Notes under the pieces: model-generated
Seen by the model: the letters and a program-made list of their open reading frames with translations, nothing else
What the model was told of the DNA's origin: nothing
Databases searched by the model: none
Assembly: GCA_947476015.1 (NCBI GenBank)
Contig: CANJOS010000006.1
Location: 1 to 44,511, forward strand
Direction of reading: 5' to 3'
DNA: 44,511 nt
Source of the DNA: Comamonadaceae bacterium
Lineage (GTDB): Bacteria; Pseudomonadota; Gammaproteobacteria; Burkholderiales; Burkholderiaceae_C
Shown: piece after piece, positions 1 through 44,511 of the stretch
Position numbering within the stretch: position 1 is the stretch's first letter
How the letters are laid out: each line of letters begins with the position of its first letter
Translations under genes and position numbers: made by a program

Positions 1-196
1 ACGAGCCGATTCAGTTCGGGTGAAACGGGCAATCTCTACGCGCAGCAATACCAAGTAGGCACACGTTGATCTGGTTCCGGAGAGTGTGCGGGTAGGTAGC
101 GCCGAGCCGAGTGGGCAACCCTCGGCCCAGAGTAATGGCGGTCACATTGACGGCAACGTCAATGCACAGAATCCGGCTTATCGGTGGGCTTCACAC
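1..196 (+). ncRNA. rnpB: RNase P RNA component, 3' portion (5' end lies outside the window)
   Basis: Recognised RNase P conserved segments: GGGTAGGTAGCGCCGAGCC...GAGTAATGGCGGTCACA...CACAGAATCCGGCTTATCGGTGGGCTTCACAC, followed by TTTTT (197-201). The 3' end matches the bacterial ACAGAA(C/T)CCGGCTTATCGG signature. ORFs called across it are spurious. Confidence 0.93.
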
Positions 197-199
197 TTT

Positions 200-727
200 T
201 TATCGCGTCGGCACCAAGCTGGCTGCCAATGCAAACACAGAGTTGGGCACGTTCATTTTGACGGGTTGGCTTTTGGGCTTGGCAAACACACCGCGCTTCA
301 CCACAGAGGGTGCCGGCTCTACGGTCACACCTTTGGCACGCTGTTCAGACACCAACTGGCGCAAGCTGATGGACTGCAAATGCGCCAACATTTTTTCGTT
401 CAAGCTGGCCCATAACTCACTGCTCATCCATGTGCTGCCTTCGGCGTTGGTGGCGTCTTCGGATTCTGCAGGACTGTCCACAGCGCTCACGATATCGGCC
501 ATCGTGATTTTTTCGGCATTTCGGGCCAAAGAGTAACCGCCACCAGGACCGCGTGTGCTTTCAACCAATTGGTGTTGGCGCAATTTGCTGAACAGTTGCT
601 CTAAGTAGGAGAGTGAAATTTGGTGACGTTCGCTGATGGCCGAGAGCGAAACAGGGCCTCGGTCCTCGCGCAAGGCGACATCGATCATGGCCGTGACGGC
701 AAAACGACTTTTGGTGCTCAAACGCAT
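200..727 (-). CDS. Rrf2 family transcriptional regulator, IscR-like, lacking Fe-S cysteines
   Basis: MRLSTKSRFAVTAMIDVAL...ISLSYLEQLFSKLRQHQLVESTRGPGGGYSLAR is typical of IscR. The start is placed at the internal ATG (727), preceded by SD-like AAGGAAG, rather than at 748. There is no Cys in the protein. Confidence 0.9.
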   Translation of the reverse strand: MRLSTKSRFAVTAMIDVALREDRGPVSLSAISERHQISLSYLEQLFSKLRQHQLVESTRGPGGGYSLARNAEKITMADIVSAVDSPAESEDATNAEGSTWMSSELWASLNEKMLAHLQSISLRQLVSEQRAKGVTVEPAPSVVKRGVFAKPKSQPVKMNVPNSVFALAASLVPTR

Positions 728-871
728 GGTGGCTTCCTTTCGGCGCAAGCGGCGAAACTATCAGGAGAACATTTTCTCAAACTTACAAGCACAATTGAGG
801 ATGACCGGATAAATTTCAAGGGCTTCTATGTCAAAAATGTGGCAAAAATGCGCCAAAAAGGCGTCATTTTT

Positions 872-1606
872 TCAAAATCTTTCATAGGGCATGAGGGCAC
901 GCCATTGGCCAGCCGCCAAAGGAGCCATCAAAACCCGACCCATCCTGACTCTTTTGAGACCTATCAGCCGAAGGCCAGTATTTTCAATGACACCGGCGGC
1001 ATACCCCGGTTGGTATCCCTTGAAAGCCATGCGCAAACCCGTTTTGCTTGGGTTCTCGCTGCTGATGCTGGTTTTAAGGCCTGTGGCGCACAAGTCGTGG
1101 AGTTGGTCGGGGCTGACCGAACCTTGCACTTCGGCCAGCATTTCATGTTCTAGAGGGTTGCGCTCGTCTTGCAGTTTGCGCAGCATGCTGGGGTCTTCTG
1201 ACAAAATGACCAAACCCGTCGCAGCATCTTCCAAAGCGGCCGCGCATTGCAGTATTTTTTGAAGGCGCGGCGTGAGGCTGATGCCAGAGCGGTCTTGCTT
1301 GGATCGCATCTCGGGCGATAAGGATTTCCAAATATTGGCATGGCTCTTGGCCAAACAACTTTGACCGGCTGACTTGTGCAAGATGACTGTGAGCAGGGGC
1401 ACTTTCCCCCTCTGAGCGGTGCTGTGGATGTCGATGTTTTCATTGCTGACACGGTGAGCGGGCTCGTCCACCACCGCCTCATTGACTTTGACCCAGCCAC
1501 CCACAATCACTTGCTCTGCCTCACTGCGCGAGCATTTCAATATATCGGCCACGCGTTTAGACAGTCGAATGCCCTCGGTCTCCTTGTTTGTACTTGGGGC
1601 AGTCAT
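872..1606 (-). CDS. S4-domain RsuA/RluF-like protein (degenerate rRNA pseudouridine synthase homologue)
   Basis: N-terminal S4 domain (RLSKRVADILKCSRSEAEQVIVGGWVKVNEAVV) and C-terminal LIGLKRVRMGRVLMAPLAAGQWRAL, resembling the RsuA/RluF C-terminus. Confidence 0.75.
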   Translation of the reverse strand: MTAPSTNKETEGIRLSKRVADILKCSRSEAEQVIVGGWVKVNEAVVDEPAHRVSNENIDIHSTAQRGKVPLLTVILHKSAGQSCLAKSHANIWKSLSPEMRSKQDRSGISLTPRLQKILQCAAALEDAATGLVILSEDPSMLRKLQDERNPLEHEMLAEVQGSVSPDQLHDLCATGLKTSISSENPSKTGLRMAFKGYQPGYAAGVIENTGLRLIGLKRVRMGRVLMAPLAAGQWRALMPYERF

Positions 1607-1612
1607 GGCATG

Positions 1613-3253
1613 TCAGTTGTTGCCAGCTGGCATAGACCGAATGCGGTCCACATGGGCCTGCAATGACCGAGCGGCCACTGGCCACAAACGTTCGGGCACA
1701 TCTTGGTAGGCGTGGGCCACCCAAGTTTCCAAAGTGCCATGTGGCAGTGCCTGCATGGCCGCCATCACTTTGGCTTCGCGTTTCAACCGGTGGGCTTTGA
1801 GTTGGGCAATGGCTTGGGAGGCAAAACCCAGAACATAGCCGTGCGCCGGCAAAATGTAGTCAAGTGAATGTGTGTGGCATTCAGCCGCCATCAGGTCCAA
1901 TGAATCAAGGTAGTCGTTCATATTGCCGTCGGGTGGATTGACGATGGTGGTACTGCCGTTCAAGACATGGTCGCCTGAGAAAAGTAAGCCATCTTCAAGC
2001 AAAGCCAAACAAACATGATTGGCCGCATGGCCCGGTGTGTGGATCACTTTCAGGGAATGCTCGCCCACCTGCAAAATCTCGCCATGCGTCAATGCTCTGT
2101 CGGGGCTGAACTGGCTTTGTGCATTGGCTGTGCTGGCCGATGGCAAACCCAAAATGGGGGGTGTGCCGCAAGCTTGGTTTTGGCAAAGTGCTTGCAATGG
2201 TTTGGCACCAGGTGAGTGGTCAGGGTGTGAGTGGGTGCACACAATCATTCGAATATTGCCGCCAGTGGCGCGCCAAATTCTTTCAATGTGACCCGTGTCA
2301 TCTGGGCCTGGATCGATCACGATGTAGCCGCTTTGGGGGTCGCCCACCCAGTAGGTGTTGGTGCCAGGGCCGGTCATCACACCGGGGTTGGGTGCCGTGA
2401 GTCGCTGAACATTTTTCAGGAGTGACACGGGGTGATCAGTTTGCCAATCGAGGTGGTGAACGATTTGGCCATCGGGGCTCACCAGCGCCAATTCGCCGAA
2501 AGGTGCTTCGTGCTCCATGAAACGTTGTTCTTGACCCGCCAACCATGCGCCACGGGGGCAACTGGCCCACAAGGGCTCATCGTTGACGGCACAGGCATCC
2601 AAGATGGCTTGGACCTTGTCAAAATTTTTGAGGCGTTGCAGTGTTCGAATGGTGGGAAAGATGAGGAAGAATTGGCCCGCTTCATGTCGCTCTAGGGCCT
2701 CAGCAGGTCGAACCCAAACGGGCTCAAACTGCTCTGACTCGTCGGCCACAGGCGTTTGCCCCTCAGGCATTCGGGCGACTAAAAAGGGCACATCAAAGCG
2801 TTTGGGCAGGTCTCTGTCGGTGATCCAGTGGGCCAGAACGTAAACCTGATCAGCCGCCAGTTGAAGCCCTCTGGCATGACATTGCGCTGCGAAGGGCTGA
2901 CTTCTGTCGAGCGCCTCAATGTCTTGGGCATTGGCCAAGCTGTGATCGGGGCGATAGGCCAACAAAATACCAAGTTCTTCAAAGCTTTCTCGGATGGCCG
3001 CAATGGCTTGGGTGAGTCGCAAATCACTTTGCGTGGCGCGCCGTTTGGCTTGTGCGTGCGACTGAAGGTCGAGAGCATCAATGCCCCCCCCTGGAAAAAC
3101 ATAGGCTCCAGGTGCAAAACTGGCGGTAAGTGAGCGACGCGTCATGAGCACTTCGACGCCTTCGGCACTGTCGCGCAGCAACAGCACCGTGGCGGCTGGC
3201 TTGGGGGCCGCAGTCTCTCGTTGGGGATGCAAAAGTTGGAGGGGTCTGACCAT
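1613..3253 (-). CDS. NUDIX domain-MBL fold metallo-hydrolase fusion
   Basis: N-terminal NUDIX-like region (TVLLLRDSAEGVEVLMTRRS...FPGGGID...AIRESFEELGIL). C-terminal MBL motifs CTHSHPDHSPG, HTPGHAANHVCL, FSGDHVL, PAHGYVLG. The start is re-set to MVRPLQ (3253), because the ORF extension to 3709 is antisense to dapF. Confidence 0.85.
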   Translation of the reverse strand: MVRPLQLLHPQRETAAPKPAATVLLLRDSAEGVEVLMTRRSLTASFAPGAYVFPGGGIDALDLQSHAQAKRRATQSDLRLTQAIAAIRESFEELGILLAYRPDHSLANAQDIEALDRSQPFAAQCHARGLQLAADQVYVLAHWITDRDLPKRFDVPFLVARMPEGQTPVADESEQFEPVWVRPAEALERHEAGQFFLIFPTIRTLQRLKNFDKVQAILDACAVNDEPLWASCPRGAWLAGQEQRFMEHEAPFGELALVSPDGQIVHHLDWQTDHPVSLLKNVQRLTAPNPGVMTGPGTNTYWVGDPQSGYIVIDPGPDDTGHIERIWRATGGNIRMIVCTHSHPDHSPGAKPLQALCQNQACGTPPILGLPSASTANAQSQFSPDRALTHGEILQVGEHSLKVIHTPGHAANHVCLALLEDGLLFSGDHVLNGSTTIVNPPDGNMNDYLDSLDLMAAECHTHSLDYILPAHGYVLGFASQAIAQLKAHRLKREAKVMAAMQALPHGTLETWVAHAYQDVPERLWPVAARSLQAHVDRIRSMPAGNN

Positions 3254-3292
3254 GGGGCTGATTATCGGGCCTGAACCGAGGATAATTCCAGC

Positions 3293-4183
3293 ATGCGAAT
3301 TCGCTTTACAAAAATGCAAGGGGCGGGCAACGACTTTGTGGTGCTCGACGAAACGCGCACGCGCAACCACCTTACTGCGGCCCAATACCGTTTTCTGGCC
3401 GATCGCCATTTTGGGGTCGGCGCCGATCAAATTTTGACGGTTCGCCCCGCGCCTTCCCCCTCGCTTGATTTTGAGTACATCATTCACAACGCCGATGGCG
3501 GTGAGGTGGAGCACTGTGGCAACGGTGCGCGTTGTTTTGTGCGTTATGTGAAAGACAAGGGCCTGACTGCCAAAGACACGGTGCGCGTCAAAATTCAAAA
3601 GGGTGAAATTGAACTGCGCATGAACGCGGATGGCCGGGTCACGGTCAACATGGGCTCGCCCGTTATCGATTTGCCTCAAGTTCCTTTTTTGCCTACCGGT
3701 CTGAATCACACCCTCGTCAATGCTTGCGAAGTTTGGCGCTTACCCTTGTCTGGGCCACCTGCTGATAGCACGGCCGATGTGGTGGTGATTTCAATGGGTA
3801 ATCCGCATGCTGTTCAATGTGTCGACAACATTGACACTGCTGCTGTTCAGCAAGATGGCCCCCGAATTGTGAACCACCCTGCTTTTCCAAACCGCGTTAA
3901 CGCAGGATTTATGCAAATCCTAAGCCGTGATGCAGTGCGTTTGCGCGTTTATGAGCGGGGGGCTGGTGAAACTCTGGCCTGTGGCACAGGCGCCTGTGCA
4001 GCGGTGGTAGCGGGCATCCGCATGGGTTTGTTGAATGCCAAGGTCGATGTCCAGACACTGGGCGGCTTGCTCACAATTGAATGGCAAGGCGCTGCATCGA
4101 ATGACCTCTCCGAGGTGGTGTTGATGACCGGCCCTGCAACGTCCGTTTTTGAAGGCGAGATCGAGGTTCCCAATTTGCCTTGA
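3293..4183 (+). CDS. dapF: diaminopimelate epimerase
   Basis: [20 protein letters not shown]; catalytic Cys motifs [10 protein letters not shown] and LACGTGACA. Confidence 0.97.
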
Positions 4184-4252
4184 GGCGCCTGCATTGGGTA
4201 AGCTCTCCCCATCCCATCAAAAATTTTCATCGAATTACACAGAAAGACAGGC

Positions 4253-4948
4253 ATGACTTCAACTTCCATCAATCCGATGAATCCCATTACCGAGGACGAC
4301 ATCGCCGATTTTTTGGCCAACACGCCTGACTTCTTTGAGCGCCACGCGCAGTTGTTGTCCAGCGTTCATTTGATGAGCCCTGACAACCACCGTTCGGTGA
4401 GTTTGCAAGAGCGTCAAGCTCAAATGTTGCGCGACAAAATTCGCGCGCTTGAAATGCGCATCATGGACATGATTCGCCATGGCAACGAGAATATGATCAT
4501 CACCGAGAAGCTCCAGAAATGGGCCTGTGAGTTGCTTCAAACACCGGCCGCTGAACGTGTTCCGTCTGCGCTGAAAAATATTGAGTTGCGTTTTCAAGTG
4601 CCTCAAGTGGCGGCGCGATTATGGGGCGTGGCCGACGTCTTTGCTGATGCGTCCTATGCACAGGCCGTGAGCGATGAAGTGAAGCAGGCGGCGCAAAGCT
4701 ATGCTTCGACCTTCGTCGGTGCAAGCTCGGGCATCGAGGCTGTGAATTGGTTGCAAGTGCCAGCGCAAGCTGCTTCTGTGGCCTTGCTGCCCCTGCGTTT
4801 GACAAAGGGAGCCGCACCCTTCGGTTTGTTGGTCTTGGCTTCTCCCGATGCCCAGCGGTTTCACAGCGGCATGGGCACCGATTTTCTCGATCATTTGGCT
4901 GAACTTTGCAGCGCTGCTTTGTCAGCCTTGCTGCCTGCGAAGGCCTGA
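4253..4948 (+). CDS. DUF484 family protein
   Basis: DIADFLANTPDFFERHAQLLSSVHL...SLQERQAQMLRDKIRALEMRIMDMIRHGNEN, immediately upstream of xerC as is typical. Confidence 0.9.
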   Translation: MTSTSINPMNPITEDDIADFLANTPDFFERHAQLLSSVHLMSPDNHRSVSLQERQAQMLRDKIRALEMRIMDMIRHGNENMIITEKLQKWACELLQTPAAERVPSALKNIELRFQVPQVAARLWGVADVFADASYAQAVSDEVKQAAQSYASTFVGASSGIEAVNWLQVPAQAASVALLPLRLTKGAAPFGLLVLASPDAQRFHSGMGTDFLDHLAELCSAALSALLPAKA

Positions 4949-4951
4949 GCC

Positions 4952-5929
4952 ATGGACGAGCGCGTTGCTCGTTACTTAGACCATGTGCGTTTTGAAAAAC
5001 GCTTGGCCGAGAGAACTTCGACCCTGTATGCATTGGACCTGCAAAAACTTTCTGAATTGGCAGAAACTGCGCAAGTCGATTTAGCGCAAGTTCAAACACA
5101 GCATGTACGCCGTTGGGTAGCGAACATGCACAGCAAAGGAAGAACCGGCCGTGGCATTGCCTTGATATTGTCGGGTTGGCGCGGTTTCTACCATTGGCTG
5201 GCGCGAGAAAAACTCATCTCGCACAACCCCGTTGAAGGCGTTCGCGCACCCAAAGTTTCCAAACCTTTGCCCAAGGCCTTGGGGGTCGATGAGGCTGTTC
5301 AATTGGCCGAGCATGTGGAATCAGCTGACGATCCCTGGTTAGAGGCCAGAGACGCGGCCATGGTGGAGTTGCTTTATGGGTGTGGTTTGCGTGTGGCTGA
5401 GTTGACGGGTCTTGATGTGGTGGCCAGCACCGGAGCGGCGCAAAAAGGGCGAGGTTGGATTGACGTGCAAGGTGGCGAAGTCATGGTTCAAGGCAAGGGC
5501 GGTAAGCGTCGAACCGTGCCATTGGGACAAGCAGCGGTGAAAGCTTTGGAAGTTTGGTTGCCCCTCAGAAGCCAAGCGCTGGGCATGATGGATCAATCGG
5601 TGGCAGGTCTTTCTGATGCGGCGCTGGCCCTTTTCCCTGGGCGCTATGGCACTCGATTAACGGCGCAATCTGTGTGGCAAAGGCTGAAACGCCGCAGCTT
5701 GTTGGCGGGATTGGCAACGCCTGTGCATCCGCACATGTTGCGACATTCTTTTGCCAGCCATGTTTTGCAATCCAGCAGCGATTTGAGAGCGGTTCAGGAA
5801 TTGTTAGGCCACGCCAATATCAGCACCACGCAGGTTTACACCCGTTTGGATTTTCAACACTTGGCCAAAGCCTACGATGCAGCGCATCCGAGGGCCAAGC
5901 GGGGCTCAGGGCGGGGTGGTTCTAAGTAG
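4952..5929 (+). CDS. xerC: tyrosine recombinase XerC
   Basis: Tyrosine recombinase motifs: LLYGCGLRVAELTGL, HPHMLRHSFASHVLQSS, LGHANISTTQVYTRLDF. Confidence 0.95.
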   Translation: MDERVARYLDHVRFEKRLAERTSTLYALDLQKLSELAETAQVDLAQVQTQHVRRWVANMHSKGRTGRGIALILSGWRGFYHWLAREKLISHNPVEGVRAPKVSKPLPKALGVDEAVQLAEHVESADDPWLEARDAAMVELLYGCGLRVAELTGLDVVASTGAAQKGRGWIDVQGGEVMVQGKGGKRRTVPLGQAAVKALEVWLPLRSQALGMMDQSVAGLSDAALALFPGRYGTRLTAQSVWQRLKRRSLLAGLATPVHPHMLRHSFASHVLQSSSDLRAVQELLGHANISTTQVYTRLDFQHLAKAYDAAHPRAKRGSGRGGSK

Positions 5930-5979
5930 GCAAGTCTGACTGCCAGAGTTTTTCTCACTGACAGTGGGACAATGGCGTG

Positions 5980-7164
5980 ATGAAAACGATTCGACTCAAA
6001 GCCGGCAAAGAGCGCTCACTTCAGCGGCAACATCCTTGGATTTTTGAATCGGCCATTGGCAAAGGCGACGCCGATGCAGGTGAAACAGTTCGTGTGGAGT
6101 CTCACGAAGGTGTTTTTTTGGCATGGGCTGCGTTCAGCCCCGCCTCTCGCATCAGGGCCCGTGTTTGGAGCTTTGACGAAGCTCAGCGCATTGATGCCAA
6201 CTTCATTCAAACCCTGATTGAAAAGTCTGTGGCTGCACGCAGCTTGTTCAATATTCAAAGCAATGGCATGCGCTTGGTGCATGGCGAATCGGATGGCTTG
6301 CCTGGCTTGGTGGTGGACCGTTATGACGATACGCTGGTGGCGCAATTCACATCGTGTGGCCCCGAAAAATACAAAGAGGTCATGGCCGATGCTTTATTGA
6401 AGGCGACCGGGCTTGCCAAGTTGTACGAGCGATCTGACGCCAATGTGCGATCTTTGGAAGGATTGCCGGAAGTGACCGGGTGGCTGAGAGGCGATGGGCC
6501 AACTGAATTGACCTTGCAAGAGCATCACTGGCAATTGAGTCTGAACATTGCAGAGGGCCATAAAACAGGTTTTTATTTGGACCAGCGCGACAGCCGCCAT
6601 CGCTTTTATCAGCACACTCAGTTTCGCAAATTTCAAAGCGTCCTCAATTGTTATTGCTACACGGGTGGTTTCAGCGTAGCGGCCTTGGCGGCCGGGGCGA
6701 AGCACGTCACTTCCATTGACTCATCTGGCCCTGCTCTTGAAAAAGCGAAAGCCAATGTGTTGCTCAATGGCTTTGAGGTGTCGCGTACCACTTTCATGGA
6801 TGCCGATGTGAATGCCTCGCTCAGGCAATTCATCGAACAAGGCCGCCAGTTTGACGCCATTGTTCTGGACCCACCAAAATTTGCCCCTAGCGCTGCCCAC
6901 GCCGAGCGCGCGGCCAGAGCCTACAAAGACATCAACCGCTTGGCCTTCAAATTGTTGGCACCCGGCGGGGAGTTGTTCACCTATTCCTGTTCGGGCGGGA
7001 TCAGCGCTGATCTGTTTCACAAAATTGTGGCTTCAGCCGGCACCGATGCTGGGGTCGACGGCTACATCAGCGAACGCTTGCAAGGCGCACCCGACCACCC
7101 CATGACCATTTATTTCCCTGAAGGCGAATACCTCAAGGGTTTGGTGGTTGTGAAGAAGCAATAA
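5980..7164 (+). CDS. rlmI: class I SAM-dependent 23S rRNA methyltransferase, RlmI-like
   Basis: N-terminal PUA-like region (KAGKERSLQRQHPWIFESAIGK), then GFYLDQRDSR, NCYCYTGGFSVAAL, VLDPPKFAPS. The ATG at 5980 is preferred to the GTG at 5977. Confidence 0.88.
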   Translation: MKTIRLKAGKERSLQRQHPWIFESAIGKGDADAGETVRVESHEGVFLAWAAFSPASRIRARVWSFDEAQRIDANFIQTLIEKSVAARSLFNIQSNGMRLVHGESDGLPGLVVDRYDDTLVAQFTSCGPEKYKEVMADALLKATGLAKLYERSDANVRSLEGLPEVTGWLRGDGPTELTLQEHHWQLSLNIAEGHKTGFYLDQRDSRHRFYQHTQFRKFQSVLNCYCYTGGFSVAALAAGAKHVTSIDSSGPALEKAKANVLLNGFEVSRTTFMDADVNASLRQFIEQGRQFDAIVLDPPKFAPSAAHAERAARAYKDINRLAFKLLAPGGELFTYSCSGGISADLFHKIVASAGTDAGVDGYISERLQGAPDHPMTIYFPEGEYLKGLVVVKKQ

Positions 7165-7190
7165 ACTCTCTTTTTATTTGGAGCATCTTC

Positions 7191-8288
7191 ATGGCTTTGA
7201 TTCCCACCACCATCCTGACCGGTTTTTTAGGCTCAGGAAAAACCACCTTGCTCAAGCGCGTCCTCACGGAAGCGCATGGCCAAAAAATTGCCATCATCGA
7301 AAATGAATTTGGCGAAGAAAACATTGACAGCGATATATTGGTGTCCGACACCCAAGAGCAAATCATTCAAATGAGCAACGGCTGTATCTGTTGCACCATT
7401 CGGGAAGATTTGCGCACCACCTTGCAAACCTTGGCAGCTCAAAAACGCAAGGGTGAACTTCACTTTGACCGCGTGGTCATTGAAACCACGGGTTTGGCAG
7501 ACCCTGGCCCTGTGGCACAAACTTTTTTCATGGACGATGAAGTTGCCGAAAGCTTTTTGTTGGATTCCATCCTCACCTTGGTGGATGCGAAGCACGCTGC
7601 TCAGCAGTTGAATGACCGACAAGAGGCGCGCCGTCAAGTGGGTTTTGCAGATCAAATCTTCATTAGCAAGGCCGACCTTGTGTCGCCCGCAGAGCTGGAC
7701 GCACTGAAGCACCGCTTGGGACACATGAACCCGCGCGCGCCCCAAAAAGTGGTCCATTTTGGCGAAGTGTCATTGGCCGAGGTGTTTGATTTGCGCGGTT
7801 TCAACTTGAACGCCAAGCTGGACATCGACCCCGACTTCTTAATGGACGATCACACTGATCATGGCCACGTGCACGATGCGCATCCTGGGCATGACACGGC
7901 TCACCCTGAGCAACACGACCATGAGCATGGTGAGCATTGCGCGCATCCTTCCCATCAAGGTGAAGGGCACGGGCATCACCATCACCATGACGATGATGTG
8001 AAGAGTTTCGTTTTCAAATCAGATCGACCCTTCGATCCCGCCAAGCTGGAAGACTTTTTGGGTGCCATCGTGAACGTCTATGGCCCTCGCATGCTGAGAT
8101 ACAAGGGTGTTTTGAACATGAAAGGTACTGAGCGAAAAGTTATTTTTCAGGGCGTGCACCAGCTCATGGGCAGTGATTTGGGTCCACTTTGGACTGAAAA
8201 CGAGGCCAAAATGAGCAAAATGGTGTTTATCGGCATCGACTTGCCAAAAGACATTTTGTTGCAGGGTTTGGATCAATGTTTGGTTTAG
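7191..8288 (+). CDS. CobW/COG0523 G3E-family GTPase, putative metallochaperone
   Basis: P-loop GFLGSGKTTLLKR, ENEFGEENID, GCICCTIREDL (CxCC), SKADL, and a His-rich loop DDHTDHGHVHDAHPGHDTAHPEQHDHEHGEHCAHPSHQGEGHGHHHHHDDD. Confidence 0.93.
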   Translation: MALIPTTILTGFLGSGKTTLLKRVLTEAHGQKIAIIENEFGEENIDSDILVSDTQEQIIQMSNGCICCTIREDLRTTLQTLAAQKRKGELHFDRVVIETTGLADPGPVAQTFFMDDEVAESFLLDSILTLVDAKHAAQQLNDRQEARRQVGFADQIFISKADLVSPAELDALKHRLGHMNPRAPQKVVHFGEVSLAEVFDLRGFNLNAKLDIDPDFLMDDHTDHGHVHDAHPGHDTAHPEQHDHEHGEHCAHPSHQGEGHGHHHHHDDDVKSFVFKSDRPFDPAKLEDFLGAIVNVYGPRMLRYKGVLNMKGTERKVIFQGVHQLMGSDLGPLWTENEAKMSKMVFIGIDLPKDILLQGLDQCLV

Positions 8289-8322
8289 TTTTTCAGAAAC
8301 CGTTTTAAGGCCGTTCAGTCGC

Positions 8323-8328
8323 TACAAT
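8323..8328 (+). promoter_or_regulatory. candidate -10 element (TACAAT) for the dksA-like gene, implying a ~150-nt 5' leader
   Basis: TACAAT hexamer in the intergenic gap after cobW; no clear -35. Confidence 0.4.
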
Positions 8329-8483
8329 CTGCGCCCTGACGAGGTACCTTAATTGGCACCTCCATGCGCCCAAAAGGTCGAAAAATATGGGTTTTGACGC
8401 AAATGAGACGCTGACCACAATTCATTTGCCAATGGCTGGCACCTTCATGGGGTGCGCAAGCCACCACGGCTAGGAGACAGGAC

Positions 8484-9641
8484 GTGAAAAAGCCCCTTAA
8501 AACGAGCTCAAAAACCGCAGTGAAGAAATCCGCCGCGTCAAGCAGTGCCAAAAGCAAGGTGTCGGTACCTGCAAAGAAGGCAAGCAAGCCCGCGCCTGCC
8601 AAAACGCCGCCGAAGAAGGCGGCCCCAAAGCCTCAAGCTGTTGTTAAAAAAGTCGCGTCTAAATCCACGCCAAAAACTGTCAAACCAAGCGCTAAATCAG
8701 CAGCCAAGCCTGTTGCCAAATCCAGTCCCAAACACACCAGCAAACCTGCCAACAAACCTGTGACCAAAACAGCCAGCAAGCCCCCCGTCAAAGCCAAGCC
8801 TGCAAGCAAAGCTGTCAATAAACTCGCAACCAAGCTCGCAACCAAGCCAGTTGCAAAATCGGCACCCAAACCTTCTGCCAAAGCGGCCACCAAGCCGGTG
8901 GTGAAACCTGCAGTTAAAACCGTTGTCAAAGCACCCGTCAAGCCAACCGCAAAAGCTGCTGTCAAAACGGTCAAACCTGAAAAGCTGGCGTTGCCAGTTG
9001 CGTTGCCAGTCATTGCACCGGCGCCGCCGGGCGACGTTCCTGCTCGCGCAGTTCGCCCTTCTGCACGCCTCGCTCAAATTACCGTGCCATCGATGGCGCA
9101 ATCGGTGGCCTCTACTGCTGCGAAAGCCAGTTATCTCCAAAACACGCCTTCTCAAGCCCTCACCCCGCCCCCTTTCGTTGCCGTTAAAAAAGACTCTAAA
9201 TTGGCCAATAACTGGAAAACTAAAAAACCTGATCAGCTCAAAGATGCTGAAATCATGGCAATGTCCGACAACGAGTACATGAACGATGCCCAAATGGCGT
9301 TCTTCAGACTCAAACTGGTCGAACTCAAGCAAGGCATTTTGGCCAATGCCGGTGAGACCACTGAGCACCTTCGTGAAGACACCGTGGTGGTGCCCGATCC
9401 TGCAGACCGTGCCACCATTGAGGAAGAGCACGCCTTGGAGTTGCGCACACGCGACCGGGAGCGCAAATTGCTGAAGAAAATTGAACAATCCATTCAGCGC
9501 ATCGATGCGGGTGACTATGGCTATTGCGATGAAACAGGCGAGCCCATCGGTGTGGGTCGATTGTTGGCACGTCCCACCGCAAATTTGTCTTTAGAAGCCC
9601 AACAACGCCGCGAACTCAAACAAAAAATGTTTGGGGATTGA
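8484..9641 (+). CDS. dksA: DksA/TraR-family RNA polymerase-binding protein with long Lys/Ala/Pro-rich histone-H1-like N-terminal extension and degenerate zinc finger
   Basis: C-terminal DksA domain (DPADRATIEEEHALELRTRDRERKLLKKIEQSIQRIDAGDYGYCDETGEPIGVGRLLARPTANLS). The N-terminal ~170 aa are KPAAKPAxK low complexity. GTG start with SD TAGGAGACAGG. Confidence 0.9.
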   Translation: MKKPLKTSSKTAVKKSAASSSAKSKVSVPAKKASKPAPAKTPPKKAAPKPQAVVKKVASKSTPKTVKPSAKSAAKPVAKSSPKHTSKPANKPVTKTASKPPVKAKPASKAVNKLATKLATKPVAKSAPKPSAKAATKPVVKPAVKTVVKAPVKPTAKAAVKTVKPEKLALPVALPVIAPAPPGDVPARAVRPSARLAQITVPSMAQSVASTAAKASYLQNTPSQALTPPPFVAVKKDSKLANNWKTKKPDQLKDAEIMAMSDNEYMNDAQMAFFRLKLVELKQGILANAGETTEHLREDTVVVPDPADRATIEEEHALELRTRDRERKLLKKIEQSIQRIDAGDYGYCDETGEPIGVGRLLARPTANLSLEAQQRRELKQKMFGD

Positions 9642-9662
9642 GGGTTTGTTTTCTCACTCAAC

Positions 9663-9688
9663 AAGGCTCCGAATGGCGCCTTTTTTTT
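9663..9688 (+). terminator. Rho-independent terminator after the dksA-like gene
   Basis: AAGGCtCC-GAAT-GGcGCCTT stem (one mismatch), followed by T8. Confidence 0.85.
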
Positions 9689-9906
9689 ATGAATCTGCTC
9701 TGAAGTCGCTTTCCTTTTTAAAAAACTGAAATTTGTCAAAAAATTTTTACAAATTCAAATGTTTCAGAACTTACTTGCAGACAAAGTTCTAAGTGCCTAA
9801 TTTTCAACGATTTTTTACTCTAAATTTTCATGCAAAGGCTGTTCTAAGCCATTGATTTCATTAGAAAAAACTTGAAAGCCCTCTTGCGAGGGTGAGAATT
9901 CCTGAT

Positions 9907-9936
9907 AAAGTGCAAAAAAGTGCAATTAAGTGGGAG
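9907..9936 (+). promoter_or_regulatory. candidate MraZ box: three 10-bp direct repeats
   Basis: AAAGTGCAAA / AAAGTGCAAT / TAAGTGGGAG at exact 10-bp period, 45-74 bp upstream of the mraZ start codon. Confidence 0.72.
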
Positions 9937-9980
9937 AAATTCCCGCTTTGCTTTTCTATTGTTCAGGAATCGAGAATCAA

Positions 9981-10409
9981 GTGTTTCAAGGTGCATCTTC
10001 GTTGAGTTTGGACGCCAAAGGCCGCCTGTCGGTGCCTACGCGTCACCGCGAGGTTTTGAGCGCAACGGCCGGTGGTCAGTTGACCATCACAAAACACCCC
10101 CACGGTTGTCTCATGGTCTTTCCGCGCACAGAGTGGGAGCGCTTTCGCGAACGGATTGCGCAGTTGCCGATGGAAGCGCAATGGTGGAAGCGAATCTTCT
10201 TGGGCAATGCCATGGATGTCGAAATGGATGGCACCGGACGGGTTTTGGTTTCGCCTGAGTTGCGCTCAGCGGCCGGCATTGCCAAAGACACCATCCTGCT
10301 GGGAATGGGCAATCACTTTGAGTTGTGGGACAAAACGGCCTACGACACACAAGAAGCGAAAGCCATGCAGGGCGACATGCCCGATGTCTTCAAGGACTTT
10401 TCGTTCTGA
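9981..10409 (+). CDS. mraZ: transcriptional regulator MraZ
   Basis: [24 protein letters not shown]; the second SpoVT/AbrB-like repeat has [17 protein letters not shown]. The start is re-set to GTG 9981 by family alignment (the ORF track starts at 9930). Confidence 0.93.
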
Positions 10410-10416
10410 GGCCTGC

Positions 10417-11379
10417 GTGACGATATCTACTTGGCAACACACCACAGTTTTGCTCTCTGAAGCGGTTGATGCATTGTTAGGCAGTGCAGGCGAAGCCACC
10501 GATCAAGAGGCGGGTCATGCAACGCAAACTTCCTTGACTTATGTGGATGCAACATTTGGGCGTGGTGGGCATTCTCGATTGATTTTGTCGCGCTTGCCGG
10601 CGGCTGCGCATTTGATTGCATTCGACAAAGACATTGAAGCGATTGCGGAGGCGGCCCTCATCAAGGACAGCCGGTTTTCTATACGGCATGAAGGTTTCAA
10701 ACACTTGGGTGAACTCCCCTCCGGCAGCATCGCAGGTGTGTTGATGGACTTGGGGATCAGCTCCCCCCAAATTGACAACCCCGACAGGGGTTTTTCTTTT
10801 CGTTTCGATGGCCCCTTGGACATGCGCATGGACACCACGCGGGGTCTGAGTGTGGCTGAATGGCTGGCGACTGCCAGTGTGGATCAAATCACGGAGGTCG
10901 TCCGCGACTACGGCGAAGAACGTTTTGCATTTCCGATTGCAAAGGCGATTGTGGCTCGCAGACAAGAGCGGGGCCCCATTTCATCGACTGCCGATTTGGC
11001 CGGGATCGTGGCCAGTACCGTCAAAACCCGCGAGCCAGGCAAGGATCCTGCAACGCGGACATTTCAGGCGCTTCGTATTTTCATCAACGCCGAGCTTGAA
11101 GAGCTTGAACAAGCGCTAGCTGCGAGCCTTGAAGTACTAGAGCCCGGTGGCCGCTTGGTGGTTATCAGCTTTCACTCTTTGGAAGATCGCATCGTGAAGC
11201 AATTCATTGCGAAGCATTCGAAAGAGGCTTACGACCGACGCGCACCATTTGCAGTGCCGCAGGCCATGAAGTTGAAATCCTTAGAACGTGTTCGCCCAAG
11301 CGATGCAGAAGTGGCAAGCAATCCACGCTCACGCAGTGCCATCATGCGTGTGGCTGAGAGAACGGCGGTGCTTGCATGA
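10417..11379 (+). CDS. rsmH: 16S rRNA (cytosine1402-N4)-methyltransferase RsmH
   Basis: [77 protein letters not shown] start at 10417. Confidence 0.95.
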
Positions 11380-11672
11380 CACGACTGAACTTGTTCCTGA
11401 TGATTGCCATCGTGATGTCGGCCATGTTTTTGGTACACAGCCACTATGAAGCACGTCGCTCGTTCATGGCTCTAGAAGCTGCCAGCAAAGAAGCGACCCG
11501 ACTCGAGCTAGAGCATGAGCGTTTGCAAGTAGAACGGCGTTCGCAAGCATCGCCTTTGCGCATTGAACAGATTGCCAAGCAACAACTGCAAATGCGTTTG
11601 GTTACGCCAGGTATCACGCAGTACGTGAAGCAACCCACCGATATGCAGAAGCCTGCAGAGGTCAAGCGATGA
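11376..11672 (+). CDS. ftsL: cell division protein FtsL
   Basis: Small bitopic protein with a coiled coil between rsmH and ftsI; 4-nt start/stop overlaps on both sides. Confidence 0.9.
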
Positions 11673-13402
11673 GCCGCAGTGTTCAGCTTTCCTCTAGCCC
11701 GTTGTTGGCCAGCAAAACGCCTGTTTGGCGCAGCAAATTGATTGTGGCCGCCATGGCATTGGCTTTTATGGGCTTGGCAGTGCGTGCCGGATATGTCCAA
11801 GTGTTTGAAAACGCTTTTTTTAAACGTCAGGGTGAAGTCCGCTTTGCCAGAACACTCACCTTGCCGGCCAATCGAGGGCGCATTTTAGATCGCAATGGAC
11901 TGATCTTGGCTTCCAGTGTGCCAGCCCCCAGCGTATGGGCTAACCCTGAAGAGATTGATCGTTCACCTGAAGGTTTGCGTCATTTGAGCAAGTTGTTGGA
12001 AATGTCGCCCGCTGAATTGTCTAAGAAATTAGAGAATGAAGACAAGACCTTTGTGTGGCTGCGTCGTCAAATGGACGAGCTCGTGGTGAAAGAAGTTTTG
12101 GCCTTGAACATCAAAGGCATCTACACCATCAAAGAATACAAACGCTTGTATCCTGAAGGTGAGTCTGCAGCGCACATTGTGGGCTTCACCAATGTAGAGG
12201 ACAAAGGCCAAGAAGGCATTGAGTTGATTTTCCAAAATCAACTGGCTGGCAAACCTGGTGCGCGACGCGTGATCAAAGATCGCTTGGGCCGAGTGGTGGA
12301 GGATGTGGGTCAAATGACACCACCTGTCGATGGCGAAGATTTGCAATTGAGCATTGACAGCAAAGTTCAGTTCTTTGCTTATCAAAAGTTGCGCGAATCT
12401 GTTTTGCAAAACAAAGCCAAGGGCGGTAGTGTGGTGGTGCTGGATGCTCAATCAGGTGAAATTTTGGCATTGGCCAACTACCCCAGTTACTCGCCTGATA
12501 AACGTGTGAATTTGAGTGGTGAACAATTGCGCAACCGTGCGCTCACCGACAGCTTTGAGCCAGGCTCCACCATGAAGCCCTTCGCCATTGCGTTGGCCTT
12601 AGAAAAAGGCATCGTCAAGCCTGAATCGATCATTCAAACCGCACCAGGCAGCATCAACATCACAGGTTCTACCATCACCGATGCTCATCCGCATGGCGCA
12701 TTGACCGTGAACGAAGTGATTCAAAAATCCAGCAACGTGGGCACGGTGAAGATTGCCATGCAAACGCAGCCGCGCGAAATGTGGGAGATGTTCACGGCGG
12801 TGGGCTTTGGTCAAAAGCCCCAGTTGCCCTTTCCGGGTGTGGTGAGTGGTCGCTTGAGGGCCGCTAAAACATGGCGTCCGATAGAGCAGGCCACCATGAG
12901 TTATGGCTATGGCGTGTCGGTGAGCTTGTTCCAAATGGCCAGGGCTTACACCATCTTTGCCAGCGACGGTCAATCTTTGCCAGCCACTTTGATCAAGAAT
13001 GGCCAAATTCCTGTGGGCGTGCCAGTCATCAGTCCTGAAAATGCACAAGCCATGCGACACATGCTGAACTTGGCTGCAGGCCCTGGGGGCACTGCCCAAA
13101 AAGCACAAACTGTGGGCTACTCGGTCGGCGGTAAAACTGGTACAGCACACAAACAAGAGGGCAAAGGCTACGCAGGGAAAAAGTACCGCGGTGTTTTTGT
13201 AGGCATGGCGCCAATCGAGAAGCCACGCATTGTGGTGGCGGTCATGATTGATGAGCCGTCCAATGGCTTGTACTACGGTGGTGATGTCGCTGCGCCAGTT
13301 TTCAGTCAAACTGTTCAGCAAAGTTTGCGTTTGTTGGGGGTTCAACCCGACATGAGCGTCAAGCCACAAATTGTGGCCAATGGTGTGGAGGAATCGTTCT
13401 GA
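11669..13402 (+). CDS. ftsI: peptidoglycan D,D-transpeptidase FtsI (PBP3)
   Basis: NRGRILDRNGLILA; transpeptidase motifs STMKPF, SSN, KTGTAHK. Confidence 0.96.
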   Translation: MSRSVQLSSSPLLASKTPVWRSKLIVAAMALAFMGLAVRAGYVQVFENAFFKRQGEVRFARTLTLPANRGRILDRNGLILASSVPAPSVWANPEEIDRSPEGLRHLSKLLEMSPAELSKKLENEDKTFVWLRRQMDELVVKEVLALNIKGIYTIKEYKRLYPEGESAAHIVGFTNVEDKGQEGIELIFQNQLAGKPGARRVIKDRLGRVVEDVGQMTPPVDGEDLQLSIDSKVQFFAYQKLRESVLQNKAKGGSVVVLDAQSGEILALANYPSYSPDKRVNLSGEQLRNRALTDSFEPGSTMKPFAIALALEKGIVKPESIIQTAPGSINITGSTITDAHPHGALTVNEVIQKSSNVGTVKIAMQTQPREMWEMFTAVGFGQKPQLPFPGVVSGRLRAAKTWRPIEQATMSYGYGVSVSLFQMARAYTIFASDGQSLPATLIKNGQIPVGVPVISPENAQAMRHMLNLAAGPGGTAQKAQTVGYSVGGKTGTAHKQEGKGYAGKKYRGVFVGMAPIEKPRIVVAVMIDEPSNGLYYGGDVAAPVFSQTVQQSLRLLGVQPDMSVKPQIVANGVEESF

Positions 13403-14964
13403 TGCAAAGTTTGCACAGCCCCACCCAAGCAGCAGAGTGGTTGCGTCAACATGTGACAGGTGCCCTGTGCACCGACAGTCGCCAAGTGCGCAAGGGCGAT
13501 GCCTTCATTGCGTGGCCAGGTGCTGCCACCGATGGCCGCGCCTATGTCGCTTCTGCTTTCTCTCAAGGCGCTCAGGTTTGTTTGGTCGAGGCAAAAGACT
13601 CAGAGTCATGGGCAAAGGCTTGGACATCGCCTGAGTTGAATGTGGCTGCCAATGTGGCCACCTATGTTGGACTCAAAGCCGATACGGGTTGGATCGCCGA
13701 TGCATATTACGAGCAGCCCAGCCAGGCTCTTCAAGTATTGGCCGTGACGGGTACGAATGGGAAAACATCCACAACATGGTGGTTGGCGCAAGCCTTGAAC
13801 AGGGTGGGGCTTGTCAATTCAGACTTTGTTTCGCGTTGCGCAGTCGTGGGTACCTTGGGTGTGGGCGAACCCCCTCATTTAATTTCAACAGGCCTGACCA
13901 CACCCGATCCTATTGTGTTGCAAGCCCATTTGAGAAAATTTGTGACTGAGGGTGTGACCCATTGCGCCATGGAGGCCAGTTCCATTGGCATTGAGGAGCA
14001 ACGCTTGGCTGGAACGCGTATCCACTTGGCTGTTTTCACGAATTTCACACAAGATCATTTGGACTACCACGGCTCCATGGCTGCTTATTGGCAAGCCAAG
14101 GCCTCGTTGTTTGCTTGGCCAGATTTGAAAGTGGCGGTGGTCAATGTGGACGATGCTCACGGCGCGCAATTGGCTCTGGAATTGCAAACCCATGTCGTGA
14201 ATCTTTGGACTTGTTCCAGTCAAGGCAGGCCAGCACGACTGCAGGCGCAGAATATTCAACGCAGCCTCGCGGGGATGGCCTTTGAAGTGTGTGAAAAAGG
14301 CAAGGTATTGCCTTTGCAAACGAGTCTGATGGGCGACTACAACATTGACAACTTACTGGGTGTCATGGCGAGTCTTCGGGCTCTGGGAATTTCTTTGTCG
14401 CAAGCGGTTGATGTGTGCGCCACCCTCAAGGCCGTTCCGGGACGCATGGAAAAAGTGACGCTTGAGACGCCCTCAGAAATTTCAGCATTGCCCTTGACGC
14501 TGATTGATTACGCACACACACCCGATGCTGTGTCGCAAACATTGTCTGCTCTCAAACCAGTGGTGCAGTCGCTCGGTTCTCAACTTTGGTGTGTGTTGGG
14601 TTGTGGTGGCGACCGCGATGCCAGCAAGCGGCCCTTGATGGCTGCAGCGGCAGAGGCTTTGGCTGACAAACTTGTGCTCACCAGTGACAACCCCCGCAGC
14701 GAAATGCCTGGCGCCATTGTGGCAGACATGCGAAAAGGCCTGAAAGCACCCAATGCCGCCTATCAAGAGCTTGACCGCGCAAAAGCCATTGCCCATGCGG
14801 TCAGGCATGCTGGCGCCCATGACGTCATTTTGATTGCAGGCAAGGGGCATGAAAATACGCAAGAGATTGCCGGTGTGAAATATCCTTTTGACGATCGGCT
14901 TCAAGCGCAAACCGCTTTGCGCGAGCGCGCCATGGCGGCATGGACGTCAGGCGGTCAGTCATGA
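13402..14964 (+). CDS. murE: UDP-N-acetylmuramoyl-tripeptide synthetase MurE
   Basis: Mur ligase ATP site VTGTNGKTSTTWW; DNPRSE motif; dcw position. Confidence 0.96.
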   Translation: MQSLHSPTQAAEWLRQHVTGALCTDSRQVRKGDAFIAWPGAATDGRAYVASAFSQGAQVCLVEAKDSESWAKAWTSPELNVAANVATYVGLKADTGWIADAYYEQPSQALQVLAVTGTNGKTSTTWWLAQALNRVGLVNSDFVSRCAVVGTLGVGEPPHLISTGLTTPDPIVLQAHLRKFVTEGVTHCAMEASSIGIEEQRLAGTRIHLAVFTNFTQDHLDYHGSMAAYWQAKASLFAWPDLKVAVVNVDDAHGAQLALELQTHVVNLWTCSSQGRPARLQAQNIQRSLAGMAFEVCEKGKVLPLQTSLMGDYNIDNLLGVMASLRALGISLSQAVDVCATLKAVPGRMEKVTLETPSEISALPLTLIDYAHTPDAVSQTLSALKPVVQSLGSQLWCVLGCGGDRDASKRPLMAAAAEALADKLVLTSDNPRSEMPGAIVADMRKGLKAPNAAYQELDRAKAIAHAVRHAGAHDVILIAGKGHENTQEIAGVKYPFDDRLQAQTALRERAMAAWTSGGQS

Positions 14965-16415
14965 ACATCACGCTGACCCAACTTCAACAATGGCTGCCAA
15001 TGGCTGCATTGGCCAATGCGTCAGCGCTCAGCCCGATCGCTCTGAATCCTAGCATTCAAGCCATTCGCACGGACAGCCGCAGCATTGTGGCGGGTGATTT
15101 GTTTGTCGCCCTCAAAGGTGAAACATGGGATGGCATTGACTTCTTGGCACAAGCCCAAGCACAAGGCGCCGTGGCGGTATTGTTTGAAGCTCAAGATGGC
15201 CACTGCACCGATGTACAAAAGTATTTGGCGGATTTGGTCGTCCCTGCTTTGTGCGTGGCCAACGCCCGAGAAGCCTTGGGTAAGTTGGCGGCCCATTGGC
15301 GCCGGCAGTTTGAACTCTCGCTCATTGGCGTCACCGGCAGCAACGGCAAAACCACGGTGACGCAAATGATTTCTGCGGTACTTCGTGCCGATGCAGCGCA
15401 AGCTTCTTTGTCTACGCAAGGCAATTTGAACAACGACATTGGCGTACCGCTCACTTTGTTCAACCTGCGCGCTTCACATCGCCGCGCCGTTGTGGAATTG
15501 GGGATGAACCACCCTGGTGAAATTGAGGTGCTTGCAAGCTTTGCTCAACCTACCATTGGTTTGGTCAACAACGCGCAGCGCGAGCATCAAGAATTCATGA
15601 CCACGGTAGAAGCAGTGGCGCTTGAAAATGGCGAAGTCATTCGGGCCTTGCCTGCCAATGGCATTGCTGTGTTCCCTGCGCAAGATCACTACACCTCGCT
15701 TTGGAAAGGACTTGCTGGCGCACGTCAATGCATCACCTTTGGATGGCAAGAGGGTGACGTTCAAGCCCACCAAATCACCTGGGCGAAGGGTGCTTGGCGT
15801 TTTCAATTGCTCACCCCGCAAGGTGCCATGTCCTGCCGTTTGAACATTGCGGGCAGGCACAACGTGCTCAATGCGCTGGCCGCAGCGGCTTGCGCATTGG
15901 CGGCAGGTATGAACTTGGCCACCATTGTGCAGGGGCTGGAAAATTTTGAAGCTGTCAAAGGACGTTCTAAATCCTGGCAATGGCAAGTGGAGGGTCATCC
16001 CTTCACTTTGGTTGATGACACCTACAACGCTAATCCAGATTCAGTGCGAGCCGCCATTGACGTTTTGGCTGAATTGCCGGCGCCCCGTTTGATGGTGTTG
16101 GGCGACATGGGTGAAGTGGGTCAACAAGGGCCCGAATTCCACACCGAAGTGGGCGCCTACGCCAAGTCGCAGGGCATTCAATCACTCTTCGCACTGGGTG
16201 TGTTGTCTCAATTCAGCTGTCAAGCATTTGAAGGTGCTCAGCATTTTGAAGAGATGAGTGCGCTACAACACGCTGTGTTGCAGCAGATTGGAAATTTCCA
16301 AAGTGTGGTGGTCAAGGGATCACGCTTTATGAAGATGGAACGTGTGGTTGAAGCTTTGCGTGAAAAAAGTCAAAACGTGCCCGTGACAGAAAGAGAGTCA
16401 GCACATGCTGCTTAA
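14961..16415 (+). CDS. murF: UDP-N-acetylmuramoyl-tripeptide-D-alanyl-D-alanine ligase MurF
   Basis: [45 protein letters not shown]. The ATGA overlap with murE sets the start at 14961. Confidence 0.96.
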
Positions 16416-17583
16416 TTTGGCACAGTGGTTGCAAAGCTTGTCGCCAGAATGGGGCTTTTTGCGTGTTTTTCAGTACATCACATTCCGTGCGGTGATGGCC
16501 GCACTGACCTCATTGCTCATTGGCTTGTTGGCAGGCCCGGCCGTGATACGGCATTTGGCTTCCTTGAAAATCGGCCAACCAGTTCGTGGTTATGGCATGG
16601 AAAGCCATCTTGCAAAAAACGGAACCCCCACCATGGGTGGCGTTTTGATTCTGTTGTCGATTGCATTGAGTACGTTGCTGTGGTTTGACCTGTCCAATCG
16701 CTTTGTTTGGATCGTGCTGGTTGTGACTTTGGGTTTTGGTGCCATTGGTTGGGTCGACGACTGGCGCAAAGTGGTCAACAAAGATCCCGAGGGCATGCGG
16801 TCACGCGAAAAATATTTCTGGCAGTCGGTGATTGGTTTGCTGGCCGCTTTCTATTTGGTTTTCAGCATTTCAGAAGATTCGAACTTGCGCGTGTTTGAGT
16901 TATTCATGAAGTGGGTTATCTCAGGCTTTGATGTGAACTTGCCGCCCAAGGCTGGACTCTTGTTGCCATTCTTTAAAGAAGTCAGCTATCCGCTGGGCGT
17001 GTTGGGGTTCATGTTCTTGACCTACTTGGTCATTGTGGGTTCTAGCAACGCGGTGAATTTGACCGATGGGCTTGACGGCTTGGCCATCATGCCCGTGGTG
17101 ATGGTGGGCTCAGCTTTGGGTGTATTTGCCTACGTCACAGGCAGCTCGGTGTATGCCAAATATTTGTTCTTGCCCTACATTCCAGGCGCGGGCGAGTTGC
17201 TCATCTTCTGTGCCGCCATGGCGGGCGCTGGTTTGGCATTTTTATGGTTCAACACCCATCCAGCGCAAGTCTTCATGGGCGATGTTGGGGCTTTGGCTTT
17301 GGGTGCTGCGCTGGGCACCATTGCAGTCATCGTGCGCCAAGAAATTGTGTTGGCCATCATGGGTGGAATTTTTGTGGTGGAAGCTTTGTCCGTCATGGTG
17401 CAAGTGTCTTACTTTAAATACACGAAGAAAAAATATGGTGAAGGGCGTCGTATTTTGAAGATGGCACCTTTGCACCACCACTTCGAGAAGAGTGGTTGGA
17501 AAGAGACGCAAGTGGTGGTTCGTTTTTGGATCATCACCATGTTGCTGTGCTTGGTGGGCTTGTCGACTTTGAAGCTGAGATAA
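16405..17583 (+). CDS. mraY: phospho-N-acetylmuramoyl-pentapeptide transferase MraY
   Basis: [45 protein letters not shown]. Confidence 0.97.
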
Positions 17584-17585
17584 GA

Positions 17586-19100
17586 ATGAACTATCTTCAA
17601 GGGCAACACATTTTGATTTTGGGCTTGGGCAGCTCAGGCTTGGCCATGGCCCGCTGGTGTGCCATGTTGGGTGCAGATGTGATTGTGGCGGACACCCGTG
17701 AAACACCTGCCAATTTAAAAGTACTTCAAGCTGAATGGCCTCAAGTGGTATTTGTTTCGGGTCCTTTTGGCGCACATTTGATTGAGGGTACTGCAGTGCG
17801 CGCTGTTTTTGTCAGCCCAGGTTTGGCGCCCACTGAAACAGCCGCAGTTTTAGACCCTGCAAAATCTCTGGGCTTGTGGGTGGGTGGTGAGCTCACGCTC
17901 TTTGTCCAGGCGCTTGAGAAACTTCAGCAAACCCGAGACTACAAACCGGCTGTGTTGGCCATCACGGGCACCAATGGCAAAACTACCGTGACCTCTTTGA
18001 CGGGTCAATTGGTCGAACGAGCAGGGAAAACGGTGAAAGTCGCTGGCAATATTGGCCCCACTTTGTTGGACACATTGCGTGAGTCGCTCGATGCCGAACT
18101 GCCAGAGGTCTGGGTTTTAGAACTCTCTAGTTTCCAATTGGAAAATGCGGGCCCCTTTGAGCCAACCGCTGCCACGGTGCTGAACATTTCACAAGATCAC
18201 TTGGATTGGCATGGCAGCATGCAAGCCTATGCTGCTGCCAAAGAAAAGATATTTGGTGCCAGCAGTCTGATGCTGTTGAACCGTGAGGACGCACAAGTCA
18301 TGGCCATGTTGCCTGAGCCGGTGCGTGCCAAACTGCAAAAACCTGTTGTAAGAGAGCACATCACTTTGGGTGCCGACATGCCCAACCGCCCTGGCGACTT
18401 TGGTTTGGAAACGGTCAATGGCATGACATGGCTGGTCAGGGCATTGGAGTCGGATGAAACCCGTCGTCTTCGCAAAGGTGAAGTTGAAGAAATCCACATT
18501 CAACGGCTGATGCCTGCTGATGCGCTGCGAATTCGGGGCACACACAACGCGGTGAATGCTTTGGCTGCATTGGCCTTGGCCAGCAGTGCCGGTTGTGGTT
18601 TGGCGTCGATGCTCTTTGGCCTTCGCGAGTACAAGGGTGAGCCTCATCGGCTTGAGCCTGTAGCCATCGTGCACGAGGTTGAATATTTCGATGACAGCAA
18701 GGGTACCAATGTGGGCGCTACCGTGGCCGCTTTAAAAGGGCTTGGGGCAGACCGACGTGTCGTTCTTATTTTGGGCGGTGAAGGCAAGGGGCAAGATTTC
18801 TCAACGCTTGCTGAGCCGGTATCTCGTTTTGCGCGGGCGGTGGTATTGATCGGGCGTGATGCGCCTTTGATTCGCGAGGCGTTGAAACTGTGTGAGGTTC
18901 CCTTGACAGACGCCGCCTCGTTGCCAGATGCGGTATGGACAGCCAAAGAGAGCGCCCAAAGCGGTGATGCCGTTTTGCTCTCGCCAGCATGTGCAAGCTT
19001 TGACATGTTTCAAGACTATGCACATCGCGCGCAGGTTTTTTGTCAGGCAGTTGCGGAGATCGCTGACGCAGCAGGTCAAGTCATGGAGACTTCACTGTGA
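17586..19100 (+). CDS. murD: UDP-N-acetylmuramoylalanine-D-glutamate ligase MurD
   Basis: [37 protein letters not shown]. The start is re-set to ATG 17586. Confidence 0.95.
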
Positions 19101-20383
19101 TCACCTTATGGACTCGCATCTCAAACTGGGCGTCTGACCTGCTCAGTCGTGCGCAGGGGGGTGGATCAATGCAAGCTGCCTCTGAAATGGGTTTGCCAGT
19201 TAATTTAGGTAGCTACGACTATGCCAAAGGCACCAAGGGGCAGGGCAAGATTCAAAACATCGACCCAACCTTGGTTTGGGTGGTGGTGACCTTGTTGATG
19301 TGGGGAATGATCATGGTGTATTCCGCCAGCATTGCCATGCCAGACAACCCTAAGTTTGCGCGATACGCCCAAACACATTTCTTGTTTCGCCATGTCATTG
19401 CCATCGTGATTGGATTTGGTGTGGCTTTGTTGGCATTCCAAGTGCCCTTGGAAATTTGGGAAAAAAATGCGAGGCCCTTGTTTATCTTTTCCTTGGTGTT
19501 ACTGGCAGCAGTGCTCATTCCCTATGTTGGCAAAGATGTGAATGGCGCGCGCCGTTGGATATCTCTGGGTGTGATGAATTTTCAGCCCTCTGAGTTTGCC
19601 AAACTTGCCGTGATCATTTATGCCTCCGATTACATGGTTCGCAAGATGGAAGTGAAAGAGCGTTTCTTCCGTGCGGTGCTACCTATGGGCGCAGCGGTGG
19701 GCTTAGCAGGTATCTTTTTGTTGGCTGAACCCGATATGGGGGCCTTCTTGGTCATCGCCATCATTGCCATGGGTATTTTATTTTTAGGTGGCGTGAATGC
19801 GCGCATGTTCTTTTTGATCTTGGCCATCTTGGTTTTTGCATTTGCCATGATCATTGCGGCGTCACCTTGGCGGCGTGACCGAATTTTTGCTTACTTGGAC
19901 CCTTGGGATCCCACGCACGCTTTGGGCAAAGGTTATCAGCTGTCTCACTCGCTCATTGCCATTGGTCGAGGGGAAATTTTTGGTGTGGGATTGGGCGGCA
20001 GTGTGGAGAAATTGCATTGGTTGCCTGAAGCACATACCGATTTCTTGTTGGCTGTGATCGGTGAAGAGTTTGGCTTGGTGGGTGTGTTGGCCGTCATTGG
20101 CATGTTCTTGTGGCTCAGTCGCCGAATCATGGTGATTGGTCGCCAAGCCTTGGCATTGGACCGAACCTTTGCCGGCTTGGTGGCGCAAGGTGTTGGAATT
20201 TGGATTGGCTTCCAATCCTTCATCAACATGGGCGTGAACCTCGGTGCATTGCCCACCAAAGGCTTGACTTTGCCACTCATGAGTTATGGCGGCTCGGCCA
20301 TTTTGATGAACATGGTGGCCATTGCCATCGTGCTGCGAATAGATTCTGAAAACAAGCAAATGATGCGGGGAGGCCGCTCATGA
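19097..20383 (+). CDS. ftsW: lipid II polymerase (SEDS) FtsW
   Basis: SEDS motifs [50 protein letters not shown] start overlapping the murD stop. Confidence 0.96.
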
Positions 20384-21441
20384 GTCGTTGCGCTTTGATC
20401 ATGGCGGGCGGTACGGGGGGCCACATTTTCCCAGGCCTTGCAGTGGCAGAGTCCTTGCGTGATGCTGGGTGGCGCGTGCACTGGTTGGGTGTTCCTGGCA
20501 ATATGGAAAGCCAGTGGGTACCCCAACGCGGCTTTGCATTTGAGCCTGTTGAGTTTGCTGGCGTGCGTGGCAAGGGTTTGCTCAGCTTCGGCCTGCTCCC
20601 CCTTAAATTACTCAAAGCATTCTGGCAAAGCCTGCAAGTGGTCAGGCGTGTGAAGCCCAATGTGGTGGTGGGGTTGGGGGGCTACATCACCTTTCCAGGC
20701 GGCATGATGTCGGTGCTCATGGGCAAGCCTTTGGTTCTACACGAGCAAAATTCAGTAGCCGGCTTGGCCAACAAAGTCTTGGCAGGAGTGGCCGATCGCA
20801 TTTACAGCGCATTTCCCGATGTCCTTCAAAAAGGCATTTGGGTGGGCAATCCTTTGCGCCAAGAATTCTTGAACAAGCCATCGCCCACCGATCGTTTTGC
20901 AGGTCGAACAGGGCCTCTCAAATTATGGGTTGTGGGTGGAAGCTTGGGAGCCCAAGCACTCAACGACATCGTTCCCAAAGCTTTGGCACTGTTACAAGAA
21001 GACCAGCGACCCGTGGTGGTTCATCAAAGTGGCGCCAAACAAATTGACACATTGCGTGCCAACTACGCTCAGGCAGGCGTGCAAGCTGAGTTAACCCCCT
21101 TCATTGATGACACTGCGCAAGCCTTTGCTGACGCAGACTTGATCATTTGCAGATCGGGTGCCAGCACTGTCACAGAAATTGCTGCCATTGGCGCCGCCGC
21201 AGTTTATGTACCTTTCCCCTTTGCCGTGGACGACCACCAAACCACCAACGCCAATTTTTTAGTGAAGCAAGGTGCCGGCTGGCTGATGCCACAAGCTCAG
21301 TTAACGCCAGAAATTTTGGCTGAACGTTTGGGCAGTATCACCCGCGAAGAATTGTTGACCTGTGCTGAAAAAGCCTGGACTTTGAAAAAGACCCAAGCGA
21401 CCCGCGAAGTGGTGGCTGCATGCGAGGCCTTGGCAGCATGA
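20380..21441 (+). CDS. murG: UDP-GlcNAc:lipid I N-acetylglucosaminyltransferase MurG
   Basis: [56 protein letters not shown]. Confidence 0.97.
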
Positions 21442-22847
21442 AACACGCCATCCGTCATATTCACTTCATCGGCGTTGGCGGCGCTGGCATGAGTGGCATT
21501 GCCGAAGTTTTGTTCAATTTGGGTTACATCATTTCAGGCTCTGACTTGTCTGACAGCAGCACCTTGCGCAGGCTGGCAGGGTTGGGGATTCAGACGAATG
21601 TGGGTCACAGTGCCGAAAACGTTCAGGGCGCGGATGCAGTCGTTACTTCCACTGCTGTGAAAGCTGATAACCCTGAGGTGATCGCGGCACGTGCTCGTCA
21701 TATTCCGGTCGTGCCCCGCGCTTTCATGTTGGCTGAATTGATGCGCATGAAGCAAGGTGTGGCCATTGCGGGCACCCATGGCAAAACCACCACCACCAGC
21801 TTGGTGGCCAGTGTCTTGGCTGAAGGCGGACTGGACCCTACTTTTGTGATTGGGGGCCGTTTGAACAGTGCCGGCAGCAACGCCAAATTGGGCACCGGTG
21901 ATTACATTGTGGTGGAGGCCGATGAGTCGGATGCCTCTTTCCTCAACTTGCTTCCTGTCATGGCGGTGGTCACCAACATCGATACCGACCACATGGAAAC
22001 ATATGGCCATGACTTCGCAAAGCTGAAGGCAGCCTTTGTTGAATTTCTGCACCGGATGCCTTTTTATGGCACGGCCATTGTGTGCTCGGATGATGCGGGC
22101 GTCCTAAGCATTTTGGGCGATTTGGCAAGACCGATCACCACCTATGGTTTGAAGGAAGGTGCGCAAATTCGGGCCATCGATGTACATGCTGAGAACGGTC
22201 AAATGCGATTCACCGTGCAGCGTCGAAATGGCGTGACCCTGCCAGACTTGCCGGTGGTGCTGAATTTACCTGGCGAGCACAATGTGTTGAACGCGTTGGC
22301 GGCCATCTCGGTGGCGGTAGAACTGAGTGTTGATGATGCCGCTGTTCAGCGTGCATTGGCGAACTTTAAAGGCGTGGGTAGGCGCTTCCAGCGTTACGGC
22401 GAAGTGAAGCTGTTGAACCAAAAGGGCCACTTCACCTTGATTGATGATTACGGTCACCACCCCGTTGAGATGGCGGCCACATTGGCGGCTGCGCGAGGGG
22501 CTTTCCCGGGTCGACGTTTGGTGCTTTCATTCCAACCCCATCGCTACACTCGGACGCGCGATTGTTTTGAAGATTTTGTCACCGTCATCAGCCAGGGTGC
22601 CGATGCCCTTTTGCTGTCTGAAGTTTATGCGGCGGGTGAAGCACCGATTGTGGCGGCCGACAGTCGATCTTTAGCACGTGCTTTGCGTGTCGTTGGAAAG
22701 ATTGAACCTGTCTTTGTCGATAAAATTGAGGCCATGGCGCAGGCTATTTTTGACAATGCGAAAGACGGCGATGTCGTCATTTGCATGGGTGCTGGCTCGA
22801 TTGGCAGTGTGCCAAGTCAAGTTCAAAAAATGGGAGGTAGCGCATGA
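21438..22847 (+). CDS. murC: UDP-N-acetylmuramate-L-alanine ligase MurC
   Basis: [49 protein letters not shown]. Start at ATG 21438 (ATGA overlap). Confidence 0.97.
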
Positions 22848-23821
22848 CCGGAGCGCCTTTCAATTTTGGCAAAGTCGCAGTGCTCATGGGGGGTCGATCG
22901 GCTGAGCGTGAAGTTTCTTTCATGTCTGGCAAAGGTGTACTGGCTGCGCTCAAATCCAAAGGCATTGATGCCCATGCTTTCGATCCTGCTGAGCGCAACT
23001 TGCTCGACTTGAAAAAAGAGGGTTTCCAGCGCTGCTTTATTGCGTTGCATGGTCGTTTTGGGGAAGATGGCACTGTTCAGGGTGCACTCGAATTGATGGG
23101 CATTCCTTACACGGGTTCGGGTGTCATGGCCTCCAGTATTGCCATTGACAAAACCATGACCAAACGTGTGTGGCTGTCAGAAAACATTCCAACGCCGCGC
23201 TATGTCCTGCTCAAGAAAGACGATCTGAGCGCAGCCGCACAAGCCATTGTGTTGCAAACTTTGGGCTTGCCACTCATCGTCAAGCCAGCACGCGAAGGCT
23301 CCTCGATTGGCGTGTTTAAAGTGACGCAAGTGAGCGAGTTGTTACATGCTTTGAAAGAGGCTGGCCAATGCGATGCCGATATTTTGTGCGAGCAATTCAT
23401 TGCGGGCGATGAAGTGACATGCCCTGTATTGGGTGAAGGTGAAACAGCTGAAGTTCTGCCGATCATTCGCATTGTTGCGCCCGCTGGTAATTACGACTAT
23501 CAAAACAAGTATTTCACCGACGACACCCAATACCTCATCCCTTCGGGTTTGCCAGAGGCAGAAGAAAAATTGATTCAGGCCCATGTCTTGAAGGCCTATC
23601 AAGTGTTGGGTTGCAAAGGTTGGGGCCGTGTAGATGTGATGATTGATGCCCAATCGCGCAAACCCTATTTACTGGAAATTAACACATCACCTGGCATGAC
23701 TGGCCATTCTTTGGTCCCTATGTCGGCCAAAGCGGCTGGCATGAATTACGAAAACCTTTGCCTGCATTTGTTGGCCCATGCCAGTCTAGAGCTTCCTGCA
23801 GAGTACAAGGAGGCTGCATGA
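22844..23821 (+). CDS. ddl: D-alanine-D-alanine ligase
   Basis: [58 protein letters not shown]. Confidence 0.95.
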
Positions 23822-24600
23822 AAAAACCCATCGTGCTGCCTATGGATGTGCGCCTGATGCAATGGACATCGGTGCTGATGTTTGGACTGGCCTTTGTCAT
23901 GTGTGTTGCCAGTGGCATGGGTTGGCTGCTCCGTCATCCTGTTTTTTCCATTCAAGGTATCACTGTGCGCGGCGATGTGACTCACAGCAATGTCGTGACG
24001 CTGCGTGCCAATGTGGTTCCTCAGTTGAGTGGTAATTTCTTTACCCTGAACTTGTTTCAGGCGCGCCAAGCCTTTGAGCAAATACCTTGGATTCGAACAG
24101 CCCTGGTCCGGCGCGAGTTTCCCAATCGGCTCGCCGTCACCTTGGAAGAGTTTCAACCCGTGGCTCAGTGGGGCGTAGAAGGCGATGGCAAATTTCTCAG
24201 CGCAGAAGGCGCTGTGTTTGAAGTGAATGCAGACGATGTGGACATCGACACACTGCCCACGCTGAAAGGCCCTGAGTCTCAGGCTAAGCTGGTTTTGGAA
24301 ATGTACAAACACATTAAGCCGATGTTCGCCAAGATGGACATGAACATTGAGAAGCTAGAACTGAGTCAACGCGGCAGTTGGTCGGCGCAATTAGAAACAG
24401 GTGCCATCGTGGAGTTGGGCCATGGCTCACTCCCAGAAATGGGTGAAAGGCTCCAGTTGTTTTTCAAAACTTTGACACAAGTGGCATCACGCTATGGACG
24501 CACGGCAGCATCCCTGTTGTCAGCTGATTTGAGATATGAAAGCGGCTATGCCTTGCGCTTAAGAGGGGTGAGTACTTTAGAGAGTTTGAAAAAACCTTGA
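23818..24600 (+). CDS. ftsQ: cell division protein FtsQ
   Basis: Single TM plus POTRA ([19 protein letters not shown]); between ddl and ftsA. Start at ATG 23818. Confidence 0.93.
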
Positions 24601-24638
24601 ACAGACGATTGAAGATTTAGAAAAGAACGGTTGAATAT

Positions 24639-25868
24639 ATGGCTAAAGAATACAAAGATTTGGTATTTGGACTTGACATTGGAACTTCCAAGGTCATGGT
24701 GATGGTGGCCGAAGTCATGCCGGGTGGCGAACTGAAGTTGGCAGGCATGGGTGTGGCCCCAGGTAATGGCTTGAAACGAGGTGTGGTTGTGAACATAGAA
24801 GCCACCGTTCAAAGCATCCAGCAGGCTTTGAAAGAGGCGGAGTTGATGGCGGATTGCAAAATCACGCGCGTGAACACTGGCATCACGGGCAGTCATATTC
24901 GCGGGCTGAATTCAAGCGGCATGGTGGCGGTCAAAGACAAAGAAGTGACCCCAGCCGATGTGGCACGTGTTGTAGAAACCGCCAGAGCCATCAATATTTC
25001 TTCTGATCAACGCTTGTTGTTGGTGGTGCCACAAGAGTTCATGATTGACGGACAAGACGTGAAAGAACCCATTGGCATGAGCGGCATGCGTTTAGAAGCC
25101 AAGGTGCACATTGTCACTGGCTCGCAAAGTGCGGCCGAGAACATCATCAAATGTGTGCGTCGATGCGGCTTGGAAGTTGACCAGCTCTTGCTCAACCCCT
25201 TGTCGTCCAGCTTGGCGGTGTTGACGGAAGATGAGCGTGAGTTGGGCGTGGCCTGCGTTGACATTGGCGCGGGCACGACCGATGTGGTTATTTTTACCAA
25301 TGGTGCCATTCGTCACACAGCATCTATTCCCATTGCAGGTGATTTAATCACCAGCGACATTGCCATGGCCTTGCGCACGCCCACCAAAGACGCCGAAGAC
25401 ATTAAGGTCGAAAGCGGATGTGCCAAGCAATTGCTGGCCGATCCTGAAGCACAAGTTGAAGTCCCAGGACTGGGCGACCGCTCCCCTCGTTTGTTATCGA
25501 AGCAAGCGTTGGCGGGTGTCATTGAGCCACGTGTGGAAGAAATTTTCTCACTGGTTCAACAGGTTATTCGTGAGTCAGGCTATGAAGAAGTCTTGTCCTC
25601 AGGCATTGTGCTCACAGGTGGCAGTGCGGTCATGCCTGGCATGGTCGAGCTGGGCGAGGATATTTTCCTCAAGCCTGTTCGCCGAGGCGTTCCCATTTAC
25701 AGCGGAGCCTTGTCCGACATGGTCATTCGCCCCCAAGTGGCCACCGTGATGGGCTTGATGGAAGAAGCCCGTTTGGCCCGTTTAAGAGGTTTCAAAGTTT
25801 CCCAGAAGAAGGGCTCCATGAACAACGCTTTCACTCGCGTGAAAGATTTCATTGTGGGGAATTTCTGA
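24639..25868 (+). CDS. ftsA: cell division protein FtsA
   Basis: VFGLDIGTSKVMVMVAEV, CVDIGAGTTDVVIF, GIVLTGGSAVMPGM. Confidence 0.97.
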   Translation: MAKEYKDLVFGLDIGTSKVMVMVAEVMPGGELKLAGMGVAPGNGLKRGVVVNIEATVQSIQQALKEAELMADCKITRVNTGITGSHIRGLNSSGMVAVKDKEVTPADVARVVETARAINISSDQRLLLVVPQEFMIDGQDVKEPIGMSGMRLEAKVHIVTGSQSAAENIIKCVRRCGLEVDQLLLNPLSSSLAVLTEDERELGVACVDIGAGTTDVVIFTNGAIRHTASIPIAGDLITSDIAMALRTPTKDAEDIKVESGCAKQLLADPEAQVEVPGLGDRSPRLLSKQALAGVIEPRVEEIFSLVQQVIRESGYEEVLSSGIVLTGGSAVMPGMVELGEDIFLKPVRRGVPIYSGALSDMVIRPQVATVMGLMEEARLARLRGFKVSQKKGSMNNAFTRVKDFIVGNF

Positions 25869-25993
25869 TGGACTGGCGAAAACCTTACTTGGCAAGGGGG
25901 AGTCCTCATCAGCGATGTTGAATTCCTCTGAACAAAAAAACAAATTTTTCAAAATCAATATTTAGGCAACTGCAACAGTTTTAGGAGAGCACC

Positions 25994-27217
25994 ATGAGCA
26001 TTGAAATGATCCAAGTCGAAGAGTTTAATCAAGGAACGCAAATTAAAGTGATCGGCGTGGGCGGTGGCGGCGGCAACGCCGTCGAGCACATGATTGAGCG
26101 CAACGTTCAAGGCGTTGAATTCATTTGCGCCAATACCGATGCGCAAGCATTGGCTCGCAGTGCAGCGCACCGCTTTATTCAACTGGGTCACACTGGCTTG
26201 GGCGCTGGCAGCAAACCAGAAAAAGGCCGTGATGCGGCTGAAGAAGCCATTGAAGACATTCGGGCAGCCATTGACGGCGCACACATGCTGTTCATCACGG
26301 CAGGGATGGGCGGCGGTACAGGTACTGGCGCTGCTCCCGTGATTGCACGCGTTGCGAAGGAAATGGGCATCCTCACCGTGGGTGTCGTGACGAAGCCTTT
26401 CGACTTTGAAGGCGGTCGCCGCATGGCCAGCGCTGAATCAGGTTTGGCTGAATTGGAAGCCAATGTGGACTCATTGATCGTGGTTCTCAATGAGAAACTG
26501 ATGGAATTGCCAGGTGGCGAGGACATGACACAAGACGAAGCTTTTGCACATGCCAACGATGTGCTCAAAAATGCAGTGGGCGGTATTGCTGAAATCATCA
26601 ATGTCCCTGGTCACGTGAACGTTGACTTTGAAGACGTTCGCACGGTGATGGGTGAGCCTGGCAAAGCCATGATGGGGACAGCTTCTGCCAGCGGTCCTGA
26701 TCGTGCACGCATTGCATCTGAGCAAGCGGTGGCTTGCCCCTTGTTAGAGGGCATCGACTTGTCGGGTGCCAAAGGCGTATTGGTGTTGATCAGCGCTGCC
26801 AAAGGATCTCTCAAATTGAGTGAATCCAAACAAGCCATGAACACCATTCGTGCTTATGCTTCTGAGAGCGCACACGTCATTTACGGCACAGCCTACGACG
26901 AAAGTTTGGGCGAAGAAATCCGCGTGACCGTGGTGGCCACAGGCTTGTCAAGCCAAAGTGTTCGCCGCACAGCGCCGCCATTCCAAGTGTTGCGCACGGG
27001 AACTGACAACGTGCCATTCACTGTAGACGCACATGACGCAGTGTCTCCCAAGTTGGGGGGGCAAGGCCCTGCCTTGGGCGGTGACTACGGTCGTTTGAAC
27101 ACGCCGAGCGTGTGGCGCACCAACCGCACTCAAGCTGCCGCCAAAGTGGATGGCATGGCTTCTGCCGGCATGGACGACATTGAGATCCCAGCGTTCTTGC
27201 GCAAGCAGGCTGACTGA
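25994..27217 (+). CDS. ftsZ: cell division GTPase FtsZ
   Basis: KVIGVGGGGGNAV, GMGGGTGTGAAPV, C-terminal conserved peptide DDIEIPAFLRKQ. SD TAGGAGAG. Confidence 0.99.
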   Translation: MSIEMIQVEEFNQGTQIKVIGVGGGGGNAVEHMIERNVQGVEFICANTDAQALARSAAHRFIQLGHTGLGAGSKPEKGRDAAEEAIEDIRAAIDGAHMLFITAGMGGGTGTGAAPVIARVAKEMGILTVGVVTKPFDFEGGRRMASAESGLAELEANVDSLIVVLNEKLMELPGGEDMTQDEAFAHANDVLKNAVGGIAEIINVPGHVNVDFEDVRTVMGEPGKAMMGTASASGPDRARIASEQAVACPLLEGIDLSGAKGVLVLISAAKGSLKLSESKQAMNTIRAYASESAHVIYGTAYDESLGEEIRVTVVATGLSSQSVRRTAPPFQVLRTGTDNVPFTVDAHDAVSPKLGGQGPALGGDYGRLNTPSVWRTNRTQAAAKVDGMASAGMDDIEIPAFLRKQAD

Positions 27218-27273
27218 TTTTTTCAAACAGTGGGTCTTAAAACCCTCTTCAAGCAAGCCTGGGCCTGAGAAAT

Positions 27274-27279
27274 TAAAAT
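27274..27279 (+). promoter_or_regulatory. candidate -10 (TAAAAT), 6 nt before the lpxC ATG
   Basis: TAAAAT-CAGACC-ATG; no SD. Confidence 0.5.
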
Positions 27280-27285
27280 CAGACC

Positions 27286-28209
27286 ATGCTTGCTCAAAGA
27301 ACCATCAAAACCCTCACACAGGCTGTGGGTGTGGGTTTGCACAGTGGCCAGCGTGTTGAACTCACGCTGAGGCCCGCTGCGCCCAATTCGGGCATTGTGT
27401 TTCGGCGCGTCGATTTGGCCGAACCTGTCGACATTCACATTTCTGCGCAAAGTGTCACGGACACCCGATTGGCATCTACCATTTCCAGTGGCCAAGCCAA
27501 AGTTCACACCGTTGAACATTTGATGTCGGCCTGTGCAGGCTTGGGCATTGACAACTTGGTCATCGATATCACGGCAGAAGAAGTGCCTATTCTGGATGGC
27601 TCGGCCTCCTCATTTGTGTTTCTGCTTCAAAGCGCCGGCATTGAATTGCAGAAAGTGCCCAAGCAGTTCATCCGTGTTTTAAAAACAGTGGAAGTGAAAG
27701 ACGGTCAAGGCGAGAACATCAAGTGGGCCAAGTTAGAGCCTTACAACGGCTACCGACTCAGTTTTGAAATTGATTTTCACCACCCTGCAGTCGACTCCAC
27801 AGGGCAGCAGGTGGTGTTTGACATGGGGCGCGACGTGTATGCCCGAGACATCGCAAGGGCGCGCACCTTTGGCTTTACCAAGGACGTTGAAATGCTGCGC
27901 TCCAATGGTTTGGCTTTGGGCGGTGGTTTAGACAATGCCATCGTGATGGACGACTACAAAGTGCTGAACAGCGATGGCCTGCGCTATGACGACGAATTTG
28001 TGAAACACAAAATCTTAGACGCCATGGGTGATTTGTACTTGGTGGGCAAACCCTTGATTGCCAGTTACACCGCGTTTCGCTCGGGACACGCCATGAACAA
28101 CCAACTCCTCAGGGCATTGCTGGACCAGCCTGAGGCCTATGAAATCGTCAGTTTCGATGATGTTAAAAAAGCCCCTGAGGGTTTTGCGTTGCCGGTTCGG
28201 GCTTGGTGA
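27286..28209 (+). CDS. lpxC: UDP-3-O-acyl-N-acetylglucosamine deacetylase LpxC
   Basis: [70 protein letters not shown]. Confidence 0.97.
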
Positions 28210-28219
28210 ATTTTTCAAA

Positions 28220-29449
28220 ATGACCACAACAACTCAGCCGTCTTTGAAAGACTTGCTGTCACATCAACCCTTTCTTCGTTTCTGGTTGGCTCGCTTGGCT
28301 GGCATTTGCGCCAATCAAATGTTGATGGTGGCCTTGGCATGGCACATGTATGAATTAACCGGCAGTGCCTGGGATTTGGGTTTGGTGGGCTTGTTTCAAT
28401 TTGTGCCCGCCTTGATTCTGACTTTGCCTGCAGGCCATGTCGTCGACAGGTTTCATAAACTGCACATTTATGCAGCCTGCATGCTCATTCAGGCAGCGGT
28501 TGCAGCGCTCTTGGTTTGGGGCACTCACTCTGATGCCGTCAACCGTGAATGGGTCTTGTTTGTCTCTGCTGTGTTGGGCATGGTGCGGTCTTTTCAAATG
28601 CCCACCCAGCAAGCGCTCACCCCACATTTGGTGCCGCCCAATTTGATGCAACGCGCTGTGGCCCTCAGCTCCTCGGGCGTTCAAGTGGCCGTCATTGGTG
28701 GTCCTGCACTGGGGGGTCTTTTGTATGCCGTGCATGTCAATGCGGTGTATGTGATTTGCGCGGTCTTGCTCATGATGGCTTTTTTCTTGACCCTCACTGT
28801 TCGATATAAGCACAAGCCCTCCAACGCTGCTGACGATTGGCACAGTGTTCTGGCGGGCGCTTATTTCGTGTGGCATCACAAGGTGCTGTTGGGTGCTGTG
28901 GCATTGGATTTATTTGCCGTTTTATTGGGCGGCGTGACGGCCTTGCTGCCCATTTACGCCAAGGATATTTTGCACACAGGCCCAGAAGGGCTGGGTATTC
29001 TGCGATCGGCACCTGCCGTGGGGGCCTTGGTGATGGCGGGTCTGCTGACGCAATGGCCGATTGAAAGACGCGTCGGCAAATGGCTTCTTATTTCGGTAGC
29101 CGTTTTCGGATTGGCCAATTTTGTGTTTGGACTGTCAACTCACATGGGCTTGTCGATTGCCGCGCTCATGGTCGCTGGTGCAGCAGACAACGTCAGTGTG
29201 GTCACTCGCTTGACCTTGCTTCAGCTTGAGACACCCGAGGACATGCGGGGTCGGGTGGCTGCCGTGAATTCAATTTTCATTGGTGCATCCAACCAATTGG
29301 GTGAGTTTGAATCGGGCGCAACGGCGGCGCTCTGGGGGCCAGTGGCATCGGTACTTTTTGGCGGTTTGGCCACAGTCGGTGTGGCGCTTGCGGCTGTGAA
29401 GGTTTTCCCAGACTTGGCGAACAGAGACCGCATGCTGATACCGAAATAA
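28220..29449 (+). CDS. MFS transporter (EntS-like)
   Basis: LRFWLARLAGICANQMLMVALAWHMYELTGSAWDLGLVGL, about 12 hydrophobic segments. The start is re-set to 28220 after lpxC. Confidence 0.88.
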   Translation: MTTTTQPSLKDLLSHQPFLRFWLARLAGICANQMLMVALAWHMYELTGSAWDLGLVGLFQFVPALILTLPAGHVVDRFHKLHIYAACMLIQAAVAALLVWGTHSDAVNREWVLFVSAVLGMVRSFQMPTQQALTPHLVPPNLMQRAVALSSSGVQVAVIGGPALGGLLYAVHVNAVYVICAVLLMMAFFLTLTVRYKHKPSNAADDWHSVLAGAYFVWHHKVLLGAVALDLFAVLLGGVTALLPIYAKDILHTGPEGLGILRSAPAVGALVMAGLLTQWPIERRVGKWLLISVAVFGLANFVFGLSTHMGLSIAALMVAGAADNVSVVTRLTLLQLETPEDMRGRVAAVNSIFIGASNQLGEFESGATAALWGPVASVLFGGLATVGVALAAVKVFPDLANRDRMLIPK

Positions 29450-29487
29450 AGCGCCTTGAATGCAGAGGCCAATTGTCTGCGCAGGAC

Positions 29488-30036
29488 CTAATGGCTTCGA
29501 CCATCCCTGTACATGCCGTGTGTTTTCCGGTTGAGCAGGTCCAAGGCCGCCAGTTTGTTCATAGAAGGGCTTGCGTGTGCATGCGTGATGGCCAAACCCA
29601 GCGCGTCCGCGGCATCAGGCCCTGGCACAGAAGGCAGTTTGAGCATGCGTTTGACCATCTCCTGAACTTGTGACTTGGCAGCTCTGCCTTGGCCGGTGAT
29701 GGCTTTTTTCATTTGCAAAGCGGTGTATTCCGCCACAGGCAAATTGCAAGAAACCAAAGCGGTGAGGCAGCAGCCTCGAGCTTGTCCTAAGAGCAATGTG
29801 GCTTGGGGGTTCACATTGACAAAAACAATCTCTACCGATGCCGATGAGGGTTGATAACGTTGGTTGATTTCGAGAATGCCGTCAAAAATGACTTTCAATC
29901 GATGGGGTAAGTGACCCTGGTGAACCTTGTCAGTTTGAATGACGCCACTGGCCACGTAGGTGAGTTGGGAGCCCTGCACATCAATCACACCAAAACCGGT
30001 GGTTTGCAAGCCAGGATCGATACCAAGAATTCTCAT
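29488..30036 (-). CDS. ruvC: crossover junction endodeoxyribonuclease RuvC
   Basis: [56 protein letters not shown]. Confidence 0.96.
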
Positions 30037-30057
30037 GGGCTTATTTTGCGTGCTTGT

Positions 30058-30804
30058 TCATGGCAATGCAACATCGTTCATGCGCAACATGATGGTCTGA
30101 GCACGATCGCTTAAGTAAACAGATTGGGGCAGCTTTTCAAAATACCGCGGCCGCGGCAACATGACGGCCAAACGCGCCGATTCCCATGCGGTGAGTTTCC
30201 CTGCTGATTTCTGAAAGTAGTGTTGCGCTGCTGCTTCTGCTCCAAAAACACCTTGACCCCATTCAACATGGTTCAAGTAAAGCGTGAGAATTTCTTGTTT
30301 GCTTAAAAAAGACTCCAAAGCCAGTGTGATCACCCACTCTTGTGCTTTGCGAAGCATGGTTCTCTCGCCGGTGAGCAATAAATTTTTCGCCAACTGTTGT
30401 GTGATGGTGGAGCCGCCCACAATTTTGGGTGCGACTGTTTTAGCGTCTTTCTTGGCTGCAGCCATGGCGTCTAGTTTGGCTTGGGCTTTGGAATTTTTAC
30501 GCCATGCTTTTTCAATCGATTCCCACCAAACACCATTGTGCTGTGTAAAGGCGCTGTCCTCGGATGCCAGCACCGCACGTTTGAGTTGCGTTGAAATTTG
30601 GTCGGCAGAGTTCCATTTCTGTCGCCATTGCAAACTGCCTGGTGCAGCGATCATTTGCCAAGCTTGAGATCGCTCAAAGGCCGTTGAACTGGGGTTCACC
30701 CAAGCCATGAAGGCAACACGGCCTGCCATGAAAACTTGCAGCAATATCAGACTGACAAGCACAAGACCTGCCCATTGTTTAAGTGCAATAAAAAGATGAC
30801 GCAT
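30058..30804 (-). CDS. mtgA: monofunctional biosynthetic peptidoglycan transglycosylase
   Basis: VLASEDSAFTQHNGVWW, GGSTITQQLAKNLLLTGERT, LYLNHVEWGQGVFGAEAAAQHYF. Confidence 0.94.
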   Translation of the reverse strand: MRHLFIALKQWAGLVLVSLILLQVFMAGRVAFMAWVNPSSTAFERSQAWQMIAAPGSLQWRQKWNSADQISTQLKRAVLASEDSAFTQHNGVWWESIEKAWRKNSKAQAKLDAMAAAKKDAKTVAPKIVGGSTITQQLAKNLLLTGERTMLRKAQEWVITLALESFLSKQEILTLYLNHVEWGQGVFGAEAAAQHYFQKSAGKLTAWESARLAVMLPRPRYFEKLPQSVYLSDRAQTIMLRMNDVALP

Positions 30805-30836
30805 GGTCAATTGCAAGAGGGGTGACGCATTGCTGA

Positions 30837-31739
30837 CTATTTTTGTGGGCCAGAAGGGGCGGCTAACATGTGTGTGGCCAGTGTTTCGTCTTTGGAAAAT
30901 TGAAAACGCGTGACCACCACCAACTGGTCGGCTTGTCGTTTCATTTCAAGTGTGAAAGGATCAAAAGGTGCAGCGCCTCTGACAATGGCTTGTGCGCGTT
31001 GGTCCAAAATGGTTTTGCCTGAGCCATTGGCCACTTCGGTGCTTAAGACCTTGCCTTGGTCATTCAACACAATGACCATGGTGAGACTGCCATAGAGTTT
31101 TTCACCAGCAGCTTGAGGGAAATTTTCAGTCCCTGTGGTCTCAATGGTGCGGCGCATTTTGTCGTAATAACGCGCATAAGCCACTTCTTGAGTCGCAGGG
31201 CCAATGTAGCGTTTTTTAGGCCCACCCTGCAGGGCTTGCGATTGTTTTTCAATCAGTGCCAGTTGACGCGAGAGTTGGTTTTGACGGTCAGCCAGAGTCT
31301 CCGTTTGCTTGGCATCGTTGGTGGCATTGGCTTGTTGGCTGTTGAGCGCTTGAAGTTCTTGTTTTAACTGCTGTATCAAATGCATCTGCTCTTGCTTCAG
31401 AGTGGCCATGTTTTTTTCGATCTGCTGAAGTGCCAGACCATTTTGTTCTTGTGAGTTGGCAGCAAGCGGGCTGCTCTGAAAGGTATTGCCAGCCATTTGA
31501 CCGCCGCCCGCAAGGCTCACTTGTGCCAAAGCCTGAGGATTCTCGGGAGCTTGCATGCTGCGTGCGTTCACCAAGACCACTTCCAAGCTGCTCGATTCAA
31601 AGAGGCGATCATAAGTCGCTGGCGAAGCCCATTTGAGCGAGAGCAATGAGGCATGCAAAAGCACCGAAACACCCAGCGCCCAGAGCAAGGCACGGTGAGA
31701 ATGTTGAGAAGAAGAAAAAGCGACAGCAGGGACCATCAT
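30837..31739 (-). CDS. TonB-family energy transducer-like protein
   Basis: N-terminal TM, a central coiled coil and a TonB-like C-terminus (GEKLYGSLTMVIVLNDQGKVLSTEVANGSGKTILDQRAQAIVRGAAPFDPF). Confidence 0.78.
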   Translation of the reverse strand: MMVPAVAFSSSQHSHRALLWALGVSVLLHASLLSLKWASPATYDRLFESSSLEVVLVNARSMQAPENPQALAQVSLAGGGQMAGNTFQSSPLAANSQEQNGLALQQIEKNMATLKQEQMHLIQQLKQELQALNSQQANATNDAKQTETLADRQNQLSRQLALIEKQSQALQGGPKKRYIGPATQEVAYARYYDKMRRTIETTGTENFPQAAGEKLYGSLTMVIVLNDQGKVLSTEVANGSGKTILDQRAQAIVRGAAPFDPFTLEMKRQADQLVVVTRFQFSKDETLATHMLAAPSGPQK

Positions 31740-33820
31740 GAGGGCGTGGGAGCGTCTTCAGTAGGCGCTTCGTTAACGTTCAAGGCGATGGCAATGGGGC
31801 CTGTTGCTGAATCTTCTAAATCGTCCATGGTGTCGTCTAAGTTTTCATCGGCGTCCGCGGATGCAGCTTGCGAGTTGTTGATCTTTTCAATCACGGTGCC
31901 ACTCAGATCCAAGGCCATGGTATCCATCGCCCCCAGCTTGACTTTGACTTTGTCTCCGCGCATCAGACCCGCAGCGCCCATGACGGTGAGCATCAGGGGC
32001 AACTGATCGGCCCGCACCAGCCAACTGCCTGCCCCCATCTCTTTGACCAAGCTGGCCACCACCTCGGTGACGTTCTCCTGCTGCACATATTTCAGGGTCC
32101 AAAATCGTTCCATACCAGATTGGTAGCTGTTGTAGGCTGTATAGGCTGCATCAAAGGCGCTGATGATGGCAAATAACTGTGCGTCTTTGGGCTTGAAGGG
32201 CGCCGCCAAGGCCGCCGTTGCGCCGTGTTTGGCGCATGCAATGATTTGCCATTGGTTGACCAGGTCTGTGTAACGGCGCAATGGCGATGTGCTCCAAGCA
32301 TAGGCAGGAACGCCAATGCCTGCGTGTGGCAGTGCTTTGGTGCCCATGCGAACTTTCACCCCAGGTGCCATACTGGCTTGGCTTCTGTAGATGGCGGGGA
32401 CCCCTAAACTTGCCAACCACTGGCCCCAGGTGCTGTTGGCCAGAATCATGGCTTCGGCCACAATCAAGTCCAATGGGGCGCCGCGTTGCCGAACACTGAT
32501 TTGAACGGGCTCGTTGCCAGTCGGCGCGCCTTCATGACTGTCGCGCACCAAACGAAAGTTGTAGTCGGGGCGGTTGAAGGTTTCTGGCTTGCCTCGAACC
32601 ACCTCGCGACCTGCTTTCAAGTGCTGAGCCAAACGCCAAAAAAATGCCAAGCTGCTGTGAGAAATAGGCAGTTCTGGCTCGCCTTCTCGTGTGACTGGAG
32701 AAGAGTTTTCTAGCCACTCTGCTGTGACCCAGTTGTCGAGTTGGTCATGTCGGAGATTAGCGGCAATGGGAACACGCTCTAGTTTGGTTTCGCTGTGTTG
32801 AATGCTGAGCGTGGCTTCGTCAAAGCTCACATAAAGCGAGACGGCAGGGCAAGCCTGTCCTTCTGCCAAGGTGTAACGCTGTACCACTTCGTCTGGCAAC
32901 ATGGTGATTTTGTAACCCGGCATGTAAACCGTAGAAAGACGCGAGCGGCCGACATGGTCTATGGCGCTGCTGGGTTCAATCGCCAAGCCTGGCGCGGCAA
33001 TGTGAATGCCCACTACTACCGTGCCTGTTCCCAAGCCTTGCAATGACAAGGCATCGTCAATTTCTGTTGTTTGAGAATCGTCGATGGAATAGGCTTGAAC
33101 ACTTGCCAAAGGCAGTTCTTGCGCAATGGCAGGTGCTTCCAATTTGGGAAAGCCAGTGCCTTTGGGAAAGTTGTCAAATAGAAAACGTTGCCAGTGAAAG
33201 TCATAAGCGCTGGCAATAGCGCCTGCATTTTGCAAAAGCGTCAGGGGTGCGGTTTGACTGCTTCGACTGGCCTCGACCACGGCCTTGTATTCGGGTGCAT
33301 TCTTGTCTGGCCTGAATAAAATTTTATAAAGTTGCTGTTTGATCGGCACGGGGCATTGCCCCGCGATGAGATCTTGCGACCAACTTTCAATTTGCGCTTG
33401 AATTTGTTTTTTCTTCTCAATACCCGCCAGCGCCAGTTGCACGGTTTCTGCGCTTGCTTTTTTGAAACGCCCCTTGCCTGCACGTCGAAAATAATGGGGA
33501 GCTTCATACAGCCGAATGAGTGCACCCACCTGTTGTACGGTGTTGGCATCGGCGTTGAAATATTCGCGTGCCACATCGGCAAAACCAAATTCAGTATCGG
33601 GCGCAAATTCCCACGCCAAATCAAGCTCAATACTTTGGCTGATGGTGGTGGCTTCAGCCAGAAGTTGGGCAGGCGCAGGCTTGTCAAATTTCAAAAGCAC
33701 ATTGGCACCTTTGACTTTGACCCTTTTGCCGCTGTCCAATTCCACCTGAACCGAGGCCTCTGCCTCTGACAGGACGCGCCCAGCAACAAATTTGCCAGCT
33801 TCTTCAAACAATAAAAACAT
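31736..33820 (-). CDS. RNB-domain (RNase II/R superfamily) 3'-5' exoribonuclease
   Basis: AYSIDDSQTTEIDDALSLQ, PGLAIEPSSAIDHVGRSRLSTVYMPGYKITMLPDEVV, STSPLRRYTDLVNQWQI. Confidence 0.9.
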   Translation of the reverse strand: MFLLFEEAGKFVAGRVLSEAEASVQVELDSGKRVKVKGANVLLKFDKPAPAQLLAEATTISQSIELDLAWEFAPDTEFGFADVAREYFNADANTVQQVGALIRLYEAPHYFRRAGKGRFKKASAETVQLALAGIEKKKQIQAQIESWSQDLIAGQCPVPIKQQLYKILFRPDKNAPEYKAVVEASRSSQTAPLTLLQNAGAIASAYDFHWQRFLFDNFPKGTGFPKLEAPAIAQELPLASVQAYSIDDSQTTEIDDALSLQGLGTGTVVVGIHIAAPGLAIEPSSAIDHVGRSRLSTVYMPGYKITMLPDEVVQRYTLAEGQACPAVSLYVSFDEATLSIQHSETKLERVPIAANLRHDQLDNWVTAEWLENSSPVTREGEPELPISHSSLAFFWRLAQHLKAGREVVRGKPETFNRPDYNFRLVRDSHEGAPTGNEPVQISVRQRGAPLDLIVAEAMILANSTWGQWLASLGVPAIYRSQASMAPGVKVRMGTKALPHAGIGVPAYAWSTSPLRRYTDLVNQWQIIACAKHGATAALAAPFKPKDAQLFAIISAFDAAYTAYNSYQSGMERFWTLKYVQQENVTEVVASLVKEMGAGSWLVRADQLPLMLTVMGAAGLMRGDKVKVKLGAMDTMALDLSGTVIEKINNSQAASADADENLDDTMDDLEDSATGPIAIALNVNEAPTEDAPTPS

Positions 33821-33908
33821 GAGCCAGATTGTCCCATGAGGCGAGCCTTCGAGGAGAAGACTCGGACTGAAAATAGGGCTTCTGCCAAATAATGATGTTC
33901 AAGCGAAC

Positions 33909-33914
33909 GATAAT
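33909..33914 (+). promoter_or_regulatory. candidate -10 (GATAAT), 6 nt before the rodA ATG
   Basis: GATAAT-TCAGAC-ATG; no SD. Confidence 0.5.
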
Positions 33915-33920
33915 TCAGAC

Positions 33921-35075
33921 ATGTCTCGCGTCATTGAAAAACCCAGTTTGCGCTCACGCCTCCTTTATTTATTTGAAGGATTGGACGGTCCGTTGGCTTT
34001 TGCGGTGTTTATTTTGGCCTGTGCGGGTTTGCTCATCATGTACTCCTCAGGCTATGACCATGGCACGCGCTTTGTGGACCATGGCCGCAACATGATGATT
34101 GCGGCCATCATCATGTTTGTGGTCGCCCAAATTCCCCCCCAAAGACTCATGACCTTGGCCGTGCCCATTTACACCGTGGGCGTGGCCTTGCTGATTGCGG
34201 TGGCTATTTTCGGCATTACCAAAAAAGGGGCGCGCCGCTGGCTTAATTTGGGCGTGGTCATTCAGCCCAGTGAAATTCTAAAAATTGCCATGCCGCTGAT
34301 GCTGGCTTGGTGGTTTCAAAAAAGGGAAGGTCAATTACGGCCCCTTGATTTTGGAGTAGCTGCCTTGTTGCTCATGGTTCCGGTGGGATTGATCATCCGT
34401 CAGCCCGATCTGGGCACAGCCTTGTTGGTCTTGAGTACGGGGGTTGCAGTGCTGTTTTTTGCGGGCCTCAGCTGGCGCCTGATCTTGCCACCCGTGGTGG
34501 TCGGCGTGGCGGGCATTGTGTTTTTGATTATTTTCGAGTCGCAGTTGTGTGCCGAGGGGATTGATTGGAAAGTCTTGCACGAGTACCAGCGCCAGCGAAT
34601 TTGTACCTTGCTAGATCCAGCCAGAGACCCCTTGGGCAAGGGTTTTCACATCATTCAAGGCATGATTGCCATTGGCTCAGGTGGCTTTTGGGGCAAGGGC
34701 TTCATGCAAGGCACACAAACCCATTTGGAGTTCATCCCTGAAAGAACCACCGACTTTATTTTTGCGGCTTTCTCAGAAGAGTTCGGTCTGGTGGGCACCC
34801 TCTTGTTGATCACTGGATTTTTCTTCTTGGTTTTTCGGGGTTTGGTCATTGCCCGAGAGGCGCCCACCTTGTTCACACGACTCTTGGCGGGCAGTGTCAG
34901 CATGATTTTCTTCACCTATGCGTTTGTGAACATGGGCATGGTGAGTGGCATCTTGCCTGTGGTGGGCGTGCCCTTGCCCTTTATCAGCTACGGCGGTACC
35001 GCCATGGTGACCTTGGGTTTGGGTTTGGGCATTTTGATGTCTATTGCGAAAGCTCGCCGCCTGGTCCAGACCTGA
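33921..35075 (+). CDS. rodA: rod shape-determining SEDS glycosyltransferase RodA
   Basis: ARRWLNLGVVIQPSEILKIAMPL, HIIQGMIAIGSGGFWGKGFMQGTQTHLEFIPERTTDFIFAAFSEEFG, LPFISYGGTAMV. Confidence 0.95.
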   Translation: MSRVIEKPSLRSRLLYLFEGLDGPLAFAVFILACAGLLIMYSSGYDHGTRFVDHGRNMMIAAIIMFVVAQIPPQRLMTLAVPIYTVGVALLIAVAIFGITKKGARRWLNLGVVIQPSEILKIAMPLMLAWWFQKREGQLRPLDFGVAALLLMVPVGLIIRQPDLGTALLVLSTGVAVLFFAGLSWRLILPPVVVGVAGIVFLIIFESQLCAEGIDWKVLHEYQRQRICTLLDPARDPLGKGFHIIQGMIAIGSGGFWGKGFMQGTQTHLEFIPERTTDFIFAAFSEEFGLVGTLLLITGFFFLVFRGLVIAREAPTLFTRLLAGSVSMIFFTYAFVNMGMVSGILPVVGVPLPFISYGGTAMVTLGLGLGILMSIAKARRLVQT

Positions 35076-35142
35076 GGGGGACATTGGAGCCAGCCCCAGC
35101 CTCACTTGAGCAGGGCTTTCTGGCCTTGCCTACAATGGCGTC

Positions 35143-36603
35143 ATGATTTCACGCGAACCCACCATTGAACGTTTGGCCACGGCCAGATCCCTCTTGCTCG
35201 AACCCTTTGGCTTAGATGAATCGCATTTGGCCAAGGCCTTGAGTGCCATCAAGGCTCATCAGGTCGACGATGCCGATTTGTATTTCCAATACACCCGATC
35301 CGAAGCTTGGAGTTTGGAAGAAGGCATTGTGAAAACTGGAAGCTTCAGCATTGACCAAGGCGTTGGCGTTCGGGCTGTGGCCGGCGAGAAAACGGCGTTT
35401 GCCTACTCTGACGACATCTCTGAGGCTTCTTTGATGGATGCGGCGGTCACCGTCAGAGCCATTGCAGGTGCGCATCAAAATCGAAAAGCCAAAGTACCCA
35501 CTCGCAAAGTGGCAGGCATTCGATCCTTGTACCCCTCGCTCGACCCGATGGGCACCTTGAACAGTTTCGACAAAGTTCAATTGCTTGAAAAAGTAGAGCA
35601 GCTGGCAAAGGCCAAAGACCCTCGCATCGTGCAGGTCATGGCGGGTTTGGCCAGCGAATACGATGTGGTCATGGTGGCCCGCGCCGATGGCACTTTGGCG
35701 GCAGATGTGCGGCCGCTGGTGCGACTCTCCGTCACGGTCATTGCCGAGCAAAAGGGTCGTCGTGAAGTCGGCAGTGGTGGCGGTGGCGGCCGGTTTGGCT
35801 TGGCCTATTTTGACGATGCCATGATCAACTCGTATGTCGATGATGCAGTGCATGCCGCCCTCACCAACCTCGACGCGCGACCCGCTCCTGCTGGCGTCAT
35901 GACGGTGGTTTTAGGCCCTGGTTGGCCAGGCGTGTTGTTGCACGAAGCCATCGGACATGGTTTAGAGGGCGACTTCAATCGGAAAGGCTCCAGTGCCTTC
36001 AGTGGCATGATTGGCAAACGTGTGGCAGCCAAGGGTGTCACTGTGTTGGACGATGGCACCATTTCTGACCGTCGTGGCTCGTTGAATGTGGACGATGAGG
36101 GCTGCCCCAGCCAGCGCAACGTTCTCATTGAGGATGGCATTTTGAAGGGCTACATTCAAGATGCGATGAATGCGCGACTCATGGGTGTGAAGCCTACTGG
36201 CAATGGTCGCCGAGAAAGTTATGCCCACATTCCCATGCCTCGCATGACCAACACTTACATGTTGGGGGGTGACAAATCTGCTGAGGAAATTGTGGCCAGT
36301 CTCAAAAAAGGCTTGTATGCCACCAACTTTGGCGGGGGTCAGGTTGACATCACCAGCGGTAAGTTTGTGTTCTCTGCCAGTGAAGCCTATTGGGTGGAAA
36401 ACGGCAAGATTCAATACCCCGTGAAGGGCGCCACCTTGGTAGGGAGCGGCCCTGAGTGCCTGAAACACGTGAGCATGATTGGCAACGACATGCGCTTGGA
36501 CACGGGTGTGGGTGTGTGCGGCAAAGAAGGCCAAAGCGTGCCAGTGGGCGTTGGGCAACCGACCCTGCGCATTGAAGGGCTGACTGTGGGCGGCACTGCT
36601 TAA
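35143..36603 (+). CDS. tldD: metalloprotease TldD
   Basis: QYTRSEAWSLEEGIVKTGSFSIDQGVGVRAV, HEAIGHGLEGDFNRKGSSAFSG (HEXXXH), STEAYWVENG-like region (SASEAYWVENGKIQYPVKGATLVG). Confidence 0.95.
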   Translation: MISREPTIERLATARSLLLEPFGLDESHLAKALSAIKAHQVDDADLYFQYTRSEAWSLEEGIVKTGSFSIDQGVGVRAVAGEKTAFAYSDDISEASLMDAAVTVRAIAGAHQNRKAKVPTRKVAGIRSLYPSLDPMGTLNSFDKVQLLEKVEQLAKAKDPRIVQVMAGLASEYDVVMVARADGTLAADVRPLVRLSVTVIAEQKGRREVGSGGGGGRFGLAYFDDAMINSYVDDAVHAALTNLDARPAPAGVMTVVLGPGWPGVLLHEAIGHGLEGDFNRKGSSAFSGMIGKRVAAKGVTVLDDGTISDRRGSLNVDDEGCPSQRNVLIEDGILKGYIQDAMNARLMGVKPTGNGRRESYAHIPMPRMTNTYMLGGDKSAEEIVASLKKGLYATNFGGGQVDITSGKFVFSASEAYWVENGKIQYPVKGATLVGSGPECLKHVSMIGNDMRLDTGVGVCGKEGQSVPVGVGQPTLRIEGLTVGGTA

Positions 36604-36635
36604 ACAGCGCTAAATTTGTGATACATTGTTTCCCC

Positions 36636-36710
36636 ATGACCAAGCGCTTCAGCTTTTTTAGCTTTTATTTTGCATTCTCTGTCCTAGGCGGACGAGAGGC
36701 CAGCGCATAA
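36636..36710 (+). CDS. candidate Phe-rich leader peptide MTKRFSFFSFYFAFSVLGGREASA
   Basis: 24-codon ORF with 6 Phe and 1 Tyr at residues 5-14, ending 20 nt before a strong intrinsic terminator upstream of aroG. Confidence 0.85.
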   Translation: MTKRFSFFSFYFAFSVLGGREASA

Positions 36711-36730
36711 GTCACTGAACCCCTCTACCA

Positions 36731-36763
36731 ACCGCCGGACTCAACCCCCGGCGGTTTTTTTTT
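36731..36763 (+). terminator. intrinsic terminator of the aroG leader (attenuator)
   Basis: ACCGCCGG-ACTCAACCC-CCGGCGGT perfect 8-bp stem with a T-run at 36755-36763. Confidence 0.92.
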
Positions 36764-36810
36764 GCTTTCACCCTTTTGATTCATTTTTTATTTTTGTACT
36801 GGAGCCCACG

Positions 36811-37935
36811 ATGACCACCAAAACCAAAGCCAGTTCGGAGCCTCGTTATGTCAATCCCTTGGACCGCATGGGGCAGACCGATGACGAACGCATCAAGGAC
36901 ATCACCGTGTTGCCACCCCCAGAACATTTAATGCGTTTTTTCCCCATCACGGGAACTGCGGTGGAAACCTTGATTTCACAAACGCGTCGCAAAATTCACA
37001 ACATCATCGCAGGCAAAGACGATCGTTTGCTGGTGGTCATTGGCCCATGCTCAATTCACGATCCTGCGGCGGCCTTGGATTACGCCCGTCGGTTGAAGCC
37101 ACTGCGCGACAAATACCAAGACACTTTGGAAATTGTGATGCGCGTGTATTTCGAAAAACCAAGAACCACTGTCGGCTGGAAAGGCTTGATCAATGACCCC
37201 TACTTGGACGAAAGCTACCGCATTGACGAAGGCCTGCGCATTGCGCGACAGTTGCTGATAGAAATCAACCGTCAAGGTTTGCCGGCTGGCAGTGAATTTT
37301 TGGACGTGATTTCTCCCCAATACATTGGTGATTTGATCAGCTGGGGTGCCATTGGTGCGCGGACCACGGAAAGCCAAGTTCACCGCGAGCTTGCTTCAGG
37401 CTTGTCAGCCCCCATTGGATTCAAGAATGGCACCGATGGCAACATCAAAATCGCCACCGATGCCATTCAGGCTGCGGCCCGAGGCCACCACTTTTTGTCG
37501 GTGCATAAAAACGGTCAAGTGGCCGTTGTGCAAACACTGGGCAATCAAGACTGCCACGTGATTTTGCGGGGTGGCAAAGCGCCCAATTACGATGAAGTCA
37601 GTGTGAAGGCCGCATGCAAAGACTTAGAAACTGCCAAATTGCCCCCCACCCTGATGGTCGATTGCAGCCATGCCAACAGCAGCAAACAACATGAGCGACA
37701 AGTCGATGTGACGCAGGACATTGCAGGGCAAGTGCGCAAGGGCTCACGACAAATTTTTGGCGTGATGGTGGAAAGCCACATTGAGGCGGGTGCGCAAAAA
37801 TTCACACCCGGCAAAGACGATGTGAATGCTTTGAAATATGCCCAGAGCATCACCGATGCCTGCATCGGGTGGTCTGACAGCGAAAAAGTGTTGCAAATTT
37901 TGTCCAGCGCGGTGGAAGTGCGTCGGAAAAAATAA
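36811..37935 (+). CDS. aroG: 3-deoxy-7-phosphoheptulonate synthase (class I DAHP synthase)
   Basis: LLVVIGPCSIHDPAAALDYARRL, VYFEKPRTTVGWKGLINDP, DCSHANSSKQHERQ. Confidence 0.96.
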   Translation: MTTKTKASSEPRYVNPLDRMGQTDDERIKDITVLPPPEHLMRFFPITGTAVETLISQTRRKIHNIIAGKDDRLLVVIGPCSIHDPAAALDYARRLKPLRDKYQDTLEIVMRVYFEKPRTTVGWKGLINDPYLDESYRIDEGLRIARQLLIEINRQGLPAGSEFLDVISPQYIGDLISWGAIGARTTESQVHRELASGLSAPIGFKNGTDGNIKIATDAIQAAARGHHFLSVHKNGQVAVVQTLGNQDCHVILRGGKAPNYDEVSVKAACKDLETAKLPPTLMVDCSHANSSKQHERQVDVTQDIAGQVRKGSRQIFGVMVESHIEAGAQKFTPGKDDVNALKYAQSITDACIGWSDSEKVLQILSSAVEVRRKK

Positions 37936-37936
37936 C

Positions 37937-39328
37937 TCAAGCTTTTTGCAGCGCGTCCAGCAGACGCGTGTGCACACCGCCAAAACCCCCATTGCTCATG
38001 CAGAGTAAATGGTCGCCAGGCTGAACCTGCGCCATGACCAGTTGGACCAACTCTGGGATGTTGGACGCCACTTGGGCTCTGCTGCCCATGCCTGCTAACG
38101 CAGCTTGGGGGTCCCAATCCAAACTGCCGCTGTGGCAAAACGACAAGTCGGCTTGTTCTAGGCTCCAAGGAAGTTGGGATTTCATGGTGCCCAGTTTCAT
38201 GGTGTTGCTGCGAGGCTCAAAGATGGCCAAGATGCGCTGCTCGCGGCCGATTTGTCTTCTCAGTCCATCAAGGGTGGTTCGAATGGCTGTGGGGTGGTGA
38301 GCAAAGTCATCGTAAACCGTCACACCCTTGACCGTGCCGCGCACCTCCATGCGCCGCTTCACGTTTTGGAAACTCGCCAAGGCTTGGGCCGCAACGCTGG
38401 GCTGGACGCCCACATGTTCAGCCGCTGCCAGGGCCGCCAACGCGTTCAATTGGTTGTGAACACCGCCCAGCCCCCAAGAAATATGCGCAATGTGTTGGCC
38501 TTGGTGTTGCACCTCAAAGTCGCTGGGTTCGCCAAGCGCCGAAAAATCACTCACTGCTGCGCCAAAGCTTCGCACCTCACTCCAGCAACCTTGCGCCAAA
38601 ACTCGGGTCAGGCTCTCTTCTAGACCATTCACCACCAAGCGACCTGTGCCAGGTACTGTTCTGACCAAATGGTGAAACTGCTTTTCGATGTCTTGGAGGT
38701 CTTCGAAGATGTCTGCGTGATCAAACTCTAAGTTGTTCAAGATGGCTGTGCGTGGTTTGTAATGGACGAATTTGCTTCGCTTGTCAAAAAAAGCAGTGTC
38801 GTATTCGTCAGCTTCAATGACAAAATAATTGAGTGCATGGCCTGCAGCAGTTTGCCCCAGCCTGGCTGACACACCAAAGTTCAAAGGCACGCCGCCTACC
38901 AGGAAGCCTGGTGTGAGCCCTGCAGATTCCAAGATCCAAGCGAGCATGGAGGTGGTGGACGTTTTGCCGTGCGTGCCCGCCACTGCCAAGACGTGCCGAC
39001 CTTGAAGCACATGCTCTGACAACCATTGGGGCCCGCTGGTATAGGGGGCCCCAGCTTCCAAAATGGCTTCCATCAAGGGGAACTTGGGTTCGCCTGAAGG
39101 GAGTCTGCTGCGACTTACGACATTGCCAATGACATAAAGGTCTGGTCGAAGCTTCATTTGCTCAACCCCGAAGCCCTCAATCAACTCAATGCCCAATGCT
39201 TGTAGCTGATCGCTCATGGGGGGGTACACGCCCGCGTCACAGCCGGTCACTCGATGACCGGCTTCTCTTGCCAATGCGGCCAAGCCGCCCATGAAAGTTC
39301 CGCAAATGCCCAAAATATGTATATGCAT
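37937..39328 (-). CDS. mpl: UDP-N-acetylmuramate:L-alanyl-gamma-D-glutamyl-meso-diaminopimelate ligase
   Basis: MHIHILGICGTFMGGLAALAREAGHRVTGCDAGVYPPMSDQL, AVAGTHGKTSTTSML, YDDFAHHPTAI. Confidence 0.96.
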   Translation of the reverse strand: MHIHILGICGTFMGGLAALAREAGHRVTGCDAGVYPPMSDQLQALGIELIEGFGVEQMKLRPDLYVIGNVVSRSRLPSGEPKFPLMEAILEAGAPYTSGPQWLSEHVLQGRHVLAVAGTHGKTSTTSMLAWILESAGLTPGFLVGGVPLNFGVSARLGQTAAGHALNYFVIEADEYDTAFFDKRSKFVHYKPRTAILNNLEFDHADIFEDLQDIEKQFHHLVRTVPGTGRLVVNGLEESLTRVLAQGCWSEVRSFGAAVSDFSALGEPSDFEVQHQGQHIAHISWGLGGVHNQLNALAALAAAEHVGVQPSVAAQALASFQNVKRRMEVRGTVKGVTVYDDFAHHPTAIRTTLDGLRRQIGREQRILAIFEPRSNTMKLGTMKSQLPWSLEQADLSFCHSGSLDWDPQAALAGMGSRAQVASNIPELVQLVMAQVQPGDHLLCMSNGGFGGVHTRLLDALQKA

Positions 39329-39359
39329 AAGGGGATTTTAGGCGGTGCACAATTCACCC

Positions 39360-39944
39360 ATGACGGATTTAACGGATGAAATTGCTGCGTCGGCTGCTCA
39401 ATGGGTGGTTGAGGAAGGGCTTGAGTACGGCCCTGCAAAAAAGCGAGCGCTGAAAGCCTTGGGCCTGCCGCCGCGAACACCGCTGCCGAACAACGATCAA
39501 GTCGAAGAAGAGGTCAGGGCTTACATTGAACTTTTTTGCGCTGACTCCCAAGCCCTTGAACTGTTGGCATTGAGGCGACATGCGATGGTGTGGATGACAC
39601 GCTTGGCGGAGTTCAGGCCTTATTTGGGGGGGGCGGTGTGGCACGGCACAGCCACCCGATTGTCAGACATTTATTTGCAATTGTTCTGCGATGATGCCAA
39701 ATCGACAGAAATTGAATTAATCAACAAAGGTGTTGATTTTGAAGCTCGGTCTGTCAAAGGTCTTCATGGGGAGCTTGTAGAGGCATTGAGCATTCACAGT
39801 TTTTGTGATGAACTGGGTGAAGAAATTGGCGTCCATTTGCTGATCAATGATTTTGACGACGTCCGCGGCGCATTGAAGGCGGATTCGAAAGGGCGATCAC
39901 CTCGAGGTGATATTTCAGCGCTGAAGCGGTTAATTGAGGCATGA
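39360..39944 (+). CDS. conserved hypothetical protein of unknown function
   Basis: MTDLTDEIAASAAQWVVEEGLEYGPAKKRALKALGLPPRTPLPNNDQVEEEVRAYIELF. The start is placed at ATG 39360, because the tracked GTG start at 39345 would overlap the -10-like element. Confidence 0.75.
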   Translation: MTDLTDEIAASAAQWVVEEGLEYGPAKKRALKALGLPPRTPLPNNDQVEEEVRAYIELFCADSQALELLALRRHAMVWMTRLAEFRPYLGGAVWHGTATRLSDIYLQLFCDDAKSTEIELINKGVDFEARSVKGLHGELVEALSIHSFCDELGEEIGVHLLINDFDDVRGALKADSKGRSPRGDISALKRLIEA

Positions 39945-39951
39945 TGCAGCT

Positions 39952-40512
39952 ATGAAGAACGAAGTTGAAGAAAATACAGAGACGGGTCTTGGACGCCGCC
40001 ACTGGCTTACGGCAGGTTTAGGCTTGGCTGCTGGTTTGTCGGGTGCTTGGTTTGCTTGGCAAAAATTCAAGCCCCAAGGCGTGCTTGACACGGCCGTTCA
40101 AAACTTTTGGTTGCAGGAGTTTGAGAGGCCAGAAGGTGGTACTTTGAGACTTTCGTCGATGCGTGGTAAGCCATTGTTGGTAAATTTTTGGGCCACATGG
40201 TGCCCTCCCTGTATTGACGAACTACCTTTAATTGACGCCTTTTACATGGCAAATAAGTCTAAATCTATTCAAGTACTTGGTTTGGCAGTGGACCAACCCA
40301 GCATGGTGCGTCGTTTTTTGTCACAAAAACCCTTGAGTTTTGATGTGGGCTTGGCGGGCTTCAATGGCACAGAGATAGGAAAGACTCTGGGCAATGTAGA
40401 AAGCGTTCTGCCTTTTAGCGTTATTTTCGATGCAAAAGGGAGGCTTTTAGCGGAAAAAAAAGGAAGATTAGAGAAAAATGATCTTGATGCTTGGCTTCAT
40501 AAAGTCATTTAA
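39952..40512 (+). CDS. TlpA-like membrane-anchored thiol-disulfide oxidoreductase
   Basis: N-terminal TM segment and thioredoxin motif VNFWATWCPPCIDELP. Confidence 0.9.
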   Translation: MKNEVEENTETGLGRRHWLTAGLGLAAGLSGAWFAWQKFKPQGVLDTAVQNFWLQEFERPEGGTLRLSSMRGKPLLVNFWATWCPPCIDELPLIDAFYMANKSKSIQVLGLAVDQPSMVRRFLSQKPLSFDVGLAGFNGTEIGKTLGNVESVLPFSVIFDAKGRLLAEKKGRLEKNDLDAWLHKVI

Positions 40513-40600
40513 GGCGACATTTTTTGATTCTGCTGAATTTCAGTGCCTCACGATCCCCCTTGACTTGTTCGTATTCATGAAAATGAGTTCATTTGTAGCT

Positions 40601-40625
40601 ATTTACCCTAGTTTTTAGTGTAAAT
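40601..40625. promoter_or_regulatory. 25-bp imperfect palindrome upstream of accB (candidate operator)
   Basis: ATTTACcCTA-GTTTT-TAGtGTAAAT, 9 of 10 arm positions complementary, 33 bp upstream of the accB ATG. Confidence 0.55.
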
Positions 40626-40658
40626 TCAGCGTCTTTGATAGCAAACACAGGGGGTAAC

Positions 40659-41150
40659 ATGGATTTGCGCAAACTCAAAACCTTGATTGACTTGGTTTCC
40701 GATTCCAACGTCACAGAATTGGAAATCACAGAAGCCGAAGGCAAGGTTCGAATTGTCAAAGGTCCCCTGGCTGCTGGTGCCCCCGTGTTGACCCAACAGC
40801 TCATGGCAACTGCCTCGGCGCCCGCAGCAGCCCCAGTGCTTGCACCAACTGCCGCTGAAATTGCAGACGCTGCGGCTGTCACCGCTGCGGCCGTGGCTGC
40901 CGAAGTCGCTGCGGCTGGTCACACCGTCAAGTCACCGATGGTGGGCACTTTCTACCGATCTTCCAGCCCAGGCGCGGCGCCATTCGTTCAAGTGGGAGAT
41001 TCCGTGAAAGAAGGCGACACCCTCTGCATCATTGAAGCCATGAAGATCTTGAACGAAATCGAATCTGACAAGACTGGCACCGTGAAGCAAGTTTTGTGTG
41101 AAAACGGTCAAGCGGTTGAATACGGCCAAGCCCTTTACATCATCGAATAA
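40659..41150 (+). CDS. accB: acetyl-CoA carboxylase biotin carboxyl carrier protein
   Basis: [23 protein letters not shown]; biotinyl motif [21 protein letters not shown] sets the start at 40659. Confidence 0.96.
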
Positions 41151-41165
41151 AGCACCGGACTCCGC

Positions 41166-42515
41166 ATGTTTAAGAAAATTTTGGTTGCCAATCGAGGTGA
41201 AATAGCCCTGCGCATTCAACGCGCGTGTCGAGAACTGGGCATCAAAGCGGTCATGGTTTATTCAGAGGCCGACCGTGAAGCCAAATACGTCAAGCTGGCC
41301 GAAGAGGCTGTTTGCATTGGACCTGCTGCCTCCAGTTTGAGTTACCTGAACATGCCTGCCATCATTTCGGCGGCAGAGGTGACGGACGCTGAAGCCATTC
41401 ACCCCGGTTACGGCTTTTTGAGCGAAAACGCCGACTTTGCAGAACGCGTTGAAAAAAGTGGCTTTCAATTCATTGGCCCTTCGCCTGACGCCATCCGAAT
41501 CATGGGTGACAAAGTGTCAGCCAAGCAAGCCATGATCAGAGCGGGTGTGCCTTGCGTGCCTGGCTCTGAGGGCGAGTTGCCCGATGATCCTGTGGTCATT
41601 CGCCGAACGGCCAAAAGCATTGGCTATCCGGTCATCATCAAAGCCGCGGGTGGCGGTGGTGGCAGGGGCATGCGTGTGGTCCACACAGAAGCCGCTCTCA
41701 TCAATGCGGTTCAAATGACCAAGGCCGAAGCGGGTGCTGCTTTTGGCAATCCTGCGGTGTACATGGAAAAGTACCTGCAGAATCCACGCCACATTGAAAT
41801 TCAAATCTTGGCCGACAAGCACAAAAATGTCGTTTATTTGGGCGAGCGAGATTGCTCTATGCAGCGCCGCCATCAAAAGGTGGTGGAAGAGGCCCCTGCA
41901 CCTGGCATTCCCCGTAAATTGATTGACAAAATTGGCGAGCGTTGCGTGGCCGCTTGTAAAAAAATTGGGTATCGCGGGGCGGGCACTTTTGAGTTTTTGT
42001 ATGAAAACGGAGAGTTTTATTTCATCGAAATGAACACCCGAGTCCAGGTTGAGCACCCTGTGACCGAGTGGGTCACGGGCATCGACATTGTCAAAACTCA
42101 AATCATCGTGGCTGCGGGTGAGAAGTTGCCGTTTACGCAGCGCCAAATTCAAATTCGCGGCCACGCCATTGAATGCCGCGTCAACGCTGAAGACCCCTTC
42201 AAATTCACACCATCACCTGGCCGTATCACCACATGGCACGCCCCAGGAGGTCCAGGTATACGTGTTGACTCTCATGTCTACAACAACTACTTTGTGCCAC
42301 CGAACTACGACTCGATGATCGGCAAAATCATTGCCCACGGCGATACCCGTGAGCAGGCCATTGCCCGCATGCAAACAGCTTTGGCTGAAACAGTGGTGGA
42401 GGGCATCAGCACCAACATTGCCTTGCACCGTGAAATTTTGCGCGATGCGAAATTCATAAGCGGTGGCACCAACATTCACTACCTTGAAGAGTGGTTGCGT
42501 CACCGCAAAGGCTGA
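41166..42515 (+). CDS. accC: acetyl-CoA carboxylase biotin carboxylase subunit
   Basis: [54 protein letters not shown]. Confidence 0.97.
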
Positions 42516-42516
42516 A

Positions 42517-43410
42517 ATGTTTGAGCTGAACTTGTTGTGCCCCGAGGCGCGTGTCGATGTCTTGAGTGAGGCGCTCGAAGCTTTGGAGGCCCTGAGTGTG
42601 TCCGTTGAGGATGCCGATGCCGAGACTGAAAATGAAAAGGCATTGTTCGGCGAACCTGGCATGCCCCCTCCCAAAGAGGGTTGGCAACGCTCCAAAATGG
42701 TGGCATTGTTTGCAAAAAAAGATCAAGCTGAAGAGGCTGCATTGCTGTTGGCCGCGCAAGATTTTTTCGAGGCTTGCCAAGTACTGTCGATTTCTGCGGT
42801 GCCAGATCAAGATTGGGTTCGCTTAACCCAATCTCAATTCGCACCTGTTGAAATCACGCCTGAATTTTGGATTGTGCCTACTTGGCATGAGTTGCCAGCT
42901 CAGGCTCGGAAGTTCATCCGTCTTGATCCTGGCTTGGCTTTTGGCACAGGCACTCATCCGACCACGCGCATGTGTTTGCGATGGATTGCCACCCATGATG
43001 TGAAAGCTCAGCGGGTCCTAGATTATGGTTGCGGCTCTGGTATTTTGGCCATCGGTGCTGCAAAGTTTGGCGCTGCAGAGATTGATGCGGTGGACATTGA
43101 TGAGGCCGCTGTTAACGCCACCGATTTGAATGCGAAAGCCAATGAGGTGCTGCTCAATGTGGGCTTGCCCGAACTGGCCAAGGGCACGTATCAAACAGTG
43201 CTGGCCAATATTTTGGCAACGCCTTTGAAAGTGCTAGCGCCCTTGCTTTGCAGCCATGTTCAAGCGGGCGGGAACTTGGTCTTGGCGGGTATTTTGGAGC
43301 GCCAAGAAGAAGAACTCACTCAAGCCTATGCGCCTTTTCTCTCATTGTCAGTGGCCGATCGCGAAGACGGCTGGATCTTAATGACGGCCCATCGCAGCCA
43401 CGCTGCTTGA
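42517..43410 (+). CDS. prmA: ribosomal protein L11 methyltransferase
   Basis: LDPGLAFGTGTHPTTRMCL, VLDYGCGSGILAIGAAKFG, ANILATPL. The start is re-set to MFELNLL at 42517. Confidence 0.95.
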   Translation: MFELNLLCPEARVDVLSEALEALEALSVSVEDADAETENEKALFGEPGMPPPKEGWQRSKMVALFAKKDQAEEAALLLAAQDFFEACQVLSISAVPDQDWVRLTQSQFAPVEITPEFWIVPTWHELPAQARKFIRLDPGLAFGTGTHPTTRMCLRWIATHDVKAQRVLDYGCGSGILAIGAAKFGAAEIDAVDIDEAAVNATDLNAKANEVLLNVGLPELAKGTYQTVLANILATPLKVLAPLLCSHVQAGGNLVLAGILERQEEELTQAYAPFLSLSVADREDGWILMTAHRSHAA

Positions 43411-43417
43411 ATACCCC

Positions 43418-43879
43418 ATGAAGCCTTGGGGTTTGATTGCCTGGGCCATGGGGGGCATTTTGGCCTTGTTGCTCCAAACCACATTGCTTTTCAAAGACGC
43501 TTGGTTTGTGCAATGGCCAGCTTCACAATCTTTCTTGACGGCTTTGTGTGAGTGGGGTGTTTGCACCATTCACCCCTATGAAAAGATAGATGCAGTGGTC
43601 ATTGATCATGCGGCCATTGATTGGAGTGGCGAGGCTCAGTGGGTGTTTCAACTGCATTTAAGAAATTCAGCCTTCGTGAAGGTGGCCACACCATGGGTTG
43701 AACTCACACTCACAGATGCCGATGACAAGCCCGTGATGCGCAAAGTGTTGGACCCTTCCGCATGGGGAGCACCCAAACTGATGTCGCCAGGTGACATAGT
43801 GGCGCATGATCTACTCTTGCAGCTGAAATCAAACGAGCTTGGCTTTGTAGGCTATCGATTGCTCTGTTTTTACCCCTGA
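43418..43879 (+). CDS. short DUF3426-type membrane protein lacking an N-terminal zinc ribbon
   Basis: One TM segment then a C-terminal domain (VFQLHLRNSAFVKVATPWVELTLTDADDKPVMRKVLDPSAW) typical of DUF3426; downstream of prmA. Confidence 0.7.
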   Translation: MKPWGLIAWAMGGILALLLQTTLLFKDAWFVQWPASQSFLTALCEWGVCTIHPYEKIDAVVIDHAAIDWSGEAQWVFQLHLRNSAFVKVATPWVELTLTDADDKPVMRKVLDPSAWGAPKLMSPGDIVAHDLLLQLKSNELGFVGYRLLCFYP

Positions 43880-43903
43880 GAAGTTGATCATTGACGCAGA
43901 AAA

Positions 43904-43933
43904 AAAGCCCGACGCTTTACAGCATCGGGCTTT
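43904..43933 (-). terminator. intrinsic terminator for the histone-H1-like gene (minus strand)
   Basis: AAAGCCCGAcGC-TTTACA-GCaTCGGGCTTT stem. On the minus strand it is followed by further Ts (AAA tract at 43901-43906 on plus). May also act on the plus strand. Confidence 0.85.
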
Positions 43934-43961
43934 GGCTATCGCTTATCGCTTGAACTTTGAA

Positions 43962-44435
43962 TCAAGGCTTAGCGGCCGAAGGAAACGGCCATGCAGCTTG
44001 AGGATTCAATGTTGTATGCGCAGCGGCAGCAGGGGCAGCGGGCGCTTTCGCTGCTTTCTTAGCCGCTTTTTTAGCAGGCTTTTTGGCAGCTTTTCTCTTA
44101 GGAGCCGCTTTTTTGGCGGCCTTCTTAGCTACGGCTTTCTTAGCGGCTTTTTTAGGAGCTGCTTTCTTAGCTGCGGCTTTCTTTGGCGCTGCTTTTTTAG
44201 GAGCGGCCTTTTTAGCTGCGGCTTTCTTTGGCGCTGCTTTTTTAGGAGCGGCCTTCTTAGCTACGGCTTTCTTTGGCGCTGCCTTTTTAGGAGCGGCTTT
44301 CTTAGGTGCTGCTTTTTTAGGAGCGGCTTTCTTTGGCGCTGCTTTTTTAGCAGGCGCTTTTCTCACAACGGCTTTTTTAGGGGCCGATTTTTTTGCTGCA
44401 GCTTTTTTGGGTGCTGCTTTTTTTGCAGTTGCCAT
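43962..44435 (-). CDS. histone H1-like Lys/Ala/Pro-rich DNA-binding protein
   Basis: MATAKKAAPKKAAAKKSAPKKAVVRKAPAKKAAPKK... low complexity throughout; SD AAGGAGA upstream of the ATG. Confidence 0.9.
   Translation of the reverse strand: MATAKKAAPKKAAAKKSAPKKAVVRKAPAKKAAPKKAAPKKAAPKKAAPKKAAPKKAVAKKAAPKKAAPKKAAAKKAAPKKAAPKKAAAKKAAPKKAAKKAVAKKAAKKAAPKRKAAKKPAKKAAKKAAKAPAAPAAAAHTTLNPQAAWPFPSAAKP
44170..44304. repeat. 45-bp tandem repeat x3 inside the histone-H1-like gene
   Basis: Units start at 44170, 44215 and 44260. Units 1 and 2 differ at one position (GCTGCGGCTTTCTTTGGCGCTGCTTTTTTAGGAGCGGCCTT[T/C]TTA). Unit 3 differs from unit 2 at three positions. Confidence 0.85.
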
Positions 44436-44511
44436 GGTTTTTCTCCTTGATCAATTAGAAAAATCAACAGAGGGAAACACTTTGCGAATGTTGGAGCCGC
44501 AAAGCGATTCA

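Follow-up and report, generated by a model that had tools for sequence, protein, structure and literature searches.

The aroG gene in the stretch of Comamonadaceae DNA analysed here (44,511 nucleotides, hereafter the window) is very probably controlled by a ribosome-mediated transcription attenuator. Its leader consists of a small open reading frame (ORF) rich in aromatic codons, an intrinsic terminator, and RNA strands that can pair in alternative ways, and this element is real and conserved. An earlier note on this DNA had put forward attenuation of aroG as its core idea, which is now strongly supported by the conservation of the leader, its single-copy linkage to aroG, its covarying helices, and a simulation of ribosome stalling. 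The aroG gene itself (36811-37935, forward strand, as are all the leader features below) encodes a type I 3-deoxy-7-phosphoheptulonate (DAHP) synthase, with matches to PF00793 (1.4e-94) and TIGR00034 that reach the curated cutoffs for this enzyme; the closest named relative (L031) has 91% AroG identity. The upstream gene, tldD, ends at 36603, 33 nt ahead of the leader ATG.

Leader peptide, promoter and alternative helices

The leader ORF, MTKRFSFFSFYFAFSVLGGREASA, extends from an ATG at 36636 to a TAA at 36708-36710 and has 24 codons, ten of which form the control run FSFFSFYFAF (36648-36677), with six Phe and one Tyr. These boundaries and this composition match base for base those first proposed, and across the six frames of the 44.5-kb window it is the sole ATG ORF with at least six aromatic residues in ten. 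The aromatic run is conserved in relatives, where its commonest form is FYFxYFWFS, and most Comamonadaceae peptides read M...FYFxYFWFS..GGREA; the Limnohabitans-like clade of the window carries Phe and Tyr in the run, without Trp. The GGREA tail is kept within one clade, and between clades the frame and sequence of the tail vary freely. Searches of the leader peptides against Pfam and NCBIfam models gave no match. At loci L031-L110 the leader Phe codons lean to TTT (158 TTT to 101 TTC), while aroG of the same loci favours TTC (99 to 400); slow decoding may be favoured in the leaders, or the stretch may be kept unstructured. In three distant relatives (L185, L187 and L189) only one to three aromatic codons remain, with GGCGG and the terminator retained, as if aromatic-codon control were being lost.

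Comparison of the leaders also revealed an extended -10 promoter element, TG-A-TACATT (36619-36627; TG at 36619-36620, TACATT at 36622-36627), which was absent from the earlier note and is relevant to its question of where transcription starts. Of 128 leaders, 75 have the pattern TGnTAnnnT ending 6-8 nt 5' of their ATG (shuffled sequences average 0.28, with a maximum of 2), and it lies at the same distance in 56 of the 63 leaders of a close set. A sigma-70 scan requiring a -35 box found no promoter, and Shine-Dalgarno-like sequences are scarce (6 of 128 leaders). With the usual -10 spacing, the RNA is predicted to start at or within a few nucleotides of the leader ATG, and for this reason the leader ORF is probably leaderless or nearly so.

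Nineteen nucleotides beyond the leader stop codon lies the intrinsic terminator, AACCGCCGG-ACTCAACCC-CCGGCGGTT followed by T9 (36730-36763), and a further 47 nt separate it from the aroG start at 36811. It is a perfect GC-rich hairpin whose base pairing is kept in relatives, with arms AACCGCCGG (36730-36738) and CCGGCGGTT (36748-36756) and a loop of 9 nt; the T run covers 36755-36763. The location and the nine Ts had been reported correctly, and the stem, previously counted as 8 bp, is one of 9 bp. In the usual numbering this hairpin is 3:4, and three strands upstream or within it compete for partners. Region 1 (36675-36684) is made up of UUCUC (36675-36679), which overlaps the last aromatic and Ser codons, and GUCC (36681-36684); it forms the 5' side of the 1:2, or anti-antiterminator, hairpin. 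Region 2 (36687-36699), with GGCGG (36687-36691) and GAGAGG (36694-36699), can pair with either region 1 or region 3. Region 3 (36720-36740) is composed of a CCCCUCU spacer and CCGCCGGAC, the antiterminator partner strand, of which CCGCCGG doubles as the terminator 5' arm. The antiterminator pairing proposed before is present as claimed, GTCC (36681-36684) and GGCGG (36687-36691) facing GGAC (36737-36740) and CCGCC (36732-36736), so that the GUCC of region 1 can additionally lengthen this helix; the helix is also longer than was claimed, since AGAGG (36695-36699) pairs with CCUCU (36722-36726). The local hairpin proposed alongside it likewise exists, and its best register joins UUCUC (36675-36679) to GAGAG (36694-36698) with GUCC/GGAC inside. 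As a whole, the 130-nt leader folds with a z-score of -3.2, a value equalled by 1 of 200 dinucleotide shuffles. Two GCGC stretches (36644-36648 and 36702-36706) can also pair, giving a larger hairpin around the control codons.

Conservation and covariation among relatives

In relatives, 110 aroG loci were compared (a few being the same contig counted twice), and 97 of them have a short ORF rich in aromatic codons with a CCGCC..GGCGG terminator behind it. The alignment of aroG upstream regions that had been suggested as a check shows both the aromatic run and the alternative helices to be conserved. Three further loci have the ORF and fail the terminator filter, and two are truncated where their contigs stop. 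The element is clearly missing from Polynucleobacter, from two Cupriavidus copies and from two odd loci. In Polynucleobacter (L086-L089) aroG stands directly behind tldD, with no leader, no terminator and no room for them, an apparent loss of the element. We trained a covariance model on 63 non-redundant leaders; it matches 79 of 300 genomes drawn evenly across Burkholderiales, always in single copy and in about 14 families; 78 of these 79 matches precede a DAHP synthase gene, nearly all with an aromatic leader. Outside Burkholderiales the model finds four genuine copies in two families. The same leader and aroG occur beyond the order in L070 (Solimonas) and L203-L206, through horizontal transfer or an older common origin. 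Weak matches at L188 and L207, with no DAHP synthase beside them, were set aside as chance. The second, more distant DAHP synthase paralogue of the same genus carries the leader in none of 11 cases.

For the terminator and the 1:2 hairpin, 95% of cells are paired and double changes occur at 6 pairs, a result reached by 0 of 500 shuffles. In the UUCUC/GAGAG helix the paired share is 92%, and four of its five pairs have changed on both strands; the antiterminator is paired in 80% of cells, with double changes at three pairs. Much of the pairing comes without covariation because the core is nearly invariant. The base flanking this core changes jointly in regions 2, 3 and 4 (C/G/C in 47 leaders, T/A/T in 28, G/C/G in 1), and the flanking base is paired between regions 3 and 4 in 115 of 125 leaders. 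When phylogeny is considered, the covariation of regions 2 and 3 is suggestive: a test on the AroG tree counts about six independent changes, 2.8 in the same against 0.7 in the opposite direction, which is not significant. GGCGG is retained while the reading frame over it shifts (frames 0, 1 and 2 in 80, 1 and 16 leaders), so it is the RNA, not Gly-Gly, that is under selection. The antiterminator duplex has a mean z-score of -2.55 and forms in 60 of 63 leaders once region 1 is omitted, with the GAGAG tail paired in 51, and the 1:2 hairpin by itself (mean z -0.6) is hardly more stable than shuffles.

These patterns bear on other ways of reading the leader. The terminator could be the mere 3' end of tldD and the short ORF fortuitous, as the proximity of tldD in the window and its presence upstream of 77 of 97 leaders would allow. 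Yet no tldD match adjoins the other 20 leaders or 13 of the 30 loci L111-L140, among which a few are truncated; the aromatic run, GGCGG and the promoter are all conserved, and Polynucleobacter has tldD-aroG with neither terminator nor leader; this explanation is rejected as highly improbable. Equally improbable is a ligand-binding riboswitch or a protein-bound leader in which the small ORF is a chance overlap. The strong conservation of the RNA core and the lack of a match in Rfam would suit it, but the conserved part is limited to the three alternative strands, with no separate aptamer-like domain, and the most conserved coding property is the aromatic codons, exchanged among Phe, Tyr and Trp. 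In Sinorhizobium, the leader RNA rnTrpL and its peptide peTrpL act in trans, and it is conceivable, if unlikely, that the terminated leader of about 128 nt or its peptide does so here besides attenuation. A leaderless start, a short terminated RNA and a GGREA tail conserved within one clade would fit such a role; the free change of tail frame and sequence between clades is what would be expected if the RNA alone matters.

Proposed attenuation model and the amino acids probably sensed

From the promoter start through translation and stalling to the aromatic amino acids that matter, we infer the following course of events for the attenuator. The extended -10 promoter would set the transcription start close to the leader ATG, and the leader would be translated as a leaderless or nearly leaderless mRNA. 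With well charged aromatic tRNAs, the ribosome would pass the Phe and Tyr (and, where present, Trp) codons; the 1:2 hairpin (UUCUC..GUCC/GGAC..GAGAG) would then reform or region 2 be covered, and region 3, left free, would allow the GC-rich terminator to end transcription after about 128 nt. When charging is low, the ribosome would stall in the aromatic run and cover region 1, so that region 2 (GGCGG-nnn-GAGAG) could pair with the CUC..CCGCC strand. The antiterminator so formed would remove the 5' arm of the terminator, and RNA polymerase could reach aroG. The parts that such a scheme calls for are present in the leader: a run of end-product codons in a short ORF, an intrinsic terminator between this ORF and the structural gene, an antiterminator that excludes the terminator by taking its 5' arm (the phylogeny-corrected covariation of this helix being suggestive) and, by simulation, control codons so positioned that a stalled ribosome covers region 1 and frees region 2.

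In this simulation the leading edge of the ribosome was placed at 12 nt and the antiterminator was scored as the number of GGCGG:CCGCC pairs out of five. With a ribosome on any aromatic codon except the last, means of 4.4-4.6 pairs are obtained, compared with 2.1-2.8 when no ribosome is present; a ribosome on the final aromatic codon partly masks the antiterminator. Any aromatic codon at least 14 nt before GGCGG mostly gives four to five pairs, and Phe, Tyr and Trp behave alike. The window's own sequence reaches 3.9 pairs without a ribosome and 5.0 with a ribosome at the stop codon. This weak equilibrium contrast is the weakest point of the model, and the off-state must therefore come from timing, which equilibrium folding does not capture, or from the complete terminator prevailing.

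As for the amino acid, the leader had been described as sensing phenylalanine. Phe codons are indeed in the run, but the label is too narrow: among the leaders at relatives' aroG loci all 97 runs contain Phe, 93 also have Tyr and 74 have Trp, and a stall at any of these codons frees the simulated antiterminator. The signal is likely to be any aromatic aminoacyl-tRNA, and the codon content suggests that Phe and Tyr codons count in the window's clade and Phe, Tyr and Trp codons in most relatives. We give about an even chance to a broader proposal, in which one leaderless peptide senses all three amino acids, low charging of tRNA-Phe, tRNA-Tyr or tRNA-Trp each releasing the entry enzyme, and in which the leader represents a widespread, uncatalogued Burkholderiales RNA family with a clade-dependent codon mix (without Trp in the clade of the window). 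A narrower alternative, that Phe codons alone act and those for Tyr and Trp are bystanders keeping a U-rich stretch unstructured, seems rather doubtful. It can draw on the predominance of Phe in the runs of relatives (434 residues, vs 153 Tyr and 76 Trp), on members with Phe only or nearly so (e.g. L079), and on Corynebacterium glutamicum aroR, whose Phe-Tyr-Phe leader answers to Phe and not to Tyr according to PMC11802643. The near-constant presence of Tyr and the frequency of Trp speak against it, the more so as Trp is a rare residue, unlikely to last unselected, and as the Trp codons of relatives lie mostly 14-18 nt ahead of GGCGG, where a simulated stall leaves the antiterminator formed.

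Known systems and significance

The mechanism is a textbook one. Enterobacterial pheL-pheA and pheM-pheST (Rfam Phe_leader) share with the aroG leader a leader ORF rich in Phe, an intrinsic terminator, three alternative helices and the logic of ribosome stalling. They differ in their target genes, whereas the aroG leader mixes codons for Phe, Tyr and Trp and its ORF is probably leaderless. In thrL (Thr/Ile) and ilvL (Ile/Val/Leu), the codons of a single leader peptide represent several of the end products of a branched pathway; the aroG leader is aromatic, and its RNA and target differ from both. The placement on the entry step of the pathway had been singled out as the noteworthy part, and this is not borne out, as attenuation of a DAHP synthase gene is already known elsewhere. 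In C. glutamicum, the aroR-aroF attenuator, predicted in PMC4046766, places the DAHP synthase gene under a Phe-Tyr-Phe leader (Neshat et al. 2014, as summarised in PMC11802643). It shares with the aroG leader the aromatic-codon peptide and the control of a DAHP synthase gene by transcription attenuation, a likeness by analogy; it belongs to Actinobacteria and has only these three codons, unlike the Burkholderiales runs with mostly five to eight aromatic codons, usually including Trp. A further candidate is the Acholeplasma uORFC-13-1 motif upstream of aroF, with 24 examples (PMC8632094), which by its description also places a uORF with one or more Phe codons and a terminator before a DAHP synthase gene.

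Within Rfam, Pfam, NCBIfam and the open-access literature the Burkholderiales aroG leader appears to be uncatalogued, and an earlier prediction is possible in the subscription literature. A search of the window against Rfam 15 gave no match at the gathering threshold, including to Phe_leader and Trp_leader, and the permissive matches were unrelated RNAs. A 2016 survey of proteobacterial regulons mentions attenuation, in the excerpts available, for gammaproteobacterial trp and pheA only (PMC5343134).

The leader offers a directly testable and broadly conserved explanation for the control of entry into the aromatic pathway in many betaproteobacteria, among them Acidovorax, Variovorax, Polaromonas and Limnohabitans, and predicts a single sensor serving several amino acids. 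One RNA family and one family of leader peptides, about 24 residues long and unannotated, would be added to those known, and its natural variants, with or without Trp codons and in differing frames, are material for dissecting what is required of a stalled ribosome.
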